From: Blastococcus sp. TF02A-30
GTDB taxonomy: Bacteria; Actinomycetota; Actinomycetes; Mycobacteriales; Geodermatophilaceae
Length of the DNA: 64,000 nt
Assembly (NCBI RefSeq): GCF_003319185.1
Contig: NZ_QOHJ01000008.1
Span: 124,001 to 188,000, forward strand
Direction: 5' to 3'
The notes under the pieces are model-generated. The model saw only the letters and a list, made by a program, of their open reading frames with translations. It searched no databases and was not told where the DNA came from. This document shows, piece after piece, positions 1 through 64,000 of this stretch. Made by a program: the position numbers and the translations under genes. Position 1 is the first letter of the stretch. Every line of letters starts with the position of its first letter.

Positions 1-990
1 GCGCTCGCGGAGGGCGCGGTCACCTGGGTGGAGGGGACTGAGGACCCCGTCGGCCTCGCGCAGGCGCGCACCGAGCTCGTCCCCGTGTCGGCGGCACCGG
101 CCGAACCCCGCCAGGTCAGCCCGGACCTCGAGCTCGGCCTCGGGCTGGGCGGAGCGCTGGGCTTCCTGCTGGGTCTGGGGCTGGCCGTCTGGTACGACCG
201 GGCGCGCGCCACCGTCGCGACCGAGGCCGACGTCACCGAGCTCACCGGCGCCCCCCTCGTGGGTGCGCTGGGCGAGCCGGACCGGCACGCGGAGGACGCG
301 GGAGGCACCGGGGGCGCGGCCCTGCTGAGCAACCTGGCACTGCGCGACGCCGCCGGGTTGCCGCCGGTCGTGGTGGTGACGGGCACCGACCGCCGCGACG
401 GGGTGGCGGCGGTGGTCCGCGCGCTCACCGAGGCGCTGGTCGCCGACGGACGCCGGGTCGCGGTCGTGGTCGCCGACCCCCGGCCGGGCAGCGGCGGCAC
501 GGCGACCGGCATCGACGGGCTCGGCGAGGTGCTGACCGGCGCCGCCACGCTCTCCGCGGTGTCGCGCCGGATGGCGGAGGGGCGGGTGGTGGTCGTCCCA
601 CCGGGCAACCTGTCCGGTGACCACGGCGGCCTGCTGCGGTCGCCCGCCGCGCGGGCCGTGCTCGACGCGCTGGCCGCCGGGCACGACCACGTGCTCGTGC
701 AGAGCGCGCCGGTGCGCGGGCCTGCGGATGCGCTCCCCCTCGCCGGGCCCGGGGACGGCTGCCTGCTCGCCGCCCGGTACCGCGGCGCACGGAAGGGCCG
801 GCTGGCGGCCGCGGCACGCGTGGTGCCCGCGAGCGGTGCGGCGCTGCTCGGTGTCGTCCTCACCGACGTGCCACCGACGGCGGACGTCGTCGACCCCAGC
901 CACAGGTACCGGGCCGACGCCGAGCGCGGCGGGGCCGTCGCGACGCGTCGGGCGGTGCTGGCGACGGCGGGCGGGGGTGACCGGTCCTGA
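1..990 (+). CDS. Wzz/tyrosine-autokinase-like polysaccharide chain-length protein, C-terminal part (5' end outside window)
   Basis: The frame is open from base 1, so the gene begins upstream; 329 residues are visible. An Ala/Val-rich stretch leads into one membrane segment (about residues 49-63, rich in Gly/Leu), as in the second transmembrane helix of Wzz proteins. It is followed by a cytoplasmic P-loop-like domain: beta strand PPVVVVTGTDRRDGVAAVV, then helix and strand RRVAVVVADPRP. This matches the layout of the BY-kinase domain of actinobacterial chain-length regulators, but the Walker A position reads GTDRRDGVAA and lacks the GK(S/T) triad, so nucleotide binding is doubtful. It ends 33 bases before a Wzy-like polymerase gene, consistent with a role in exopolysaccharide chain-length control at the membrane. 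Function is inferred from layout. Confidence 0.7.
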   Translation, partial: ALAEGAVTWVEGTEDPVGLAQARTELVPVSAAPAEPRQVSPDLELGLGLGGALGFLLGLGLAVWYDRARATVATEADVTELTGAPLVGALGEPDRHAEDAGGTGGAALLSNLALRDAAGLPPVVVVTGTDRRDGVAAVVRALTEALVADGRRVAVVVADPRPGSGGTATGIDGLGEVLTGAATLSAVSRRMAEGRVVVVPPGNLSGDHGGLLRSPAARAVLDALAAGHDHVLVQSAPVRGPADALPLAGPGDGCLLAARYRGARKGRLAAAARVVPASGAALLGVVLTDVPPTADVVDPSHRYRADAERGGAVATRRAVLATAGGGDRS

Positions 991-1023
991 CCCGGCTCGC
1001 GCGCGGCGGCCGGGGGTGGCGCC

Positions 1024-2385
1024 GTGTCTGACACCTACGCGTCGATCCTCTCGGTCGTGCTCACCGCGTGGACGGTGGTGGCGTACTCCCTGGACCGGCG
1101 GTTGTTCCTCGCCGTGGTCCCGCACAACGCGGCGTGGGCCGCGGCCTGCGCCGTCCTCGGCTCGGGGGTCATGAACTTCGACCCGCTGTCGGCGTTCGCC
1201 TGGGCGGTCGTCACCGGCGCGATCGTCGCGTTCAACATGGGCGTCGTCCTGACCCGCGGTCGCCGCGACCAGGACCCGGCTCCCCGCGCGGCGGCCGGCC
1301 CCCTGACCACCTACCGCGTCTACCTCCTGCTCCTGCTCGCCTTCTCCGCCGGCTTCGCCGTCTACCTGCGGACGGTGGACTCCGCCTTCGGGCTCGACGT
1401 GCTGCTCACCGATCCGAGCTCGATCCGGGCCTGGTCGGAGGACGGGCCGGGGTACCTGGAGCAGTTCCCGCTGTACGGCAAGGTCCTCTTCTACCTGGGC
1501 CCGCTCTGCTTCGCGCTGACGGTCGTGCCGGACCTCGTGCAGGGGCTGCGCAGCCGGCCGCTGGTGCTGCGCCTCGCCATCGCGGCCTACCTGCTGCTGG
1601 CGCAGGCGGCGACGCTGCAGCGGACCAACATCTTCGTCGCGGTCGCGATGGTGCTGGGGATCCTGCTGCTGCGGGCGGGCTCCGGTGCGGCGCCCGCGCG
1701 CCGGACGCCGCCCGGCCGGCGGCTGGCCGGGCTCCTCGCCCTCGCCGTGGTGGGCGTGGTGACCTTCCAGGGCATCGCGGTGGCGCTGGGCAAGACGGGG
1801 GCGGAGGACGCCGCCGTGGTCGCCTCCGTGGACCCGGCGATCCGGGACACCCCGCTCGTCGGCGTCTTCCACTACGCCACCTCCGGCATCCCCGCGTTCG
1901 GCAAGCTCGTCGAGAGCCGGGACGAGCGGTGGCCGGACCCCAACGACCTCGGCAACGCGTACGGGGACTTCAACCCGCAGACCTGGGGGCGGGCGACCTT
2001 CGCCGTACCGCTCAAGCTGGTGCCGGGGACGACGCCCTGGGCGGAGATCGCGCCGTTCACCGAGATGCCGGCCAAGACCAACGTCTACACCTGGCTGGAG
2101 CCCTGGTACCGCGACTTCCGCGCGCCGGGGGCGATCCTGGGGGCCCTCGTCGTCGGCATGCTCGTCGGCACCGCGGCGAAGCACGCCGCGCGCTCCCCGC
2201 GGGCGCTCGTCCTGGGCGGCCTGCTGGTCGGCTTCAGCGGGCTGGCGACGTTCGTCAACCGCTACGCCGCGGTGATGAGCATCGTGCTGTACCTGGTGAT
2301 CTGGTGGATCGGCCGGCCACGCCCGGCCGGCCCGGCTCCGCGCGCCGGCGCGGACGAGGTGGCGGAGGTGGGTCGTGCCGGATGA
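1024..2385 (+). CDS. O-antigen/exopolysaccharide polymerase-like (Wzy-type) membrane protein
   Basis: This 453-residue protein starts at GTG 1024 and is built of about ten hydrophobic segments (for example ILSVVLTAWTVVAY at the N terminus, YRVYLLLLLAFSAGFAVYL, and VLYLVIWWIG near the end). A large extracytoplasmic loop of about 120 residues sits between the later helices, containing the Trp/Pro-rich stretch around EIAPFTEMPAKTNVYTWLEP. Long loops of this sort and the multi-pass topology are typical of Wzy/O-antigen ligase-like polymerases, which link repeat units at the membrane. The gene lies between a Wzz-like gene and a secreted beta-helix protein gene, which supports an exopolysaccharide role. 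Sequence conservation in this family is low, so the call rests on topology and context. The C-terminal tail is Ala/Pro/Arg-rich. Confidence 0.6.
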   Translation: MSDTYASILSVVLTAWTVVAYSLDRRLFLAVVPHNAAWAAACAVLGSGVMNFDPLSAFAWAVVTGAIVAFNMGVVLTRGRRDQDPAPRAAAGPLTTYRVYLLLLLAFSAGFAVYLRTVDSAFGLDVLLTDPSSIRAWSEDGPGYLEQFPLYGKVLFYLGPLCFALTVVPDLVQGLRSRPLVLRLAIAAYLLLAQAATLQRTNIFVAVAMVLGILLLRAGSGAAPARRTPPGRRLAGLLALAVVGVVTFQGIAVALGKTGAEDAAVVASVDPAIRDTPLVGVFHYATSGIPAFGKLVESRDERWPDPNDLGNAYGDFNPQTWGRATFAVPLKLVPGTTPWAEIAPFTEMPAKTNVYTWLEPWYRDFRAPGAILGALVVGMLVGTAAKHAARSPRALVLGGLLVGFSGLATFVNRYAAVMSIVLYLVIWWIGRPRPAGPAPRAGADEVAEVGRAG

Positions 2386-3418
2386 GCCCGTGCCGGCTGC
2401 GGACCGGCGGCCCGACGACGCCGGACAGGCGTCCGCCCGGAGCCGCCGGCGTTTCCTGCAGGGTGCCGGTGCGGCCGCCGTGGTCGGCGCCGGCGGCTTC
2501 CTGGGGTGGCGGGCGCTCGCGGACGGCGAGGGCAGCGGGGGCTCGCCGGGATCGGGCGGTAACCGGGTGACCCCCACGCCGCCGCCGTCGTCGATGGCCG
2601 ACGTCGTCGCGTACGGCGCGGTGGGGGACGGCTCGACCGACGACACCGCCGCCTTCGAGGCCGCGCTCGCCGACTCGCCGTACGTCTACGTGCCCCCGGG
2701 GTCCTACGTCCTGAGCCGCACGCTGGAGATCCCCGAGACGACGCGGCTGGTCGGCGGGGGCAAGTACAACACCGTCCTGCTGCACGCCCACGACGACGAC
2801 TTCGCGCGGCTCGCCGCGCGCAGCTCGCTGGCCGAGCTGTCGGTGGAGGGCCAGGGGTCCGTGCACTCCGGCCGCGGGCTGGTCCTGTCCGGCTCGGACG
2901 GCCAGCAGTCGCTGCAGGCGGTGTCGGTCGTGGACTTCGACGGCTACTGCATCGACTTCGAGAGCCCCGACGCCGGATCGCAGTTCCGCGCCACGCAGGT
3001 CGACGTCGGGCGCACCGGCGGGGACTCCGGCTCGGAGCGCTACGCCGTCCACATCTCGGAGGACCAGCAGCTGGCCTCGGTGCCGCGCTCCTTCGTGCAG
3101 CTGGAGACCCAGGGGCTGTGCGCCATCGACTTCGGCGGGTGCAACGACACCTACGTCGTCGCGTCGACCCTGGGCGACCTGCGGTTCACGGAGGAATCGC
3201 GCGGCGTCAACATCAGCTCCAGCCGGCTGCTCAACCAGGAGAGCCTCACCATCGCCGGGCACGGGATCACCATCGTCGGCTGCGACATCGCGCCCCAGCT
3301 GACGATCGCCCCCGGGGCCGACCACGTCGTCCTCGCCCCCAACGCGTTCAACCGGCTGCCGGTGATCGACCGGTCCGGCAACGACCGGCACCAGCTCCCG
3401 CCCGACTACGGCTCCTGA
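2375..3418 (+). CDS. Tat-exported pectate-lyase-superfamily (right-handed beta-helix) protein
   Basis: The GTG start at 2375 overlaps the upstream polymerase gene by 11 bases, so the two are probably co-translated. Residues 23-29 read SRRRFLQ followed by an Ala/Gly-rich hydrophobic stretch, a clear twin-arginine signal. After a Gly/Pro linker comes VVAYGAVGDGSTDDTAAF, the opening motif of the Pectate_lyase_3 / glycosyl hydrolase family 28-like beta-helix fold, and the rest has short repeated beta turns (for example LRFTEESRGVNISSSRLLN, LTIAGHGITIVGC). The family cleaves or binds polysaccharides outside the membrane, and with the Wzz and Wzy genes upstream it may trim or anchor the exopolysaccharide. 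Catalytic residues cannot be assigned. At 347 aa it is of usual size. Confidence 0.75.
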   Translation: MPDEPVPAADRRPDDAGQASARSRRRFLQGAGAAAVVGAGGFLGWRALADGEGSGGSPGSGGNRVTPTPPPSSMADVVAYGAVGDGSTDDTAAFEAALADSPYVYVPPGSYVLSRTLEIPETTRLVGGGKYNTVLLHAHDDDFARLAARSSLAELSVEGQGSVHSGRGLVLSGSDGQQSLQAVSVVDFDGYCIDFESPDAGSQFRATQVDVGRTGGDSGSERYAVHISEDQQLASVPRSFVQLETQGLCAIDFGGCNDTYVVASTLGDLRFTEESRGVNISSSRLLNQESLTIAGHGITIVGCDIAPQLTIAPGADHVVLAPNAFNRLPVIDRSGNDRHQLPPDYGS

Positions 3419-3540
3419 ACGACCCGGCCGGGGGTGATCCCGGAGCGCCGCGCCCGCTGGAAACCGGGACCGATGGGTGGCTTCCCCGATGCCGTCGCGC
3501 CCTGCGCGTCGCCAGGCTGCTCGCCGGGCGATCCGCCCTC

Positions 3541-3564
3541 CGGAGTCGGGCGAGCCCGACTCCG
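3541..3564. repeat. Perfect 24-nt inverted repeat between beta-helix and MMPL genes
   Basis: Arms CGGAGTCGGGC and GCCCGACTCCG are perfect complements separated by only GA. It lies 122 bases after the stop at 3418 and 88 bases before the next start in a 233-base gap. No T-run follows. It could fold as a terminator hairpin with a CGAG loop, or serve as a dyad operator for the MMPL gene; the sequence alone does not decide. Confidence 0.5.
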
Positions 3565-3651
3565 AGACGCCAGGTGGCCGGATGGGCCGCGCGCCGTGGC
3601 GCCGCGAGGGTCGATCCCGCACGCAACCAGGGACGACGACAGGAGACTGCA

Positions 3652-5889
3652 GTGGACATGTCCGGCAACATCGCCGGCCGGATGGGGCGGTGGAGCGCCC
3701 GGCACCGCAAGACCGCGGTGCTCGGCTGGTTGGCCTTCGTGGTGCTCGCCGTGGTGCTGGGCGGGATGCTCCAGCGCGGCGAGCGCACCGGCTCGGAGAC
3801 CGAGGTCGGCGCGCCCGCGCGGGCCGCCGAGATCCTCGACCGCAACGGCTGGGAGGAGCCGGCCTCGGAGATGGTCCTCGTCCAGCGCGCCGACGACGTG
3901 GCGCAGGGCGCCGCCGACGCCGCGCTGACCGACGTCGTCGCCGCGCTCGCGGCCCAGCCCGACGTCGAGAACCTGACCAGCCCGCTCGACGGCGCCCCGC
4001 TGACCTCGCCCGACGGCCGGTCGGCGCTGGTGACGTTCGACATCCGCGGCGATCCCGACACCGCCGAGGAGCGGATCGAGCCCATCCAGGACGCCGTCGC
4101 CGCGGTCGCAGCCGACCACGACGACGTGCTGGTCGAGCAGTTCGGCGGCACCAGCGCGGAGCTCGCGCTGGGCGACGTGCTCGAGGACGACTTCACCCGC
4201 GCCGAGCTGCTCTCGATCCCGATCACGCTCGCCGTCCTGCTGCTGGCCTTCGGCGCGATCGTCGCCGCGGTGCTGCCGCTGGTCTTCGCGCTCAGCGCGT
4301 TCGCCGGCGCCGTCGGCCTGCTGGGCTTCACCAGCCAGATCTGGGGCGTCGACGACAGCGCGCAGATCGTCATGCTGCTCATCGGCCTGGCCGTGGGCGT
4401 GGACTACTCGCTCTTCTACCTCAAGCGGGAGCGGGAGGAGCGGGCGCGCGGCGCCGGTCCGGTCGACGCGCTCGACATCGCCGCCGCCACCTCGGGCCGG
4501 TCGATCCTCATCTCCGGCATCACGGTGGTCGTCGCGATGGCCGGCATGTTCCTCACCGGCTTCGCGGTGTTCAGCGGCATCGGCTCGGCCACGATCCTCG
4601 TCGTCGCCACCTCGGTGCTGGGCTCGCTCACGGTGCTGCCGGCGCTGATGAGCTGGCTCGGCGACAAGGTCGAGAAGGGCCGGCTGCCGGTCATCGGCCG
4701 CCGCGCCGCCGGGCCGGGCCGGTTCTGGCCGGCTGTGCTGCGGGTCGTGCTGCGCCGGCCGCTGGTCGCCGCGGTGGTCGCCGGTGGTGCGCTGGTCGCG
4801 CTCGCCGCCCCCGCGCTCACCATGGACCTGCGCAACGAGGCGGTCACCGACCTGCCGCAGGACGTGCCGGTCATCCAGACCTACGAGCGGATCGCCGAGG
4901 CGTTCCCCGGCGGGGCATCACCCGCCGAGGTGGTCATCGAGGCCGACGACGTCACCGCGCCGCAGGTGCAGGCCGCGATCGCCGACCTGCGCGAGCAGGC
5001 GCTGGCCACCGGTCGGATGAACGAGCCGGTCGAGGTGGAGACCAACGAGGCGGGCACGGTCGCCGTCGTCTCGGTGCCGCTGGACGGCGACGGCGAGGAC
5101 CAGGCCTCCCGCGACGCGCTGGCCGCCCTGGAGGACGACGTCGTCCCGGCGACGGTGGGCGCCCTGGACGGCGCCACCGTCGTGGTGTCCGGCGAGACCG
5201 CGTCGGGTGTGGCGTTCGAGCGGCTCATGGCCGAGCGCACGCCCTGGGTGTTCGCCTTCGTGCTGGTGCTGGCGTTCGTGCTGCTGCTGGTGTCGTTCCG
5301 GTCGGTGGTCATCGCGGCCACCGCGATCGTGCTCAACCTGCTCAGCGTCGCGGCGGCATACGGGGCGCTCGTGCTGGTCTTCCAGGAGGGCTGGGGCGCC
5401 GACCTGATCGGGCTCGACCAGACCGGCGGCATCGTGAACTGGATCCCGCTGTTCCTCTTCGTGATCCTGTTCGGGCTGTCGATGGACTACCACGTCTTCA
5501 TCCTCAGCCGGATCCGCGAGGCCCGGGACCGCGGCCGCAGCACCCGCGACGCGGTCACCTCCGGCATCACGTCGTCGGCCGGGGTGGTGACCAGCGCCGC
5601 GGTGATCATGGTGTTCGTCTTCCTGACCTTCGTGACGCTGTCGCTCACCAGCCTCAAGCAGATGGGCATCGGCCTGGCGCTGGCGGTGCTGCTCGACGCC
5701 ACCGTCGTCCGCGCGGTGCTGCTGCCGGCGGTGATGCAGCTGCTCGGCGAGCGCAACTGGTACCTGCCGCGCTGGCTGGAGTGGCTGCCGACGCTGCGGC
5801 ACGAGGCCGCGCCGGCTCCGGTGGTCCTCCCGACCCAGGCCGACGGACGACGCGACGAGGAGGTGCCGGTGCTCGCCGCCCGCGACTGA
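3652..5889 (+). CDS. MMPL-family RND transporter
   Basis: This is a 745-residue integral membrane protein with two RND/MMPL halves. Each half has one N-terminal helix (first: [20 protein letters not shown]), an extracytoplasmic domain of about 150-180 residues, then a bundle of five helices. Typical MMPL motifs are visible in both halves: [19 protein letters not shown] in the first and [19 protein letters not shown] in the second. The GTG at 3652 is chosen because AGGAG at 3641-3645 lies six bases upstream; an ATG two codons later is possible. MMPL proteins use proton motive force to export lipids, glycolipids or small toxic molecules. No dedicated regulator is adjacent. The gene seems monocistronic, with a 58-nt palindromic element starting 11 bases after the stop. 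Confidence 0.9.
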
Positions 5890-5899
5890 CCGCCCTCCG

Positions 5900-5957
5900 C
5901 GAGATCTGCACACTCGGGGCATCCACGCCGCTGGGCGCCACGAGTGTGCAGATCTCG
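5900..5957 (+). repeat. 58-nt dispersed inverted repeat, copy 1
   Basis: Two 17-base arms, CGAGATCTGCACACTCG and CGAGTGTGCAGATCTCG, are perfect reverse complements flanking a 24-base spacer; one more G/C pair extends the stem at the outside. A second copy with the same spacer length lies at 60476-60533 (opposite orientation). This copy begins 11 bases after the MMPL stop and could act as its terminator, though no T-tract follows. Confidence 0.8.
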
Positions 5958-6094
5958 CACGTCATGGGTGCGGCGGCCCCATGACGGATCGACGACGCCC
6001 ATTGCGATCCGTTGACGTCTGCGTGGGATCCGTGGGGCCGACGCCGCCGGCGGGCACCGGAGGGGGCGAACCGTCGTCGTCCGAGAGGTCCCGT

Positions 6095-8713
6095 GTGCCG
6101 CGCCGTCCGTCGAGCGAGCTCCCGCTGCCCGCGTGGGAGGAAGCACCCCCCACCGGGTCACGCCGCCGTCGGGCACTGCTCCGGCTGATCCCGGCGCTGC
6201 TGCTCGCCGGCGCCCTCACGGCCGGGTTCCTGCTGCCGTGGATCGGCGGCGCGGCCCGCGGCGTCGCCCTCGCCTCCGACGTGCTGAGCCCGGCCTCCGC
6301 CGACCTGCTGCACCGCACCCCGGCGGGCAACACCCGCGTCCTCGCCTCCGACGGTTCGCTGATCACCGAGTTCTACCGCCGCAACCGCACCGTGGTGCCC
6401 GGCGAGGCGATCGCCCCGGTGATGAAGGACGCCGTGGTGGCGATCGAGGACGCCCGCTTCTTCGAGCACTCCGGCGTCGACGGCCAGGGCCTCGGGCGGG
6501 CGCTGCTCAAGAACGTCCTCGCCGGGGAGGTGGTGCAGGGCGGCTCGACCCTCACCCAGCAGCTGGTGAAGCAGATCCGGCTGCAGGCGGCCGGGACACC
6601 GGGCGAACGCGCGGCGGCGACGGAGGAGACCGTCGGGCGCAAGGTCCGGGAGGCGCAGCTCGCGCTGGGCATGGAGCAGGAGTACGGCAAGGACGAGATC
6701 CTCACCCGCTACCTCAACCGCGTGTACTTCGGCGCCGGCGCCTACGGGGTGCACGCCGCGGCGCACGCGTACTTCGGCGTGACGCCCGACGCGCTCACCG
6801 TGGCCCAGGCCGCCACGCTCGCCGGGCTCGTGCAGAGCCCCTCCAGCTACGACCCGTTCGTCTCGCCGGAGGCGGCGACCGAGCGCCGCGACGTGGTCAT
6901 CGGGCGGATGCTCGACCTCGGCACGATCACCCCGCGCGAGGCCGCCGAGGCGCGCGCCGAGCCGGTCGTCCTCACGCCGGGGACGCCGAGCCCCCGCGGG
7001 TGCGTCGACGCCCGCATCGGCGGCTTCTTCTGCGACTACCTCGTCGAGCACCTCACCGGCACGCTCGGGCTGACCCAGGACCAGCTGGAGACGGGCGGGC
7101 TGACCATCCGCACGACGCTCTCACCGCCGCTGCAGCGGTCCGGGGACGCCGCGGTCACCGCCGCGCTGGCACTCGAGGACCCCCGCGCCGGCATCTTCAC
7201 CGCCGTGGAGCCCGGCACGGGGCGGGTGCTGGCGATGTCGGTGAACCGCCGCTACGGGGTGGACGCCGCCGATCCGACGCAGACCTCGGTCAACCTGGCC
7301 ACCGCCGCCGGGCAGGGGGCCGGGTCCACGTACAAGGTGTTCACCGCGGTCTCCGCGCTCGAGCGGGGCTTCGGGCTCGAGCACCGGATCACGACGTCCG
7401 ATCCGTACGTCTCCTCGGTGTACCGGGACGGGGACGGCGCCTACGACGTCCGCAACGCCGGCCGGTACCCGCGGACGCTGGACATGGAGGAAGCCCTCTA
7501 CCGGTCGTCGAACACCTACTTCCTCGCGCTCGAGGACCAGCTGGGCTCCGTCGCGGGCCCCGTGGACGCCGCCCTCCGGATGGGGCTGTCCTCCCTCGCG
7601 CCGGTGGCGGAGGAGGTCATCGCGGAGAACCGGGGCTCGTTCACCTTCGGCGCGGAGGCGACCAGCCCGCTCGCCCTGGCCGTCGCCTACTCGACCCTGG
7701 CCGCGAGCGGGACCGCGTGCGAGCCCACCCCGGTCGACGCGGTCCTGGACCGCGACGGCGAGCCGCTCCTGGGCGCCGACGGGGAGCCGGTGGTGCCGGC
7801 CGACCGCTGCACGCCGGAGGCGATCCCGGCCGGTGTCGCGGACACGATCACCCAGGCGCTGCGCAAGGACGTGGAGCCCGGCCACCCGGGGCAGACCGGT
7901 CGGCGGGCGTACGTGCCCGGCTACCAGATCGCCGGCAAGACGGGCACGACGCAGGACAACTACTCGATCGCCTTCGCGGGCTACACGCCCGGGATCGCGG
8001 CCTCGGTCATGGTCTACAACCCGGTGCGCAACCAGGACGTCGGTGGCTTCGGTGGCGGCACGGCGGCCACCATCTGGCGCGAGGCGGTGGCGCCGGTGCT
8101 GACCCAGCGCGCGCCGGTCCCGTTCCCGCCGGCGGACCCGGAGCACGTGACGGGGCAGTACCGCACGGTCCCGGGTGGCTGCGCCGGGGGGCCGGCGGAG
8201 AGCTGCCTCGCCCTGCTGGCCGGCTCGGGTCTGGCAGCGACGGCCGTGCCGGTCGACAGCGCGCGGCCGGCGGGACAGGTCGTCGGGGTGCAGCCCGGTG
8301 CCGGGACGACGGTGCGGATCACGACCGACACGGTGACCGTCCTGGTCAGCAACGGTGCCCGGTACGTGCCCCCGGCGCCGCCGCCGGAACCCGCGCCCAC
8401 GCCGGAGCCGGAACCCGCGCCCACGCCGGAACCCGAACCCACGCCGACACCGGAACCCGCGCCCACGCCGGAACCCGAGCCCACGCCGACACCGGAACCC
8501 GCGCCCACGCCGGAACCCGAGCCCACGCCGACACCGGAACCCGCGCCGGTCCCGACGCCGACACCGGAACCCGCGCCGACACCGGCACCGACGCCTGAGC
8601 CGGCACCGGAACCCGAGCCGGCGCCGGAACCCACGCTCGCGCCGACGCCGACGCCGGAACCCACGCCGGAGCCGGAGCCCACGCCGACGAGCAGCCCTGG
8701 GGCGAGTGGGTGA
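6095..8713 (+). CDS. Class A penicillin-binding protein (GT51 glycosyltransferase + transpeptidase)
   Basis: Bifunctional peptidoglycan synthase, 872 residues from GTG 6095. One N-terminal membrane anchor ([20 protein letters not shown]) is followed by a GT51 domain with [12 protein letters not shown] (catalytic Glu) and GGSTLTQQ, then a transpeptidase domain with STYK (Ser411, Lys414), SSN (471-473) and KTG (615-617). A PASTA-like module ([12 protein letters not shown]...[12 protein letters not shown]) comes next, then a long Pro/Glu/Thr tail. An ATG at 5981 would add 38 residues, but that stretch has A/T-rich third positions unlike the rest and no ribosome-binding site, whereas GAGAGG lies six bases before 6095. 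It polymerises glycan strands and cross-links stem peptides at the outer face of the membrane. The tail probably spans the wall. Confidence 0.92.
8411..8536 (+). repeat. Three tandem copies of a 42-nt coding repeat in the PBP tail
   Basis: Copies at 8411-8452, 8453-8494 and 8495-8536 are nearly identical and each encodes [14 protein letters not shown]. Shorter, less regular EPAP/TPEP units continue on both sides to about 8690. The array is in frame, so copy-number change alters only tail length. Confidence 0.9.
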
Positions 8714-8761
8714 GTGTGGGGGCGGGAGGCCGGTCCTGACGGTCTGGCCGCGTTGGTCGGT

Positions 8762-8856
8762 CCATCCAGCAGTGGATGGCCACTCTTAGCCGGCTCTCCC
8801 GCCCCGCACCAACTGTGAGCCAGGCCACTCCCGGCCGTCAAGAGCGCCCGGGAGTG
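8762..8856. terminator. Pair of hairpins between the convergent PBP and oxidase genes
   Basis: The first hairpin (8762-8779) has arms CCATCCA and TGGATGG with a GCAG loop. The second (8826-8856) has arms CACTCCCGG and CCGGGAGTG with a 13-base loop. They sit in the 161-base gap between two genes that end towards each other, so each probably ends transcription of one of them. Neither has a strong T-run. Confidence 0.6.
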
Positions 8857-8874
8857 TCGCCGTCCCCGGGCGTG

Positions 8875-10179
8875 TCAGACCCGGCGCAGCACGTCCGGTG
8901 ACAGCTGGTCGACGGCGGTGTGCCCGGTCAGGCCGAGGGTGAGGTCGAACTCGGCCAGCACGTCCTCGATCACCTGCCGGACCCCGTCCTCGCCGGCCAG
9001 CGCCAGCCCCCAGGCGAACGGCCGGCCCAGCAGGACGGCCCGCGCGCCGAGGGCGACGGCGGTGAAGACGTCGGCGCCGCTGCGGATCCCGCTGTCCAGC
9101 AGCACCGGCACCCGGTCGCCGATCGCGGCGACGACGTCGGGCAGCGCGTCCAGCGCCGGGATCGAGCGGTCCACCTGCCGGCCGCCGTGCGTGCTGACGA
9201 CGACGCCGTCGACCCCGGCGTCCACGGCGCGGCGGGCGTCGTCGGGGTGGAGCACGCCCTTGAGCAGGATCGGCAGGCTGGTGCGCGCGCGCAGCCAGGC
9301 CAGGTCGTCCCAGGTGATCGACGGCCGCGAGTAGATCGACAGGAACGTCTCGACGGCGGCCCGCGGCAGCGGCGAGCGCAGGTTCTCCCGCAGCGAGCCC
9401 GGCCAGGCCCGTGCCATGCCGATGAGCGCGCGCACCGCCGCCGGGGTGGGCCGGGGCTGCGCGTCGCGGGCGGCCGAGGCGCCGGGCTGGTCGGGCGCCG
9501 GCGTCTGCGCGGCGCGCTCCTCGACCAGCCGGCGGAAGACCGGGTCGGAGGTGTACTGCGCGATGCCCTTGCCCAGGGCGAACGGCAGGTGGCCCAGGTC
9601 GAGGTCGCGCGGCCGCCAGCCGAGCATGGTGGTGTCGAGGGTGACCACGAGCGCGTCGCAGCCCGCCTTCTCCGCCCGCCCGACCAGGCTCTCGACCAGC
9701 TCGTCGGAGGTCGACCAGTAGAGCTGGAACCAGCGCGGCGAGCCGCCCATCACGGCCGCGCACTCCTCCATGGACACCGAGGCCTGGTTGGAGAAGACCA
9801 TCGGCACGCCGGTGGCGGCCGCGGCCCGGGCCACGGCGAGGTCGGCCTGGCGGTGGACCAGCTCGATCGCGCCCACCGGGCCGAGCAGGAGGGGGGCGGG
9901 CAGCCGGCGGCCGAAGAGCTCGACGCTGGTGTCCCGGCTGCTCACGTCGCGCAGCACCCGGGGCACGACCTGCCAGCGGTCGAACGCCGCGCGGTTGGCC
10001 CGCTGGGTGACCTCGTCGCCGGCGCCGCCCGCGACGTAGGCGTACGAGCGCGGGTTCAGCGCCTTCTTGGCCCGCGCCTGCAGCGCCCGGGCGGTGGTCG
10101 GCACGCGCGGGAGGTGGCCGTAGACGCCCGCCCGGTACACCTCGTTCTGCCGGCGGCGGCCGGTCCCTGCTTCGCTCAC
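8875..10179 (-). CDS. FMN-dependent alpha-hydroxy-acid oxidase / lactate 2-monooxygenase-like
   Basis: This 434-residue cytoplasmic flavoenzyme belongs to the FMN-dependent alpha-hydroxy-acid dehydrogenase family. Visible features are the N-terminal [17 protein letters not shown] motif, substrate-side LLGPVG, a FSNQAS strand, the lysine strand LPILLKGVL, and the catalytic-loop motif [10 protein letters not shown] with the base His at residue 331. The phosphate-binding [13 protein letters not shown] and [11 protein letters not shown] follow. The N terminus and overall pattern resemble lactate 2-monooxygenases more than L-lactate dehydrogenases, and the protein is longer than the usual 390 residues because of a Pro/Ala-rich insert around residues 225-260. 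It would oxidise L-lactate or another 2-hydroxy acid; the exact substrate cannot be read. It is transcribed divergently from the secreted-protein gene at 10397. Confidence 0.8.
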
Positions 10180-10396
10180 CCGGCCACCGTAGTGACCGAG
10201 CTCTCAGCCGGTGCGCCCGGCCTCTGGGCCCGACACGCCAGGCGACACGCCGCCCGCTCCCCGAAAAGTCCGGTGACGGGGTGGCGACGAAGCGTGATGT
10301 CCGTCATCATCGGGAACCGGAACGGATCGAAAACGGGGAGCAGGTATCAGGACGATCCAGCGGGGCGCCACGGCGCCCGGGGCACCGCGGCCGCTC

Positions 10397-11386
10397 GTGC
10401 ACGCGGGCGTGGTCACCTGCCTGGTGACGCTCCTCCTCGGCGCGGCCGTCGCGGTCGCCGCACCGGCCGCTGCGATCGACGACCCCACCCGTCCCGACGC
10501 CCGGGTGACGCACGGTCCCAGCTGCCGTCCGGGTGGGCTGGCCGTCGAGGTCGTCGCCGGCACGCTGCCCTACTTCGTCCGGCTGGCCACGACCCGCACC
10601 CCCGGCGGGGAGGACGAGGCCGAGCTCCAGCCCGGTCAGAGCGTGGTGCTGAGCACCGACGACGTCGCCCCCGGCGAGACGATCGACGCCCGCCTGGAGT
10701 ACCGGGCCCGCGACGGCTCGGGGACCTCCTCCGTCGACGAGCTCGAGGACTGGACGTTGACCCGGCCGACCGAGGAGGACTGCGCGGCCGTCGTCTCACC
10801 GCCGCCCCCGGCCCCGACCCCGTCCGCTCCGACGTCCCCGGCACCCTCGGCCCCGACGACCAGCGCCCCCGGGACGACGACGCCCCCGCGGCCGACGGCC
10901 GAGCCGTCCCGGCCGGCGCCGTCCACGGCCCCCACCCCGGCCCCCACCGGCCGGCCGACCGCCCCGGGGGAGACGCCGGTCCCCTCCGCCGCACCGCGGC
11001 CGACTGCCGAGCGCGTCGCTCCCGGCGCCGCCGTCACCGTGCGGGTCGCCGGCTTCGAGCCCGGCGAGCGGGTGACCATCGGGCTGGCCGGCAGCGACGT
11101 GGTCATCGGCGAGGCGACCGCCGCGGCCGACGGCTCGGTGACCGCCGAGGTGCTCATCCCGGAGCAGGCGGATCTCGGCCCCGCCGCCCTCGCCGTCGTC
11201 GGCGACCGGTCGGCCGCCGTCGCCGACGTGCCGCTCGAGGTGGCCGCGCGCACCGAGGAGGTCGCCTCGGGGGCCGTGGGTCTGGTGCCGTTGGTCGCCG
11301 CCGCCGGAGCGCTCGTGGTCACCGCCGGGGTGCTGGTGCCGGTCGCCGACCGCTCGCGCCGGCAGCGCCGCTCCGGACGCGCCTGA
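10397..11386 (+). CDS. Secreted Pro/Thr-rich membrane-anchored protein of unknown function
   Basis: No family is recognised. The first start codon in this open frame is GTG 10397. It gives an N-terminal signal peptide (VVTCLVTLLLGAAVAVAAP then AAA before IDDPT), a globular region of about 100 residues (with two Cys), a long Pro/Thr/Ser/Ala linker (about residues 133-205), a second compact beta-rich domain (VTVRVAGFEPGERVTIGLAG, of the type seen in Ig-like wall proteins), and a C-terminal helix AAAGALVVTAGVLVPV ending in RRQRRSGRA. The layout is that of a type I surface protein held by its last helix; no LPXTG signal is present. A MarR-family gene follows 39 bases downstream and may share its transcript. 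Function is unknown. Confidence 0.75.
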   Translation: MHAGVVTCLVTLLLGAAVAVAAPAAAIDDPTRPDARVTHGPSCRPGGLAVEVVAGTLPYFVRLATTRTPGGEDEAELQPGQSVVLSTDDVAPGETIDARLEYRARDGSGTSSVDELEDWTLTRPTEEDCAAVVSPPPPAPTPSAPTSPAPSAPTTSAPGTTTPPRPTAEPSRPAPSTAPTPAPTGRPTAPGETPVPSAAPRPTAERVAPGAAVTVRVAGFEPGERVTIGLAGSDVVIGEATAAADGSVTAEVLIPEQADLGPAALAVVGDRSAAVADVPLEVAARTEEVASGAVGLVPLVAAAGALVVTAGVLVPVADRSRRQRRSGRA

Positions 11387-11425
11387 GGCGGTTTCGACGT
11401 CCCTCGACGGGGGGACGATGTCCGC

Positions 11426-11926
11426 GTGCAACGGTCCGAGGACGCGCTCGCGCGCGGGATCCCCCGGGATCCCGCCGCTCTTCCCGGTGTCGCTCCCCGC
11501 CCCGCCGAGACGTGGCTGCGCATCGTGCAGGTGCACGACCGCATCACCCGGCGGGTCGACTCGGCGCTCCACCTCCAGCACGGTCTCTCCCTCACGGGGT
11601 TCGAGGCGCTGCGACGGCTCGCCGAGTCGCCGGGCGAACGGGCCAGCATGGGGGAGCTCGCCGACGCGCTGGGGCTGTCCCGTCCCGGGGTCACCAGCAC
11701 GGTGACCCGGCTGGTCGAGGAGGGCCTGGTGCTCCGCGAGCGCGTGGGCGCCGACAAACGGCTGCTGCACGCGCGGCTCACCCCCGCCGGGCGGGAGCGG
11801 TTCGAGGAGGCGCGGCACACCCACGACGACCTCGTGGCCCACCTGCTGCACCTGCTCGGTGACGACGCCTCCGTCGTCACCGACGCCCTGGCCCGGGTCT
11901 CCGCGGCCGCCCGCTCCCGCCGCTGA
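11426..11926 (+). CDS. MarR-family transcriptional regulator
   Basis: A 166-residue winged-helix regulator. The DNA-binding core is SMGELADALGLSRPGVTSTVTRLVEEGLVLRE, where the second half is the recognition helix, followed by the wing GADKRLLHARLTPAGRERF. Helices at both ends (for instance VQVHDRITRRVDSAL and the C-terminal leucine-rich helix) would form the dimer interface. MarR proteins repress nearby genes until a small ligand or oxidant is bound. Candidate targets are its own transcript, the secreted-protein gene 39 bases upstream, or the heptose operon that starts 113 bases downstream behind a dyad. The GTG start is the only one giving a full N terminus. Ligand unknown. Confidence 0.88.
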   Translation: MQRSEDALARGIPRDPAALPGVAPRPAETWLRIVQVHDRITRRVDSALHLQHGLSLTGFEALRRLAESPGERASMGELADALGLSRPGVTSTVTRLVEEGLVLRERVGADKRLLHARLTPAGRERFEEARHTHDDLVAHLLHLLGDDASVVTDALARVSAAARSRR

Positions 11927-11981
11927 CCCCGTGCAGCTCGGTACCGAGAGCCCGGGTCGGCGGCCCGATCGGGTGCGTCGG

Positions 11982-12010
11982 GCGAACACTTCAAGCCCGT
12001 AGTGTTTCGC
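11982..12010. repeat. Imperfect dyad upstream of the heptose operon
   Basis: Arms GCGAACACT and AGTGTTTCGC match except for one unpaired T, with a 10-base spacer. It lies 29-57 bases before the ATG of the first operon gene and 56 bases after the MarR stop. It could be an operator or the start-region hairpin of the operon mRNA; no supporting promoter elements are convincing. Confidence 0.4.
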
Positions 12011-12038
12011 CGGAACGAGATCGGGCACGACGACGATC

Positions 12039-13535
12039 ATGCTGGCGCAGGTCACCGTGGTGGTGCCGACGATCGGGCGTCCCTCCCTCGACGTCCTGCT
12101 CGACGCGCTGGCCTCCTCGTCCGGTCCCCGCCCCGCCGAGCTGGTCCTGGTCGACGACCGCCCGGCGGGGGAGCCGCTGCGCCCGGAGCGGCCCGGTCTG
12201 CCGCCGGTCCGCGTCGTCCGCACCGGTGGCGGTGGCCCCGCTCGCGCCCGCAACCTCGGCTGGCGGACCGCCCGCACCCGGTGGATCGCCTTCCTGGACG
12301 ACGACGTCGTCCCCGACCCCGACTGGTACGAGCGGCTCGCCGCCGACCTGGCCGACCTCCCGTCCGACGTGGCCGGCAGCCAGGGCCGCGTACGGGTGCC
12401 GCTGCCCGCGGACCGCCGGCCCACCGACTGGGAGCGCGGCACGGCGGGCCTGGCGACGTCGAGCTGGATCACCGCCGATCTCGCCTACCGCCGCGACGCC
12501 CTGGCCGCGGTCGGCGGCTTCGACGAGCGCTTCCCCCGCGCCTTCCGCGAGGACTCCGACCTGGCGCTGCGGGTCATGGGCACCGGCGCCCGGCTGGTAC
12601 GCGGCGAGCGCTGGATCACCCACCCGGTGCGGCCCACCGGCCGCTGGACCAGCGTGCGCGTGCAGAAGGGCAACGCCGACGACGTCCTCATGCGCCGGCT
12701 GCACGGCGCCGACTGGCGGGCGCCGCACCGCGCGAACGCGCCGCTCGGCCGCCGCCCGCAGCACACCGCCGTCACCGCCGCCGCGCTGTCCGCCGTCGGG
12801 CTGGCCGCCGCACGGAGGCCACGGGCGGCCGCGCTCGCGGCGGCCGCGTGGCTGGCGGGCACCGCCGAGTTCGCCTGGAAGCGGATCGCCCCCGGGCCGC
12901 GCGACCGCGCCGAGGTCGGCACCATGCTGGCCACCAGCGCGCTCATCCCGCCGCTGGCCACCTGGCACTGGCTGAAGGGCGTCGTCCAGCACGCCGGCGT
13001 CCGCCCCTGGCGGGGACTGCCCGACCTCGTGCTCTTCGACCGCGACGGCACGCTCGTGCACGACTTCCCCTACAACGGCGACCCCGAGTGGGTCCGGCCG
13101 GTCGACGGTGCGAAGGAGGCGCTCGACGCGCTGCGCGCCCGCGGGGTGAAGGTCGGCGTGGTCAGCAACCAGTCCGGCGTCGCCCGCGGCCTGATCACCC
13201 GGGACGACGTCGACGCCTGCATGGCCCGGCTCGAGGAGCTGCTCGGCCCGTTCGACACCGTCCAGTACTGCCCGCACGGCCCGGACGACGGCTGCGACTG
13301 CCGCAAGCCCGCGCCCGGCATGGTCAAGGCGGCCTGCGCCGAGCTCGACGTGCACCCCGACCGCTGCGTGGTCATCGGCGACATCGCCGCCGACGTCGAC
13401 GCCGCGGCCGCTGCCGGCGCGGTCGGGATCATGGTGCCCACCCCGGTCACCCGCCGGCAGGAGGTCGAGGCGGCGGCCCGCCGCGCGGAGACCCTGAGCG
13501 GCGCGGTCGAGCAGGTGCTGGCGGGGGAATGGTGA
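12039..13535 (+). CDS. Fusion of GT2 glycosyltransferase and GmhB-type heptose bisphosphate phosphatase
   Basis: A 498-residue two-domain protein. Residues 1-230 form a family 2 glycosyltransferase: VTVVVPTIGRPSLDVLL, LVDDRP, the divalent-metal motif DDD at 87-89 in FLDDDVVPDPDW, and GGFDERFPRAFREDSD. Residues 230-325 are a linker with hydrophobic stretches that may touch the membrane. Residues 331-480 form a HAD-superfamily phosphatase with DRDGT (Asp334, Asp336), VVSNQSGVARG, the zinc ligands C-P-H and CDCRKP (first Cys at 411), and VIGDIAADVDAA, which is the signature of GmhB. GmhB removes the 7-phosphate of D-glycero-manno-heptose 1,7-bisphosphate. It is first in an operon with GmhA and HldE homologues, so the fusion links precursor maturation to sugar transfer. 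Confidence 0.88.
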   Translation: MLAQVTVVVPTIGRPSLDVLLDALASSSGPRPAELVLVDDRPAGEPLRPERPGLPPVRVVRTGGGGPARARNLGWRTARTRWIAFLDDDVVPDPDWYERLAADLADLPSDVAGSQGRVRVPLPADRRPTDWERGTAGLATSSWITADLAYRRDALAAVGGFDERFPRAFREDSDLALRVMGTGARLVRGERWITHPVRPTGRWTSVRVQKGNADDVLMRRLHGADWRAPHRANAPLGRRPQHTAVTAAALSAVGLAAARRPRAAALAAAAWLAGTAEFAWKRIAPGPRDRAEVGTMLATSALIPPLATWHWLKGVVQHAGVRPWRGLPDLVLFDRDGTLVHDFPYNGDPEWVRPVDGAKEALDALRARGVKVGVVSNQSGVARGLITRDDVDACMARLEELLGPFDTVQYCPHGPDDGCDCRKPAPGMVKAACAELDVHPDRCVVIGDIAADVDAAAAAGAVGIMVPTPVTRRQEVEAAARRAETLSGAVEQVLAGEW

Positions 13536-14533
13536 CCCGCACGGTGCTCGTCGCCCGGCTCGACAACGCCGGCGACGTCCTGCTGCAGGGCCCGCTGGTG
13601 CGCGCCGTCGCGCACGGCGCCGACCGGGTGGTCCTCCTGGCCGGGCCGGCGGGGGCCGCGGCCGCCCGGCTGCTGCCCGGCGTCGACGAGGTCTGGACCT
13701 GGGCCTGCCCGTGGATCCTCGGCGACCCGCCGCCGGTCGACCCGGCCGACCTCGCCGCCCTCACCGACCGCGTCCGGGCGCTGGCGCCCGACGAGGCGGT
13801 CATCTCCACGTCGTTCCACCAGTCGCCCCTGCCCCTGGCGCTGGTGCTCCGCACCGCCGGCGTGCGGCGGATCAGCGCGATCAGCGTCGACTACCCCGGG
13901 ACGCTGCTCGACGTCCGCCACCGCGTCGACGACGACCTGCCCGAGCCCGAGCGGGCGCTCTCCCTGGCCCGCGCGGCCGGGTTCGAGCTGCCGCCGGACG
14001 ACGACGGACGGCTGGAGGTGCGCCGGCCCCTGCCCCCGGTCGCGCACGAACCCGGCTATGTCGTCGTCCACCCGGGTGCGTCCGTGCCGGCGCGGGCCTG
14101 GCCCGCCCACCGGTGCGCCGAGGCGGTCGAGGCGCTCGCCGACGCCGGCCACCGCGTGCTGGTCACCGGCGGGCCGGCCGAGCGGGAGCTGACCGCCGCC
14201 GTCGCCGGCACCCGCGGCGTCGACCTGGGCGGGGAGACCACGCTGGCCGAGATGGCGGCGCTGCTCGACGGCGCCGCCGCCGTCGTCGTCGGCAACACCG
14301 GCCCGGCGCACCTGGCCGCCGCCGTCGGGACGCCGGTCGTGTCGCTGTTCGCGCCGGTCGTGCCGCCCGAGCGGTGGGCGCCGTACGGCGTGCCGACCGT
14401 GCTGCTGGGCGACCAGTCCGCCGCCTGCGCCGGATCCCGGGCCCGCGAGTGCCCGGTGCCCGGCCACCCCTGCCTGACCTCGGTGACCGCGCAGGACGTC
14501 GTCGCCGCCGTCGAGAAGCTGGTGAGCGCATGA
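13529..14533 (+). CDS. Family 9 (heptosyltransferase-like) glycosyltransferase
   Basis: A 334-residue GT-B protein of the GT9 family, which holds the ADP-heptose:LPS heptosyltransferases WaaC/WaaF/WaaQ. Visible are the N-terminal LVARLDNAGDVLLQGPLVRAV strand-loop-helix, the VVHPGASVPARAWPAHRCAE segment starting the nucleotide-binding half, VLVTGGPAERELTAAV, and VVVGNTGPAHLAAAVGTPVVS carrying the conserved GNTGPxHLA loop. The chosen ATG overlaps the upstream stop by seven bases (GTG 13532 is the alternative). Two Cys near the C terminus (CAGSRARECPVPGHPC) resemble the cysteine cluster at the end of many GT9 enzymes. Within this operon it very likely transfers a heptose from ADP-heptose to a glycan acceptor. 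Confidence 0.85.
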   Translation: MVTRTVLVARLDNAGDVLLQGPLVRAVAHGADRVVLLAGPAGAAAARLLPGVDEVWTWACPWILGDPPPVDPADLAALTDRVRALAPDEAVISTSFHQSPLPLALVLRTAGVRRISAISVDYPGTLLDVRHRVDDDLPEPERALSLARAAGFELPPDDDGRLEVRRPLPPVAHEPGYVVVHPGASVPARAWPAHRCAEAVEALADAGHRVLVTGGPAERELTAAVAGTRGVDLGGETTLAEMAALLDGAAAVVVGNTGPAHLAAAVGTPVVSLFAPVVPPERWAPYGVPTVLLGDQSAACAGSRARECPVPGHPCLTSVTAQDVVAAVEKLVSA

Positions 14534-15510
14534 AGGTGCTGGTCTGGCACGTGCACGGCTCCTGGACGACGGCGTTCGTCCAGGGTCCCCACGAGTACCT
14601 GATCCCGGTGACCCCGGATCGCGGCGCCGACGGTCTCGGCCGCGCCCGCACCTGGGACTGGCCGGCGTCGGCCCGCGAGGTGACCCCCGAGCAGCTGCGC
14701 GACGAGCAGGTCGACGTCGTCGTGCTCCAGCGGGTGCGCGACCTGGAGCTGGTGCGCGAGTGGCTGGGGCGCGAGCCCGGCCGCGACCTGCCCGCCGTGT
14801 TCCTCGAGCACAACGCGCCCGGGCTGGAGCCCGACGCCGAGCCGGTGCCGTACACGCGGCACCCGATGGCCGACCAGGACGCCGTCCCGATCGCGCACGT
14901 CACCCACTTCAACCGGCTCTTCTACGACAACGGCCGGGCGCCGACGACGGTGATCGAGCACGGCATCGTCGACCCCGGCGAGCGGTGGACCGGCGAGCTG
15001 GCCCGCGCCGCCGTCGTCACCAACGAGCCGGTCCGCCGCGGCCGCACCGTCGGCGCGGACCTGCTGCCCGGCCTGGCCGCGGTGGCGCCGGTCGACGTCT
15101 TCGGCATGGGGCTGGCCGGCCTGCACGAGCAGCACGGCCTCGATCCCGAGCGCGTGCAGCTGTTCGACGACCCACCGCAGGCGGCGATGCACGCCGAGCT
15201 GGCCCGCCGCCGCGTCTACGTGCACCCCGTGCGCTGGACCTCGCTCGGCCTCTCGCTGCTGGAGGCGATGCACCTGGGCATGCCGGTGGTCGCGCTGGCC
15301 ACCACCGAGGCGTTCGAGGCGGTGCCGCCGGAGGCCGGCGTGCTCTCGACCCGCCCCGAGCGGCTGTGGGAGGGCGTGCGCACCTTCCTGCACGACGCGG
15401 ACGCCGCCCGGCTGGCCGGCAAGGCCGCCCGCGCCGCGGCACTGGAGCGCTACGGGCTGGACCGCTTCCTGGGTGACTGGGACGCGCTGCTGGGAGAGGT
15501 GACGCGGTGA
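14530..15510 (+). CDS. GT-B glycosyltransferase (GT4-like)
   Basis: This 326-residue protein overlaps the previous gene by ATGA. The N-terminal half starts MKVLVWHVHGSWTTAFVQG, as in CapJ/CapM-like sugar transferases, followed by a segment with FLEHNAPGLEP and THFNRLFYDN. The C-terminal half carries RRVYVHPVRWTSLGLSLLEAMHLGMPVVA, the E-x7-E type nucleotide-sugar-binding motif of GT4 enzymes (SLLEAM and the downstream glutamates). The domain order fits a retaining GT-B enzyme. Donor and acceptor cannot be read; by position it extends the same glycan as its neighbours. Confidence 0.75.
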   Translation: MKVLVWHVHGSWTTAFVQGPHEYLIPVTPDRGADGLGRARTWDWPASAREVTPEQLRDEQVDVVVLQRVRDLELVREWLGREPGRDLPAVFLEHNAPGLEPDAEPVPYTRHPMADQDAVPIAHVTHFNRLFYDNGRAPTTVIEHGIVDPGERWTGELARAAVVTNEPVRRGRTVGADLLPGLAAVAPVDVFGMGLAGLHEQHGLDPERVQLFDDPPQAAMHAELARRRVYVHPVRWTSLGLSLLEAMHLGMPVVALATTEAFEAVPPEAGVLSTRPERLWEGVRTFLHDADAARLAGKAARAAALERYGLDRFLGDWDALLGEVTR

Positions 15511-16724
15511 GGATCGACCTGGTGTCGGAGCACGCCAGCCCGCTGGCCGCGATCGGCGGCGTCGACGCGGGCGGGCAGAACGTGCACGTGGCGGCCCTGG
15601 CCGCGGGGCTGGCGTCCCGCGGGCACGACGTCACGGTGCACACCCGCCGGGACGACGACGCGCTGCCCGAGCGCGTCGTCACGCAGGACGGCTACAACGT
15701 GGCGCACGTGCCGGCGGGCCCGGCGCGGGAGCTGCCCAAGGACGAGCTCCTGCGGCACATGCCGGAGTTCGCGGCCAACCTCCGGCGGACCTGGGCCGAG
15801 CACGCCCCGGACGTGGTGCACGCGCACTTCTGGATGAGCGGGCTGGCCTCGGTGGCCGCGGCGGGGCGCCCGGGGGTGGGTGGGGTGCCGATAGTGCAGA
15901 CCTTCCACGCGCTGGGTGCGGTCAAGCGCCGGCACCAGGGCGCGGCCGACACCTCGCCGGCGAACCGGGTGGAGCTCGAGCGCTCGCTGTGCCGCACCGT
16001 CACGCACGTCGTCGCCACCTGCTCCGACGAGGTCTTCGAGCTGCGCCGGCTGGGCCTCGACGGCGACCGCGTCTCGGTCGTGCCCTGCGGCGTGGACACC
16101 TCGGTCTTCACCCCCGAGGGGCCGGTGGCCCCGCGCGGCGACCGGAAGCGGCTGCTGGTGCTGGGCCGGCTGGTCGAGCGCAAGGGGCAGGACGACGCCG
16201 TCCGCGCGCTGCGCGCGGTGCCCGACGCCGAGCTGGTCGTCGTCGGCGGGCCGGCGGTGGACGCGATCGACACCGATCCGGAGGTGCGCCGGCTGCGGGC
16301 GATCGCCGCCGAGGCGGGCGTGGCCGACCGGCTGGTCTTCGCCGGGTCGGTGGCGCGCGCCGACGTCCCCGCGTGGGTGCGCTCGGCCGACGTCGTCCTG
16401 GCCGTGCCCTGGTACGAGCCGTTCGGCATCACGCCGCTGGAGGCGATGGCCTGCGCCCGCCCGGTCGTGGCCACCGCGGTCGGCGGGCTGCAGGACACCG
16501 TCGTCCACGGCGTCACCGGCGATCTCGTGCCCCCGCGCGACCCCGAGCGGCTGGGCGAGGTCCTGGCCGCCCTGCTCGCCGATCCCGACCGGCGCGCCGC
16601 CTACGGCGAGGCCGGGCTGATGCGGGCGCGCAACCGCTACCGGTGGAGCCGCGTGGTCGCCGACACCGAATCCGTCTACCGGCAGGTGCTGACCAGCCGC
16701 CGTCTCGTGGAGGTCGCCCGATGA
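15507..16724 (+). CDS. Family 4 glycosyltransferase
   Basis: A 405-residue retaining GT-B enzyme. The N-terminal domain has IGGVDAGGQNVHVAALAAGL, the glycine-rich acceptor-side loop seen in sucrose-phosphate synthase and MshA relatives, and DVVHAHFWMSGL. The C-terminal domain has VVPCGVDTSVFTP, LLVLGRLVERKGQDDAVRAL and VPWYEPFGITPLEAMACARPVVA, where the two glutamates of the E-x7-E motif bind the donor. The GTG start overlaps the previous stop (GTGA). Similarity of the N terminus to MshA-like enzymes suggests a nucleotide-activated hexose or heptose donor, but specificity is not determinable. It sits between another GT4-like gene and gmhA. Confidence 0.88.
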   Translation: MRIDLVSEHASPLAAIGGVDAGGQNVHVAALAAGLASRGHDVTVHTRRDDDALPERVVTQDGYNVAHVPAGPARELPKDELLRHMPEFAANLRRTWAEHAPDVVHAHFWMSGLASVAAAGRPGVGGVPIVQTFHALGAVKRRHQGAADTSPANRVELERSLCRTVTHVVATCSDEVFELRRLGLDGDRVSVVPCGVDTSVFTPEGPVAPRGDRKRLLVLGRLVERKGQDDAVRALRAVPDAELVVVGGPAVDAIDTDPEVRRLRAIAAEAGVADRLVFAGSVARADVPAWVRSADVVLAVPWYEPFGITPLEAMACARPVVATAVGGLQDTVVHGVTGDLVPPRDPERLGEVLAALLADPDRRAAYGEAGLMRARNRYRWSRVVADTESVYRQVLTSRRLVEVAR

Positions 16725-17404
16725 GCACCGCCCCGCACTCCTTCTTCGAGAACGTCGTGCACGACGTCCCGGAGCCGGGCACCTGCACGCACCTCACCGG
16801 CGCCGACCACGTGCGCTCGCTGCAGGCCGCGCTGCGCTCGCTGGACGGTCAGCTCGACGCGCTGGACCGGTGGGGGCGGACGCTGGCCGACGTGCTGTGC
16901 GGCGAGTCCCGTGGCCGGCTGCTGGCCGCGGGCAACGGCGGCAGCGCGGCGCAGGCCCAGCACCTCACCGCCGAGCTGGTCGGCCGCTACCGGGCCGACC
17001 GCCCGCCGTTCTCGGCGATCTGCCTCACCGCCGAGACCTCCTCGCTCACCGCGATCGCCAACGACTACCCGGCCGACGAGCTGTTCGCCCGCCAGGTCGA
17101 GGCGCACGGCCGGGCCGGCGACGTCCTGGTGCTGCTGTCCACCTCGGGCCGCTCGCCCAACGCCGTCGCCGCGGCCCGGCGGGCCCGCGAGTGCGGGATC
17201 ACCACGTTCGCCCTGACCGGGCCGGCGCCCAACCCGCTGGCCGCGGCGGTCGACGACGCGGTCTGCATCGACTCCCCCTGGACGGCGACCGTGCAGGAGT
17301 GCCACCTGGTCGCGCTGCACCTGGTCTGCGCGGCGTTCGACGCCGCGGTGCTCGCCGCGCCGCCCCGGGTGCCGACCGGCCCGACCCTCGGGAGCGCCCG
17401 GTGA
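16721..17404 (+). CDS. gmhA: Sedoheptulose-7-phosphate isomerase (GmhA-like SIS protein)
   Basis: A 227-residue SIS-domain protein. Motifs are LLAAGNGGSAAQAQHLTAEL (phosphosugar-binding loop of GmhA: GNGGSAADAQH), LTAETSSLTAIANDY (GmhA: L-T-x-D-x-S-x-L-T-A-x-x-N-D), VLVLLSTSGRSPNAVAAA and a C-terminal VQECHLVALHLVC helix (GmhA: QExH, zinc-side Glu/His). GmhA turns D-sedoheptulose 7-phosphate into D-glycero-D-manno-heptose 7-phosphate in the cytoplasm, the first committed step of activated heptose synthesis. The ATG overlaps the upstream stop and the gene's own stop overlaps hldE, so translation is probably coupled. The N-terminal 30 residues extend beyond the usual 190-195 length. Confidence 0.9.
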   Translation: MSTAPHSFFENVVHDVPEPGTCTHLTGADHVRSLQAALRSLDGQLDALDRWGRTLADVLCGESRGRLLAAGNGGSAAQAQHLTAELVGRYRADRPPFSAICLTAETSSLTAIANDYPADELFARQVEAHGRAGDVLVLLSTSGRSPNAVAAARRARECGITTFALTGPAPNPLAAAVDDAVCIDSPWTATVQECHLVALHLVCAAFDAAVLAAPPRVPTGPTLGSAR

Positions 17405-18765
17405 GCCGCCCGCTGGTGGTGGTCGGCGACGCGCTGCTCGACGTCGACCTGGTCGGCTCGGCGTCGCGGCTCACCCCCGACGCGCCGGTGCCGGTCGTCG
17501 AGGACGTCGAGCGCCGGGAACGGCCCGGCGGTGCGGCGCTGGCCGCGGTCATCGCCGCGTCGGCCACCGCCCGCGAGGTGGTGCTGGTCGCGCCGCTGGA
17601 CTCCGACGACGGGGCGGCGCGGCTGCGCGAGCTGCTCGCGGGCCGGGTCCGGCTGGTGCCGATCCCGGCCACCGGCGGGACGGCCGTGAAGCAGCGGATC
17701 CGGGTCGGGGACCACTCGGTGGCCCGGCTGGACTCCGGCGCCCCGGTGGCGACCCTGGGAGCGCTGCCCGACGAGGCCGCGGCGGTGATCCGCGACGCGG
17801 CGGCGGTGCTCGTGGCCGACTACGGCCGGGGGACCACGGCGGCCCCGGACGTTCGGGCCGCGCTGGCCGGCGCCCGCGGCCCCGTCGTGTGGGACCCGCA
17901 CCCGCGCGGGGCGGACCCGGTCCGCGGCGTCCGGCTGGTCACGCCCAACGCCGCCGAGGCCGCCCGGGTGGCGCCGGACGTCCCCGGGGAGGGGCTGGCG
18001 GCCGTCGGGACCCGGGCGGAGGCGCTGATCTCGCACTGGGGCGTCGGCGCGGTGGCGGTGACCATGGGCGCCCGCGGCACGCTGCTCTCCTACGGCTCCG
18101 GCGCCCCGATGGTCGTGCCCGCGGTCGCGGTCACCGGCGGGGATCCCTGCGGAGCCGGCGACTCCTTCGCTGCCGCCGCGGCGCTCGCGCTGGCCGACGG
18201 CGCGGTCACCGGCGAGGCCGTGGCCGCCGGCGTCGCCTTCGCGTCGGCGTTCGTGGCCCGCGGGGGCGCCTCCGCCTGGGACGCCGCCGACCGCGACGCG
18301 CCGAACGTGGTCGCCGAGCCCGGTGCCGAGGGCGTGATCGCGCGGGTGCGCGCGGCCGGCGGCACCGTGGTGGCCACCGGCGGCTGCTTCGACCTGCTGC
18401 ACCCCGGCCACGTCGCCACGCTCCGGGCCGCCCGCGGCCTGGGCGACTGCCTGGTGGTGTGCATCAACTCCGACGACTCGGTGCGCCGGCTCAAGGGCCC
18501 GTCGCGGCCGTTGGTCACCGCCGCCGACCGGGCGCGGGTGCTGGAGGCGCTGGAGTTCGTCGACGCCGTCGTCGTGTTCGACGAGGACACCCCGTCGGAG
18601 GTGCTGGACCGGCTGCGCCCCGACGTCTGGGCCAAGGGCGGCGACTACGCGGGCGCGGAGCTGCCCGAGACCGAGGTGCTGCGCCGGTGGGGCGGCCAGG
18701 CCGTCGTCCTGCCGTACCTCGACGGCCACTCGACCACCGCCCTGGTCGAGCGCTCCCGTGTATGA
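17401..18765 (+). CDS. hldE: Bifunctional heptose 7-phosphate kinase / heptose 1-phosphate adenylyltransferase (HldE-like)
   Basis: A 454-residue fusion. Residues 1-300 are a PfkB/ribokinase-type kinase: VVVGDALLDVDLVGSASRLTPDAPVPV at the start and the catalytic GAGDSF (Asp254). Residues 310-454 are a cytidylyltransferase-fold domain with GCFDLLHPGHVATL (His334/His337 of HxGH), NSDDSVRRLKGPSRP, KGGDY and a terminal STTALVER, each matching HldE's second domain. It makes D-glycero-beta-D-manno-heptose 1,7-bisphosphate and later ADP-heptose; GmhB acts between these steps, and GmhB is encoded by the first gene of the operon. The kinase half is somewhat shorter than in enterobacterial HldE (total 477). 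The GTG start overlaps gmhA by GTGA. Confidence 0.92.
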   Translation: MSRPLVVVGDALLDVDLVGSASRLTPDAPVPVVEDVERRERPGGAALAAVIAASATAREVVLVAPLDSDDGAARLRELLAGRVRLVPIPATGGTAVKQRIRVGDHSVARLDSGAPVATLGALPDEAAAVIRDAAAVLVADYGRGTTAAPDVRAALAGARGPVVWDPHPRGADPVRGVRLVTPNAAEAARVAPDVPGEGLAAVGTRAEALISHWGVGAVAVTMGARGTLLSYGSGAPMVVPAVAVTGGDPCGAGDSFAAAAALALADGAVTGEAVAAGVAFASAFVARGGASAWDAADRDAPNVVAEPGAEGVIARVRAAGGTVVATGGCFDLLHPGHVATLRAARGLGDCLVVCINSDDSVRRLKGPSRPLVTAADRARVLEALEFVDAVVVFDEDTPSEVLDRLRPDVWAKGGDYAGAELPETEVLRRWGGQAVVLPYLDGHSTTALVERSRV

Positions 18766-19802
18766 CAGCGGACCCCCTCGAACCCGCTGCCGGTACCGGG
18801 AGCTCGACCGCGCGCGTTCAGCTTTCTGCACCGAGAGCTGACGACGGCGGCCGGCCGGCGGCGGTCGTCCTCCGGCCGCTGGGGCTGGGGGACCTGCTCA
18901 CCGGGGTGCCGGCGATCCGGGCGGTCCGCGCCGCCGTGCCCGAGCACCGGCTGGTCCTCGCCACCACCGAGCAGCTGCGCCCGCTGGCCGAGCTGATCGA
19001 CGCCGTCGACGAGGTGCTGCCGGCCCGCGAGCTCGAGCCCCTGGACTGGAACGGGCCGCCGCCGGAGCTCGCCGTCGACCTGCACGGCAAGGGTCCGGCG
19101 TCGCACGTGGTGGTGGCCGACCTGCACCCGGCACGGCTGCTGACCTTCGACAGCCCCGGGTACCCCGGCCCGACCTGGTACCCCGACGAGCACGAGGTGC
19201 GCCGCTGGTGCCGGCTGGTCTCCGAGGGGCTCGGGGTCGAGGCCGATCCGGACGCGCTCGACCTCGCCGTGCCGCCGGTGCCGCCGCCCGTGCGCGACGT
19301 CGCGGTCGTCCACCCCGGTGCCGCCTACCCCGGGCGCCGCTGGCCACCGGCCCGGTTCGCCGCCGTCGCCCGGCACCTCGCCGACTCGGGGCACGACGTG
19401 CGGATCACCGGAGGGCCGGCCGAGGTGGAGCTGGCGCGGGAGGTCGCGGCCGCGGCGGGCCTGCCGGACGACGCGGTGCTGGCCGGCCGGACGACGTCGC
19501 TGGGGCTGGCCGCCGTGGTGGCCGCCGCCCGCGTGGTGGTGTGCGGCGACACCGGCGTCGCGCACCTGGCGACGGCCTACCGCCGTCCCTCCGTGGTGCT
19601 GTTCGGCCCGGTGTCACCCGCGCTGTGGGGACCGCCGCCGCGCGAGCAGCACGTCGTCCTCTGGCACGGCGACGGCACCGGCGATCCCTGGGGCGCCGAG
19701 CTCGACCCGGCGCTGGCCCGCATCACCGTCGACGAGGTCGTCACCGCCCTCGACGCCGTCCTGGCCCCGTCCGGAGGCTCGCCCCGAGCGTGCGAGGGGT
19801 GA
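18762..19802 (+). CDS. Second family 9 (heptosyltransferase-like) glycosyltransferase
   Basis: A 346-residue GT9 protein. A variable N terminus is followed by VVLRPLGLGDLLTGVPAIRAV, the GT9 opening loop, then LAVDLHGKGPASH, VVHPGAAYPGRRWPPARFAA, VRITGGPAEVELAREVA and VVVCGDTGVAHLATAYRRPSV (GDTGxAHLA loop). ATGA overlap with hldE shows it belongs to the operon. It would add a heptose to the glycan at the cytoplasmic face. The last codons and the stop at 19800-19802 lie inside a 54-nt palindromic element that belongs, in orientation, to the opposing gene, so the C-terminal GGSPRACEG is encoded by that element. This suggests the element was inserted into or extended the 3' end. Confidence 0.87.
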   Translation: MTADPLEPAAGTGSSTARVQLSAPRADDGGRPAAVVLRPLGLGDLLTGVPAIRAVRAAVPEHRLVLATTEQLRPLAELIDAVDEVLPARELEPLDWNGPPPELAVDLHGKGPASHVVVADLHPARLLTFDSPGYPGPTWYPDEHEVRRWCRLVSEGLGVEADPDALDLAVPPVPPPVRDVAVVHPGAAYPGRRWPPARFAAVARHLADSGHDVRITGGPAEVELAREVAAAAGLPDDAVLAGRTTSLGLAAVVAAARVVVCGDTGVAHLATAYRRPSVVLFGPVSPALWGPPPREQHVVLWHGDGTGDPWGAELDPALARITVDEVVTALDAVLAPSGGSPRACEG

Positions 19803-19816
19803 GAGGGACGGGGTCC
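19763..19816 (-). repeat. 54-nt dispersed 3'-end hairpin element, copy A
   Basis: Read on the minus strand it begins GGACCCCGTCC and ends GGACGGGGCC, with an inner pair CTCACCCC / GGGGCGAG around a loop TCGCACGCTC. It starts four bases after the stop codon of the VWA gene (19821). Copies B and C are at 22714-22767 and 40413-40466, equal in length with no gaps. Outer stem positions 4-11 pair with 45-52. It likely folds as a 3'-UTR hairpin/terminator. Confidence 0.85.
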
Positions 19817-19820
19817 TTCA

Positions 19821-21440
19821 TCAGCCGCGCTGGCGGAGGGCGTCGAAGAGCACGTCCTGCAGGTCGTTCTCGTCGACCGCGGAGTAGGCGGCGCCGCCGG
19901 TCGCGTCGGCGATGCGCTCCAGCGCGCTCAGGTCGGCCTCCGGGCCGAGGGCGATGCCGATGACCTTCACCGGGCGGTTGGCGTCCACCTCGGCGGCCAG
20001 CGTCTGGACCAGCGTCTCCAGGCCGATGCTGTCGGTGTCCTCGTCCTGCCCGTCGGTGATGATCACGACGCTGCTCACCGAGGTCGGGTCGAAGTCGGCC
20101 CGGGCCGCGCGGACGGCGGCCAGCGTGGTGTCGTAGAGGCCCGTCCCGCCGGGGGAGAGGCGCCCGGGGATCGTGTCCAGCTGGTCGGTGAGGACCTCGC
20201 GCTGGGTGGACCCGTTGACGTCGGCCTCGAGCGCCCGGGTGGGCACCAGCTGGGTCCAGTCCTGGGTGCTCTCCAGCTCGCGGGCGAAGACCCACAGCCC
20301 GATGGCGGAGCGGCCGGGGAACAGCGAGAGCGCGCTCTTCGCGGCGTCCCGGGCCAGGGTGGCGCGGGTGCCGCCACCCACGGCGGCCTCCATCGAGGTG
20401 CTCACGTCGAACACGGCCAGCAGCCGCGAGGGCTTGGCCAGGCTGGAGAGCCGGCCGAGCAGCCCCTGCACCTCCGCGGGATCGAGCTCCAGCGCCTGAG
20501 GCGCCTCCTGACGCGTGCCGGTGCGGTCGCCGGCCAGGGCGGGGGCGGACCCGTCGCCGGTGCGGAAGCCGGCCTCGCGCGCGGCCTCCTGCGCCGCCTC
20601 CGACGTGAGCGCCGCGACGACGGCGTCGACCGCCTCGGTCTCCTCGGGCGAGCCGACCCGCAGCACCGGGTAGTCCAGCGACGGCGAGCCCTCCGACGGG
20701 TAGACGGCGATGAGCAGCGGGTCCGGGTTGCCCTCGTTCCCCGCGTAGACCTCCTGCTCGCTCACCGGCACGAGGGCGGCGTCCTCCGCGCCGTCGGCCG
20801 CCTCGGCCAGGGCGTCGGCGGCGGCCGGTGCGCGGGAGGCCGAGAGCACGGCCTCGACGACGGCTTTGTCGGCGTCCTCGCCGCCGCCCAGGGAGCTGCG
20901 CACGGCGGCGAGGGCGGACAGGCCCTCCGCGCTCGCCGCGAGGTCGGGGACGGCGAGCGGGCGGTCGGTGGTGAGCGCCTGGCCCCACGTGGGGGGTGCG
21001 TTCGCCCAGCCGAGGGCGTCGACCGCGGCGCGCGAGGTGGCCAGCACGACGGGGGAGGAGGCCACCGCGCCGTCGGCGGAGAGCTCGGCACCCTCCGCGC
21101 GGGCCGACCACAGCGAGGAGTCGGGGATCCACACGTCGGGCAGCGCCTCGGCGTCCAGGGCGCCCAGGTCGCCCACGGTCTGCAGCGGCTCCTGGGCGGT
21201 CACCTGGGCCCGGACGCACTGCTCGGCCAGGGCCTCGTCGGACAGCAGCTCGCCGGCCAGCTCACCCAGCTCGGGCGCCACCGTGACGTCGACGACGGGC
21301 GGCGAGTCGCAGTCCTCGCCCCCGGCGGTGACCCACCAGGCGACCCCGCCGACGAGGAGCAGGAGGACCAGACCTGCGGCGATCAGGAGGACGGGCGGCG
21401 CCGGACGTCGGGTTGCGGTGGGATCGGCGTGGCGGCCCAT
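19821..21440 (-). CDS. Membrane-anchored solute-binding / von Willebrand factor A hybrid protein
   Basis: A 539-residue protein. The N terminus has one membrane helix (PVLLIAAGLVLLLLVGGVAWWV) and the rest would be outside the cell. Residues 45-310 resemble the extracellular solute-binding fold SBP_bac_11 (PVVDVTVAPELGELAGELL, ALPDVWIPDSSLW, VVLATSRAAVDALGW, LLIAVYPSEGSPSLDYPVLR). Residues 345-535 form a VWA domain with a complete MIDAS motif: DVSTS, the Thr of GGTGLYD, and TDGQDEDT. Such hybrids occur in actinobacteria and may bind a surface ligand or wall polymer in a metal-dependent way, but no substrate is known. It is convergent with the heptose operon and downstream of a UDP-xylose-synthase-like gene on the same strand (120-base gap). 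Confidence 0.82.
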   Translation of the reverse strand: MGRHADPTATRRPAPPVLLIAAGLVLLLLVGGVAWWVTAGGEDCDSPPVVDVTVAPELGELAGELLSDEALAEQCVRAQVTAQEPLQTVGDLGALDAEALPDVWIPDSSLWSARAEGAELSADGAVASSPVVLATSRAAVDALGWANAPPTWGQALTTDRPLAVPDLAASAEGLSALAAVRSSLGGGEDADKAVVEAVLSASRAPAAADALAEAADGAEDAALVPVSEQEVYAGNEGNPDPLLIAVYPSEGSPSLDYPVLRVGSPEETEAVDAVVAALTSEAAQEAAREAGFRTGDGSAPALAGDRTGTRQEAPQALELDPAEVQGLLGRLSSLAKPSRLLAVFDVSTSMEAAVGGGTRATLARDAAKSALSLFPGRSAIGLWVFARELESTQDWTQLVPTRALEADVNGSTQREVLTDQLDTIPGRLSPGGTGLYDTTLAAVRAARADFDPTSVSSVVIITDGQDEDTDSIGLETLVQTLAAEVDANRPVKVIGIALGPEADLSALERIADATGGAAYSAVDENDLQDVLFDALRQRG

Positions 21441-21560
21441 GCTCGCTCTCTGTCATCGACTCGGTGGCAGTCGCGGCTCCCCCGAGACCGCGGCCCCCCA
21501 GAGTAGTGGGGCAGCCGCCACGGGGTCCAACGCTCCGCGTCACCTGCCGATGACGAAGGG

Positions 21561-22547
21561 TTAGCCGGCGCGCACCTCGAGGGCGCCGACCCGCTCCCGG
21601 AACCAGGCGACCGTGCGCCGCAGGCCCTCCTCGGAGGTCACCTCCGGCTGCCAGCCCAGCAGCTCCTGCGCCTTCGTGGTGTCGGGCCGGCGGACCTTGG
21701 GGTCGTCGACGGGGAGGTCGATGAAGTCGACGGGGGAGTCGGACCCCGTGAGCTCCACGATCCAGCGGGCCAGGGCGAGCATCGACAGCTCGTCGGGGTT
21801 GCCGATGTTCACCGGGCCCGCGTGCGGCGAGAACGCCATCGCCAGGATGCCGCGGACGGTGTCGTCGACGTAGCAGATGGAACGGGTCTGCGAGCCGTCG
21901 CCGGCGACGGTCAGCGGCCGGCCGGACAGCGCCTGGCCGACGAACGCGGGAATCGCGCGGCCGTCGTCGGCGCGCATGCGCGGCCCGTAGGTGTTGAAGA
22001 TCCGGACGATGCCGGTGTCGGTGCCCTTCGACGTCCGGTAGGCGGTGGTCATCGCCTCGCTGAACCGCTTGGCCTCGTCGTAGACGCCGCGCGGGCCCAC
22101 CGGGTTGACGTTGCCCCAGTACTCCTCGGTCTGCGGGTGCTGCAGCGGGTCGCCGTAGACCTCCGAGGTGGAGGCGAGGACGTAGCGGGCGCCCTTCTCG
22201 TGCGCCAGGCCCAGCGTGTGGAGGGTGCCGAGGCTGCCGACCTTGAGCGTCTCGATCGGCATCTTGAGGTAGTCGAGCGGGCTGGCCGGCGAGGCGAAGT
22301 GCAGGACGAGGTCGACCGGGCCGGGGACGTGCACGTAGTCGGTGACGTCGCAGCGCACCAGCCGGAACCGGGGGTGCTCCAGCAGGTGGACGACGTTCTC
22401 CGGGGAGCCGGTGAGGAAGTTGTCGAGCGCCACCACCTCGACGCCGCGGTCGAGCAGCTGCTCGCAGAGGTGCGAGCCGAGGAACCCGGCCCCTCCGGTG
22501 ACCACCGCCCGGCGGATCGTGCGGACCTCGCGCACCGGCTGTGCCAT
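21561..22547 (-). CDS. UDP-glucuronate decarboxylase (UDP-xylose synthase)-like SDR enzyme
   Basis: A 328-residue extended short-chain dehydrogenase. It shows the NAD-binding loop GGAGFLGSH, catalytic STSEVYGDP with YDEAKR (Tyr-x3-Lys), and the diagnostic [21 protein letters not shown] and [14 protein letters not shown] segments of UXS enzymes, which decarboxylate UDP-glucuronate to UDP-xylose. The start at ATG 22547 is chosen because GAGGAG lies just upstream; a longer frame to 22583 has no ribosome-binding site. The product would feed xylose into a surface glycan, possibly the one built by the heptose operon across the convergent junction. A related role as a UDP-sugar epimerase is less likely. 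It is not an obvious HldD, since the ADP-heptose epimerase motifs are absent. Confidence 0.82.
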
Positions 22548-22660
22548 CGCTGCTCCTCGTGCTTCCCGGGCGCCCCTGCGCACCCCTCCGTGCCGCCCCT
22601 ACCCGGGCCGGCCGAGCGCACACACTTCGGCGGCGAAGTGTTCCCGCGGAACACGCGGAC

Positions 22661-22692
22661 GGGCCGCCGGATCCTGGTGGATCCGACGGCCC
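22661..22692. terminator. Strong hairpin downstream of the liv operon
   Basis: Arms GGGCCGCCGGATCC and GGATCCGACGGCCC pair with one mismatch around a TGGT loop. It lies between livK (ends 22770, minus) and the UXS gene start (22547). Immediately beyond it, 22622-22641 holds another perfect stem, ACACTTCG / CGAAGTGT with a GCGG loop. With the 54-nt element at 22714 this makes three hairpins in a row. Confidence 0.7.
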
Positions 22693-22713
22693 GCCGTGGT
22701 GACGTGCTGGAAC

Positions 22714-22767
22714 GGCCTCGTCCAGAGGCTCACCCCGAGCTTGCGAGGGATGAGTGGGACGAGGTCC
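22714..22767 (-). repeat. 54-nt dispersed 3'-end hairpin element, copy B
   Basis: On the minus strand it begins GGACCTCGTCC and ends GGACGAGGCC around the loop TCGCAAGCTC. It starts two bases after the livK stop. Compared with copy A, position 6 is T instead of C and its partner 50 is A instead of G, a compensated change. Confidence 0.85.
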
Positions 22768-22769
22768 TG

Positions 22770-24119
22770 CTATTCGTTGAAGGCGGGCTCGTCCGGGATG
22801 CCGTTCTCCGGCGGAGCCGTCTCCTCGCCGTCCCACTCCTCGATCTCGGCGTCGCCGATGTCGGTGATCATCACGGGACGGACCTCCTCGGCGGTGGTCC
22901 CGACGAGGCGGCTGATCGACATGCCACCGGTGCCCATGTGGCTGTCCTCGCTGTACCGGAAGGGTGCCAGGAGCGGGCCCTCCCACTCGGCGCCGACCGT
23001 CTCGATGGCCTCGACGAGGTCGTCGCGGGTCGGGTTCTGGCCGGCGGCCTGCAGCGCCTGGATGGTCGTGTAGGCCATCGACATGCCGTACAGCTTGTAG
23101 TTGGTCAGGTCGCTGCCGTCGCCGTTGGACTCCCAGATCTCCTGGAACTTCTGCACCCACGGGTCGTCGGGGGCGTCGACGGTCGGCAGGTAGTCGGTGG
23201 TCAGCATGCCGTCGAGCACGCTGGCGTCACCCACGGCGCCCTGCGAGAAGTTGGCCAGCAGCCGGCCGACCAGCTCGGTGTCCGACCCGACGTTCGAGTA
23301 GAACCACTGCGGGTCGTAGCCCAGCTGCAGCGCGGTCAGCTGCGACAGGGCGGTGTAGCTCGGCACGTTGAAGCCGACGACGAAGTCCGCCCCCGAGGCC
23401 TGGAGCTCGGCGATCTGCGGGCCGACGTTGGTGTTGCCCGGCGTGTAGCGCACCGCGGCCACGATCTGGTCGTCGATGTACTCGCGGACGCCGGCCTCGC
23501 CGTCCTCGCCGAAGTCGTCGTCCTGGAGGAAGAGACCGACCTTGGCATCCGGGAACTCCTCGGCGATGTACTGGCCGATGATCTTGCCCTCGGACATGTA
23601 GTCGGTCTGCCAGCCGAAGGTGTACGGGTTGGTCTCCGGGTCGTCGCCCCAGAGCAGCGAGCCCGACGACACGAACAGGTCCGGCACGCCCTCGCTGTTG
23701 AGGAAGTCCAGGACGGCGCTGTGGGTGGGGGTGCCCAGGCCGCCGACGATCGCGAAGACCTCGTCCTCGAGCACCAGCTGGTTGACGACCTGGCTGGTGT
23801 TGGTCGGGTTGTAGGCGTCGTCGCGGTAGATGTAGTCGATCTGCCGGTCGTACACGCCGCCGTTCTCGTTGACGTAGTCGAAGTAGGCGTCGACGCCGAG
23901 CGGGATCTCGCTGTAGCCCGGCGCGGCCACGCCGGTCAGCGGGTAGTGGGCACCGAGCTTGATCGAGTCCTCGGTGATGCCGATGTCGGAGGCCTCGTTG
24001 GCGCCACCGCCACCGCCGCCACCACCGCTGTCGTCGTCACCGCCGCCGCAGGCGGCGACGGAGGACACGACGGTGGCGGCCGCGAAGAGCGACACGAGAC
24101 GTCGGGAGGATCTGGACAA
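22770..24119 (-). CDS. livK: Branched-chain amino-acid type ABC transporter substrate-binding lipoprotein
   Basis: A 449-residue type I periplasmic-binding-protein lipoprotein. TTG 24119 is preferred because AGGAG lies five bases upstream and it places the signal peptide LVSLFAAATVVSSVAAC directly at the N terminus, with the lipobox Cys followed by a Gly/Asp/Ser linker. The mature protein shows LGAHYPLTGVAAPGYSEIPLGVDAYF, INENGG-like VNENGGVYDRQI, IVGGLGTPTHSAVLDFLN and TNVGPQIAELQASGADFVV, the Peripla_BP_6 pattern. It captures branched-chain amino acids or a related polar solute outside the membrane for the LivHM-LivGF complex. It is the last gene of the operon, 89 bases after livM. The ligand cannot be deduced. 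Confidence 0.88.
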   Translation of the reverse strand: MSRSSRRLVSLFAAATVVSSVAACGGGDDDSGGGGGGGGANEASDIGITEDSIKLGAHYPLTGVAAPGYSEIPLGVDAYFDYVNENGGVYDRQIDYIYRDDAYNPTNTSQVVNQLVLEDEVFAIVGGLGTPTHSAVLDFLNSEGVPDLFVSSGSLLWGDDPETNPYTFGWQTDYMSEGKIIGQYIAEEFPDAKVGLFLQDDDFGEDGEAGVREYIDDQIVAAVRYTPGNTNVGPQIAELQASGADFVVGFNVPSYTALSQLTALQLGYDPQWFYSNVGSDTELVGRLLANFSQGAVGDASVLDGMLTTDYLPTVDAPDDPWVQKFQEIWESNGDGSDLTNYKLYGMSMAYTTIQALQAAGQNPTRDDLVEAIETVGAEWEGPLLAPFRYSEDSHMGTGGMSISRLVGTTAEEVRPVMITDIGDAEIEEWDGEETAPPENGIPDEPAFNE

Positions 24120-24208
24120 CAGTTCTCCTCTGGTGCGGCCCGGGCATCGGTGCCCGGGAGTCGGGTTGGGGGGGAGCGGCCGGGGTCGGCGGGTCGATCG
24201 GGTCGTCC

Positions 24209-25393
24209 TCACCCCCTGCTCGTCGAACCGGCGGAGGCGGCCATCGCGCGCTTGGCCCGCATCGTGAGCCAGCGCATGCGGATGGTGCCGACGAAGCCGG
24301 CGGGGGCGAAGAGCATCGCCGCCACCAGGACGACGCCGTAGACGAACGGCGCGAGCTGCGCGGCCTCGGTGCTGTTCAGGCCCCACTCGGTGCCCAGGTC
24401 GGTGACGAACGGCGGGAGGAAGACCAGCAGCGCCGAGCCGAGCAGGGCGCCGAGCAGGCTGCCGAGGCCGCCGAGCACGATGGCGGTGAGCAGCGAGAGC
24501 GAGAGCACCAGGGTGAAGCCGCTGGGGGCGGCCAGCCGCACCACGATGGCGAGCACCCCGCCGGCCAGGCCCGCGGCGCAGGCGCTGACGGTGAACGCCA
24601 GCACCCGCCACGTGCCGAGGTTGATCCCGGCCAGCTCCGCGGCCACGTCCTGGTCACGCACCGCGCGCCAGGTGCGGCCGATCCGGCTGCGCACCAGGTT
24701 GGCGAGGAAGAAGTAGGTGATCAGCAGGCAGACGACGCCCACGTAGGCCAGCCACTTGGTCCCCGAGGCGGGGTTGCCCGAGACGGTGTCGATGAAGCTG
24801 GTGAACCACTCCGGGGCGCGCGGCGCGCGCACGGTCATGCCCTGCTCGCCGCCGAACGTGTCGTGGAAGTAGATCGCCAGGCCGGGCAGCCCGACGGCCA
24901 GGGCCAGGGTCGCGCCGGCGAGGTAGGGCCCGTGCAACCGGGCGGCCGCCACCCCGACGATCGCGCCGACGACGGTCGCGGCCAGCGCCGCCAGCAGCAG
25001 GATCAGCGGCAGGGGCAGGGGGTCCTCGCCGCGCTCGACGTCGAGCATCAGCGCGGTCGTGTACGCGCCGACGGCCATGAGCGCGCCGTGCCCGAGCGAG
25101 ATCTGGCCGTTGAGCCCGGTGAGCAGGGTCAGGCCGCCGGCGGCGATGGCGTAGTAGGACAGCGTCGCGAACTGGGAGTTGCGGAACGGCGAGGTGGACT
25201 CGAGCAGGATCACCGCGCCCACCGCGCACACGACGAGCACCAGCAGGTGGCGCAGCAGGGTCGACTTCGGCAGGAAGCTGCGCCCACCGGTGGCCTGCGC
25301 GGACGGTGCGTTGGCCGCCGCGGTGGCGGTGACGGGCGCCTCGTCGGTGGCGGCGCCGGCGCCGGAGGGGGTCTGGGAGTCGGTCATCGTCAT
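24209..25393 (-). CDS. livM: ABC transporter permease, LivM type
   Basis: A 394-residue permease with a 40-residue Ala/Thr-rich cytoplasmic N terminus, then about nine helices. It shows TLSYYAIAAGGLTLLTGLNGQISLGHGALMAVGAY, the conserved LivM Q-x-S-x-G-H/F-G-A motif, LHGPYLAGATLALAVGLPG, and the EAA-like coupling loop RSRIGRTWRAVRDQDVAAELAGIN. With LivH it forms the channel. The ATG overlaps the livH stop by ATGA; an ATG two codons downstream is an alternative. The long hydrophilic N-terminal extension is unusual for LivM but frequent in actinobacteria. Confidence 0.9.
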   Translation of the reverse strand: MTMTDSQTPSGAGAATDEAPVTATAAANAPSAQATGGRSFLPKSTLLRHLLVLVVCAVGAVILLESTSPFRNSQFATLSYYAIAAGGLTLLTGLNGQISLGHGALMAVGAYTTALMLDVERGEDPLPLPLILLLAALAATVVGAIVGVAAARLHGPYLAGATLALAVGLPGLAIYFHDTFGGEQGMTVRAPRAPEWFTSFIDTVSGNPASGTKWLAYVGVVCLLITYFFLANLVRSRIGRTWRAVRDQDVAAELAGINLGTWRVLAFTVSACAAGLAGGVLAIVVRLAAPSGFTLVLSLSLLTAIVLGGLGSLLGALLGSALLVFLPPFVTDLGTEWGLNSTEAAQLAPFVYGVVLVAAMLFAPAGFVGTIRMRWLTMRAKRAMAASAGSTSRG

Positions 25394-26274
25394 GCCCTCC
25401 GAGCCACGCTGCTGGCGAACAGGCCGCCGGGTCGCACCAGGAGCACGACCATGAGGATCACCAGCGCGCTGACGTTGACCAGCGCGCTGCCGCGCTCGAC
25501 GTAGCCGCTGACGTAGGACAGCGCCAGGCCGAGGATGAGCCCGCCGACGATCGCGCCGACCGGCGAGTCGAGCCCGCCGAGCACGGCGGCGACGAAGCCG
25601 AAGACGATCAGGCTGTCCATGTAGGCCGGGTAGACGAACTCGCCGCCGGCGATGAGCAGGCCGGCCAGCGAGCCGACGACCGCCGCCAGCGCCCAGCCGA
25701 GGGTCAGCATGCGGCCGACCTTGACGCCGAGCAGCCGGGCGACCTCCTGGCCGAAGGCCGAGGCGCGCATGGCCAGCCCGACCCGGGTGAACCGGAAGAG
25801 CGCGATCAGCAGCGCCATCGTGACCACGACGGCGCCGATGACGAAGACGCTGTTCGGGGTGAAGGCGATGCGGGAGTCGCCGACCTGGAAGCCCTCCAGC
25901 CCGAAGGGGGCGGGGAAGGACTCGAAGGATGAACCCCAGATGATCGCGATCAGCGCCTGGATGGCGACGAAGAGCCCGAGCGTGACGATGACGGCGTTGA
26001 GCTCCGGCCCGCCCTCGACCGGGCGGATGACGACCCGCTCGACGACCGCGCCGAGGACGAACCCGGAGGCCAGTGCCACGATCAGCGCCACCCAGTAGGA
26101 CTGGCCGTTCTGGATCAGCGACAGGGCGATGAACGCGGTGGCCGCGGCCATCGAGCCCTGCGCGAAGTTGACGATGCGGGTCGAGCGCCAGATCAGCACC
26201 AGGGCGAGGGCGAAGGCCGCGTAGACCATGCCCTCGGTCAACCCGGTGAGGGTGACGTTCACGAACTTCTCCAC
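25390..26274 (-). CDS. livH: ABC transporter permease, LivH type
   Basis: A 294-residue eight-helix permease. It opens TLTGLTEGMVYAAFALALVLIWRSTRIVNFAQGSMA, with the LivH N-F-A-Q/H-G motif, and carries FTRVGLAMRASAFGQEVARLLGVKV as the cytoplasmic coupling loop and VFGFVAAVLGGLDSPVGAIVGG as the typical G-G-x-x-S-x-x-G-A segment. It pairs with LivM in the branched-chain amino-acid family importer. It is encoded 49 bases after livF in the operon. Confidence 0.92.
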   Translation of the reverse strand: MEKFVNVTLTGLTEGMVYAAFALALVLIWRSTRIVNFAQGSMAAATAFIALSLIQNGQSYWVALIVALASGFVLGAVVERVVIRPVEGGPELNAVIVTLGLFVAIQALIAIIWGSSFESFPAPFGLEGFQVGDSRIAFTPNSVFVIGAVVVTMALLIALFRFTRVGLAMRASAFGQEVARLLGVKVGRMLTLGWALAAVVGSLAGLLIAGGEFVYPAYMDSLIVFGFVAAVLGGLDSPVGAIVGGLILGLALSYVSGYVERGSALVNVSALVILMVVLLVRPGGLFASSVARRA

Positions 26275-26323
26275 GAAGGAGCGCCTTCCTGCTGCGGGGA
26301 GTGGGGCAGATCGGGTGGGTGGG

Positions 26324-27085
26324 TCAGAAGCCCAGGTAGGCGTGCCGGAGGTCCTCGTCGGCCATCAACGTGCGGGCGTCGTCGGTGACGACGACGCGAC
26401 CGAGGTTGAGGACGACGCCGACGTCGGCGACCGACAGCGCGCTGCGTGCGTTCTGCTCGACGAGCAGCACCGACAGCCCCTCGCGGTCGACCAGCTGGCG
26501 CAGCAGCCCGAAGATCTGCGCGACGATCCGCGGGGCCAGGCCCAGCGACGGCTCGTCCAGCAGCAGGATCCTCGGGTTGGCCAGCAGCGCACGGCCGATG
26601 ACGAGCATCTGCCGCTCGCCGCCGGAGAGGGTGTGCGCGTGGTTGTTGCGCCGCTCGGCGATGCGCGGGAAGAGGTCGTAGATCCGGTCGAACTCGTCCT
26701 TGCCGACCTTGCCGCGGAACAGCGAGCCCACGCGGAGGTTCTCGTCGACGGTCAGCTCGGCGATGACGCCCCGACCCTCGGGCACGTGCGCCATGCCCTT
26801 GCCGACCATCGCCTCGACCGGCGCCTTGGTGATGTCCTCGCCGTTCAGCCGGACGGTGCCCGACGTCGGGCGGACCAGCCCGCTGATCGTGCGCAGCAGC
26901 GTCGTCTTCCCGGCGCCGTTGGCCCCGAGGACGGCGGTGATCCGCCCGGCGTCGGCGCGCAGCGAGACGCCGTCCAGCGCGCGCACGGGCCCGTAGGAGG
27001 AGGTGAGCCCCTCGACCTCGAGCACCGGCCCGGTGGTGGCCCCGCCGCGGGCGGAGAGGGCGGTGGCGCCGTGCGGCTCAGCCAT
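26324..27085 (-). CDS. livF: ABC transporter ATPase, LivF type
   Basis: A 253-residue nucleotide-binding subunit: Walker A GANGAGKTT, Q-loop region VRLNGEDITK, signature LSGGERQ, Walker B RILLLDEPSLGLAP and the switch His replaced in context by LLVEQNARSAL, as in LivF (which carries VEQN). The VEQN tail motif and length separate it from LivG. It energises import together with LivG. Its start overlaps the livG stop by eight bases. Confidence 0.93.
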   Translation of the reverse strand: MAEPHGATALSARGGATTGPVLEVEGLTSSYGPVRALDGVSLRADAGRITAVLGANGAGKTTLLRTISGLVRPTSGTVRLNGEDITKAPVEAMVGKGMAHVPEGRGVIAELTVDENLRVGSLFRGKVGKDEFDRIYDLFPRIAERRNNHAHTLSGGERQMLVIGRALLANPRILLLDEPSLGLAPRIVAQIFGLLRQLVDREGLSVLLVEQNARSALSVADVGVVLNLGRVVVTDDARTLMADEDLRHAYLGF

Positions 27086-28025
27086 GGGTGCGGCCTCCGT
27101 CCGTGCGGGTGGGGTGGCCGGTCAGCGCCGCGGCGTCCGCCTCGACGTCGACGTCGTCGCCGAGGTAGGCCTCGGTGACCGCCGGGTCGGCCTGGACCTC
27201 GGCGGGCGTGCCGGCGGCGATCTGCTTGCCGGAATCGAGGACGGTGATGCGGTCGCAGACGCGCATGACCAGGTCCATGTGGTGCTCGACGAGCAGCACG
27301 CTCATCCGGGTGCACACCGAGCGGATGAGGTCGCCCAGCTCGTGCATCTCGTCCTCGGACAGGCCGCTGGCCGGCTCGTCGAGGAGCAGCAGGTCGGGTT
27401 CGGCCACCAGCGCCCGGGCCAGCGCGACCCGCTTCTGCACGGGGTACGGGAGGCTGCCCGGGTAGCGCCCGGCGTAGCCCTCCGCGCCCAGCTCGGCGAG
27501 CGCGGCGCCGGCGCGCTCGCGCAACCGGCGCTCGTCGGCGTCGGAGGCGGGCAGCGCGACCAGGGCGGAGAAGAAGCCCGCCTTCGCGTGCCGGTGCGCC
27601 CCGACCATCACGTTCTCGAGCACCGTGAGGCCGGGGAACAGGCCGACGCCCTGCAGCGTGCGGGCGATCCCGAGCCGGGTGAGCTTGCTGGGCTGGAGCC
27701 GGCGCAGCTGCTCACCGCGCCAGGTGATCGTCCCGGCGCTCGGGCGGACGAGGCCGCAGGCGACGTTGAACAGCGTCGTCTTGCCCGCGCCGTTCGGCCC
27801 GATGAGGCCGTGGACCTGCCCGGGCTCCACCGTCAGCGAGACGTCGGAGAGCGCGGTGACGCCGCCGAAGGCGACGCTGATGCCGCTCAGCTCGAGGCGG
27901 GAAGTGGGCGTTCGGTGCTCGTGTGGCTGGCTGCCGGGGTGCGGAGGCGGCTGCGCCAAGGGGCCCACTGCTCCTCTTCGTCGGGGAGCGCCGACCGGCA
28001 GGCCGGTCGGCGTCGATTGGGTCAC
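27078..28025 (-). CDS. livG: ABC transporter ATPase, LivG type
   Basis: A 315-residue subunit from GTG 28025, with Walker A GPNGAGKTT, the LivG-specific insert giving RTLQGVGLFPGLTVLENVMVG, signature LPYPVQKRVALARAL (a degenerate LSGGQ), Walker B DLLLLDEPASGLSEDE and VEHHMDLVMRVCDRI. The first 45 residues are Pro/Arg-rich with less biased codons, so the real start may be further in; no better ribosome-binding site is visible. The signature PYPVQKR departs from the usual S-G-G-Q yet aligns with LivG proteins of the type P-Y-G-x-Q-R-x-L. It is the promoter-proximal gene of the operon. Confidence 0.88.
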   Translation of the reverse strand: MTQSTPTGLPVGAPRRRGAVGPLAQPPPHPGSQPHEHRTPTSRLELSGISVAFGGVTALSDVSLTVEPGQVHGLIGPNGAGKTTLFNVACGLVRPSAGTITWRGEQLRRLQPSKLTRLGIARTLQGVGLFPGLTVLENVMVGAHRHAKAGFFSALVALPASDADERRLRERAGAALAELGAEGYAGRYPGSLPYPVQKRVALARALVAEPDLLLLDEPASGLSEDEMHELGDLIRSVCTRMSVLLVEHHMDLVMRVCDRITVLDSGKQIAAGTPAEVQADPAVTEAYLGDDVDVEADAAALTGHPTRTDGGRTHG

Positions 28026-28040
28026 AGGTACGTCCCGCTG

Positions 28041-28069
28041 AGACTGCCCGCCCGTGGTGGCGGTCACAA
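28041..28069 (-). promoter_or_regulatory. Candidate promoter of the liv operon
   Basis: On the minus strand TTGTGA (28069-28064) and CAGTCT (28046-28041) are 17 bases apart and lie 16-44 bases before the livG start. The -35 is fair and the -10 weak. The 115-base gap also holds the divergent regulator's leader. Confidence 0.4.
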
Positions 28070-28140
28070 TGGGCTGACCGCACAGTCCTGGCCCGGCCGT
28101 GTTGTGCTGTGTGCGGCGCGTCACGAGAGGAGGGGATCGA

Positions 28141-29358
28141 GTGCAGGCCTTCCGGCCGGAGGTTGCCGAGCGGCTCCGTGAGCTGAGCCCGCTCCTGCTC
28201 GACCAGCTCGACTCGATGACCGAGCGGATGGTCGAGGTGCTGGTCCGCACCGAGCCGTCCTACCGGGAGCTCGTCGCGCACTCGCCGGACGAGCTGCGCT
28301 GCTCCACCCGCGCCAACCTCGAGGGCGGCCTGCGCACCCTCATCGGCACCGGCTCGGGCCGTGGCCGGCCGGCGGTGGCCGACGCCCGCGAGGTGGGCCG
28401 CCGGCGCGCGGCGCAGGGCATCCCGCTCGAGGCGGTGCTGCGCGCCTACCGGCTCGGCGGGCAGGTCACCTGGGAGGCGCTGCTGACGGTGTCCCGCCAG
28501 GGCGGGGGGCGGCACGACACCCTGCTGCTCGAGGTGGCCGGCTCCGTCTGGCGCACCAACGACGCGGAGTGCGCCGCGCTCGCCGAGGGCTACCGCGAGG
28601 AGCAGCGGCGGCTGGCCGGCGTCGACGAGGAGGCCCGCCAGCAGGTGCTCGACGGGCTGCTCGACGGCCGCGGCGGCGACCCGGCGTTCGTGCGCACCGC
28701 CTCCGAGCTGCTCGCCGTCCCGCTGGACGGCCGGCTGATGGCGGTGGTCGCGCTGCCCGGTCCGGACGGGGGCCCGGCGCTGGACGCTCCCGGCAGCGCG
28801 CTGCTCAAGCGCGGGGTGCGCTCGGTGTGGGGGCTGCGGTCCGGGGCGCAGGTGGGCATCGTCGCGCTCGGCGCGCTGGGGTCGGGGGAGGTGCTCGCCT
28901 GGCTGCAGGCGGTCGCCGTCGGACCGGTCGGGGTCTCCGCGGTCGTCGACGGCGCGGCGGCCGCGGGCTCGGCCTACCGGCTGGCCGAGACCGCGGCGCG
29001 CACGCTGCCGCCCGAGGCGCGGCGGGTCGTGACGATCGACGAGCGGCTGCCCGAGGCGCTGCTGAGCAACTCGCCGGAGATCAGCTCGCGGCTGGTGCGG
29101 CAGTCGCTGGGCGGGCTGCTGGAGCTGCCGGTCGACGAGCGCACAGTGCTGCTGGACACGCTGTCGGCGGTGCTGGCCTGCGACGGCTCGCCGACCCGGG
29201 CGGCCGACGAGCTGTACTGCCACCGCAACACCGTCATGCACCGGCTGCGCCGGATCGAGTCGGTGACCGGCCGGAAGTTGGCCGATCCGCGCACCCGGCT
29301 GCTGTGGCAGCTGGCGCTGCTCGGCACCGAGCAGCGCCCCGCCCGCCGCTCTGCCTAG
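28141..29358 (+). CDS. PucR/CdaR-family transcriptional regulator
   Basis: A 405-residue regulator. The N-terminal 150 residues are a helical sensor-like region of the RsbT-like/PucR N-terminal type (EVGRRRAAQGIPLEAVLRAYRLGGQ). The middle is a GGDEF-like CdaR fold (VSAVVDGAAAAGSAYRLAETA), and the C terminus is a PucR helix-turn-helix: LLDTLSAVLACDGSPTRAADELYCHRNTVMHRLRRIE. GTG 28141 is chosen because GAGAGGAGGGG lies seven bases upstream. Such regulators control amine, purine or amino-acid use. Its divergent position next to livG makes that operon the likely target. The inducer is unknown. It ends immediately next to an island gene on the other strand. Confidence 0.88.
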   Translation: MQAFRPEVAERLRELSPLLLDQLDSMTERMVEVLVRTEPSYRELVAHSPDELRCSTRANLEGGLRTLIGTGSGRGRPAVADAREVGRRRAAQGIPLEAVLRAYRLGGQVTWEALLTVSRQGGGRHDTLLLEVAGSVWRTNDAECAALAEGYREEQRRLAGVDEEARQQVLDGLLDGRGGDPAFVRTASELLAVPLDGRLMAVVALPGPDGGPALDAPGSALLKRGVRSVWGLRSGAQVGIVALGALGSGEVLAWLQAVAVGPVGVSAVVDGAAAAGSAYRLAETAARTLPPEARRVVTIDERLPEALLSNSPEISSRLVRQSLGGLLELPVDERTVLLDTLSAVLACDGSPTRAADELYCHRNTVMHRLRRIESVTGRKLADPRTRLLWQLALLGTEQRPARRSA

Positions 29359-29955
29359 CTAGGAGTCGTCCGAGTGGGGCGAGCCGTAGTTCACCGCGGC
29401 GCCCTCTTCGTCATCTAGGACCCACCAAGCGTCGATGGAGTCGACCTCGACGATCAGGTTCTCCAGTGCGATCGGCGTTCCGCCAGGAGGCGTCAGCGAG
29501 GCCTGCTGAAACGCGAGACGAGACGCGCTGGCCGCCGCTTTGGTGACGCGCGGGACGTCAGCCAGCCTGACGTCGTCGATGCTGAAATCACCATCACTTT
29601 CGTCGTAGTACCGGTCGAAGACCTCGCGGTCCTGAGCCCTGCGCTCGGCTCGGCGTTCATCCTGCCTTTGAAGCGCCTGCGTGGCAGTCGACGATGTCTC
29701 CGCTGGCCAGTTCGGAAAGAAGGCGCCCACCGCGCGCTCGACTGCAGCGCTAGCCGATTCGGTGAACTGACTGTCCGGCCCGATGACGCCGCGGATGATG
29801 GACCCGTTGACGAGGACGCCGACAGCGACAGGGATGCCGGACGACCCGAGCGTGGCCATCAAGTCCAAGCGGTGGTCGGGTTCGCTCGCGTACCACTGGC
29901 GATCGAGCCGCTTAATGAGAGCGCTGGCGTCTGTGGCTTCGTTAGAAGGAGGCAC
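29359..29955 (-). CDS. Hypothetical protein, third gene of the toxin-antitoxin-like operon
   Basis: No family is recognised with confidence. The 198-residue acidic protein has an N-terminal alpha/beta part with a glycine-rich core (LGSSGIPVAVGVLVNGSIIRGVIGPD), a charged Arg/Glu/Gln helix (about residues 93-112) and a C-terminal beta part (TPIALENLIVEVDSIDAWWVLDD). The N-terminal strand-turn-strand loosely recalls GvpU-type accessory proteins, but I do not make that call. Its start overlaps the RHH gene stop by 14 bases, so it is translated with it. Codon third positions contain far more A/T than the flanking genes, which suggests later acquisition. Its stop abuts the PucR-type regulator stop. 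Confidence 0.7.
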   Translation of the reverse strand: MPPSNEATDASALIKRLDRQWYASEPDHRLDLMATLGSSGIPVAVGVLVNGSIIRGVIGPDSQFTESASAAVERAVGAFFPNWPAETSSTATQALQRQDERRAERRAQDREVFDRYYDESDGDFSIDDVRLADVPRVTKAAASASRLAFQQASLTPPGGTPIALENLIVEVDSIDAWWVLDDEEGAAVNYGSPHSDDS

Positions 29956-30271
29956 GCGTCAGCCTCTGCAGTTCGACGATGTCGGTCCTGACCGGAAAGG
30001 CGATCACAGCGGCTCGACGCTCCGTCGGGAGCTTCCTGCGCGAGACGGCGGAGTCAAGCCGCTCGATGACCCACGTGCGCATGAGCTGGCTTGGGGCGAT
30101 TCCTCGGGCCGCAGCTACCGTGCGCAGTTCTTCCAACCTGTCGGTAGGGATGCGAATCGAGTAGACCTGCGATGGTTCCTTCGGCGGCCGGACGGCGACA
30201 GCGGGGGCGTCGTCATCGACGTCCTCGAGGTCGATGATGGCCGCGAGCATCTCGCGGTCCCGCTTACTCAC
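29942..30271 (-). CDS. Ribbon-helix-helix (CopG-like) antitoxin-type regulator
   Basis: A 109-residue protein. The centre reads VYSIRIPTDRLEELRTVAAARGIAPSQLMRTWVIERLDS, a textbook ribbon-helix-helix: beta strand (SIRIP), helix 1, short turn, helix 2. N and C termini are charged tails; one of these would contact a partner. RHH antitoxins dimerise, bind palindromes through the strand, and neutralise a toxin with their tail. It lies directly after the toxin-like gene, overlapping it by eight bases, and the operon promoter contains a 17-base palindrome suited to RHH binding. The codon bias is weaker than the neighbourhood. It is probably the antitoxin and autorepressor, inferred from fold and arrangement. 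Confidence 0.75.
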   Translation of the reverse strand: MSKRDREMLAAIIDLEDVDDDAPAVAVRPPKEPSQVYSIRIPTDRLEELRTVAAARGIAPSQLMRTWVIERLDSAVSRRKLPTERRAAVIAFPVRTDIVELQRLTRASF

Positions 30272-30641
30272 TCTGACCTCCCTGTATGTAAAGACGCCTG
30301 TCTGCGTTGTTCGCAGTCACCCCGGAACCGCCGTTCCAGGTTCTGCCATGTGGATCGTCCGACCAGATCCAGACCTTGAGCACCTCTCCTCGTCCGAAGG
30401 CAGATGGGGAGAATCCCACTACTTTCAGGGAAGCTGTCTCTGGCTTGTCGGCGCCGGCCACGCGGACGATGCGTCGAGGATCAAGCGCTGCTTCCGTGCA
30501 CCACTCCGGCTCCAGCGAGGGCTGACCGTGCTGTCGTTGCGGGCGTGAGCGGACATGGTCGCTCGCCTCCTCGGACCACGCGATGCCATCAATCTGCAAT
30601 GCCGCGAGGTCGACCCCCTTGTATTGGGGTCGACCTTCCAC
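30264..30641 (-). CDS. Toxin-like small protein, first gene of a toxin-antitoxin-like operon
   Basis: The frame is open to TTG 30677, but that codon lies in the -35 box, so I place the start at GTG 30641, the predicted transcription start, giving a leaderless 125-residue product; TTG 30599 (111 aa) is also possible. Key features are IAWSEEASDHVRSRP, then EWCTEAALDPRRIVRVAG and LKVVGFSPSAFGRGEVLKVWIW. The pattern of helix with H-x-x-x-R, a short A-L-x-D-P segment and a beta sheet ending in a hydrophobic strand is like BrnT/DUF4258-type RNase toxins, but no catalytic set can be proved. It precedes the RHH gene. It could instead be a non-toxic partner of that regulator. Confidence 0.6.
   Translation of the reverse strand: MEGRPQYKGVDLAALQIDGIAWSEEASDHVRSRPQRQHGQPSLEPEWCTEAALDPRRIVRVAGADKPETASLKVVGFSPSAFGRGEVLKVWIWSDDPHGRTWNGGSGVTANNADRRLYIQGGQSE
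30607..30636. repeat. Inverted repeat with 11-bp arms at the 5' end of the toxin-like gene
   Basis: Arms AGGTCGACCCC and GGGGTCGACCT are perfect and flank CTTGTATT. If the leaderless start at 30641 is right, it spans codons 2-12 and would form a stem near the 5' end of the mRNA; if translation starts at 30599 it lies in the untranslated leader. Confidence 0.7.
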
Positions 30642-30648
30642 GCAGGCA

Positions 30649-30677
30649 AGTATTACGTCGTAATACGGAGCTGGCAA
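30649..30677 (-). promoter_or_regulatory. Promoter with embedded palindromic operator for the toxin-antitoxin-like operon
   Basis: On the minus strand the -35 TTGCCA (30677-30672) and -10 AATACT (30654-30649) are separated by exactly 17 bases, and the expected start of transcription, seven bases on, is the G of GTG 30641. The palindrome GTATTACG-T-CGTAATAC (30650-30666) lies in the spacer and covers most of the -10, the classic position for repression. It starts five bases after the stop of the upstream DUF2630 gene. Confidence 0.7.
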
Positions 30678-30681
30678 GCGG

Positions 30682-30915
30682 CTACTGGAGATAGGTCTCC
30701 ACGGTGCGCTCCGGGCGGACCTCTGCCTCGTCGGGGTCCTCGTCGTACTGCCGCTTGGCCCGGCGCTGCCGCAGCAGGTCCCAGCACTGGTCCAGGTCGG
30801 CCTCGAGCTTGCTCATCCGGGCGCGGGTGTCGTCGGTGTGCTCGGCGCTGTCGCGGAGCTTGTGCTCCTCGTCGACCAGCGCGTGGATGCGGCTCAGGAT
30901 GTCGGTCTCGTCCAT
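30682..30915 (-). CDS. DUF2630-family small protein
   Basis: A 77-residue acidic, helical protein: MDETDILSRIHALVDEEHKL, then RARMSKLEADLDQCWDLLRQRRA and a C-terminal RPERTVETYLQ. The helix-turn-helix hairpin with the invariant L-D-Q-C-W-D-L-L-R-Q-R-R motif is that of DUF2630, a family common in actinobacteria with no known biochemical role. The ATG at 30915 is chosen over longer frames because they run into Arg/Pro-rich non-coding-like codons. It lies 40 bases after tyrA on the same strand, and probably shares its transcript. Confidence 0.85.
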   Translation of the reverse strand: MDETDILSRIHALVDEEHKLRDSAEHTDDTRARMSKLEADLDQCWDLLRQRRAKRQYDEDPDEAEVRPERTVETYLQ

Positions 30916-30955
30916 GCCGTCGATGCTGCCCCCTGCCGGGGTCGTGAAACAGCCC

Positions 30956-31900
30956 TCAGGCCGGGTCGGGCACCCAGCCCTCGACGAACGCCGCCAGCCG
31001 CCGGGTGACCGCGCCGCCGGAGCGGCCGAGCGCGAGCAGCGCGGACCGCTCCAGAGGCACCCGCACCGCACGCCGTCCCGGTCGCCGGGTGACGGCGGCG
31101 TGCCCGGCGGCGACGAGCTCGGGCCAGGGGCGGTCCAGCTGGGCGCGCACCCGGGCGAGTGCCTGCTCGGTCGGGGCCGCGTTGCCCTCGACCATCGCCG
31201 TGACGAACGCGGGATCGCTGCCGATCACCCGGGTGCCGCTGCCGAAGCTGCCGGCCGCCAGCGACAGCGCCAGCGGCCCGGCGTCGGCGGCGGCCGCGGC
31301 CAGCGCCGCCGCGAGCAGGTGCGGGACGGCGCTGATCGCGGCGACGGCGTCGTCGTGCTCGGCGGCGGTCGCCGGCACCACCTCGGCACCGACGGCGAGC
31401 GCGACCTCGGCGACGCGCAGCCAGCGCGGCAGCTCGGTGCCGGCCTCCAGGCAGACCGCCCACCGCGCGCCGCGGAACAGCTCGGGGTCGACGGCCTCGT
31501 GGCCGGACCGCTCGGTGCCGCACATCGGGTGCCCGCCCACGAAACGGCTCCCGAGCGCGGGGGACAGCGCCTCGAGGACCGGCCGCTTGACCGATCCGAG
31601 GTCGGTCACCGTCGCCGCCGGGTCGACGACCAGCCCGTCGAGCGCGGTCGCCATCGCCGGGAGCGGGACGGCGAGGACGACGACGCCGCTCAGCTCCCGG
31701 GTGATCGCCACGCCGCGGGCCGCCGCGGCCTCGCGGGCGGCGGGGTCGACGTCCCAGCCCGACACCGGCCGGCCGGCCGCCGCCAGCGCCGCGGCGAGCG
31801 AGCCGCCGAGCTGCCCCAACCCGACCACGGCCACCGGCGGGGCGGGCATCGTCGGCACCGGGAACGCGGGGGCTCCACCCGGAGCTGCGGCGTCGGCCAT
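30956..31900 (-). CDS. tyrA: Prephenate dehydrogenase
   Basis: A 314-residue NAD(P)-dependent enzyme converting prephenate to 4-hydroxyphenylpyruvate in tyrosine synthesis. Residues 23-50 form the Rossmann strand and loop VAVVGLGQLGGSLAAAL. DLGSVKRPVLEAL and FVGGHPMCGTERSGHEAV follow; the latter holds the conserved catalytic His of TyrA (GGHPMAG/C). The C-terminal half is helical (AISAVPHLLAAALAA, LSLAAGSFGSGTRVIGSDPAF). No ACT or chorismate mutase domain is fused. The start is 11 bases from the divergent O-methyltransferase gene. The first 20 residues are an unconserved Pro/Ala extension. Confidence 0.93.
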   Translation of the reverse strand: MADAAAPGGAPAFPVPTMPAPPVAVVGLGQLGGSLAAALAAAGRPVSGWDVDPAAREAAAARGVAITRELSGVVVLAVPLPAMATALDGLVVDPAATVTDLGSVKRPVLEALSPALGSRFVGGHPMCGTERSGHEAVDPELFRGARWAVCLEAGTELPRWLRVAEVALAVGAEVVPATAAEHDDAVAAISAVPHLLAAALAAAAADAGPLALSLAAGSFGSGTRVIGSDPAFVTAMVEGNAAPTEQALARVRAQLDRPWPELVAAGHAAVTRRPGRRAVRVPLERSALLALGRSGGAVTRRLAAFVEGWVPDPA

Positions 31901-31911
31901 GATCAGAGGTT

Positions 31912-32574
31912 ATGACCCCCCGCTCGTTCCTCCTGAGCGCCGAGCTGGCCGACTACGTGCGCGCGTCGTCCGAACCGCCCGACGAGGTGGCTGCCGCGCT
32001 GATCGCCGAGACCGCGGAGATGGCCGCGCGCGGGGAGGCCCCGCCCACGCTGCAGATCGCGCCCGAGCAGGGTGCGCTGATGCAGCTGCTGACGACGGCG
32101 GTCGGTGCCCGCCGGGCGATCGAGATCGGCACCTTCACCGGCTTCTCCGCCCTGTGCATCGCGCGCGGACTGCCGGCGGGCGGCTCGCTGCTCTGCCTGG
32201 ACAACGACGCGGGCTGGACGGCGGTGGCGCAGCGGTACTGGGCGCGCGCCGGCGTCGCCGACCGGGTGGAGCTGCGCCTGGGCGACGCGCTGGAGACCCT
32301 GCGCGGCCTGCCCGCCGAGCCCACCTTCGACCTGGCGTTCGTCGACGCCGACAAGACCGGTTACGCCGGCTACGTGGAGGAGCTGCACCCGCGGATGACC
32401 GCGAACGGGATCGTGCTGCTGGACAACACGCTGCGCTCGGGACGGGTCCTGGACCCGCGCGACGAGTCCGACCGGGCGCTGGTCGAGCTCAACGCCGCGC
32501 TGGCCGCCGACCCGCGGTGGGAGACGGCGCTGATGCCGCTGTCCGACGGCCTGACCCTGCTGCGCAAGCGATGA
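31912..32574 (+). CDS. O-methyltransferase family 3 (COMT-like)
   Basis: A 220-residue SAM-dependent methyltransferase of the CCoAOMT/catechol family: LQIAPEQGALMQLLTTAVGARRAIEIGTFTGFSAL (SAM loop E-I-G-T-x-T-G-x-S), LCLDNDAGWTAVAQRYW, FDLAFVDADKTGYAGYVEEL (metal-binding DADK) and GIVLLDNTL with the conserved metal-ligand Asp-Asn. It methylates a catechol-like hydroxyl in a Mg-dependent way; the substrate is unknown. It is the first of four genes coupled by stop/start overlaps that lead to tadA. Only 11 bases separate it from tyrA, so the two promoters overlap. Confidence 0.9.
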   Translation: MTPRSFLLSAELADYVRASSEPPDEVAAALIAETAEMAARGEAPPTLQIAPEQGALMQLLTTAVGARRAIEIGTFTGFSALCIARGLPAGGSLLCLDNDAGWTAVAQRYWARAGVADRVELRLGDALETLRGLPAEPTFDLAFVDADKTGYAGYVEELHPRMTANGIVLLDNTLRSGRVLDPRDESDRALVELNAALAADPRWETALMPLSDGLTLLRKR

Positions 32575-33068
32575 GCGGGCTGGAGCCGCGCCCCAGCTAC
32601 GCCGTTCGCATCTCCCGCCCCGACGGTCGCTGGCGGGTGGAGCTGCTGGCCAAGCACGCCGGCGGGGTGCTGGAGGCCCTGGAGCAGGCGCTCGGCGAGT
32701 TCGGCGAGGACGGCTGGCCACCGCCGGTGGTGGTCGTCGTCGACGCGGGCCTGTTCTTCGTCGCCCTGCGGCACGGGCCGGGCGGGATGGTGCGGGCGCT
32801 GATCTCCGACGCGTCGATGCAGGAGTGGGTGCTGGTGAGCGAGGTCCTGGAGCGCTACGGCATCGGCGCCGAGAAGGACTTCCTCTACGACGACGACGAG
32901 ACCGGCTCGCCCGACGGCGATCTGGACCTGTTCGCCGACGACGGCCTGCCGGCCGCGGAGCTGCGACCGATCCTGACCGCCGACGACCTGTGGGCCGACG
33001 AGATGGTGACCGCCATCGCCACCCGGCTCGGCTTCGCCGACGAGCTGGCCGCGGCGGTGACCTGGTGA
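32571..33068 (+). CDS. tRNA adenosine deaminase-associated protein (putative)
   Basis: A 165-residue acidic protein: PSYAVRISRPDGRWRVELL, DGWPPPVVVVVDAGLFFVALRHGPGG, AMQEWVLVSEVLERYGI-like SMQEWVLVSEVLERYG, then a strongly acidic segment (YDDDETGSPDGDLDLFADDG) and a C-terminal LWADEMVTAIATRLGFADEL. I recognise the pattern as the actinobacterial protein that regularly sits next to tadA and carries the name tRNA adenosine deaminase-associated protein; its biochemical role is not established. ATGA overlap with the methyltransferase gene and GTGA overlap with the next gene show coupled expression. Confidence 0.8.
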   Translation: MSGLEPRPSYAVRISRPDGRWRVELLAKHAGGVLEALEQALGEFGEDGWPPPVVVVVDAGLFFVALRHGPGGMVRALISDASMQEWVLVSEVLERYGIGAEKDFLYDDDETGSPDGDLDLFADDGLPAAELRPILTADDLWADEMVTAIATRLGFADELAAAVTW

Positions 33069-33712
33069 GCGTCTCGGCCGTGGTCTTCGACCTCGGCGGC
33101 GTGATCACCGAGAGCCCGATCACGGCGTTCACCGCCTACGAGCGGGAGGCGGGGCTGCCCGAGGGGCTGATCGTCCGGCTGAACTCGACCGATCCCGACA
33201 CGAACGCCTGGGCGCGGTTCGAGCGCAACGAGCTCGACGTCGCCGGCTTCGCCGCGGCGTTCGAGGCCGAGGCGGCCGCCGCCGGGCACCGGGTGGAGGC
33301 CGCGCGCGTCCTCGCCGCGCTGCAGGGGGAGCTGCGGCCGCCGATGATCGCGGCGGTCGGGCGGCTGAAGGACGCCGGCCTGCCGCTGGCGCTGCTGTCG
33401 AACAACGTGGCGCCGATGGAGCGCACCGGCCGGCTGGGGGAGCTGCTGGGGCTGTTCGACGCCGTCGTGGAGTCGTCCGTCGAGGGCGTGCGCAAACCGG
33501 AGCCCGAGATCTACCGGCGGGCGCTGGACCGGCTGTCCGAGGCGGTCGGCCGGCGGATCGAGGCGGCCGACTGCGCCTACCTGGACGACCTCGGCATCAA
33601 CCTCAAGCCGGCCCGGGCACTCGGTTTCTCGACGATCAAGGTCGTGGACCCCGCCGTCGCGCTGGCCGAGCTGTCGGCGCTGGTCGGCTTTCCGCTGGAC
33701 GGCGCCGCGTGA
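33065..33712 (+). CDS. HAD-family hydrolase
   Basis: A 215-residue haloacid-dehalogenase-fold protein: motif I FDLGGVITESP (the second Asp of D-x-D is replaced by Gly, as in the epoxide hydrolase/DUF-type HAD subgroup), cap region helices, motif II LLSNNVAPM, motif III Lys in GVRKPEPEIY and motif IV AYLDDLGINLKPA. The D-x-G arrangement is typical of soluble epoxide hydrolase N-terminal and related acyl-phosphate-like phosphatases. Substrate unknown. It is located between the tadA-associated gene and tadA with overlaps on both sides. Confidence 0.87.
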   Translation: MSVSAVVFDLGGVITESPITAFTAYEREAGLPEGLIVRLNSTDPDTNAWARFERNELDVAGFAAAFEAEAAAAGHRVEAARVLAALQGELRPPMIAAVGRLKDAGLPLALLSNNVAPMERTGRLGELLGLFDAVVESSVEGVRKPEPEIYRRALDRLSEAVGRRIEAADCAYLDDLGINLKPARALGFSTIKVVDPAVALAELSALVGFPLDGAA

Positions 33713-34173
33713 CCGCCGACCTCGACGCCGCGATGGCGCGCGCCCTGGAGCTCGCCGCCGCCGCGCAGGAGTGGGGTGACACGCCGATCGGCGCCGTCGT
33801 CCTCGGGCCCGACGGCGCGGTCCTGGCCGAGGCGGCGAACGAGCGGGAGAAGCGCGGTGACCCCACCGCGCACGCCGAGGTCCTGGCGCTGCGCGCGGCG
33901 GCGGCGGTGCACGGCGACGGCTGGCGGCTGACCGGCTGCACCCTCGTGGTCACCCTCGAGCCGTGCACGATGTGCGCCGGGGCGAGCGTGCTGTCGCGGG
34001 TCGACCGGGTGGTCTACGGCGCCGACGACCCCAAGGCGGGAGCGGCCGGGTCGCTGTGGGACGTCGTCCGCGACCGCCGGCTCAACCACCGGCCCGAGGT
34101 CACCGCGGGCATCCGGGCCGAGGAGAGCGGCGCGCTGCTACGTGCTTTCTTCCGCCGGCAGAGGGGCCTGTAG
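33709..34173 (+). CDS. tadA: tRNA(adenine34) deaminase
   Basis: A 154-residue zinc-dependent deaminase. The catalytic signature is complete: HAE at 55-57 with the proton-shuttle Glu57, and PCTMC with zinc ligands Cys86 and Cys89. The region VVYGADDPKAGAAGSLWDV matches TadA's D-P-K-x-G-A-x-G-S. It converts A34 to inosine in tRNA-Arg(ACG). It ends the four-gene overlapping cluster; its stop codon is also the first triplet of the -10-like TAGTCT that precedes the tRNA-Ser gene. Essential in most bacteria. Confidence 0.94.
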   Translation: MTADLDAAMARALELAAAAQEWGDTPIGAVVLGPDGAVLAEAANEREKRGDPTAHAEVLALRAAAAVHGDGWRLTGCTLVVTLEPCTMCAGASVLSRVDRVVYGADDPKAGAAGSLWDVVRDRRLNHRPEVTAGIRAEESGALLRAFFRRQRGL

Positions 34174-34183
34174 TCTCTTCGGC

Positions 34184-34271
34184 GGTGGCGTGTCCGAGCG
34201 GCCGAAGGAGCACGCCTCGAAAGCGTGTGAGGTGAGAGCCTCCGTGGGTTCAAATCCCACCGCCACCGCCA
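34184..34271 (+). tRNA. tRNA-Ser(CGA)
   Basis: An 88-nt class II tRNA. Acceptor GGTGGCG pairs with CGCCACC, followed by G and an encoded CCA. The anticodon stem CACGC/GCGTG encloses CTCGAAA with anticodon CGA at 34218-34220; the long variable arm GTGAGGTGAGAGCCTCC and T-loop GGTTCAAATCC are visible. TAGTCT at 34171-34176 is the probable -10. Confidence 0.95.
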
Positions 34272-34277
34272 GCTGAC

Positions 34278-34309
34278 GAAGGCGGCGCCCCGTGCGGGGC
34301 GCCGCCTTC
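34278..34309. terminator. Terminator hairpin between tRNA-Ser and the kinase gene
   Basis: Perfect 14-bp stem GAAGGCGGCGCCCC / GGGGCGCCGCCTTC with a GTGC loop. It lies seven bases after the tRNA and eight before the convergent kinase stop, so it can serve both directions. Confidence 0.9.
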
Positions 34310-34316
34310 TCGCGTC

Positions 34317-35930
<1,614 letters not shown>

Positions 35931-35937
35931 CGGCGGT

Positions 35938-36285
35938 TCAGACGCCCGACGGGGTCCCGTACCGGCGCGCGTACTCCTCCTGGGCGCCGGCGGGGAGGGC
36001 GTCGTAGAGCTCGCCCAGCTCGGTGTGCACCTGCGGGTCGAGGTCGTCGAAGATCTGCTGCCAGGTCGGCGCCTCGTCGTAGCTGCGGGTCAGCAGCAGC
36101 TCCCAGGCGTGCGCCTGGCGGTCGCGCTTGTCCCGCTCGGCCAGCACCTCCGACAGGTAGGCGTCCTTGGCGGCGGTCTTCTCCGCGTTCGTGGCACCGG
36201 CCGGCAGGGCCGCCGGGTCGCCGCCCTTGAGGACGCCGACGATGGCCGCCACCACGTCCGGGCGCAGCTCGGTGCTCTCGCTCAT
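35938..36285 (-). CDS. Hypothetical 115-residue acidic protein upstream of the kinase gene
   Basis: No family is recognised. ATG 36285 is preceded by AGGAGGAGG at the right distance, and longer frames have no ribosome-binding site. The protein starts MSESTELRPDVVAAIVGVLKGG, continues with PAGATNAEKTAAKDAYLSEVLAERDKRDRQAHAWELL and ends with GELYDALPAGAQEEYARRYG. It is predicted to be all helical with no signal or membrane segment. Its stop is seven bases before the kinase start, so the two form an operon and this protein may be an adaptor or substrate; that is inference only. Confidence 0.75.
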   Translation of the reverse strand: MSESTELRPDVVAAIVGVLKGGDPAALPAGATNAEKTAAKDAYLSEVLAERDKRDRQAHAWELLLTRSYDEAPTWQQIFDDLDPQVHTELGELYDALPAGAQEEYARRYGTPSGV

Positions 36286-36304
36286 GTCCGCCTCCTCCTG
36301 CGAT

Positions 36305-36320
36305 CGCCTCGGCCGAGGCG
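36305..36320. repeat. Perfect 16-nt palindrome upstream of the small kinase-operon gene
   Basis: CGCCTCGGCCGAGGCG is its own reverse complement and lies 20 bases before ATG 36285, in the leader or promoter of that operon. It could be an operator; in DNA this rich in G+C a chance palindrome is possible. Confidence 0.4.
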
Positions 36321-36413
36321 TTCCCCGGTCGCCGCGCGGGCAACCTCCTGGGGTGCAGGATGCCGCACGCCCGGCCCCCCGGCGCTCCGAGCGGGGCGCG
36401 CCGGACCGGGCGG

Positions 36414-36442
36414 CTGACCCTCGCGGGGGCGCCCGGTAGGAT
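36414..36442 (+). promoter_or_regulatory. Promoter of tRNA-Ser(GGA)
   Basis: CTGACC (36414-36419) and TAGGAT (36437-36442) are 17 bases apart, with the tRNA 5' end 13 bases after the -10. Confidence 0.65.
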
Positions 36443-36455
36443 CTGGGGCGCACGT

Positions 36456-36540
36456 GGAGGATTCGCCTAGTGGCCTATGGCGCTCGCTTGGAAAGCGGGT
36501 TGGGGGCAACCCCTCGGGAGTTCGAATCTCCCATCCTCCG
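36456..36540 (+). tRNA. tRNA-Ser(GGA)
   Basis: An 85-nt class II tRNA. Acceptor GGAGGAT pairs with ATCCTCC and is followed by the discriminator G; CCA is not encoded. The anticodon loop TTGGAAA carries GGA at 36490-36492. The long variable arm (GTTGGGGGCAACCCCTC) and T-loop GTTCGAATC are intact. Confidence 0.95.
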
Positions 36541-36546
36541 CAGCAC

Positions 36547-36582
36547 CGGGCCCGCCTCGTCCGCACGGACGAGGCGGGCCCG
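36547..36582 (+). terminator. Terminator of tRNA-Ser(GGA)
   Basis: Perfect 16-bp stem CGGGCCCGCCTCGTCC / GGACGAGGCGGGCCCG with a GCAC loop, six bases after the tRNA. The following bases are TCCCGTTCC, so there is only a weak T tail. Confidence 0.9.
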
Positions 36583-36661
36583 TCCCGTTCCGGGCCGCGC
36601 CGGGCGCCGACCTCGGGGCGCGTCCTCCGGGCTCGCGGTCGACCGAGAGCCTCGCCGCCGT

Positions 36662-36718
36662 ACCGCGGGGACGACACCGCACCGCGGGGACGACGTCGCA
36701 CCGCGGGGACGACGCCGC
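36662..36718 (+). repeat. Three tandem 19-nt repeats upstream of the SRP RNA gene
   Basis: Unit ACCGCGGGGACGACACCGC is repeated at 36662-36680, 36681-36699 and 36700-36718 with one or two changes; a partial fourth unit follows. The array sits 39 bases ahead of the SRP RNA in the gap after the tRNA terminator. It may be a protein-binding array or a slippage product. Confidence 0.8.
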
Positions 36719-36756
36719 ACCGCGCGGCCGGAGCACCGGACCACGTGCTCTACAGT

Positions 36757-36852
36757 GGGTCCAGACCCCTCGTGCGGCGTCACCCTGTGAACCTCCCCAG
36801 GGCCGGAAGGCAGCAAGGATAAGCGGGCTCTGGCGGGTGCGCGGGGGGTCCT
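36757..36852 (+). ncRNA. ffs: Signal recognition particle RNA (4.5S type)
   Basis: The conserved Ffh-binding hairpin is visible: CCAGGGCCGGAAGGCAGCAA with the GGAA tetraloop and the AGCA internal loop, then GCGGGCTCTGG on the return strand. Flanking arms AGACCCCTCGTGC and GCGCGGGGGGTC close a small bacterial SRP RNA of about 95 nt, followed by TTTT. TACAGT at 36751-36756 is a fitting -10, so the true 5' end may be near 36763. The RNA guides Ffh to signal sequences of nascent membrane proteins. Confidence 0.92.
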
Positions 36853-36911
36853 TTTCTTCCCCTCGTCACGGTCCTGCCCCGTTCGGTGCGGGCGGCACGA
36901 GGCCGGTCGAG

Positions 36912-36998
36912 GTGGAGCTCTCCGTCGTCCGGACCCCGGAGGGGGTGCGCGTCGAGGACACCGGGGCCGGCGAGTTCCTCCTGCACCTCGTGCGGTGA
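36912..36998 (+). CDS. Possible small ORF (28 residues) between SRP RNA and dnaX
   Basis: GTG 36912 opens a frame encoding VELSVVRTPEGVRVEDTG then AGEFLLHLVR. Every codon ends in G or C, as in real genes here, and the amphipathic strand pattern is plausible. There is only a weak GAGG upstream, and the same frame is open further 5', so a longer or non-translated version cannot be excluded. Confidence 0.3.
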   Translation: MELSVVRTPEGVRVEDTGAGEFLLHLVR

Positions 36999-37036
36999 GC
37001 TCCCGGGACGTCGGTGGCCCCACGTAACCTCGCTGC

Positions 37037-39277
37037 GTGGCCCTGGCTCTCTACCGCAAGTACCGCCCGGCGACCTTCGCCGAGGTGGTCGGCCAGGAGC
37101 ACGTCACCACCCCGCTGGTGAACGCCATCGACGGCGGCCGGATCAACCACGCCTACCTGTTCAGCGGTCCCCGCGGCTGCGGGAAGACCTCGTCGGCGCG
37201 GATCCTGGCCCGCTCGCTGAACTGCGAGCAGGGCCCGACATCCACGCCGTGCGGTGTCTGCGGCTCCTGCGTCGCCCTGGCGCCCGACGGTCCGGGCTCG
37301 CTCGACGTCATCGAGATCGACGCCGCCAGCCACGGCGGTGTCGACGACGCCCGCGACCTGCGCGAGCGCGCGTTCTTCGCCCCGGTGAACAGCCGCTACA
37401 AGGTCTACATCGTCGACGAGGCGCACATGGTCACCACGCAGGGCTTCAACGCCCTGCTCAAGGTGGTCGAGGAGCCGCCGGAGTTCCTCGTCTTCGTGTT
37501 CGCGACCACCGAGCCGGACAAGGTGCTGCCGACGATCCGGTCGCGCACCCACCACTACCCGTTCCGGCTGGTCCCCCCGACGACGCTGCGCGGCCTCCTG
37601 GAGAAGACCTGCGCGGCCGAGGGCGTCACCGTCGAGCCGACGGTCTTCCCGCTCGTGGTCCGCGCCGGCGGTGGCTCGGTGCGCGACTCGCTGTCCATCC
37701 TCGACCAGCTGCTGGCCGGCGCCGGTCCGGAGGGCGTCACCTACAAGAGCGCCGTCGGCCTGCTCGGGGTCACCGACGACGCGCTGCTCGACGAGACGAT
37801 CGACGCGCTGGCCGCGCACGACGCCCCGGGCGTCTTCCGCGCCGTCGACCGGGTGGTCGAGGCCGGCCACGACCCGCGCCGGTTCGCCACCGACCTGCTC
37901 GACCGGCTGCGTGACCTGATCGTGCTCGACGCCGTCCCCGACGCGGGCGGCAACGGGCTGCTCGACTCCCCGTCCGACCGGCTGGACCTGATGAGCCAGC
38001 AGGCGCAGGCGCTCGGCTCGGCCACGCTGTCCCGGATGGCCGACACCGTGCACGAGGGCCTCACGGAGATGCGCGGGACGACGGCGCCGCGGCTGCTGCT
38101 CGAGCTGGTGTGCGCCCGCATGCTGCTGCCCGGCACCGACGGGTCCGCCGTGGCCACCCTGCAGCGGCTGGAGCGCCTCGAGCGGCGCATGTCGATCGCC
38201 GGGGAGCACGCCGGCCGGCCGGGTGCCGAGGCACCGGTCGCGGCCGCCGCACCGGTCCGGGAGGCCCCGGTCACCCCGGTCCGGGAGGCCCCCCGGGCCG
38301 CACCGGCAGCGGCGCCCGAGCCGGCCGCCCCCGCGGCGCCGCCGGCCGCGGCCGGTCCGCGCAAGGAGTACGTGCGGCCCTCGCAGCGCGCCGCGGCCCC
38401 CGCCGCGCGACCCGAGCCGGCGGCTCCGGCAGCGCCCGCGGCTCCGGCCGCCGACGACTGGCCCGAGACGGTCAAGCCGGGATCGGGCGCCCGCACCGCG
38501 AAGCCGGCCGCGGCGAAGCCCGCCCCCGAGCCCGCGGCGCCGCCGGCGGAGCAGCCCCGCCGCACCCCCGCGGTGGCGCAGGGCGAGCCCGACATCCCGC
38601 TCCCGCCCGAGCCGACGGACGACGAGGACTGGCCGCACCCGGCCGAGCCGGCGGCGGTCCGCGCGGCGCAGGAGCGCGCGCAGCAGCCGCCCGCCCCGGC
38701 GGTGCCCCGCCCGGCGGCCGAGTCCGCGCCCGCGCCGCGGGGTGCCGAGCCCACGCCCGTGGTCACCGCCGACCCTGCCCACTCGGCCAACCCCGACCAG
38801 CCGGCCGGCGGCGGCGAGCTGGGCACCAGCGACGTGCGGCGGGTCTGGCCCGAGCTGCTCAAGGTGGTGCGCGGGCACAAGCGCACGACCGAGGCGCTGC
38901 TCAAGAGCGCGCAGGTGCAGGACCTGGCCGGCGGCACGCTCACCCTCGCCGCGACCTCCCCGGCGCTGGCCAAGATGCTCGGCGACGACCTGAACAAGGA
39001 CGTGATCCGGCAGGCGCTGCTCGAGCTGCTCGGCGTCCGGTGGAAGGTCCAGGTCGTGGTCGAGGGCGCCGGTGCGGCACCGGGCGCCGCGGTGACCCCG
39101 GAGGTCGCCCGCGAGGCGGCGCGCCAGGCCGAGGCGGCCGAGGCCCGGGAGCTCATGGCCGAGCGCGAGGCCGAGGCGGCCCGGCCCGAGGGGGAGCGGG
39201 CGCCCGCCGTCGACCCCGAGCAGGCCGCCCTGCAGCTGCTCAAGGCCCAGCTCGGCGCCCAGCCCATCGAGGGGTAG
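37037..39277 (+). CDS. dnaX: DNA polymerase III subunit gamma/tau
   Basis: The 746-residue clamp-loader ATPase of the replisome. Residues 1-360 hold the AAA+ core: [18 protein letters not shown], Walker [12 protein letters not shown], a zinc module built on CEQGP...CGVCGSC, DEAHMV and the SRT sensor SRTHHYPF. Residues 400-590 are a long Ala/Pro-rich linker, and the C-terminal part ([26 protein letters not shown]) is the tau-like domain that contacts polymerase. TAACCT at 37025-37030 lies six bases before the GTG start, so the mRNA may be leaderless. No slippery A-run for programmed frameshifting is present. It precedes ybaB and recR, the usual order. Confidence 0.95.
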
Positions 39278-39300
39278 CCACGACCAGCCGCGCCGCCGGA

Positions 39301-39361
39301 CGTCCAGCCGGGCCACGACGCGGCCACACGTCCTCCCGCGGGGCTCAGCCCCCTCTGGACG
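39301..39361 (+). terminator. Stem-loop region between dnaX and ybaB
   Basis: An outer pair CGTCCAG / CTGGACG encloses the hairpin GGGGCT-C-AGCCCC (39340-39352). The 3' half (GGGGCTCAGCC...CTCTGGACGA) resembles the 3' half of the 54-nt element, so it may be a diverged copy. It could attenuate dnaX read-through. Confidence 0.4.
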
Positions 39362-39426
39362 ACCCCACCCGTCACGCCGGTACCGGGAGACCGCTGCCGG
39401 TCGTACCCGGGGCCTACCCTCGGGTC

Positions 39427-39771
39427 ATGTTCCCCGGAGGCCAGCCCGACCTGTCGCAGCTCATGAAGCAGGCGCAGCAGATGCAGCAGCAGCTCGTCGC
39501 CGCTCAGGAGCAGCTGGCCGAGGCCGAGGTCACCGGCACCGCCGGCGGCGGGCTGGTGTCGGCGACCATGACCGGCAGCGGCGACCTCACCGCGCTCACC
39601 ATCGCGCCGGCCGCCGTCGACCCCGACGACCTCGAGACCCTGCAGGACCTCGTGGTCGCCGCCGTCCGCGATGCGAAGCGCGCCGTCGACGAGCTGGCCG
39701 CGCAGACCATGGGCCCCCTCGCGGGCGGCCTGGGCGGCCCCGGCGGCGGCCTGGGCCTGCCCGGATTCTGA
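39427..39771 (+). CDS. ybaB: YbaB/EbfC-family nucleoid-associated protein
   Basis: A 114-residue protein starting [23 protein letters not shown], the long dimerising helix of this family, followed by the three-stranded sheet ([20 protein letters not shown]) and a second helix ([22 protein letters not shown]). The Gly/Pro/Leu-rich C terminus is usual for actinobacteria. It binds DNA as a dimer and coats the nucleoid. TACCCT at 39415-39420 ends six bases before the ATG and there is no ribosome-binding site, so the transcript is probably leaderless. It is always found with dnaX and recR. Confidence 0.93.
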
Positions 39772-39808
39772 CCGCACCGCTCCCCGAACCAATACCAGAA
39801 GGAACACC

Positions 39809-40408
39809 GTGTACGAGGGTGCCGTCCAGGACCTCATCGACGAGCTCGGCCGGCTGCCCGGCGTCGGGCCCAAGAGCGCGCAGCGCATCGCCTTCCACCT
39901 GCTGGCCGCCGAGTCGGCCGACGTGAGCCGGCTGGTCGCCGCGCTCACCCGCGTCCAGAAGGAGGTCCGCTTCTGCGTGACCTGCTACAACGTCGCCGAG
40001 GGCGAGCAGTGCAAGATCTGCCGCGACCCGCGCCGCTCCGACGACGTGCTGTGCGTGGTGGAGGAGCCCAAGGACGTCGTCGCCATCGAGCGCACCCGTG
40101 AGTTCCGCGGCCGGTACCACGTGCTCGGCGGCGCGATCAGCCCGATCGACGGCGTGGGTCCCGACGACCTGCGGGTCAAGGAGCTCATGACCCGGCTGAT
40201 GAACGGCCAGGTCAAGGAGCTGATCATCGCCACCGACCCGAACCTCGAGGGCGAGGCGACCGCCGCCTACCTGGCCCGCCTGGTCGGCCCCATGGGGCTC
40301 GCGGTCAGCCGGCTGGCCAGCGGCCTGCCCGTGGGCGGCGACCTCGAGTACGCCGACGAGGTCACGCTCGGCCGGGCGTTCGAGGGCCGCCGCCGCATCG
40401 ACGCCTGA
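39809..40408 (+). CDS. recR: Recombination protein RecR
   Basis: A 199-residue protein. An N-terminal helix-hairpin-helix ([24 protein letters not shown]) is followed by the zinc finger [16 protein letters not shown] and a TOPRIM domain ([40 protein letters not shown], with its acidic residues). It acts with RecF/RecO to load RecA at gaps. GTG 39809 has AGAAGG upstream. A copy of the 54-nt hairpin element begins five bases after the stop. Confidence 0.95.
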
Positions 40409-40412
40409 GGAG

Positions 40413-40466
40413 GGACCCCGGTCCGCCCACCCTTCGCACGCTCGGGGCGGGCCCCTGACCGGGGCC
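40413..40466 (+). repeat. 54-nt dispersed 3'-end hairpin element, copy C
   Basis: It begins GGACCCCGGTCC and ends GACCGGGGCC around the loop TCGCACGCTC. Relative to copies A and B, positions 9, 10 and 15 are changed together with their partners 47, 46 and 38, so the stems stay paired. It starts five bases after recR. Confidence 0.85.
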
Positions 40467-40549
40467 GCTCCAGCGCCTCGCGTGAGGCTCCGCTCACATC
40501 TGGGGGCGGCGGTTGGCGATCGGGCTCGCGCGCAGGGGATGATCGTCGC

Positions 40550-40618
40550 GTGCGGAAGGGGTGTGCGTTGACGAAGCGTCGCGCCATCGACCTCATGCGC
40601 ACGGCCAGCCGGCTCTAG
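40550..40618 (+). CDS. Candidate leader peptide of the metNIQ operon (22 residues)
   Basis: GTG 40550 encodes MRKGCALTKRRAIDLMRTAS then RL and TAG. The core LTKRRAIDLMRTAS resembles short actinobacterial leader peptides of the LTRRRHVDLxRVA type found before sulfur-related genes, as far as I recall them. GATGAT (40538-40543) ends six bases before the GTG and a TTGGCG (40513-40518) lies further up (19-base spacing), so the mRNA would start at the GTG itself. The stop overlaps the region that pairs with downstream sequence. The 300-base gap from recR to metN otherwise holds only the 54-nt element and the attenuator hairpins. Confidence 0.55.
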   Translation: MRKGCALTKRRAIDLMRTASRL

Positions 40619-40664
40619 CCCGGGCCCTGCCGGGTACCGCGGGATCGTCCACCCGCGAGCCGGC
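40608..40664 (+). promoter_or_regulatory. Candidate attenuator hairpins between the leader peptide and metN
   Basis: GCCGGCTC (40608-40615, the last leader codons) can pair with GAGCCGGC (40657-40664). Inside lie two local hairpins: CCCGG/CCGGG (40619-40634) and CGCGGG/CCCGCG (40638-40657). A ribosome on the leader ORF would block the outer pairing, so translation of the leader could set which structure forms. No SAM-I/IV riboswitch core was recognised here. Confidence 0.45.
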
Positions 40665-40708
40665 CCTGCCGTCCGTGTGCCGCACCCCCGAGCCTGCCGA
40701 GGCCCCCC

Positions 40709-41800
40709 GTGATCGAACTGAACGACGTCCGCAAGGTCTTCCCCGCCCGCCGCGGGGCGGCCGAGGTGACCGCTGTCGACGGCGTCACCCTCTCGGTGGC
40801 CGACGGCGAGTTCGCCGGCGTCGTGGGCCCGAGCGGCTCGGGCAAGAGCACGCTCGCCCGGATGGTGAACCTGTTGGAGCGGCCGACGTCGGGCAGCGTC
40901 GTCGTCGACGGCCAGGTGCTCACCGACCTCGACGACGACGGCGTCCGGCGGGCCCGGCGCACCGTGGGCATGGTCTTCCAGCACTTCAACCTGCTGGACT
41001 CGCGCACCGCCGCGGGCAACGTCGAGCACCCGCTCGAGCTGGCCGGCGTCGGCAAGGCGGAGCGGCGCCGCCGCGTCGCCGAGCTGCTCGACCTGGTCGG
41101 CCTCGGCGACCGGCACGCCTCCCGGCCCGCGCAGCTCTCCGGCGGGCAGAAGCAGCGGGTCGCGGTCGCCCGCGCGCTGGCCGCGCGGCCCAAGGTGCTG
41201 CTCTGCGACGAGGCCACCAGCGCGCTCGACCCGGCCAGCACCGCCGGCGTGCTCGACCTGCTGCGCCAGGTGCGCGCCGAGCTCGGCCTCACCGTCCTGC
41301 TGATCACCCACGAGATGGCCGTCGTCCGCGCCGTGTGCGACAGCGCCGTCCTGCTCGACTCCGGCCGGGTCGTCGACGGCGGGCCGCTGACCGAGGTGCT
41401 GTCCCGCCCGCACTCGCCGCTGGCCGCCCAGCTGCTGCCCGCCCCGGTGGTCGCCGGCGCCACCGGCGACCTCGTCCGTGTCACCGTCACCGAGGCCGCG
41501 CCCGAGGGCCGGGTGCTGCGCACCCTGGCCGGTGAGCTCGGGCTGGACGTCGAGGTCGTCGGCGGCTCGGTCGAGACGGTCGCCGGCCGGCGGTTCGGCC
41601 GGCTGCTGCTGCAGGTGACCGGCGACGACGGCCGGCTCGACGCCGCGCTGCAGCGGCTGCGCGACGGCGGCTCGCTGGTCGAGCGCGCGGTCCCGGGTGA
41701 CGAACCCGAGCCGATCGACGAGCACGACGAACCCGAGACGGGGGAACCGGACCGGCCGGCGGTCCGGAGCCTCCTCGACGCGCCGGAGGTGCAGCGGTGA
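40709..41800 (+). CDS. metN: Methionine ABC transporter ATPase
   Basis: A 363-residue ATPase: Walker A GPSGSGKST, signature LSGGQKQR, Walker B VLLCDEATSALDP, and switch His in LLITHEMAVV. The C-terminal 100 residues (VRVTVTEAAPEGRVLRTLAGELGLDVEVVGG...) form the NIL/ACT-like domain that lets cytoplasmic methionine inhibit MetNI (transinhibition). GTG 40709 overlaps no other gene; the stop overlaps metI by GTGA. It drives uptake of D/L-methionine and analogues. Confidence 0.94.
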   Translation: MIELNDVRKVFPARRGAAEVTAVDGVTLSVADGEFAGVVGPSGSGKSTLARMVNLLERPTSGSVVVDGQVLTDLDDDGVRRARRTVGMVFQHFNLLDSRTAAGNVEHPLELAGVGKAERRRRVAELLDLVGLGDRHASRPAQLSGGQKQRVAVARALAARPKVLLCDEATSALDPASTAGVLDLLRQVRAELGLTVLLITHEMAVVRAVCDSAVLLDSGRVVDGGPLTEVLSRPHSPLAAQLLPAPVVAGATGDLVRVTVTEAAPEGRVLRTLAGELGLDVEVVGGSVETVAGRRFGRLLLQVTGDDGRLDAALQRLRDGGSLVERAVPGDEPEPIDEHDEPETGEPDRPAVRSLLDAPEVQR

Positions 41801-42456
41801 ACGACTGGGACCGCATCGCCCCGCAGCTGGCCGAGGCCACGTGGGACACGCTCTACATGGTGGGCGTCAGCACCGTGCTCACCGTGCTCATCGGCGTCCC
41901 GCTCGGCGTGCTGCTCACCGTCACCGCGCCCGGCGCGCTGTCGCCGCAGCCGCTGGTGCACCGCGTCCTCGGCCTGGTGGTCAACCTGGGCCGCTCGCTG
42001 CCGTTCATCATCCTGCTGGTCCTGGTCGCCCCGGTGACCCGCGAGATCGTGGGCACGACCATCGGCTCCACGGCCACGATCGTGCCGCTCACCATCGGCG
42101 CCGTCCCGTTCCTCGCGCGGCTGGTGGAGACCAGCCTGCGCGAGGTCAGCCCGGGCAAGGTCGAGGCGACCCTGGCCATGGGCGGGCGCCGGCGCGACGT
42201 CGTCCGCACGGTCCTGCTGCCCGAGGCGCTGCCGTCGCTGGTCGCGGGCGTCACGGTCACCGTCGTCGCCCTCATCAGCTACTCGGCCATGGCCGGCGCC
42301 ATCGGCGGCGGCGGCCTCGGCGACTTCGCCATCCGCTACGGCTACCAGCAGTTCCGCACCGACATCACCGTGGCGACCGTGGTCCTGCTGCTGGTCGTCG
42401 TCCAGCTCCTGCAGTGGACCGGCGACCGCTGGTCGCGCCGGCTCGCGCACGCCTGA
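41797..42456 (+). CDS. metI: Methionine ABC transporter permease
   Basis: A 219-residue, five-helix permease. VHRVLGLVVNLGRSLPFIILLV and PLTIGAVPFLARLVETSLREVSPGKVEATLAMGGRRRDVV (the EAA loop contacting MetN) are typical of MetI, as is AMAGAIGGGGLGDFAIRYGYQQF. Translation is coupled to metN by GTGA. The gap to metQ is 39 bases with AAGGAG. Confidence 0.94.
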   Translation: MNDWDRIAPQLAEATWDTLYMVGVSTVLTVLIGVPLGVLLTVTAPGALSPQPLVHRVLGLVVNLGRSLPFIILLVLVAPVTREIVGTTIGSTATIVPLTIGAVPFLARLVETSLREVSPGKVEATLAMGGRRRDVVRTVLLPEALPSLVAGVTVTVVALISYSAMAGAIGGGGLGDFAIRYGYQQFRTDITVATVVLLLVVVQLLQWTGDRWSRRLAHA

Positions 42457-42495
42457 ACTCCCCGCACCACCCACCCCCGCAAGGAGAACCCCCGC

Positions 42496-43320
42496 ATGCA
42501 CCGCCCCCGTACGTCCGCCCTCGCCGCCGTCGCCACCGCGTCGCTGCTCGCCCTCACCGCGTGCGGGGGAGGGGACGCCGAGCTGTCCGGCGCCGACGAG
42601 CCGCTGCGGGTCGGCGCCTCGCCGGTGCCGCACGCCGAGATCCTGACCTTCATCGACGAGGAGCTCGCCGAGGACGCCGGCCTGGACCTCGAGATCGTCG
42701 AGTTCACCGACTACGTGCAGCCCAACGTCGCCCTCGACGACGGCTCGCTGGACGCCAACTACTTCCAGACCGTGCCCTACCTGGAGGAGCAGGAGGCCAG
42801 CGCCGGCTACGACTTCACCCCGCTGGAGCCGGTGCACATCGAGCCGCTGGGCCTGTACTCGAACTCGCTCACCGACGTCGCCGACCTGCCCGACGGCGCC
42901 ACGGTCGCCATCCCGAACGACCCGACCAACGCCGCCCGCGCGCTGCGGCTGCTCGAGGCCAACGAGCTGATCACGCTGGCCGACACCGGTGACGCCGCGC
43001 CCACGTCGCTCGACATCGAGGGCAACCCGAAGAACCTGGAGATCCAGGAGGTCGAGGCCGCGCAGCTGCCCCGCTCCCTGCAGGACGTCGACGCCGCGGT
43101 CATCAACGGCAACTACGCCATCGACGCCGACCTGTCCCCGGCCGACGACGCGCTGGTGCTCGAGGAGGCCGAGGGCAACCCGAACGCCAACCTGCTCGTG
43201 GTGCGCACCGGTGACGAGGACGACGAGCGGATCCAGCAGCTGGAGGAGCTGCTGCACTCCGAGGAGGTCCGCCAGTTCATCGAGGACACCTACTCCGGGG
43301 CCGTGCTGCCGGCCTTCTGA
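42496..43320 (+). CDS. metQ: Methionine-binding lipoprotein (NlpA/MetQ family)
   Basis: A 274-residue lipoprotein with signal peptide and lipobox LLALTACGGG. The mature part has LRVGASPVPHAEILTFI, FTDYVQPNVALDDGSLDANYFQTVPYLEE, HIEPLGLYSN and VAIPNDPTNAARALRLLEA, which are the conserved segments of MetQ. It delivers methionine to MetNI at the outer face of the membrane. A long hairpin follows the stop. Confidence 0.94.
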   Translation: MHRPRTSALAAVATASLLALTACGGGDAELSGADEPLRVGASPVPHAEILTFIDEELAEDAGLDLEIVEFTDYVQPNVALDDGSLDANYFQTVPYLEEQEASAGYDFTPLEPVHIEPLGLYSNSLTDVADLPDGATVAIPNDPTNAARALRLLEANELITLADTGDAAPTSLDIEGNPKNLEIQEVEAAQLPRSLQDVDAAVINGNYAIDADLSPADDALVLEEAEGNPNANLLVVRTGDEDDERIQQLEELLHSEEVRQFIEDTYSGAVLPAF

Positions 43321-43331
43321 CCTGCACCGGC

Positions 43332-43373
43332 GAGCCCGGGCGCGCGGACCGCAGGGTCCGCGTGCCCGGGCTC
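43332..43373 (+). terminator. Terminator hairpin of the metNIQ operon
   Basis: A 19-bp stem built from GAGCCCGGGC and CGCGGACC on the left, GGTCCGCG and GCCCGGGCTC on the right, with one G/T pair and a GCAG loop. It starts 12 bases after the metQ stop. No T-run follows. Confidence 0.85.
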
Positions 43374-43514
43374 ACAGCTGCAGTCACGACGTCATAACGG
43401 TGTCGGAACAAGATTCCTTGCGTCGTTCACCCCGTGTTAGACCTACATCCTCCATGGCCAGAGGTGGCCGCCGGGCGCTCGTGCGCCCGATTCTCCGCGA
43501 GAACGAGGTAACGG

Positions 43515-45158
43515 ATGATTTCCGGTCTGAGCAGCCGTCGGCGCATCGCCGCCACGGCGGGCGTCGTGGCGACGTCCCTGGTGCTCGCCGCCTGCGGTGG
43601 CGGCGACGACGAGGGTGACGGCGGCGGCTCCGGCGGTGGTGGCGGCACGCTGACCATCGGCACCACGGACAAGATCACCTTCCTCGACCCGGCCGGCTCG
43701 TACGACAACGGCTCGTTCGCGGTCATGAACCAGGTGTTCCCCTTCCTGCTGAACACCCCCTACGGCAGCCCGGACGTCGAGCCGGACATCGCCGAGTCGG
43801 CCGAGTTCACCTCGCCGACCCAGTACACGGTCACCCTGAAGCCGGGCCTGAAGTGGGCCAACGGCAACGACCTGACCAGCTCCGACGTCAAGTTCACGTT
43901 CGACCGCCAGCTGGCGATCGCCGACGAGAACGGCCCGTCGTCGCTGCTCTACAACCTCGACAGCGTCGAGACGCCGGACGACACCACGGTCGTGTTCAAC
44001 CTGAAGAGCGAGAACGACCAGGTCTTCCCGCAGATCCTGTCGAGCCCGGCCGGCCCGATCGTCGACGAGGACGTCTTCTCGCCGACCGAGGTCACCCCCG
44101 ACCAGGAGATCGTCGACGGCAACGCCTTCCACGGCCCCTACGTCATCACCGGCTACGACCAGAACAACCTGGTCTCCTACGAGGCCTACCCGGACTACCA
44201 GGGCCTCCTGGGCGCGCCGAAGACCGAGCAGGTCAACGTCAAGTACTACGCCGAGGCCTCGAACCTGAAGCTGGACATCCAGCAGGGCAACATCGACGTC
44301 GCGTGGCGCAGCCTGACCGCGACCGACATCGAGGACCTGCGCGGCAACGACGACGTCCAGGTCGTCGACGGCCCCGGCGGCGAGATCCGCTACATGGTCT
44401 TCAACTTCAACACCCAGCCGTTCGGCGCCACCACCCCCGAGGCCGACCCGGCCAAGGCCCAGGCGGTCCGCCAGGCGATGGCCGACCTGCTCGACCGCGA
44501 GGAGATCGCCGAGCAGGTCTACAAGGGCACCTACACCCCGCTGTACTCCCACGTCCCCGAGGGCCTGACCGGCGCAGTCGAGCCGCTCATGGAGAAGTAC
44601 GGCGACGGCAGCGGTGGCCCCGACGCGGACAAGGCCGCCCAGCGGCTCGAGGCCGCGGGCGTCGCCACCCCGGTGCAGATCAACCTGCAGTACTCGAACG
44701 ACCACTACGGCCCGTCCTCGGCCGACGAGTACGCCCTGATCAAGGACCAGCTGGAGTCCAGCGGCCTGTTCACGGTGGAGCTGCAGACCACGGAGTGGAC
44801 CCAGTACTCCGAGCAGCGCACCGCGGACGCCTACCCCGTGTACCAGCTCGGCTGGTTCCCGGACTACTCGGACGCCGACAACTACCTGACGCCGTTCTTC
44901 CTCACGGAGAACTTCCTCAGCAACCACTACGAGAACCAGCAGGTCAACGACCTGATCCTGCAGCAGGCGACCACGGCCGACCCGGCCGCGCGCCAGGCCC
45001 TGATCGAGCAGATCCAGGACCTGGAGGCCGACGACCTGTCGACCCTGCCGTACCTGCAGGGCGCTCAGGTGGCGGTCGTCGGCTCCGGCGTCGAGGGCAC
45101 GGAGGACACGCTCGACGCGTCCTTCAAGTTCCGCTACGGGGCCCTGAGCAAGGGCTGA
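43515..45158 (+). CDS. Peptide/nickel-type ABC transporter substrate-binding lipoprotein (SBP_bac_5)
   Basis: A 547-residue lipoprotein: twin-arginine-like start SSRRRIAATAG, lipobox LVLAAC and a Gly/Ser/Asp linker. The mature protein carries the family pattern DKITFLDPAGSYDNGSFAVMNQVF, VTLKPGLKWANGNDLTSSDVKFTFDR, FNTQPFG and VRQAMADLLDREEIAEQVYKG. It binds oligopeptides or a similar solute and feeds the downstream permeases. A hairpin after the stop may keep its expression above that of the permease genes. Ligand unknown. Confidence 0.93.
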   Translation: MISGLSSRRRIAATAGVVATSLVLAACGGGDDEGDGGGSGGGGGTLTIGTTDKITFLDPAGSYDNGSFAVMNQVFPFLLNTPYGSPDVEPDIAESAEFTSPTQYTVTLKPGLKWANGNDLTSSDVKFTFDRQLAIADENGPSSLLYNLDSVETPDDTTVVFNLKSENDQVFPQILSSPAGPIVDEDVFSPTEVTPDQEIVDGNAFHGPYVITGYDQNNLVSYEAYPDYQGLLGAPKTEQVNVKYYAEASNLKLDIQQGNIDVAWRSLTATDIEDLRGNDDVQVVDGPGGEIRYMVFNFNTQPFGATTPEADPAKAQAVRQAMADLLDREEIAEQVYKGTYTPLYSHVPEGLTGAVEPLMEKYGDGSGGPDADKAAQRLEAAGVATPVQINLQYSNDHYGPSSADEYALIKDQLESSGLFTVELQTTEWTQYSEQRTADAYPVYQLGWFPDYSDADNYLTPFFLTENFLSNHYENQQVNDLILQQATTADPAARQALIEQIQDLEADDLSTLPYLQGAQVAVVGSGVEGTEDTLDASFKFRYGALSKG

Positions 45159-45190
45159 TCCCAGCCCCTGGGACACTGAAGGCACCACGG

Positions 45191-45225
45191 CCCCGGGTGA
45201 TCCGCCGCGTGCGGGTCGCCCGGGG
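45191..45225 (+). terminator. Partial terminator between the binding-protein and permease genes
   Basis: Arms CCCCGGG and CCCGGGG enclose an imperfect inner stem; a smaller hairpin TCCCAG-CCC-CTGGGA follows the stop codon directly. This is a usual place for reduced read-through in peptide ABC operons. Confidence 0.55.
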
Positions 45226-45261
45226 TCGCCTGTGCAGGCACCAGTTCGACGAGTGGGAGCG

Positions 45262-46365
45262 ATGACCACGACCACCACCGAGCTCACCGGCGGCGGGGCC
45301 GCCCCGGACGCCGCACCCGCTGCGGCGTCGCGGCGCCGCAGCGGCGGTGGGCTGGGCAGCTACCTGCTGATCAGGTTCCTGCTGATCTTCCCCACCGTCT
45401 TCATCCTGGTGACGACGGTCTTCGTGCTCATGCGCCTGACCGGTGACCCGATCACCGCCGCGCAGGGCGGCCGGCTGCCGGCCGAGGAGCTGGCCCGGCG
45501 GATCGCCGAGGCCGGCTACGACCGGCCGATCCTGGTCCAGTACTGGGAGTACCTCACGCAGATCGTGCGGGGCGACTTCGGGACGGCGATCAGCGACGGC
45601 CGCGAGGTCACCGACATGCTGACCACGTTCGGCGCGGCCACCCTCGAGCTGGCCTTCTACTCGCTGATCGTCGCCTTCGTCGTCGGCATCCCGCTCGGCC
45701 GGCTCGCCGCCTACCTGCGCGACCGCTGGCCCGACGCCGTCCTCCGCGTGTTCGCGATCCTCTGCTACGCCACCCCCGTCTTCTTCGCGGGTCTGCTGCT
45801 CAAGCTGGTGTTCGCGGTGAACCTCGGCTGGCTGCCCGTCGCCGGCCGGGCCTCCACCGGCGCGGAGATCCAGCTCCAGTCGCTCGAGGGCCGCACCGGC
45901 ATCTACCTGATCGACGCGATCAGGCTCGGCGACGGCGAGGTGATCCAGGACGTGCTGGAGCACGCCGTCCTCCCGGCCATCGCGCTGGGCCTGCTCACCG
46001 CCGGCGTCTTCCTCCGGCTGGTGCGCACCAACGTCATCGGCACCCTCGGCAGCGGTTATGTGGAGGCCGCCCGGTCCCGGGGGGTCAGCGAGCGGCGGCT
46101 GCTGCGCAAGCACGCCTACCGGCCGGCGCTCATCCCGATCGTCACCGTCATCGGCCTGCAGATCGCGCTGCTGCTCGGCGGCGCCGTGCTCACCGAGACC
46201 ACCTTCGAGTGGAAGGGCCTGGGCTTCCAGCTGGTCGAGTACCTGCAGGCCCGCGACTTCGTCGCCGTCCAGGGCATCGTCGTCCTGGCCGCCGTCATCG
46301 TGGCGATCGTCAACTTCGTCGTCGACGTCATCGCCGCGCTCATCGACCCCCGGGTGAGGTACTGA
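45262..46365 (+). CDS. Peptide ABC transporter permease, DppB type
   Basis: A 367-residue six-helix permease with a short Ala/Thr-rich cytoplasmic tail. It has the DppB/OppB features YLLIRFLLIFPTVFILVTTVFVLMRLTGDP, DFGTAISDGREV, and the coupling loop YVEAARSRGVSERRLLRKHAYRPALIP. ATG 45262 with GGGAGC upstream is chosen over the longer GTG frame. It pairs with the next permease, whose gene begins one base after this stop. Confidence 0.93.
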   Translation: MTTTTTELTGGGAAPDAAPAAASRRRSGGGLGSYLLIRFLLIFPTVFILVTTVFVLMRLTGDPITAAQGGRLPAEELARRIAEAGYDRPILVQYWEYLTQIVRGDFGTAISDGREVTDMLTTFGAATLELAFYSLIVAFVVGIPLGRLAAYLRDRWPDAVLRVFAILCYATPVFFAGLLLKLVFAVNLGWLPVAGRASTGAEIQLQSLEGRTGIYLIDAIRLGDGEVIQDVLEHAVLPAIALGLLTAGVFLRLVRTNVIGTLGSGYVEAARSRGVSERRLLRKHAYRPALIPIVTVIGLQIALLLGGAVLTETTFEWKGLGFQLVEYLQARDFVAVQGIVVLAAVIVAIVNFVVDVIAALIDPRVRY

Positions 46366-46366
46366 G

Positions 46367-47431
46367 ATGGCCACCGCTGCCAGCACCGTCGAGACGGCGG
46401 CCGACGTCCCCGCCGCCGGCCGCCGGCCCCGCGGGTGGCGCGGCCTCCCGGTGGTCCGCCAGCTGCGGCAGAGCGTCGGGCTCCAGCGCGGCATGCTCGT
46501 CGCCGGTCTGGTGCTCACCGGGATCTTCCTGCTGACCGCGATCTTCGCGCCGCTGCTGGCGCCCTACGAGTACAACCAGCTGCGCGACCCGTCCGGCCCC
46601 TTCGGCGCCCAGCAGGAGCCGTCGTCGGCGCACTGGCTCGGGACGACGGTCGGCGGCTACGACGTGTTCTCCCGCGTCATCTGGGGCACGCGCACCGCGC
46701 TGCTGGTCATCGTGGCCGCGGTGCTCATGTCGATCGTCATCGGCGTGCTGCTCGGCCTGGTCGCCGGGTACTTCGGCGGCTGGCTGGACCGGGTCCTCGT
46801 CGTGGTGGCCGACGCCATCTACGCCTTCCCGTCGCTGCTGCTGGCGATCGTCGTCGGCATCGTGCTCAACGGCGGTGAGTCCAGCCTGCGCGGCGGCATC
46901 ATGGCCGCGGCCATCTCGATCACCGTCGTCTTCGTGCCGCAGTACCTACGGGTGGTGCGGGCGGAGACGGTGCGGATCAAGGCCGAGGCCTACGTCGAGT
47001 CCGCCCGCGTCATCGGCGCCTCGCACTGGCGGATCATGTCGCGGCACGTCTTCCGCAACGCCACCCGGACCCTGCCGCTGATCCTCACGCTCAACGCCTC
47101 CGAGGCGATCCTCACGCTGGCCGGACTGGGCTTCCTGGGCTTCGGCATCGAGCCGACGGCGGCCGCCGAGTGGGGCTACGACCTGCAGAAGTCGCTGTCC
47201 GACGTGACCAGCGGCATCTGGTGGACCTCGCTGTTCCCCGGCCTGGCCATCGTGCTCGTCGTCCTCGGGCTGACCCTGGTCGGCGAGAGCCTCAACGACC
47301 TGGCCGACCCGCGGCTGCGCACCCGGCGGCGCGGCCCGGCCACGCCCGCCGACGTCGCCGAGACCTCGGTGATGCCGGGCGCCTACGCCGCGGACACCCT
47401 GTACGTGGACCAGAAGGGGTCCGAGCTGTGA
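46367..47431 (+). CDS. Peptide ABC transporter permease, DppC type
   Basis: A 354-residue permease. It shows the N-terminal OppC helix (GMLVAGLVLTGIFLLTAIFAPLLAPY), HWLGTTVGGYDVFSRVIWGTRTALLV (conserved H-x-L-G-T-D/T-x-x-G-x-D-x-x-S-R) and the EAA loop AYVESARVIGASHWRIMSRHVFRNA. Its stop overlaps the ATPase start by GTGA. The heterodimer with the DppB-type protein forms the channel. Confidence 0.93.
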   Translation: MATAASTVETAADVPAAGRRPRGWRGLPVVRQLRQSVGLQRGMLVAGLVLTGIFLLTAIFAPLLAPYEYNQLRDPSGPFGAQQEPSSAHWLGTTVGGYDVFSRVIWGTRTALLVIVAAVLMSIVIGVLLGLVAGYFGGWLDRVLVVVADAIYAFPSLLLAIVVGIVLNGGESSLRGGIMAAAISITVVFVPQYLRVVRAETVRIKAEAYVESARVIGASHWRIMSRHVFRNATRTLPLILTLNASEAILTLAGLGFLGFGIEPTAAAEWGYDLQKSLSDVTSGIWWTSLFPGLAIVLVVLGLTLVGESLNDLADPRLRTRRRGPATPADVAETSVMPGAYAADTLYVDQKGSEL

Positions 47432-49125
47432 CCACCACCCCCGCCCGTGACGTCGTCGACATCGAGAACCTGTCGGTCACCTTCGCCACCGACGCCGGCG
47501 ACGTCGCCGCCGTCCAGGACGTCAGCCTGGCCGTGACCGCCGGCGAGGTGCTGGCGATCGTGGGGGAGAGCGGCAGCGGCAAGACCGTCACCGCCCGCAG
47601 CATCCTGGGGCTGCTGCCCGAGACCGCGCTGACCCGCGGCGCGATCATGCTGACCAGCAAGGACGGCGGCAGCACCTCCGACGTCGTCACGCTCTCCCGC
47701 CGCGACCTGGGCCAGGTGCGCGGCCGCGACGCCGCCATGGTGTTCCAGGAGCCCTCCACCGCCCTGAACCCGGTGTTCCCGGTGGGCTGGCAGATCGCCG
47801 AGGGGCTGCGCGCCCACGGCGGTCTTTCCAAGAAGGAGGCGCGGGCCAAGGCGGTCGACGTGCTGCGCCGGGTCGGCATCCCCGACCCCGAGGTGCGCGT
47901 CGACCACTACCCGCACCAGTTCTCCGGCGGCCAGAAGCAGCGCATCGTCATCGCCCAGGCGCTGGCGCTCGACCCCGGCGTGATCATCGCCGACGAGCCG
48001 ACGACGGCGCTCGACGTCACCGTCCAGGCCGAGATCCTCGACCTGCTGCGCCGCTGCCGCGACGAGTTCGGCGCCGCGATCGTGCTGATCACGCACAACA
48101 TGGGCGTCGTCGCCGACCTCGCCGACCGGGTCGCGGTCATGTACCAGGGCCGGATCGTGGAGCAGGCCGACGTCCGCACGCTGTTCTCCGCCCCGCAGGA
48201 CGAGTACACGCGGCAGCTGCTGGGCTCGGTGCCGCGGCTCGGCGAGGGCCGTGCCCGCACCGCCGAGCGGGCCGCCGCCCGGCCGGCCGGCTGGGCCGCG
48301 GCGACCCCGGTGGTGGAGGCCCGCGACCTGCGGATCGTCTACCCGGGGCGGCTGCGCCAGCCGGACTTCGTCGCCGTGAAGGGCGTCTCGTTCAGCATCC
48401 GCCCCGGCGAGGTGCTGGGCCTGGTCGGCGAGAGCGGCAGCGGCAAGACCACGATCGGCCGGGCGATCGCCGGGCTGACCAAGGTCACCGGCGGCTCGCT
48501 GCAGGTGCACGGCGTGGAGATGAACGGGGTCAAGGAGCGCCGGTTCCGGCCGGTCCGCGAGCGGATCGGGTTCGTCTTCCAGGACCCGGCGTCCAGCTTC
48601 AACCCGCTGCTCACCATCGCCGACGCCGTCGCCGAGCCGCTGGTCGTGCACGGGCGGGCGAAGAACCCGCACGAGGCCCGCGGCCGGGTCGACGAGCTGC
48701 TCGAGGCGGTGCAGCTGCCGAAGAGCTTCGGCGACCGCTTCCCGCACGAGCTCTCCGGCGGTCAGCGGCAGCGGGCCAGCCTCGCCCGCGCGATCGCGCT
48801 GGACCCCGAGCTGCTGATCGCCGACGAGCCCACCTCGGCGCTCGACGTCTCGGTGCAGAAGCGGGTGCTGGAGCTGTTCGACGAGCTGCAGCGCGAGCTG
48901 GGATTCGCCTGCCTGTTCATCAGCCACGACCTCGCCGTCGTCGATCTGCTGGCCGACCGGATCGCGGTGCTCTACAAGGGCGAGCTGGTCGAGGAGGGCA
49001 CGGGGGAGCAGGTGCTCGGCGCGCCGCAGCACCCCTACACGCAGCGGCTGCTGGCCTCGCTGCCCGTGCCGGACCCCGACGCCCAGGCCCTCCGCCGCAC
49101 CGAGTGGAACCGCCTCCGCTCGTAG
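47428..49125 (+). CDS. Fused DppD-DppF dual ABC ATPase
   Basis: A 565-residue protein that joins both nucleotide-binding subunits of a peptide importer. The first half (residues 1-270) has Walker A GESGSGKTV, signature FSGGQKQRIVIAQAL, Walker B GVIIADEPTTALD and the OppD C-terminal LFSAPQDEYTRQLL. The second half (residues 295-565) has GESGSGKTT, LSGGQRQRASLARAI, LLIADEPTSALD and LGAPQHPYTQRLLASLP. A short Ala/Arg linker joins them. The usual 4Fe-4S cysteines of DppD/OppD C termini are absent. Start GTG 47428 overlaps the previous stop. Confidence 0.94.
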   Translation: MTTTPARDVVDIENLSVTFATDAGDVAAVQDVSLAVTAGEVLAIVGESGSGKTVTARSILGLLPETALTRGAIMLTSKDGGSTSDVVTLSRRDLGQVRGRDAAMVFQEPSTALNPVFPVGWQIAEGLRAHGGLSKKEARAKAVDVLRRVGIPDPEVRVDHYPHQFSGGQKQRIVIAQALALDPGVIIADEPTTALDVTVQAEILDLLRRCRDEFGAAIVLITHNMGVVADLADRVAVMYQGRIVEQADVRTLFSAPQDEYTRQLLGSVPRLGEGRARTAERAAARPAGWAAATPVVEARDLRIVYPGRLRQPDFVAVKGVSFSIRPGEVLGLVGESGSGKTTIGRAIAGLTKVTGGSLQVHGVEMNGVKERRFRPVRERIGFVFQDPASSFNPLLTIADAVAEPLVVHGRAKNPHEARGRVDELLEAVQLPKSFGDRFPHELSGGQRQRASLARAIALDPELLIADEPTSALDVSVQKRVLELFDELQRELGFACLFISHDLAVVDLLADRIAVLYKGELVEEGTGEQVLGAPQHPYTQRLLASLPVPDPDAQALRRTEWNRLRS

Positions 49126-49132
49126 CCCGCCC

Positions 49133-49507
49133 CTACTCGAGGACGACGTCGTCGCCGCGGCGCACGGCCCGGCGGACCCGCAGCCTGGCGATCCTCCCGG
49201 CCGCGGCGACGAGCTCGGTGTAGCCCGGCGTCGGCCCGTGGTAGCCGAGGAAGCCGCGCGGCCCCTCGACCATCTCGCCGGTGCGCACGTCGTAGCGGCT
49301 CTGGTGCCAGGGGCAGACCAGGCAGCCGTCGTCGTCGACCGTGCCCTGCGACAGGTCGGCGAGCTGGTGCCGGCACAGCCGGGAGACGGCGAAGTAGCGG
49401 TCGCGCCCGTCCGGGCCGGGGCCGCGGTTGCCCACCGCCCAGTCGCCGACGCGGCGCACCGTCCCCGGCGGCAGGTCGGCGGCGGGGATCCGGTCGGGCT
49501 CGGTCAC
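49133..49507 (-). CDS. Rieske [2Fe-2S] ferredoxin-like protein
   Basis: A 124-residue single-domain Rieske protein. The two cluster-binding motifs are CRHQ (C-x-H) and CPWHQSRYD (C-x2-H), 17-20 residues apart, within the fold PPGTVRRVGDWAVGNRG...RYFAVSRLCRHQLADLSQGTVDDDGCLVCPWH. GTG 49507 is preceded by GAGGAGC at a good distance. Proteins of this type act as electron carriers for oxygenases or as nitrite-reductase small-subunit relatives. No partner oxygenase is adjacent. It ends seven bases from the convergent ATPase gene. Confidence 0.88.
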   Translation of the reverse strand: MTEPDRIPAADLPPGTVRRVGDWAVGNRGPGPDGRDRYFAVSRLCRHQLADLSQGTVDDDGCLVCPWHQSRYDVRTGEMVEGPRGFLGYHGPTPGYTELVAAAGRIARLRVRRAVRRGDDVVLE

Positions 49508-49621
49508 GGGCGCTCCTCGTGGTGGGGTGGTCGGCCGCCGCTTACCCACAGCGGCCGGGCCGGACGCCTGCCCGCGTCGGTACTGTCGGATCCCCGTACC
49601 GATCTGCTCCCGGAGGTGGCC

Positions 49622-51598
49622 GTGCGCCGGCTGTTCGTGGTCCTGGGGGCATCCGCCCTGCTGGGCCTGACCGCGGCTCCGGCCCTGGCCGAGGAGCCGT
49701 TCCGGCTGCCCGACCAGATCGCGGACGAGGCCGGGGTGCTCGACGGCGGCGAGGAGTCGCAGGTCGAGGATGCGCTGCAGGAGCTGCAGACCGAGGACGG
49801 CATCCAGCTGTTCGTCACCTTTGTCGAGACCTTCGACCCCGGCACCGCCGACGAGTGGATCCGGGACACGTACACCCTCTCCGAGCTGGGCGGCAACGAC
49901 GCGCTGCTCGCCGTCGCCGTCGAGGAGCGCGACTACCGGTTCTTCGTCCCGGACGGCGCCGACGTCACCCAGGCCGAGGCCGAGACCCTGGCCGGCCAGG
50001 CCGTCGAGCCGGAGTTCGCCGAGGGCAACTGGGGTGCGGGCGCCGTCGCCTTCGCCGACATCGTGCGCACCGGCGAGGCCCCGGGCGACGGGGGTGACGG
50101 CGGCGGGGGCGCGCTGCTGGTCGTCGGCGCGATCGCCGTCGTCGGCGGTGGCGCGTACCTGGTCTCCCGGAGCCGCCGCCGCAAGCGCGAGGCCGCGCCG
50201 CCGGTCCAGCGGCTGGAGCGGCCCGACCCCTACGCCGGCACCTCGACCGAGGAGCTGCAGGGCAAGGCCAGCGAGGCGCTGCTCGCGCTGGACGAGGCGG
50301 TCACCAGCTCCCAGCTCGACCTCGACTACGCCCGCGCCCAGTACGGCGCCGACGCGGTCACCGGCTTCGACCAGGCGCTGGCGGCCTCCCGCGACGAGCT
50401 CAACCGGGCCTTCCAGCTGCGCCAGCAGCTCGACGACGACATCCCGGAGGACGAGCCGACCACCCGGCGGATGCTGGCCGAGATGCTCGAGCTCACCCGG
50501 GCCGCCGACACCCGGCTCGACGAGCAGGCCGAGGCGTTCGCCCGGCTGCGCGACCTCGAGCGCAACGCGCCGCAGGTGCTCGAGGCCCTGGCGCCCCGGA
50601 TCGCCGAGCTGCGCGACCGGATCCCGCGCGAGGAGCAGCAGCTGGCTGCGCTCGCCGAGCGCTTCGCCGACACCGCGGTGGCGCCGGTGCGCGACAACGT
50701 CACCGAGGCCCGCGCCCGGCTGGCTGCCGCCGAGGCCGAGGTCAACGAGGCGCTGGACGCCCTCGGCGCGGGCCGCAACGGCGACGCCGTCGGCGACGTG
50801 CGCGCCGCGGAGGACGCCGTCGCCTCGACGACCACGCTGCTCGACGCCGTCGGCCGGCTGGCCACCGACCTGCAGGAGGCGACCGGCCGGGTGGCCGCCG
50901 TGCGCGCCGAGACCGAGCGCGACCTGGCCGAGGCGCGCGCGTTCGTGGCCTCCGGCAACCGCGGCGGGCTGCCGCCGCAGATCGCCCGCGCCGAGCAGGC
51001 ACTGACCGCCGCGGACGCCGCGCTCGCCGGGCCCCGCCCGGACCCGCTGGCCGCGCTGCGCCAGCTGGAGGAGGCCGACATCGCCCTGGAGCAGGCGCTG
51101 TCGGTGGCCCGCGACGCCGACGAGCAGCGCCGCCGGGCGGCCGCGGCCCTGGACCAGGCGCTGATGACCGCCCGCTCGACGATCGGATCGGCCCGCGACT
51201 TCATCGCCACCCGACGCGGCGCCGTCGGACCGGAGGCCCGCACCCGGCTGGCCGAGGCGCAGCGGCACCTCGACGTCGCGGTCGAGCGGGGCGGCGACGA
51301 CCCGACGGCGGCGCTCGCCGACGCGCACCGCGCGATCTCCTTGGCCCGGCTGGCGCTGGAGCTGGCGCAGCGCGACGTCTCCGGCTGGGGCGGCGGCTAC
51401 GGGCCCGGCGGGTACGGGCCCGGCGGCTTCGGCGGCGGGTACGGCGGCGGCTACCGCCGCGGCGGGGTCGACCTCGGCAGCCTCGTCCTCGGCGGGATCC
51501 TCGCCGGTGGGATGCGCGGCGGCTGGGGCGGCGGCGGCTTCGGCGGCTCCGGCGGTGGAGGCGGCGGCGGCGGTGGCTTCGGGGGCGGCCGGTTCTGA
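49622..51598 (+). CDS. TPM-domain membrane protein with coiled-coil region and Gly-rich tail
   Basis: A 658-residue protein. Signal peptide FVVLGASALLGLTAAPALAEE, then the TPM domain (LPDQIADEAGVLDGGEESQVEDALQEL, DGIQLFVTFV, DALLAVAVEERDYRFFV), known from YgcG/psbP-associated wall-active proteins. One membrane helix follows (ALLVVGAIAVVGGGAYLV), then about 370 cytoplasmic residues made of heptad-rich Ala/Leu/Arg helices and a Gly-rich tail ending GGGFGGGRF. GTG 49622 has GGAGG upstream. The TPM family includes proteins with weak phosphatase activity and assembly roles; the function here is unknown. The gene is flanked by convergent neighbours, so it stands alone. Confidence 0.88.
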   Translation: MRRLFVVLGASALLGLTAAPALAEEPFRLPDQIADEAGVLDGGEESQVEDALQELQTEDGIQLFVTFVETFDPGTADEWIRDTYTLSELGGNDALLAVAVEERDYRFFVPDGADVTQAEAETLAGQAVEPEFAEGNWGAGAVAFADIVRTGEAPGDGGDGGGGALLVVGAIAVVGGGAYLVSRSRRRKREAAPPVQRLERPDPYAGTSTEELQGKASEALLALDEAVTSSQLDLDYARAQYGADAVTGFDQALAASRDELNRAFQLRQQLDDDIPEDEPTTRRMLAEMLELTRAADTRLDEQAEAFARLRDLERNAPQVLEALAPRIAELRDRIPREEQQLAALAERFADTAVAPVRDNVTEARARLAAAEAEVNEALDALGAGRNGDAVGDVRAAEDAVASTTTLLDAVGRLATDLQEATGRVAAVRAETERDLAEARAFVASGNRGGLPPQIARAEQALTAADAALAGPRPDPLAALRQLEEADIALEQALSVARDADEQRRRAAAALDQALMTARSTIGSARDFIATRRGAVGPEARTRLAEAQRHLDVAVERGGDDPTAALADAHRAISLARLALELAQRDVSGWGGGYGPGGYGPGGFGGGYGGGYRRGGVDLGSLVLGGILAGGMRGGWGGGGFGGSGGGGGGGGGFGGGRF

Positions 51599-51617
51599 CC
51601 CGACCGCCCCCCGGGCC

Positions 51618-54125
51618 TCACGTCGCCCGCGCCAGCACCTCGGCCGGCGGCGTGCGCAGCGCCAGCCGGGCGGGCACCTCGGTGCTGGCGAAGGCGATGA
51701 CCACCACGACCGCGGCGGTGGCCGGCAGCAGCCACCACGGGCCCGCCGGCCACGGCCGTCCGGTGAACCCCAACCCGACCAGGACCAGCGGCACGGCGGA
51801 CAGCAGGACCCCCGCGAGCACCGCCGCGGCCGACACCAGCGCCGCCTCACGGCGCACCACCGACCGGACCTGGCGGGGTGTCGTCCCGACCAGGCGCAGC
51901 GCGGCGAACTCCGCCCGGCGCTGCGCGGTGGACGCCACCAGGGCGTTCGCGATGCCCATCAGCACGTAGCCGAGCAGCACGACCAGCACCGCCACGTTGA
52001 GCCACACCTCCGGCGGGGTGCTGCTGTCGGGTCCGCCGTCGGCACCGAGCACCGCGATCCCGGGCCAGGACGCAGCCAGTCCGGCGAGGCGGTTCTGCGT
52101 CGCCGCGCTGCCGTCGGTCCGCACCAGCAGGCGCTGCGCCAGGTCGGTCGTCCGGTGGCCCTCCACCAGGTCGGCGGAGAGGACGACCGGCCCGACGCCG
52201 AGCTCGCGGTCGTAGACGGCGGCCACCCGTGCCTGCACCGGGGTGCCGTCGCCCAGGGTCAGCGCCACGTCGTCGCCGGCGCCGGCGTCCTGCGACCGCG
52301 CCAGGTCGTGCCCGATCGCGACGACCGGCCCCTCGAACCGGTCCACGCCGCCGGCCCGCACGTCGAGGTCGAGCACCGACGACACGTCGCCGGAGACCAC
52401 CAGCGCACCGGCGGGCTCGACGACGGCGTCGCCGAGCGTGGTGCCCGTGAGCAGCACGGTCGTGTCGGCCGCCGGGACCACCGCGTCCACGCCGGGGACG
52501 GCGGCGACCTCCTCGGCCAGCCCCTCGGGGACGCCGCCGAGCGCGCCCGCGTCGATCGTCGTGCCGGCCAGGACGGTCTCCGCCCCGTCGCGGGACGCGG
52601 CGTCGGCGACCGTCGTCTGCGCGTACGCGTAGGTGAGGACGAAGACCACGGCCATCGCCAGGGTGGTGATCGCCCCGGCCGACCGTAGGGCGTAGCCGTG
52701 CAGGTTCGCCACCGCCAGCCAGCCTGGCGCGCCGCTGCGGGCCGGCAGCCGGCCGGCCAGCCCGCCGCTGACCCGGCGCAGCAGCGCCGGCCCGGCCAGG
52801 GCGAGGCCGATGGCGGCGAGCAGCCCGGCCATGGAGGTGGCCGCCGCGCCGAGCGCGTCTCGCACCAGCAGCGGCGGGACCGCCAGCGGCACGGAGGCGG
52901 CCATCAGCAGCAGCCCGGCCGCGGTGCGGATCCGGGAGGGCTCCCGGGGGCCGGTGCGCGACTCGCCGAGCACCGTGGTGACCGGCTCGCGCGAGGTGCG
53001 CCAGGCCGAGCTCCGGGCGGCGACCTGCACCACGAGCAGCATGAGCAGCACCCCGCCGAGCGCCGGGAGCGGTGAGGTGGTCAGCGGCAGCTCGTCGGGG
53101 AGCAGGCCGATGTGCACGAGCAGCGCGCGGAAGCGGCCGGCGAGCAGGTAGCCGAGCGCGACGCCGGGCACCACGGCGACGGCGGCGACCAGCGTCGCCT
53201 GCAGCGCGACCAGCCGGCGCAGCTGCCGCGGGGTGGTACCCACCGCCCGCAGCAGGGCGAGCTCGGGCCGCTGCCCGGTCATGGCGACGCCCAGCGCACC
53301 GGCGACCAGGAAGCCGACCAGCAGCAGCGGCACCCCGGCCAGCGAGCCGGCGATGACCACCAGGGTCGAGCGCGCAGCGGCCACGCCCGGGAGGACGACG
53401 TCGCCGCGGTCGCCGCCGGTGGAGATGACGAGGTCGGTGCCGGCCACCGCGTCCCGGGCGGCCTCGGCCACTCGCTCCGTCGCGCCGGGCTCGGTGGTCA
53501 GGCCGACGAGGTCGACCCGGCCGGCCAGCTCCGCCGCGTGCGCGTCGTCGAAGAGCACCCCGGCGCCGGCCGGGCGCACGATCGCGGTGACGCGGTACCC
53601 GCCCTCCCGGCCGTCGACGACGACGCGGGCGACGTCCCCGACGTCCAGGCCCGCCGCGGCGGCGAGCGACGCGTCCACCGCCACCTCGTCGTCGCCCTGC
53701 GGCGCTGCGCCGTCGACCTGCGGCCCGGGGAGCAGCGCGGTCGAGGACCAGCCGTGCCCGCTGGTGGCCGGGTCGTCGGCCGGGGCGACGCCGTCGTCAC
53801 CGAGCACCGCGGCCGGGAAGCCGACGTCGGCCACGGCGGCGGTGACCCCGGGCAGGCCGGCCAGCTCCGCGGCCAGGTCGGCGGGCACCGCACGGCGCTC
53901 GGGCAACCCGACGTCGAGGTCCTCGGGGACGGGGGCGGTCTGGTCGGCCGACACGATCACCGACGCGCCGTCGAGCCGGCCGGCCGGCACGTCCGAGCGC
54001 AGCCCGGACTCGAGCAGCACACCGGTGCCGGTGACGATCGCGCTGCCCCCGAGCACCGCGCAGAGGACGGCGACCAGCGACGCCGGCCGGCGGCGGGCCA
54101 TGCCCGCGGCGAGCCCGGTGAGCAC
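51618..54125 (-). CDS. FtsX-like ABC transporter permease
   Basis: An 835-residue permease with two FtsX modules. The N-terminal helix (RRPASLVAVLCAVLGGSAIVTGTGVLL) precedes an extracytoplasmic domain of about 200 residues, a four-helix bundle, and a second extracytoplasmic domain, with three final helices (VWLNVAVLVVLLGYVLMGIANALVASTAQRRAEFAALRLVG). The motif ALGVAMTGQRPELALLRAVGTTPRQLRRLVALQ and its C-terminal repeat are typical of FtsX. Type VII ABC proteins of this sort export or release lipids, peptides or antibiotics rather than form a channel. The ATPase gene precedes it by three bases. Confidence 0.92.
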   Translation of the reverse strand: MLTGLAAGMARRRPASLVAVLCAVLGGSAIVTGTGVLLESGLRSDVPAGRLDGASVIVSADQTAPVPEDLDVGLPERRAVPADLAAELAGLPGVTAAVADVGFPAAVLGDDGVAPADDPATSGHGWSSTALLPGPQVDGAAPQGDDEVAVDASLAAAAGLDVGDVARVVVDGREGGYRVTAIVRPAGAGVLFDDAHAAELAGRVDLVGLTTEPGATERVAEAARDAVAGTDLVISTGGDRGDVVLPGVAAARSTLVVIAGSLAGVPLLLVGFLVAGALGVAMTGQRPELALLRAVGTTPRQLRRLVALQATLVAAVAVVPGVALGYLLAGRFRALLVHIGLLPDELPLTTSPLPALGGVLLMLLVVQVAARSSAWRTSREPVTTVLGESRTGPREPSRIRTAAGLLLMAASVPLAVPPLLVRDALGAAATSMAGLLAAIGLALAGPALLRRVSGGLAGRLPARSGAPGWLAVANLHGYALRSAGAITTLAMAVVFVLTYAYAQTTVADAASRDGAETVLAGTTIDAGALGGVPEGLAEEVAAVPGVDAVVPAADTTVLLTGTTLGDAVVEPAGALVVSGDVSSVLDLDVRAGGVDRFEGPVVAIGHDLARSQDAGAGDDVALTLGDGTPVQARVAAVYDRELGVGPVVLSADLVEGHRTTDLAQRLLVRTDGSAATQNRLAGLAASWPGIAVLGADGGPDSSTPPEVWLNVAVLVVLLGYVLMGIANALVASTAQRRAEFAALRLVGTTPRQVRSVVRREAALVSAAAVLAGVLLSAVPLVLVGLGFTGRPWPAGPWWLLPATAAVVVVIAFASTEVPARLALRTPPAEVLARAT

Positions 54126-54128
54126 GGC

Positions 54129-54893
54129 TCAGCCCTCCCCGAGCGCGACGAGGCGCGCGCCCAGGACCGCGGCGGTGGGGGAGTCGAGCGCGTCGACCAC
54201 CCGGCCGTCGGCCATCACGAGGGCACGGTCGGCGCGGGCCGCGGCCGCGGGGTCGTGGGTGACCATGACGACGGTCTGGCCCAGCTCGTCGACGAGCTCG
54301 CGGAGCAGGTCGAGCACCTGCCCGGCGCTGGCCCGGTCGAGCGCGCCGGTGGGCTCGTCGGCGAAGACCACGGCCGGGCGGGCCACCAGCGCGCGGGCGA
54401 TCGCGGCGCGCTGCTGCTGGCCGCCGGACAGCTCGCCGGGCCGGCGGGCCAGGTGGCCGCCCAGGCCGACGCGGTCGAGCAGGAAGCGGACCCACTCCGG
54501 CTCCGGTGCGCGACCGGCCAGCCGCAGCGGCAGGGTCACGTTGTCGGCCACCGACAGGGCGGGGAGCAGGTTGTAGGCCTGGAAGACGAAGCCCACGTGC
54601 ACGCGGCGCAGCTCGGTGCGGCGGGTCTCGTCCAGCCGGCCGATCTCCCGGCCGGCGAGCAGCACCTGCCCGCTGGTGGGGGTGTCCAGCCCGGCCGCGC
54701 AGTGCAGCAGCGTGGACTTGCCGGAACCGGAGGGCCCCATGACGGCGAGGAAGCTGCCGCGCGGCACGACCAGGTCGACGCCGTCCAGCGCTCGGACGTC
54801 CGGCGGGTGGACGCGGGTGACGCCGGCCAGCTGGACGGCCGGGGTCCCGTCGGGAGCGGCCGGCAGCGGCGCGACCGCGGGTGCCGCGGTCAC
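54129..54893 (-). CDS. ABC transporter ATPase (MacB/LolD type)
   Basis: A 254-residue ATPase: Walker A GPSGSGKST, the MacB-type VGFVFQAYNLLPALSVADNV Q-loop, signature LSGGQQQRAAIARAL, Walker B AVVFADEPTGALD and switch MVTHDP. It pairs with the FtsX-like permease encoded three bases downstream. GTG 54893 overlaps the stop of the small membrane-protein gene. The divergent two-component genes probably control this operon in response to the compound it exports. Confidence 0.92.
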   Translation of the reverse strand: MTAAPAVAPLPAAPDGTPAVQLAGVTRVHPPDVRALDGVDLVVPRGSFLAVMGPSGSGKSTLLHCAAGLDTPTSGQVLLAGREIGRLDETRRTELRRVHVGFVFQAYNLLPALSVADNVTLPLRLAGRAPEPEWVRFLLDRVGLGGHLARRPGELSGGQQQRAAIARALVARPAVVFADEPTGALDRASAGQVLDLLRELVDELGQTVVMVTHDPAAAARADRALVMADGRVVDALDSPTAAVLGARLVALGEG

Positions 54894-55108
54894 CGGCTGC
54901 GCAGGTGCGCGACGACGAGCGCCGCCACGCACACGGCCGTGACCGCGCCGAAGGCGACGGTCAGCGCGACGGGGAGGACGCCGAAGGACGCCAGGCTGTT
55001 GCCGGCGACGCTCAGCGCCAGGAGGGTCCACAGCAGCGCCCGCAGCGGGCTGCCGGGCACGAGGGGTGCGGCGGGCGGGGCCGCCTCGAGGCGGTGGGGA
55101 TCGGGCAC
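54890..55108 (-). CDS. Small two-helix membrane protein
   Basis: A 72-residue protein with two predicted helices, ALLWTLLALSVAGNSLASF and VALTVAFGAVTAVCVAALVVA, and a short basic C terminus (HLRSR). GTG 55108 has GAGGAG upstream, and its stop overlaps the ATPase start by four bases, so it is a real operon member. It is not a known family to me; it may be an accessory or sensor-linked subunit of the exporter. Confidence 0.8.
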   Translation of the reverse strand: MPDPHRLEAAPPAAPLVPGSPLRALLWTLLALSVAGNSLASFGVLPVALTVAFGAVTAVCVAALVVAHLRSR

Positions 55109-55196
55109 GGGGAGCTCCTCGGGAATCGGGTTCGGGTGCTCCTCGAGCCTTCGTCGGCCGACCCCGATCGCCCATGCGGCCAGCAGGTCTTCCCTG

Positions 55197-55257
55197 GTAC
55201 AGCAGGCTGTACTTCCTCGTCCCGGGTGATGACGCAGGGCCCGTGGCCTCCTAGCGT
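55197..55257 (+). promoter_or_regulatory. Promoter and palindromic site of the two-component operon
   Basis: GTACAGC-AG-GCTGTAC (55197-55212) is a perfect palindrome. Downstream, ATGACG (55229-55234) and TAGCGT (55252-55257) are 17 bases apart, and seven bases after the -10 is the G of GTG 55264, so the mRNA seems leaderless. The palindrome centre is about 59 bases before this start, a typical place for an activator dimer such as the NarL-type regulator encoded here. It could also act on the divergent ABC operon. Confidence 0.6.
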
Positions 55258-55263
55258 CGGGGC

Positions 55264-56535
55264 GTGCCGATCCCGCCGTCCCCGGGGCGTGCCCGGGCCA
55301 CCGGCGTGCGCCCGGCTCCCGACTCCGTCGCCCGGAGGACGCTGGCGGCGCTCGAGCGGCTCGGTGGGGCGCTCGGCACGGCGCTGCTCGCCCTGCTCCT
55401 GCTGGTCGGGGTGGCGGCCGTGGCCGCGGCGTCCCTGGCGGGGGTGGGGCTGTTGCTGGTCCCCGCCACGCTGCGCGCCGTGCGCGCGCTGGCCGACCGC
55501 GAGCGGGCCCGGCTGGGCCGGTGGGGTGCCGAGCTGCCCTCGCCCGGCCCGGTGCCCGACGGGCTGCGCACGGCGCTGACCGACCGCACCGTCCTCCGCG
55601 ACGTGGGCTGGCTGGCCGCGCACGCGACGGCGGGCTTCGCGGTGAGCCTGCTCGGCATCTGCCTGCCGATCTACGCGGTCCGCGACGTCACCTACCCGCT
55701 CTGGCGGTCGCTGCTGCCCGCCGACCTCGCCGACGACCGGCCGTGGTGGTGGGCGGTCGACACCGGCGCCGGCCAGCTCGCCGTCGCCCTGCTGGGGCTG
55801 GGCTGGGCGGCGCTGACCGTGGGCCTCGCGCCGGTCCTGGCGCGGGCGCTGGACGCGGCCGCCCGCCGGCTGCTCGCCCCACCGCCCGGAGCGGACCTGT
55901 CGTTGCGGGTGGCCCAGCTGACCACCAGCCGGGCGGCGGCGCTGGACGCGCACGTCGCCGAGCTGCGCCGCATCGAGCGCTCGCTGCACGACGGCGCGCA
56001 GAACCGGCTGGTGGCGGTCACCGTGCTGCTCGGCGCGGCGCGCCGGTCGCTTGTCCGCGACCCCGCGGCGGGCGAGGAGCTGCTGGCGCGGGCGCAGGAC
56101 GCCGCCGAGCTGGCGCTGGCCGAGCTGCGCGGGGTGGTCCGCGGCATCCTGCCGCCGGTGCTCGCCGACCGCGGGCTCGCCGAGGCGCTCGACGGGCTCG
56201 CCGCCGGGTGCCCGGTGCCGTGCTCGGTCGCCGTCCACCTGCCGGTGCGCTGCCCGGCCAGCGTCGAGGCCACCGCCTACTTCGTCGTGGCCGAGGCGCT
56301 GACCAACGTGGCCCGGCACAGCGGCGCGCGCAACGCCGCCGTGGACGTGCGCCGGGAGGGCGCGCGGCTGCGGGTGCGGATCTCCGACGACGGCCGGGGA
56401 GGCGCCGACGAGCGCAGCGGATCGGGGCTGGCCGGCATCCGCAGCCGGGTGGAGGCGCACGACGGCACGCTGCAGGTGACCAGCCCGGCCGGCGGGCCGA
56501 CCGTGGTGGAGGCGGAGCTGCCGTGCGGATCGTGA
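55264..56535 (+). CDS. Sensor histidine kinase (NarL-partner, HisKA_3 type)
   Basis: A 423-residue membrane sensor. Four to five hydrophobic segments occupy the first 200 residues (LGTALLALLLLVGVAAVAAASLAGVGLLLVP, HATAGFAVSLLGICLPIYAV, AVALLGLGWAALTVGLAPVL). The dimerisation helix carries RIERSLHDGAQNRLVAV with phospho-acceptor His242. The ATP-binding part has ALTNVARHSGA (N-box) and ISDDGRGGADERSGSGLAGIRSRVEAHDG. No large extracytoplasmic sensor exists, so it may sense through the membrane or through the divergent ABC exporter, as intramembrane kinases do. It overlaps the regulator gene. Confidence 0.92.
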   Translation: MPIPPSPGRARATGVRPAPDSVARRTLAALERLGGALGTALLALLLLVGVAAVAAASLAGVGLLLVPATLRAVRALADRERARLGRWGAELPSPGPVPDGLRTALTDRTVLRDVGWLAAHATAGFAVSLLGICLPIYAVRDVTYPLWRSLLPADLADDRPWWWAVDTGAGQLAVALLGLGWAALTVGLAPVLARALDAAARRLLAPPPGADLSLRVAQLTTSRAAALDAHVAELRRIERSLHDGAQNRLVAVTVLLGAARRSLVRDPAAGEELLARAQDAAELALAELRGVVRGILPPVLADRGLAEALDGLAAGCPVPCSVAVHLPVRCPASVEATAYFVVAEALTNVARHSGARNAAVDVRREGARLRVRISDDGRGGADERSGSGLAGIRSRVEAHDGTLQVTSPAGGPTVVEAELPCGS

Positions 56536-57179
56536 TCGCCGAGGACGACGCCCTGCTGCGCGAGGGGCTGGCGCTGCTGCTGCGGGCCGAGTCCCTGGAC
56601 GTCGTCGCCACCGCGAGCAACCCCGCGGAGTTCCTGGCCGCCGTGGACGAGACCCGGCCCGACGTGGCGATCGTCGACGTCCGGATGCCGCCGACGCACA
56701 CCGACGAGGGCATCGTCGCCGCGGTCGAGGCGCGCCGGCGGCACCCCGGGCTGGCGGTGCTGGTGCTCTCGACCTACGTCGAGCAGGCCTTCGCCACAGA
56801 GCTGCTCGCCGACGGCGCGCACGCCCTGGGCTACCTGCTCAAGGAGCGCGTGGGCCGGGTGGAGCAGTTCCTCGAGGCGCTGCACCGGGTGGCCGACGGC
56901 GGCAGCGCGATCGACCCCGACGTCGTCGCGCAGCTGTTCGCCCGCAGCCGGCCCGATCCCGGGCTGGACCGGCTGAGCGCCCGCGAGCGCGAGGTCCTGG
57001 CGCTCATGGCCGAGGGCCTGGGCAACACGGCGATCGCCGGGCGGCTGTTCGTCACCGAGGGCGCGGTGCACAAGCACATCCGGAGCATCTTCGCGAAGCT
57101 CGACCTGCCACCCACCGACATCACCGACCGCCGGGTCAGCGCGGTCCTCCGGTACCTCGACGCCGTGCCCGGGCGCTGA
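56523..57179 (+). CDS. NarL/LuxR-family response regulator
   Basis: A 218-residue regulator. The receiver (residues 1-120) has the acidic pair EDD at 8-10, phospho-acceptor Asp52 in VAIVDVRMPP, and the conserved Thr/Lys region YLLKERVG. The C-terminal LuxR-type helix-turn-helix is LSAREREVLALMAEGLGNTAIAGRLFVTEGAVHKHIRSIFAKLDL. GTG 56523 overlaps the kinase stop by 13 bases. It most likely binds the palindrome at 55197-55212. Confidence 0.94.
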   Translation: MRIVIAEDDALLREGLALLLRAESLDVVATASNPAEFLAAVDETRPDVAIVDVRMPPTHTDEGIVAAVEARRRHPGLAVLVLSTYVEQAFATELLADGAHALGYLLKERVGRVEQFLEALHRVADGGSAIDPDVVAQLFARSRPDPGLDRLSAREREVLALMAEGLGNTAIAGRLFVTEGAVHKHIRSIFAKLDLPPTDITDRRVSAVLRYLDAVPGR

Positions 57180-57251
57180 CGCGACGGAGCCGCTCGGAAT
57201 CGTCGGACCCCGGTGCCATCGTGACCTCGCCCACACATCAGAGGAGGAGCG

Positions 57252-58001
57252 ATGCCCACTCGAGACACCCCGTGGCCGGCCGGGACACCGTGCTGGATCG
57301 ACTACGCGGCCCGCGACATCGAGGCGACGAAGGAGTTCTACGGCCGGCTGCTGGGCTGGACGTGGTCCGGCGGCGAGCCGGAGTTCGGCGGCTACACCAA
57401 CGCCGAGAAGGACGGACGGCGGGTCGCCGGGCTCGGCCCGCTCATGGGCGAGGACGACCAGCCGTCCTGGACCACCTACTTCGCGACCGACGACGCCGCG
57501 GCGACCGCGACCAGGATCCGGGAGGCGGGGGGCACGGTGCTCGTGGAGCCCATGGAGGTGGGGCCGTCGGGCACGTTCGCCATCGCGCTCGACCCGCAGG
57601 GCTCGGCGTTCGGGCTCTGGCAGGCCGCCGAGCACACCGGTGCCCAGCTGGTCAACGAGCCGGGTGCGCTGGTCTGGAACGAGGCCGCGGTCGCCGACCC
57701 GGACGCGGCGCAGGCGTTCTACACGGCGGTCTTCGGCTTCGCGTGGGACCCGGTCGAGGGCATGGCGCCCTACGCCACGTTCCGCACCGACGACCGTCCG
57801 CTGGGCGGGCTGGGGAGGACCGAGCCCGGGCTGCCGAGCGGCTGGGCGGTCTGCTTCGCGGTGAGCTCCACGGACGAGACGGTCGCCGCCGTCGAGGCCC
57901 AGGGCGGCAAGGTGCTGCACCCGGCCGAGGACACCGAGTTCGGCCGGTTCGCCGTGGTCGAGGATCCGTGGGGCGCCGCGTTCTCGGTGATGCAGATCTA
58001 G
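57252..58001 (+). CDS. VOC (glyoxalase/bleomycin-resistance) family protein
   Basis: A 249-residue tandem VOC protein. Each half is a pair of beta-alpha-beta-beta-beta modules: PCWIDYAARDIEATKEFYGRLLGWTW in the first and LVWNEAAVADPDAAQAFYTAVFGFAWD in the second, with FAIALDPQGSAFGLWQ and FAVVEDPWGAAFSVMQI as the closing strands bearing a metal-ligand position. These proteins bind or modify small molecules in a metal-dependent way. Substrate unknown. A good GAGGAGG precedes ATG 57252. It converges with the PPOX gene, the two stops overlapping by four bases. Confidence 0.9.
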   Translation: MPTRDTPWPAGTPCWIDYAARDIEATKEFYGRLLGWTWSGGEPEFGGYTNAEKDGRRVAGLGPLMGEDDQPSWTTYFATDDAAATATRIREAGGTVLVEPMEVGPSGTFAIALDPQGSAFGLWQAAEHTGAQLVNEPGALVWNEAAVADPDAAQAFYTAVFGFAWDPVEGMAPYATFRTDDRPLGGLGRTEPGLPSGWAVCFAVSSTDETVAAVEAQGGKVLHPAEDTEFGRFAVVEDPWGAAFSVMQI

Positions 58002-58420
58002 GAGGGAACCTGGCCGTAGGCGTGCTCGGGCCGGAACCGGACGACCAGCCGCCGGTCGGCGACCATCGCCGCCCGGTACTCGTCCCAGTCCGGGTGCTCG
58101 CCCGAGACGCCGCGGTAGTAGGCGACCAGCTCCTCGACCGTGGCGTCGTGCGGGTCCGCGGCCACGGGCGTGAGCTCCGCGGTGCCCTCGACGGCCACCC
58201 ACGTCCAGAAGTCGCGAGAGGTCACGTGCAGCGTGACGCGCGGATCCCGGCGCAGGTTGCCGGTCTTCGCCCGGGCGTCGGTCACCGAGACCCGGATCAG
58301 CCCGTCGTCCCAGGCGTAGCCGACGTTGGACAGCTGCGGCCGGCCGTCACGCTTCAGGGTGGCCAGCACCCCGGCTCGGTTGCCGGCGACGAACTCGAGC
58401 ATGCGCAGGTCCAGGGTCAT
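57998..58420 (-). CDS. Pyridoxamine 5'-phosphate oxidase (PPOX)-like, probable F420/flavin-dependent protein
   Basis: A 140-residue split-barrel protein: MTLDLRMLEFVAGNRAGVLATLKRDGRPQLSNVGYAW, IRVSVTDARAKTGNLRRDPRVTLHVT, and a C-terminal ERPRHAYGQ-like RFRPEHAYGQVPS. The K-T-x-N-L-R-R-D-P motif is typical of the F420-binding FDOR-B group of actinobacteria, so reduction of small molecules with F420H2 or binding of a flavin is likely. The substrate is unknown. The stop lies five bases before the pirin start. Confidence 0.85.
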   Translation of the reverse strand: MTLDLRMLEFVAGNRAGVLATLKRDGRPQLSNVGYAWDDGLIRVSVTDARAKTGNLRRDPRVTLHVTSRDFWTWVAVEGTAELTPVAADPHDATVEELVAYYRGVSGEHPDWDEYRAAMVADRRLVVRFRPEHAYGQVPS

Positions 58421-58424
58421 CGGC

Positions 58425-59393
58425 TCACCGCACCCGGCCGCGGGCCTTGAGCGGGATGGCCGGCAGCGGCGGGGCCTCGAGCCGGTCGCCGTCGAAGCCG
58501 ACCACGGTGCCGAAGCGCTCGTCCTCGGCGTTCCACTGCTCCGCGTACCGGGAGATCTCCTCACCGGTTCGCCCGACGAAGTTCCACCACATGACCAGCT
58601 GCTCCTCGAACGGCTCGCCGCCGAGCAGGAGCAGCGTCGCCGGCTCGTCCGCGCGCAGCCGCACCGTCCGCCGTCCGGTGCCGAGGTAGACCATCGAGCC
58701 GTGGGCCAGCGGCGCCCCCTCGACCGTCGCCGACCCGCCGGCGGCCAGCACCGCGTGCTCGAAGTCCGGCTCCAGCGGCACCTCGACGTCGGCTCCCGCG
58801 GCCAGCCGCAGGTCGACGCCGACGAGCGGGGAGTAGGCGGTGCCCGGCGAGGTCGCCCCGCCGAAGGAGCCCATGAGCACCGTCGTGGTCAGGCCGTCGG
58901 AGGTGAAGCCCGGCAGCGTCGCGTGGTGCTCGAAGTGCGGGGCCACCTCGCGGTGCGCGTCGGGGAGCGCCACCCACAGCTGGGCGCCGTGCAGGAACCG
59001 CGGGTGCACGGCCGGGGACTGCTCGGAGTGCGCGATGCCGTGCCCGGCGGTCATCAGCGCCAGCTGGCCGGGGCCGAAGGTGACGTCGCTGCCGACCGAG
59101 TCGCGGTGGTGCACCTCGCCCTGGAGCAGCCAGGACACGGTCTGCAGCCCGGTGTGCGGGTGCGGCGCCACCTGCATGCCGGGGGAGGAGGTGACGTCGT
59201 CGGGGCCGTAGTGGTCGACGAACGCCCACGCGCCGACCATCCGCCGGCCCAGCGTCGGCAGCAGCCGGCGCACGGAGGTGCTCTCGCCGAGCAGCACCTC
59301 CTTGCCGGGGAGGAGGTCCAGCGCAGGGCCTGCGGCGGTCACCTCGAGGCCGCCCATCTCGCGGGCGGCCGGACGGCGATCGAGGTTGCTCAT
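58425..59393 (-). CDS. Pirin-family protein (first of a tandem pair)
   Basis: A 322-residue bicupin. The N-terminal cupin has the metal ligands in HPHTGLQTVSWLLQGEVHHRDS and MTAGHGIAHSEQS; the C-terminal cupin (VDLRLAAGADVEVPLEPDFEHAVLAAGG) lacks a full ligand set, as in pirins. The family includes quercetin 2,3-dioxygenases and redox regulators. It is encoded nine bases after the second pirin on the same strand, and shares about a third of its residues with it by eye. The operon has a palindromic site at its head. Confidence 0.9.
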   Translation of the reverse strand: MSNLDRRPAAREMGGLEVTAAGPALDLLPGKEVLLGESTSVRRLLPTLGRRMVGAWAFVDHYGPDDVTSSPGMQVAPHPHTGLQTVSWLLQGEVHHRDSVGSDVTFGPGQLALMTAGHGIAHSEQSPAVHPRFLHGAQLWVALPDAHREVAPHFEHHATLPGFTSDGLTTTVLMGSFGGATSPGTAYSPLVGVDLRLAAGADVEVPLEPDFEHAVLAAGGSATVEGAPLAHGSMVYLGTGRRTVRLRADEPATLLLLGGEPFEEQLVMWWNFVGRTGEEISRYAEQWNAEDERFGTVVGFDGDRLEAPPLPAIPLKARGRVR

Positions 59394-59402
59394 CGGATCC
59401 CC

Positions 59403-60407
59403 CTAGTCGTCCTGGCCAGTCTCGCCCCGGACGTCGTCGTGCGGAACACGTCGGCCGTAGCTCGCCGGGATCGCGCCCAGGCGGCCGGCCTGGAAGTCGG
59501 TGAAGGCCTCCATGACCTCCTGCCGGGTGTTCATCACGAACGGCCCGTACATCGCGATCGGCTCGCGGATCGGCAGCCCGCCGAGGACCACCACGTCCAG
59601 CGCCGGCGTCCGCGACTCCTGGTGCACGGCGCCGTGGATCGTCACCGTGTCGCCCGGGCCGAGGACGGCGAGCTGCCCGGTGCGGACCGGTGCGCCGTCG
59701 ATGCCCACGGAGCCGGCCCCGGAGAGCACGTAGACGAGGGCGTTGAAGTCCGGTCGCCAGGGCAGGTCGAGGGTCGCGCCGGGGGAGACGGTGGCGTGCA
59801 CCATGGCCATCGGCGTGTAGGTGGAGCCCGGGCCCGTGTGCCCGGCGACGTCGCCGGCGATGACCCGGAGCAGGGCGCCGGCGTCCGCGCTCGCCAGCAG
59901 CACCGACTCGTGGGCCCGCAGGTCCTGGTACCGGGGTTCCACCCACTTCTGCGCGCGGGGCAGGTTCACCCACAGCTGCAGGCCGTGGAACAGGCCGCCG
60001 CTGACCACCAGGTGCTCGGGCGGCCGCTCGATGTGCAGGACGCCGCCGCCGGCGGTCATCCACTGGGTGTCGCCGTTGCTGATCGTGCCGCCGCCACCGT
60101 GGGAGTCGGCGTGCTCGAAGGTGCCGTCGATGATGTAGGTGACCGTCTCGAAGCCCCGATGCGGGTGCCACGAGGTGCCCTTGGGCTCGCCCGGCGCGTA
60201 CTCGACCTCGCCCATCTGGTCCATGTGGATGAACGGGTCGAGGGCGCGGAGGTCGACGCCGGCGAAGGCCCGGCGGACCGGGAAGCCCTCGCCCTCGAAG
60301 CCCGAGGGTGCCGTGGTGACCGTCCGGGTCCGGCGACGGACCGTGCGCGGCTGCGGGAGCGGGACGCGCGGCAGGGTGGTGGTGTCCTCGACGGTCACGG
60401 CAGGCAT
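59403..60407 (-). CDS. Pirin-family protein (second of a tandem pair)
   Basis: A 334-residue bicupin. It shows the pirin start (GFPVRRAFAGVDLRALDPFIHMDQMGEVEYAPGEPKGTSWHPHRGFETVTYIIDGTFEHADS), with iron ligands in HPHRGFE and HxxS-like FEHADS, and MTAGGGVLHIERP, where the usual second motif H-S-E is replaced by H-I-E. It is likely a Fe-dependent quercetinase-like enzyme or a redox sensor. AAGGAGG precedes ATG 60407, and a palindrome sits directly upstream of it, so the operon is probably under a dedicated repressor. Confidence 0.92.
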   Translation of the reverse strand: MPAVTVEDTTTLPRVPLPQPRTVRRRTRTVTTAPSGFEGEGFPVRRAFAGVDLRALDPFIHMDQMGEVEYAPGEPKGTSWHPHRGFETVTYIIDGTFEHADSHGGGGTISNGDTQWMTAGGGVLHIERPPEHLVVSGGLFHGLQLWVNLPRAQKWVEPRYQDLRAHESVLLASADAGALLRVIAGDVAGHTGPGSTYTPMAMVHATVSPGATLDLPWRPDFNALVYVLSGAGSVGIDGAPVRTGQLAVLGPGDTVTIHGAVHQESRTPALDVVVLGGLPIREPIAMYGPFVMNTRQEVMEAFTDFQAGRLGAIPASYGRRVPHDDVRGETGQDD

Positions 60408-60420
60408 GGCAGCCTCCTTG

Positions 60421-60434
60421 GTTGAGGTCTCAAC
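60421..60434 (-). promoter_or_regulatory. Palindromic operator-like site ahead of the pirin operon
   Basis: GTTGAG-GT-CTCAAC has perfect six-base arms and lies one base beyond the ribosome-binding site AAGGAGG, 14 bases before the ATG. This is the position of a repressor site over the transcript start. TTGA/TCAA-type dyads are common for MarR/OhrR-like repressors. Its owner is not encoded next to it. Confidence 0.5.
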
Positions 60435-60475
60435 TAGTGGCCACCGTAACGGCGCCGGCCGCCGTTGTCTTCCCC

Positions 60476-60533
60476 CGAGATCTGCGCACTCGTGGCGTCC
60501 TGCCCGCGGAAAGGCCCGACTGCGCAGATCTCG
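60476..60533 (-). repeat. 58-nt dispersed inverted repeat, copy 2
   Basis: Arms CGAGATCTGCGCACTCG and CGACTGCGCAGATCTCG differ from exact complementarity at one position and flank a 24-base spacer. It is the same element as 5900-5957, in reverse orientation: position 11 of the arm is G/C here and A/T there. It sits between the pirin operon and the ATP-grasp gene, which point away from each other. Confidence 0.8.
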
Positions 60534-60612
60534 CGGGGAAGGGAGGCGGCCGCGGTCCCCGGACCTGCGGCTTCGACACGCGCGCGCAACACTGCCGATC
60601 TAGGTTCGGCTC

Positions 60613-62208
60613 ATGGCGGACCTCTTCGACGGCTACCCCCTGGGTGGGCAGTGGGACGAGATGTTCGGCGCGGCCGGGGAAGCACGCCCCGCCTACGCCG
60701 GGCTGTTCGCCTCGCTGCAACCGATCGACGGCGAGGAGCTGGCCGCGCGCGCCGACCTGCTGAGCCAGACCTACCGCGACGCCGGCGTCACCTTCGCGCA
60801 CGCCGGTGAGGAGCAGCCGTTCCCGCTCGACATCGTGCCGCGGGTGATCGGCGCCGACGAGTGGGACGTCATCGAACGCGGCGTCGCCCAGCGGGTGCAC
60901 GCGCTGGAGGCGTTCCTGGCCGACGTCTACGGCGCCGGCCAGGTGTTCACCGACCGCGTCGTCCCGCGCAGCGTCGTCACCACCAGCGCGCACTTCCACC
61001 GCCAGGCGCACGGGCTGGTCCCGCCCAACGGCGTGCGGGTGCACGTGGCCGGCATCGACCTGGTGCGCGACGAGGCCGGCGACTTCCGGGTGCTCGAGGA
61101 CAACCTCCGCTCCCCGTCCGGCGTGAGCTACGTGATCACCAACCGGGCGGCGATGAGCCAGGTGCTGCCCGAGCTGTTCGCCGACCACCGCATCCAGCCG
61201 GTCGACGACTACCCGACCCGGCTGCTGGCCGCGCTCAAGGCCGCCGCGCCACCGAACGTCGCCGACCCGACCGTCGTCGTCCTCACCCCGGGCGTCTACA
61301 ACTCCGCCTACTTCGAGCACGCGCTGCTGGCCCGCCAGATGGGCGTCGAGCTGGTCGAGGGCCGCGACCTGGTCTGCGCCGGCAACCAGGTGAGCATGCG
61401 GACGACGGACGGCCAGCGCCGCGTCGACGTCATCTACCGGCGGATCGACGACGAGTTCCTCGACCCGGTGCACTTCCGGCCCGACTCGGTGATCGGCTGC
61501 GCGGGCGTCCTCAACGCCGCGCGCGCCGGGCGGGTGACGATCGCCAACGCGGTGGGCAACGGGGTCGCCGACGACAAGCTGCTCTACACCTGGGTCCCCG
61601 ACCTGATCCGGTACTACCTCAACGAGGAGCCGGTGCTGCAGAACGCCGAGACCCACCGGCTGGACGACGAGGACACCGTGCAGTGGGTGCTCGGCGCGCT
61701 GGACCAGCTGGTGCTCAAGCCGGTCGACGGCTCGGGCGGCAAGGGCATCGTCATCGGCCCGCGGGCCGACGAGAAGACGCTGGAGGAGCTGGCGGTGAAG
61801 GTGGCCGCCCGGCCGCGGGACTGGATCGCGCAGAAGCCGATCGGGCTGTCCACCTGCCCGACCCTGGTCGGCGGCCGGATCGCCCCGCGGCACGTGGACC
61901 TGCGCCCGTTCGCGGTCAACGACGGCGACAAGGTGTGGGTGCTGCCGGGCGGGCTGACCCGGGTGGCGCTGCCCGAAGGGGAGCTGGTGGTCAACTCCAG
62001 CCAGGGCGGCGGCTCCAAGGACACCTGGGTGCTCAGCCGGCCGCGGCAGAGCGCCGACGTCCCGCCCGAGCCGGACCTCACCACGATCGAGTTCACCGCC
62101 GCGGACCTCCCCGAGGAACCGCCGGCGCAGGACCCGGGCCCCCTCAACGACAACGCGCTGGCCCAGTCCCAGCAGCAGCAGCAGCAAGGGAAGGACGCCG
62201 CATGCTGA
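60613..62208 (+). CDS. Circularly permuted ATP-grasp protein (CP_ATPgrasp_2)
   Basis: A 531-residue member of the DUF404/DUF407 CP-ATP-grasp group. Signs are FPLDIVPRVIGADEWDVIERGVAQRVHALEAFLADVYG, the N-terminal block, LRVLEDNLRSPSGVSYVITNR-like RVLEDNLRSPSGVSYV, YRRIDDEFLDP, and VLKPVDGSGGKGIVIGPRA, the ATP-binding glycine loop. It likely forms an amide or peptide bond with ATP, but no substrate is established for the family. The Gln-rich end (SQQQQQQG) is odd. It overlaps the alpha-E gene by seven bases. Confidence 0.93.
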   Translation: MADLFDGYPLGGQWDEMFGAAGEARPAYAGLFASLQPIDGEELAARADLLSQTYRDAGVTFAHAGEEQPFPLDIVPRVIGADEWDVIERGVAQRVHALEAFLADVYGAGQVFTDRVVPRSVVTTSAHFHRQAHGLVPPNGVRVHVAGIDLVRDEAGDFRVLEDNLRSPSGVSYVITNRAAMSQVLPELFADHRIQPVDDYPTRLLAALKAAAPPNVADPTVVVLTPGVYNSAYFEHALLARQMGVELVEGRDLVCAGNQVSMRTTDGQRRVDVIYRRIDDEFLDPVHFRPDSVIGCAGVLNAARAGRVTIANAVGNGVADDKLLYTWVPDLIRYYLNEEPVLQNAETHRLDDEDTVQWVLGALDQLVLKPVDGSGGKGIVIGPRADEKTLEELAVKVAARPRDWIAQKPIGLSTCPTLVGGRIAPRHVDLRPFAVNDGDKVWVLPGGLTRVALPEGELVVNSSQGGGSKDTWVLSRPRQSADVPPEPDLTTIEFTAADLPEEPPAQDPGPLNDNALAQSQQQQQQGKDAAC

Positions 62209-63152
62209 GCCGGATCGCGGAGTCGCTCTTCTGGATCGGCCGCTACGTCGAGCGGGCCGACGACACCTCGCGCATCCTCGACGTGCACACCCAGCGGCTG
62301 GTCGAGGACCCGTGGATCGACGAGCGCCGCGCCTGCGCCAACCTGCTCGCGCTCATGGGCACGCCGGTCCCCGACGACGAGGCCGACACCGAGCGGGTGC
62401 TGGCCACCCTGGCCTTCGACCGGTCCAGCCCCAGCTCGATCGTCGGGGCGCTCTCGGCCGCCCGGGAGAACGCCCGGGGGGCCCGCGAGGTGCTCAGCGC
62501 GGAGATCTGGGAGTCGCTCAACGTCACCCACAACGCGCTCCCGCAGCAGCGCACGATGGCCCGCCGGTACGGCCCGCACTCGCTGTTCCGGTTCGTCCGC
62601 GAGCGCTCGGCGATGGTGTTCGGGCTGGCCGACGCCACGATGAGCCGCGACGAGAGCTGGCTGTTCCTCATCCTGGGCCGCTCGCTGGAGCGGGTGGACA
62701 TGACCTCGCGGATGCTCTCCACCCGGGTGCTGGCCGGCGACGCCGCGCCGTCGTGGACCCTGGTGCTCCGCTCGACCGGCGCCTACGAGCCCTACCTGCG
62801 CACCTACCGCGGCGTCGTCGACTCCAGCCGGGCCGCCGAGTTCCTGCTGCTGGACCGGCTCTTCCCGCGCTCGGTGTTCGCCTCGCTGGAGCAGGCCGAG
62901 GCGTGCCTGGCCGAGCTGGAGCGCTCGCCGGTCCGCGACGCGATCCGGATCGGCGTGGCCGGCGAGGCGCACCGCATCGTCGGCCGGGCCCGCACGATGC
63001 TCGAGTTCATGAGCACCCCGGAGCTGCTGGCCCAGCTGCCCGCCCGGCTGGAGGAGCTGCAGCGCACCTGCTCGGCGGCGAGCGCAGCCGTGACGCACCG
63101 GTTCTTCACCGAGCAGGCGCCGCAGGTGTGGGTGCCGGAGGAGGCAGGGTGA
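62202..63152 (+). CDS. Alpha-E domain protein
   Basis: A 316-residue all-helical protein starting MLSRIAESLFWIGRYVERADDTSRILDVH, the hallmark of alpha-E proteins, with glutamate/arginine-rich helices (WLFLILGRSLERVDMTSRML, SLEQAEACLAELER). The family always sits between a CP-ATP-grasp gene and a transglutaminase-like gene; its role is not known, though a scaffold for the ligase reaction has been proposed. ATG 62202 overlaps the upstream stop and its stop overlaps the next gene. Confidence 0.93.
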   Translation: MLSRIAESLFWIGRYVERADDTSRILDVHTQRLVEDPWIDERRACANLLALMGTPVPDDEADTERVLATLAFDRSSPSSIVGALSAARENARGAREVLSAEIWESLNVTHNALPQQRTMARRYGPHSLFRFVRERSAMVFGLADATMSRDESWLFLILGRSLERVDMTSRMLSTRVLAGDAAPSWTLVLRSTGAYEPYLRTYRGVVDSSRAAEFLLLDRLFPRSVFASLEQAEACLAELERSPVRDAIRIGVAGEAHRIVGRARTMLEFMSTPELLAQLPARLEELQRTCSAASAAVTHRFFTEQAPQVWVPEEAG

Positions 63153-64000
63153 GCCCGACGCAGGGGCAGGTCCAGACGACGTCGCCGGTGCGGTCGCCGG
63201 GTTCCCGGTGGCGGCTGCAGGTCGTGCACCGCACCCGGTTCTCCTACAGCGGCCCGGTCCGCTCGTCGTACAACGAGGCGCGGCTGACCCCGGAGAGCAG
63301 CACCCGCCAGACGACGCTGCGCTCCCGCGTGGAGATCGAGCCCGCGGCCAGCGCCTACGCCTACCGCGACTACTGGGGCTCCACGGTCACCGCCTTCGAC
63401 CTGCACACCCCGCACGCGGAGCTGGTGGTCACCGGCACCTCGATCGTCGAGGCCGGCCCGGACCTGCTCAACCACGACCGGCTCGGCTGGGCGGCGCTGG
63501 GGTCCCGCGAGGTGCGCGACCAGTTCGGCGAGCTGCTGGCGCCCACGGCGCTCACCGCCGTCGACGAGGACGTCGTCGCCGCGGTCCGGGACTTCGTCGG
63601 CGGCGCGCACCCGCACGAGGCGGGCCCGCTGGTGTGCCGCTTCGTGCGCGACTCCATGGAGTACCTGTCGGGCTCGACGAACGTGAAGACCAACGCCATG
63701 CAGGCGTGGCGGTCGGGCAAGGGCGTCTGCCAGGACATCTCGCACGTCACCGTGGGTCTGCTGCGTGCCCTCGGGCTGCCGGCCCGCTACGTGTCCGGCT
63801 ACCTGCACCCGAAGCCGGACGCCGCGATCGGCGCCGCGGTGACCGGCGAGAGCCACGCCTGGGTGGAGTGGTGGGACGGCGGCTGGAACGGCTTCGACCC
63901 GACCAACTCCGTCGAGATCGGCACCCGGCACGTCACGCTCGGCCGGGGCCGCGACTACGGCGACGTGCCGCCGTTCAAGGGGCTGTTCAGCGGGCCGTCC
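63149..64000 (+). CDS. Transglutaminase-like protein with bacterial N-terminal region (3' end outside window)
   Basis: The gene runs off the end; 284 residues are visible. Residues 20-115 form the bacterial transglutaminase-like N-terminal domain (VVHRTRFSYSGPVRSSYNEARLTP). The papain-like core follows: GKGVCQDISH with Cys194, ESHAWVEWW with His236 and FDPTNS with Asp250, a complete catalytic triad. It would hydrolyse or form isopeptide bonds; with the CP-ATP-grasp and alpha-E proteins it makes a conserved three-gene unit. GTG 63149 overlaps the alpha-E stop (GTGA). Confidence 0.92.
   Translation, partial: MSPTQGQVQTTSPVRSPGSRWRLQVVHRTRFSYSGPVRSSYNEARLTPESSTRQTTLRSRVEIEPAASAYAYRDYWGSTVTAFDLHTPHAELVVTGTSIVEAGPDLLNHDRLGWAALGSREVRDQFGELLAPTALTAVDEDVVAAVRDFVGGAHPHEAGPLVCRFVRDSMEYLSGSTNVKTNAMQAWRSGKGVCQDISHVTVGLLRALGLPARYVSGYLHPKPDAAIGAAVTGESHAWVEWWDGGWNGFDPTNSVEIGTRHVTLGRGRDYGDVPPFKGLFSGPS

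Follow-up and report, generated by a model that had tools for sequence, protein, structure and literature searches.

Within the 64-kb stretch of DNA analysed here (the window) one and the same hairpin occurs directly behind the stop codons of three unrelated genes, which raises the question of what kind of element this is and why it lies there. The original prediction had described three copies of equal length, each starting in sense orientation just past a stop, and this is what we find: the copies align without gaps and follow their stops at the spacings given in Table 1. When the covariance model R1 was run unfiltered over the whole window the three copies scored 74.5–81.5 bits and the next match 17.8 bits, and we therefore count three copies. 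A weaker relative proposed after dnaX (39301-39361) was dropped, as no match lies there among the 79 window matches listed at E ≤ 10. A conserved 3' tail follows copy 2 and is missing from copy 1. An observation absent from the earlier description is that the open reading frame of the convergent glycosyltransferase gene ends inside copy 1.

Table 1. Hairpin copies and neighbouring genes in the window.
Feature	Positions	Strand	Remarks
Hairpin copy 1	19763..19816	(-)	54 nt; 4 nt past TGA of SBP/VWA gene; R1 81.5 bits
Hairpin copy 2	22714..22767	(-)	54 nt; 2 nt past TAG of livK-like gene; R1 77.0 bits
3' tail of copy 2	22698..22713	(-)	GTTCCAGCACGTCACC
Hairpin copy 3	40413..40466	(+)	54 nt; 4 nt past TGA of recR; R1 74.5 bits
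Gene 5' of copy 1	19821..21440	(-)	SBP_bac_11 + VWA domain protein (Pfam)
Convergent gene, stop within copy 1	18906..19802	(+)	Glyco_transf_9; start chosen by gene finder
Gene 5' of copy 2	22770..24095	(-)	Peripla_BP_6, livK-like (Pfam)
Next gene 3' of copy 2	21561..22547	(-), same strand	NAD-dependent epimerase (Pfam)
Gene 5' of copy 3	39671..40408	(+)	recR (Pfam RecR)
Next gene 3' of copy 3	40709..41800	(+), same strand	ABC_tran + NIL, metN-like (Pfam)

The three copies have one predicted fold in common (−28.1 to −32 kcal/mol, z −1.9 to −3.4). The paired changes claimed for positions 6/50, 9/47, 10/46 and 15/38 do differ on both sides, and the loop is nearly fixed as TCGCA(A/C)GCTC. Altogether 216 copies were collected, 16 of which were left out of the column parse for their low parse score. 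Read from the 5' side, the stop codon is followed by 0–5 nt (often NGAA), GG-A, a lower stem of 8–9 bp, a 2x5 asymmetric internal loop, 3 bp, an A.C mismatch, 4 bp and the 10-nt loop TCGCANGCTC; the return strands and CC complete the element, which measures 54–57 nt. The bases 5' of the stem are mostly NGAA, which is partly built into the named-species set described below. About a third of the copies (63 of 198, matching at least 11 of 16 positions) carry the optional tail GTTCCAGCACGTCACC, with CGTC 9 nt into it.

To the paired structure several measures apply. Among 19 gapless copies both sides change in 11 of 21 pairs, and the covariation score is 0.337 compared to at most 0.114 for slid structures; shuffles reach two of five measures (12/500 and 114/500). 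The excess of paired substitutions, a check named beforehand, is borne out by a tree-based test of the 119 gapless 56-nt copies (111 distinct): significance is reached by seven of 1378 column pairs, every one of them a pair of the proposed stems, while the variable stem pairs 7-51, 19-36 and 22-33 are not significant in this test. One must keep in mind that covariation alone fits folding of RNA and of single-stranded DNA alike. Two extensions of the structure were rejected. The letters of an outer stem TGACG:CGTCA, from stop triplet to tail, can pair and show no clear paired change; in the 63 tail-bearing copies position −4 pairs with +11 in 30%, and GAA:TTC adjoins the stem in 42 without clear covariation. 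For a base triple 15/38/42, C/G/C is the state of 174 of 200 copies and T/A/T that of 15; since 13 of the latter come from the own genome, shared descent explains it equally well.

The further genomic copies to be expected of a dispersed element do exist: searches with the covariance models R1 and R2 yield 79 and 84 matches (E ≤ 1) in the 4.1-Mb genome that contains the window. Among the Geodermatophilaceae, which are soil and stone bacteria, 101 of 112 genomes have matches at E ≤ 0.001, the named hosts being Geodermatophilus, Modestobacter and Blastococcus. In a phylum sample none of 395 genomes outside the family matches at E ≤ 1e-5, in a search that used stricter filters and scored 14 candidates per genome; three genomes outside the family have one or two matches each. 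In the genomes sampled the hairpin is thus a family-specific, dispersed element of Geodermatophilaceae. Rfam 15 holds no family at the element, neither in the window at the gathering threshold nor in five copy loci at E ≤ 1. The sole Rfam match in these five loci, mir-1286 at L008:1982-2054, lies away from any copy.

The placement of the copies is far from random with respect to genes and strand, as a count suggested in the original prediction now demonstrates. Based on the predictions of our own gene finder, 54 of 74 copies in the own genome start 0–10 nt past a same-strand stop (4.2% expected). For the named species it is 88 of 115 (4.1% expected), where the loci were chosen by an exact pattern fixing GAAGG, the loop and other letters (the 80 listed stretches out of 115 were analysed), so that the invariance of the fixed columns and part of the stop spacing are built into this set; the R1 set of the own genome is free of that flank choice. 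At tandem junctions sense copies outnumber antisense copies 41:6 and 67:6, respectively, and 6 of 74 and 2 of 108 copies lie between divergent genes. The distance from stop to stem is mostly 0–5 nt with a mode of 4. Such stop-anchored copies support the proposal that the repeat has spread into the 3' ends of genes that are otherwise unrelated.

For 20 of the 74 own copies no same-strand stop is predicted in the adjoining 10 nt. In 14 of these 20 a stop triplet nevertheless occurs in the last 10 nt upstream, compared to 7.1% at random window positions, and CTAG precedes six of the 20. The triplet may therefore be part of the element or its target and not a sign that gene ends are under selection; alternatively, the gene finder may have overlooked genes there. 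On the downstream side, the next start lies less than 25 nt behind or overlaps at 10 of 94 tandem junctions with the element and at 197 of 413 without it. Most of this contrast stems from overlapping gene pairs, which cannot host an insertion; with overlaps excluded the counts are 9 of 93 and 56 of 272. A promoter-like TANNNT excess behind the elements was rejected, as 13 of 60 compared to a shuffled mean of 7.3 stays within the range of the shuffles, which reach 15 at most (27 of 145 at junctions that lack the element, compared to 10.6).

In relatives the slots behind recR, the VWA gene and livK contain the element, other sequences that are often palindromes, or next to nothing. Between conserved flanks, among the longest 60 of 385 pairs, the recR slot holds the element in genomes G086 and G092, palindromes in G084 and G087, and 8–16 nt in G095; likewise the element is present in G033, and 27 and 37 nt without it are found in G030 and G034. 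A second palindrome, GGACTTYC-N6-GRAAGTCC, has 59 sites in G001 and 53 in G016, which have 0 and 2 matches to the 54-nt element. In G007, G020 and G022 there are 3, 9 and 16 element matches and no site of the second palindrome, so the slot need not hold either of them. Strict replacement, where the presence of one hairpin family would keep out the other, was rejected: only G001 and G016 fit, and G006 has both. Repeats of the TTCCGCGGAA type occur in G003 and G010. A third palindrome, GCGGAGTSCCAG..CTGGSACTCCGC, was discarded as a high-copy family (five of 108 genomes, 1–3 sites each by exact pattern), and GGCATAG..CTATGCC is of low copy number, with 1 and 2 sites per 200 kb sampled of G009 and G020. 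De novo clustering of inverted repeats in the samples gave no 8-mer common to more than two intergenic repeats. Related species may thus fill the spot behind the stop with other hairpins or with none. A tentative extension, which we hold to be somewhat less likely than not to be correct, is that the slot forms a niche for competing lineage-specific palindromes, each amplifying, supplying mRNA 3' ends and then being displaced; examples could be the 54-nt element, the second palindrome in G001 and G016, and the TTCCGCGGAA-type repeats in G003 and G010.

We propose, with a probability of roughly 60%, that the element is a REP-like repeat whose hairpin acts at mRNA 3' ends, either as a U-less terminator or as a barrier after Rho termination. 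It would spread by copying, as REP elements do, and be retained at sites where transcription puts the hairpin at the extreme 3' end of the mRNA. There it might terminate transcription directly as a U-less ("I-shaped") hairpin, or it might block 3'-5' exonucleases after Rho has stopped the polymerase at a point beyond it. That the hairpin is transcribed and acts at the 3' end, and the way in which it is copied, are what we infer. Judged by fold and covariation the element has the GC-rich stem-loop of a classical terminator. The T-rich tail is absent (at least five T in the next 8 nt in 0 of 199 copies, at least three in 28; at least five in the best 8-nt window of the next 16 nt in two), hence a classical Rho-independent terminator does not fit, and a terminator scan of 19000-23500 found none. 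Most copies are hairpins within 50 nt past the stop without a U-tract, the features of the "I-shaped" type. In the available text of PMC8269248, Term-seq of Streptomyces places 3' ends at stable U-poor hairpins; Czyz 2014, as listed in the references of PMC12288462, holds that mycobacterial polymerase needs a U-tract, which counts against U-less termination.

A different view would be that ordinary GC-rich 3' hairpins arose many times and that the model merely gathers look-alikes. These GC-rich genomes abound in inverted repeats, and according to the available part of PMC8355165 hairpins up to 20 nt from stops are frequent across bacteria; the loop, flank and tail common to the own-genome copies beyond pairing, the lack of matches at E ≤ 1e-5 in the 395 phylum genomes and a pattern control (0 compared to 7) make this view very improbable. 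Little more can be said for a translational brake, in which the stem, lying within 0–5 nt of the stop codon, would stall the terminating ribosome and lower expression or trigger mRNA cleavage. The close spacing suits this idea, which has been proposed for E. coli REPs up to 15 nt from the stop (446 of 4072 REPs, in the available text of PMC12306157). By itself, however, it predicts neither the scarcity of close downstream starts nor other palindromes in the slot, a number of which lie at a greater distance from the stop, and we regard it as improbable.

More weight, albeit still that of an unlikely explanation, is due to a purely selfish REP- or MITE-like mobile hairpin, inserted at TGA or CTAG sites by an enzyme that recognises folded single-stranded DNA, from which the covariation would follow; the position behind stops would then reflect target choice and removal of harmful insertions. 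Congeners differ strongly in match number (0 to at least 50), there is a tandem array as well as a triple array (locus L309), and at L289 a reversed copy sits between two parts of another copy. The stop triplets and CTAG upstream of copies without a called gene end point in the same direction, and in the available text of PMC3733652 the GTAG tag of REPs often supplies a TAG stop. However, the Y1/RAYT transposase PF01797 has no match in the own genome (control positive in five of 14 genomes), so that we reject a RAYT-type (IS200/IS605-like Y1) transposase for this genome. The strand bias and the use of the slot by unrelated palindromes would be unexpected of a neutral passenger, and at the recR loci listed the RecR C-terminus is nearly identical with and without the element.

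The hairpin lies behind the stops of dozens of unrelated genes in one bacterial family and probably forms or protects mRNA ends. If so, a copyable U-less hairpin 0–5 nt behind stops defines many mRNA ends throughout this family, which bears on the means by which GC-rich actinobacteria finish transcripts that lack U-tracts. It also bears on whether transcription outruns translation in them, since a stem this near to the stop codon would otherwise be opened by the ribosome standing there. The differences among dozens of sequenced species in whether a given slot has a hairpin, lacks it or has exchanged it for another could serve as natural experiments. Should the niche idea be true, terminators would be mobile, interchangeable parts, copied by a route other than the known RAYT.

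With REP elements the hairpin shares that it is a short, dispersed, extragenic imperfect palindrome with tens of copies in each genome, most of them located 3' of genes, with heterogeneous stems, dimers or arrays and uneven copy number among related species. Unlike REPs it has 54–57 nt, a long internal loop, a 10-nt loop and a position 0–5 nt behind stops. An unpaired GTAG or CGTC tag at the stem end is not consistent, GTAG being found only in some copies, e.g. in the array. The stop-proximal terminators of B. subtilis carry U-tracts, unlike the element, for which termination is a putative role, and they are not known to be a repeat family. The few nucleotides from stop to stem are common to the element and these runaway-transcription terminators (Johnson 2020, via the available text of PMC7858274). 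The available text of PMC3733652 reports GTAG and CGTC REPs from other phyla and contains neither "actinobacteria" nor "geodermatophil". The "I-shaped" or U-poor 3' ends of actinobacteria are alike in having a GC-rich hairpin near the stop and no U-tract; in the available parts of PMC12288462 and PMC8269248 they are not described as a common sequence, whereas the element is a sequence family, repeated across genes and species with its near-fixed loop and internal loop.

The original prediction of three gapless copies of the hairpin element in the window, in sense orientation just 3' of stop codons, was borne out; their distance from the stop is 2–4 nt, all three fold alike, and the four paired changes proposed between them are all correct. 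No other clear copy is present in the window (74.5–81.5 bits vs 17.8 for the next match), and the model does not recover the weaker relative suspected behind dnaX. Within the 4.13 Mb of the own genome the 14-mer TCGCAMGCTCGGGG is present 7 times (reversed control 0). Covariance models were built from these seven copies (R1) and from 19 copies of 56 nt (R2). The further genomic copies anticipated by the prediction do exist: 79 (R1) and 84 (R2) matches at E ≤ 1 among the best 150 candidates scored in each case. Rescanning own-genome stretches with R1 gave 78 hits at E ≤ 0.01, corresponding to 74 distinct copies. A tandem array of four nearly identical copies is listed in the table.

The consensus can be written as stop-[0..5 nt, often NGAA]-GG-A-[8–9 bp]-YC-CYC-A-[4 bp]-TCGCANGCTC-[4 bp]-C-GRG-[5 nt]-[8–9 bp]-CC. 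Among 216 collected copies, 208 of them distinct in sequence, 200 could be parsed well; 187 of these 200 have a 10-nt loop, 160 the 5' linker CC and 149 an A.C mismatch. An optional 3' tail, GTTCCAGCACGTCACC, is matched at 11 or more of its 16 positions in 63 of 198 copies, at fewer than 8 in 115, and to an intermediate degree in 20. A T-tract of at least five T in the next 8 nt follows in 0 of 199 copies (at least three T in 28), and no family of Rfam 15 matches the element.

In the 19 gapless own-genome copies pairing is kept in 89.7% of cells, two-sided changes occur in 11 of 21 pairs, and the covariation score is 0.337 compared to at most 0.114 if the partners are slid. None of 500 shuffles reached this score; the number of pairs with two-sided change was reached by 12 and the number of pair types by 114. 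To take kinship into account a tree was built from 111 distinct gapless 56-nt copies, of which 20 belong to the own genome, and the substitutions of each column were simulated on it 60 times with our own R-scape-like script, not R-scape itself. The excess of covariation that had been proposed was thereby recovered: seven of 1378 column pairs are significant at E < 0.05, all of them belonging to the stems as proposed (6-52, 8-50, 9-49, 10-48, 11-47, 20-35, 21-34). The variable stem pairs 7-51, 19-36 and 22-33 fall short of significance, and eight stem pairs are invariant, for the named copies partly because the search pattern imposes it. The tree-based covariation shows selection for pairing, whether of RNA or of single-stranded DNA.

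Placement was counted on gene calls from a codon-bias gene finder written for this analysis and used without check against annotation. A start 0–10 nt past a same-strand stop, as had been predicted, is seen for 54 of the 74 own copies (27 at exactly 4 nt) and for 88 of 115 named copies from 80 loci (55 at 4 nt), while intergenic space leads to an expectation of 4.2% and 4.1%. The sense strand is likewise favored at tandem junctions, with 41:6 sense to antisense copies in the own genome and 67:6 in the named set. Convergent junctions hold 21/74 own and 33/108 named copies, divergent ones 6/74 and 2/108. A next start less than 25 nt away occurs at 10 of 94 junctions with the element compared to 197 of 413 without, of which 141 are overlapping genes unable to host an insertion; with overlaps left out, 9/93 compare to 56/272. 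Of the own copies, 20 lack a called stop in the vicinity; in 14 of them a stop triplet still lies within the last 10 nt (7.1% at random window positions), and in six CTAG precedes the element (0.15%). These triplets and tetranucleotides count against a pure gene-end reading, and the rare CTAG is possibly an insertion target.

The recR 3' end could be read in 90 of 104 genomes with a recR match. Its flanks are conserved and the content of the slot is variable: by R2 and reading by eye the element lies no more than about 140 nt from the stop in 26 of the 90, mostly 1–4 nt behind it, and remnants below model scoring persist in some others. Reversed elements occur in G031, as one of two in G018, and nested in G026. 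G084 and G086 share 97% identity over 329 nt downstream, yet G084 carries a different palindrome and G086 the element. The slot of G087 (94% to G086) contains a palindrome, that of G092 (93% to G084) contains the element, and that of G095 (80% to G084) is only 8–16 nt long. The element of G033 faces 27 and 37 nt without element in G030 (89%) and G034 (85%), and it is intact in G103 vs a remnant in G085 (97% over 338 nt). The nested arrangement in G026 looks as if one copy had inserted into the top of another, or as a recombination product, and the 3' halves behind recR in three genomes look as if copying had restarted or broken at the loop.

The VWA slot, for which 19 of 23 cases were read, holds an element identical at 54/54 positions in the own genome (L343) and G008 (L348), with flanking proteins 70% identical, although most collected copies differ from one another. 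In G001 and G016 the GGACTTYC palindrome occupies this position, G021 shows a degenerate copy, and by eye other palindrome-like sequences occur in G006, G010, G003, G018, G009, G020, G022 and G005. Behind livK-like genes, which were identified from their C-terminus, the element is present in seven genomes of the genus, the own genome among them; the stems of G002 and G011 are nearly the same, the others differ.

Sites of a second palindrome unrelated to the element, GACTTYC-N6-GRAAGTC, number 59 in G001, 53 in G016, 38 in G006 and 18 in G012 (control 0), and 0–9 in each of the remaining 19 genomes of this genus. A hand count of the 17 groups read, two of which apparently represent a single site, puts 11 no further than 40 nt from a gene 3' end and three inside called genes. 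A 140-kb sample of G003 contains eight repeats of the TTCCGCGGAA type and a 120-kb sample of G010 six, with none in samples of G009, G020, G022 and G007 nor in the window. Replacement of one hairpin family by another is partial only, since both of the families counted are sparse in G007, G020 and G022.

Coordinates of element arrangements and of other sequences observed
Feature	Location	Remark
Tandem array of four copies	L008:4743-5049 (G000 C30:24742-25048)	~84-nt period; GTAGTYGAA precedes each copy
CTAG-preceded copies	L035, L052, L055, L071, L074, L080	CTAG 2-7 nt 5' of element
Nested copies behind recR	L289 (G026)	reversed copy between 5' and 3' parts of another
Full copies, then 3' halves, on recR 3' side	L281, L284, L298 (G101, G049, G064)	halves begin at loop, read GCTCG...GGCC-GTTCCA...TCACC
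GGACTTYC-N6-GRAAGTCC	L316-L332 (G001, G016, G006, G012)	often paired, ~20-35 nt apart
Shared post-stop sequence of ~80 nt behind recR, not the element	L227, L233, L240, L257 (G023, G024, G029, G028)	CGACAG..CGGGAGCATCGCAGCGAGG...
Long perfect hairpins directly behind two tRNA genes	window 34278-34309, 36547-36582	without T-tract
SRP RNA	window 36761-36856	end runs into CCTTTTCTTCC
Degenerate tandem repeat	window 8306-8725	12-24 nt steps, within predicted coding sequence

Within Geodermatophilaceae matches at E ≤ 0.001 (best ~50 candidates scored per genome) occur in 101 of 112 genomes, representing 9 of 12 genera, and the counts of congeners range from 0 (G001), 2 (G016) and 3 (G007) up to all of these candidates. 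The order sample holds only three matching genomes outside the family, with 1–2 matches each, and the phylum sample none among 395 other genomes at E ≤ 1e-5 (best 14 candidates of each genome scored). Scanning named genomes with a sequence pattern gave at least 115 stretches. By title, the 80 that were listed belong to Geodermatophilus, Modestobacter, Blastococcus or Geodermatophilaceae, apart from one labelled 'UNVERIFIED_ORG: Bacillus sp. AZ43'. No description of the element was found among the open-access papers listed for repeats of the family and these three genera (10 of 93 for Blastococcus and Modestobacter), and the two listed for its loop sequences look unrelated, although such absence is no proof. 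Term searches of main texts gave no 'geodermatophil', 'blastococcus' or 'modestobacter' for RepRanger (PMC12306157) and no 'geodermatophil' for the tagged-REP paper (PMC3733652).

A role as a 3'-end hairpin is suggested by placement at gene ends, sense-strand bias, retained base pairing, occurrence between convergently transcribed genes and interchange with other hairpins. As a U-tract is absent, it could act either as a U-less terminator, as claimed for mycobacteria (PMC12288462), or as a barrier that remains once Rho has ended transcription and the transcript has been trimmed, a view discussed for the structured, U-poor 3' ends of Streptomyces clavuligerus (PMC8269248). Dispersal, arrays, the nested copy and the swings in copy number point to spread by REP-like copying. 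A search of the own genome for the Y1 transposase expected for REPs gave no match. Such a short spacing between stop and stem has been taken to indicate transcription outrunning translation (Johnson 2020, as described in PMC7858274), and this would hold for the hosts of the element too, should it function co-transcriptionally. About 60% of predicted termination hairpins lie within 20 nt of the stop according to PMC8355165. Hairpins near stops are thus common in themselves, and what is unusual about the element is that its copies share a structured sequence at a near-fixed distance.
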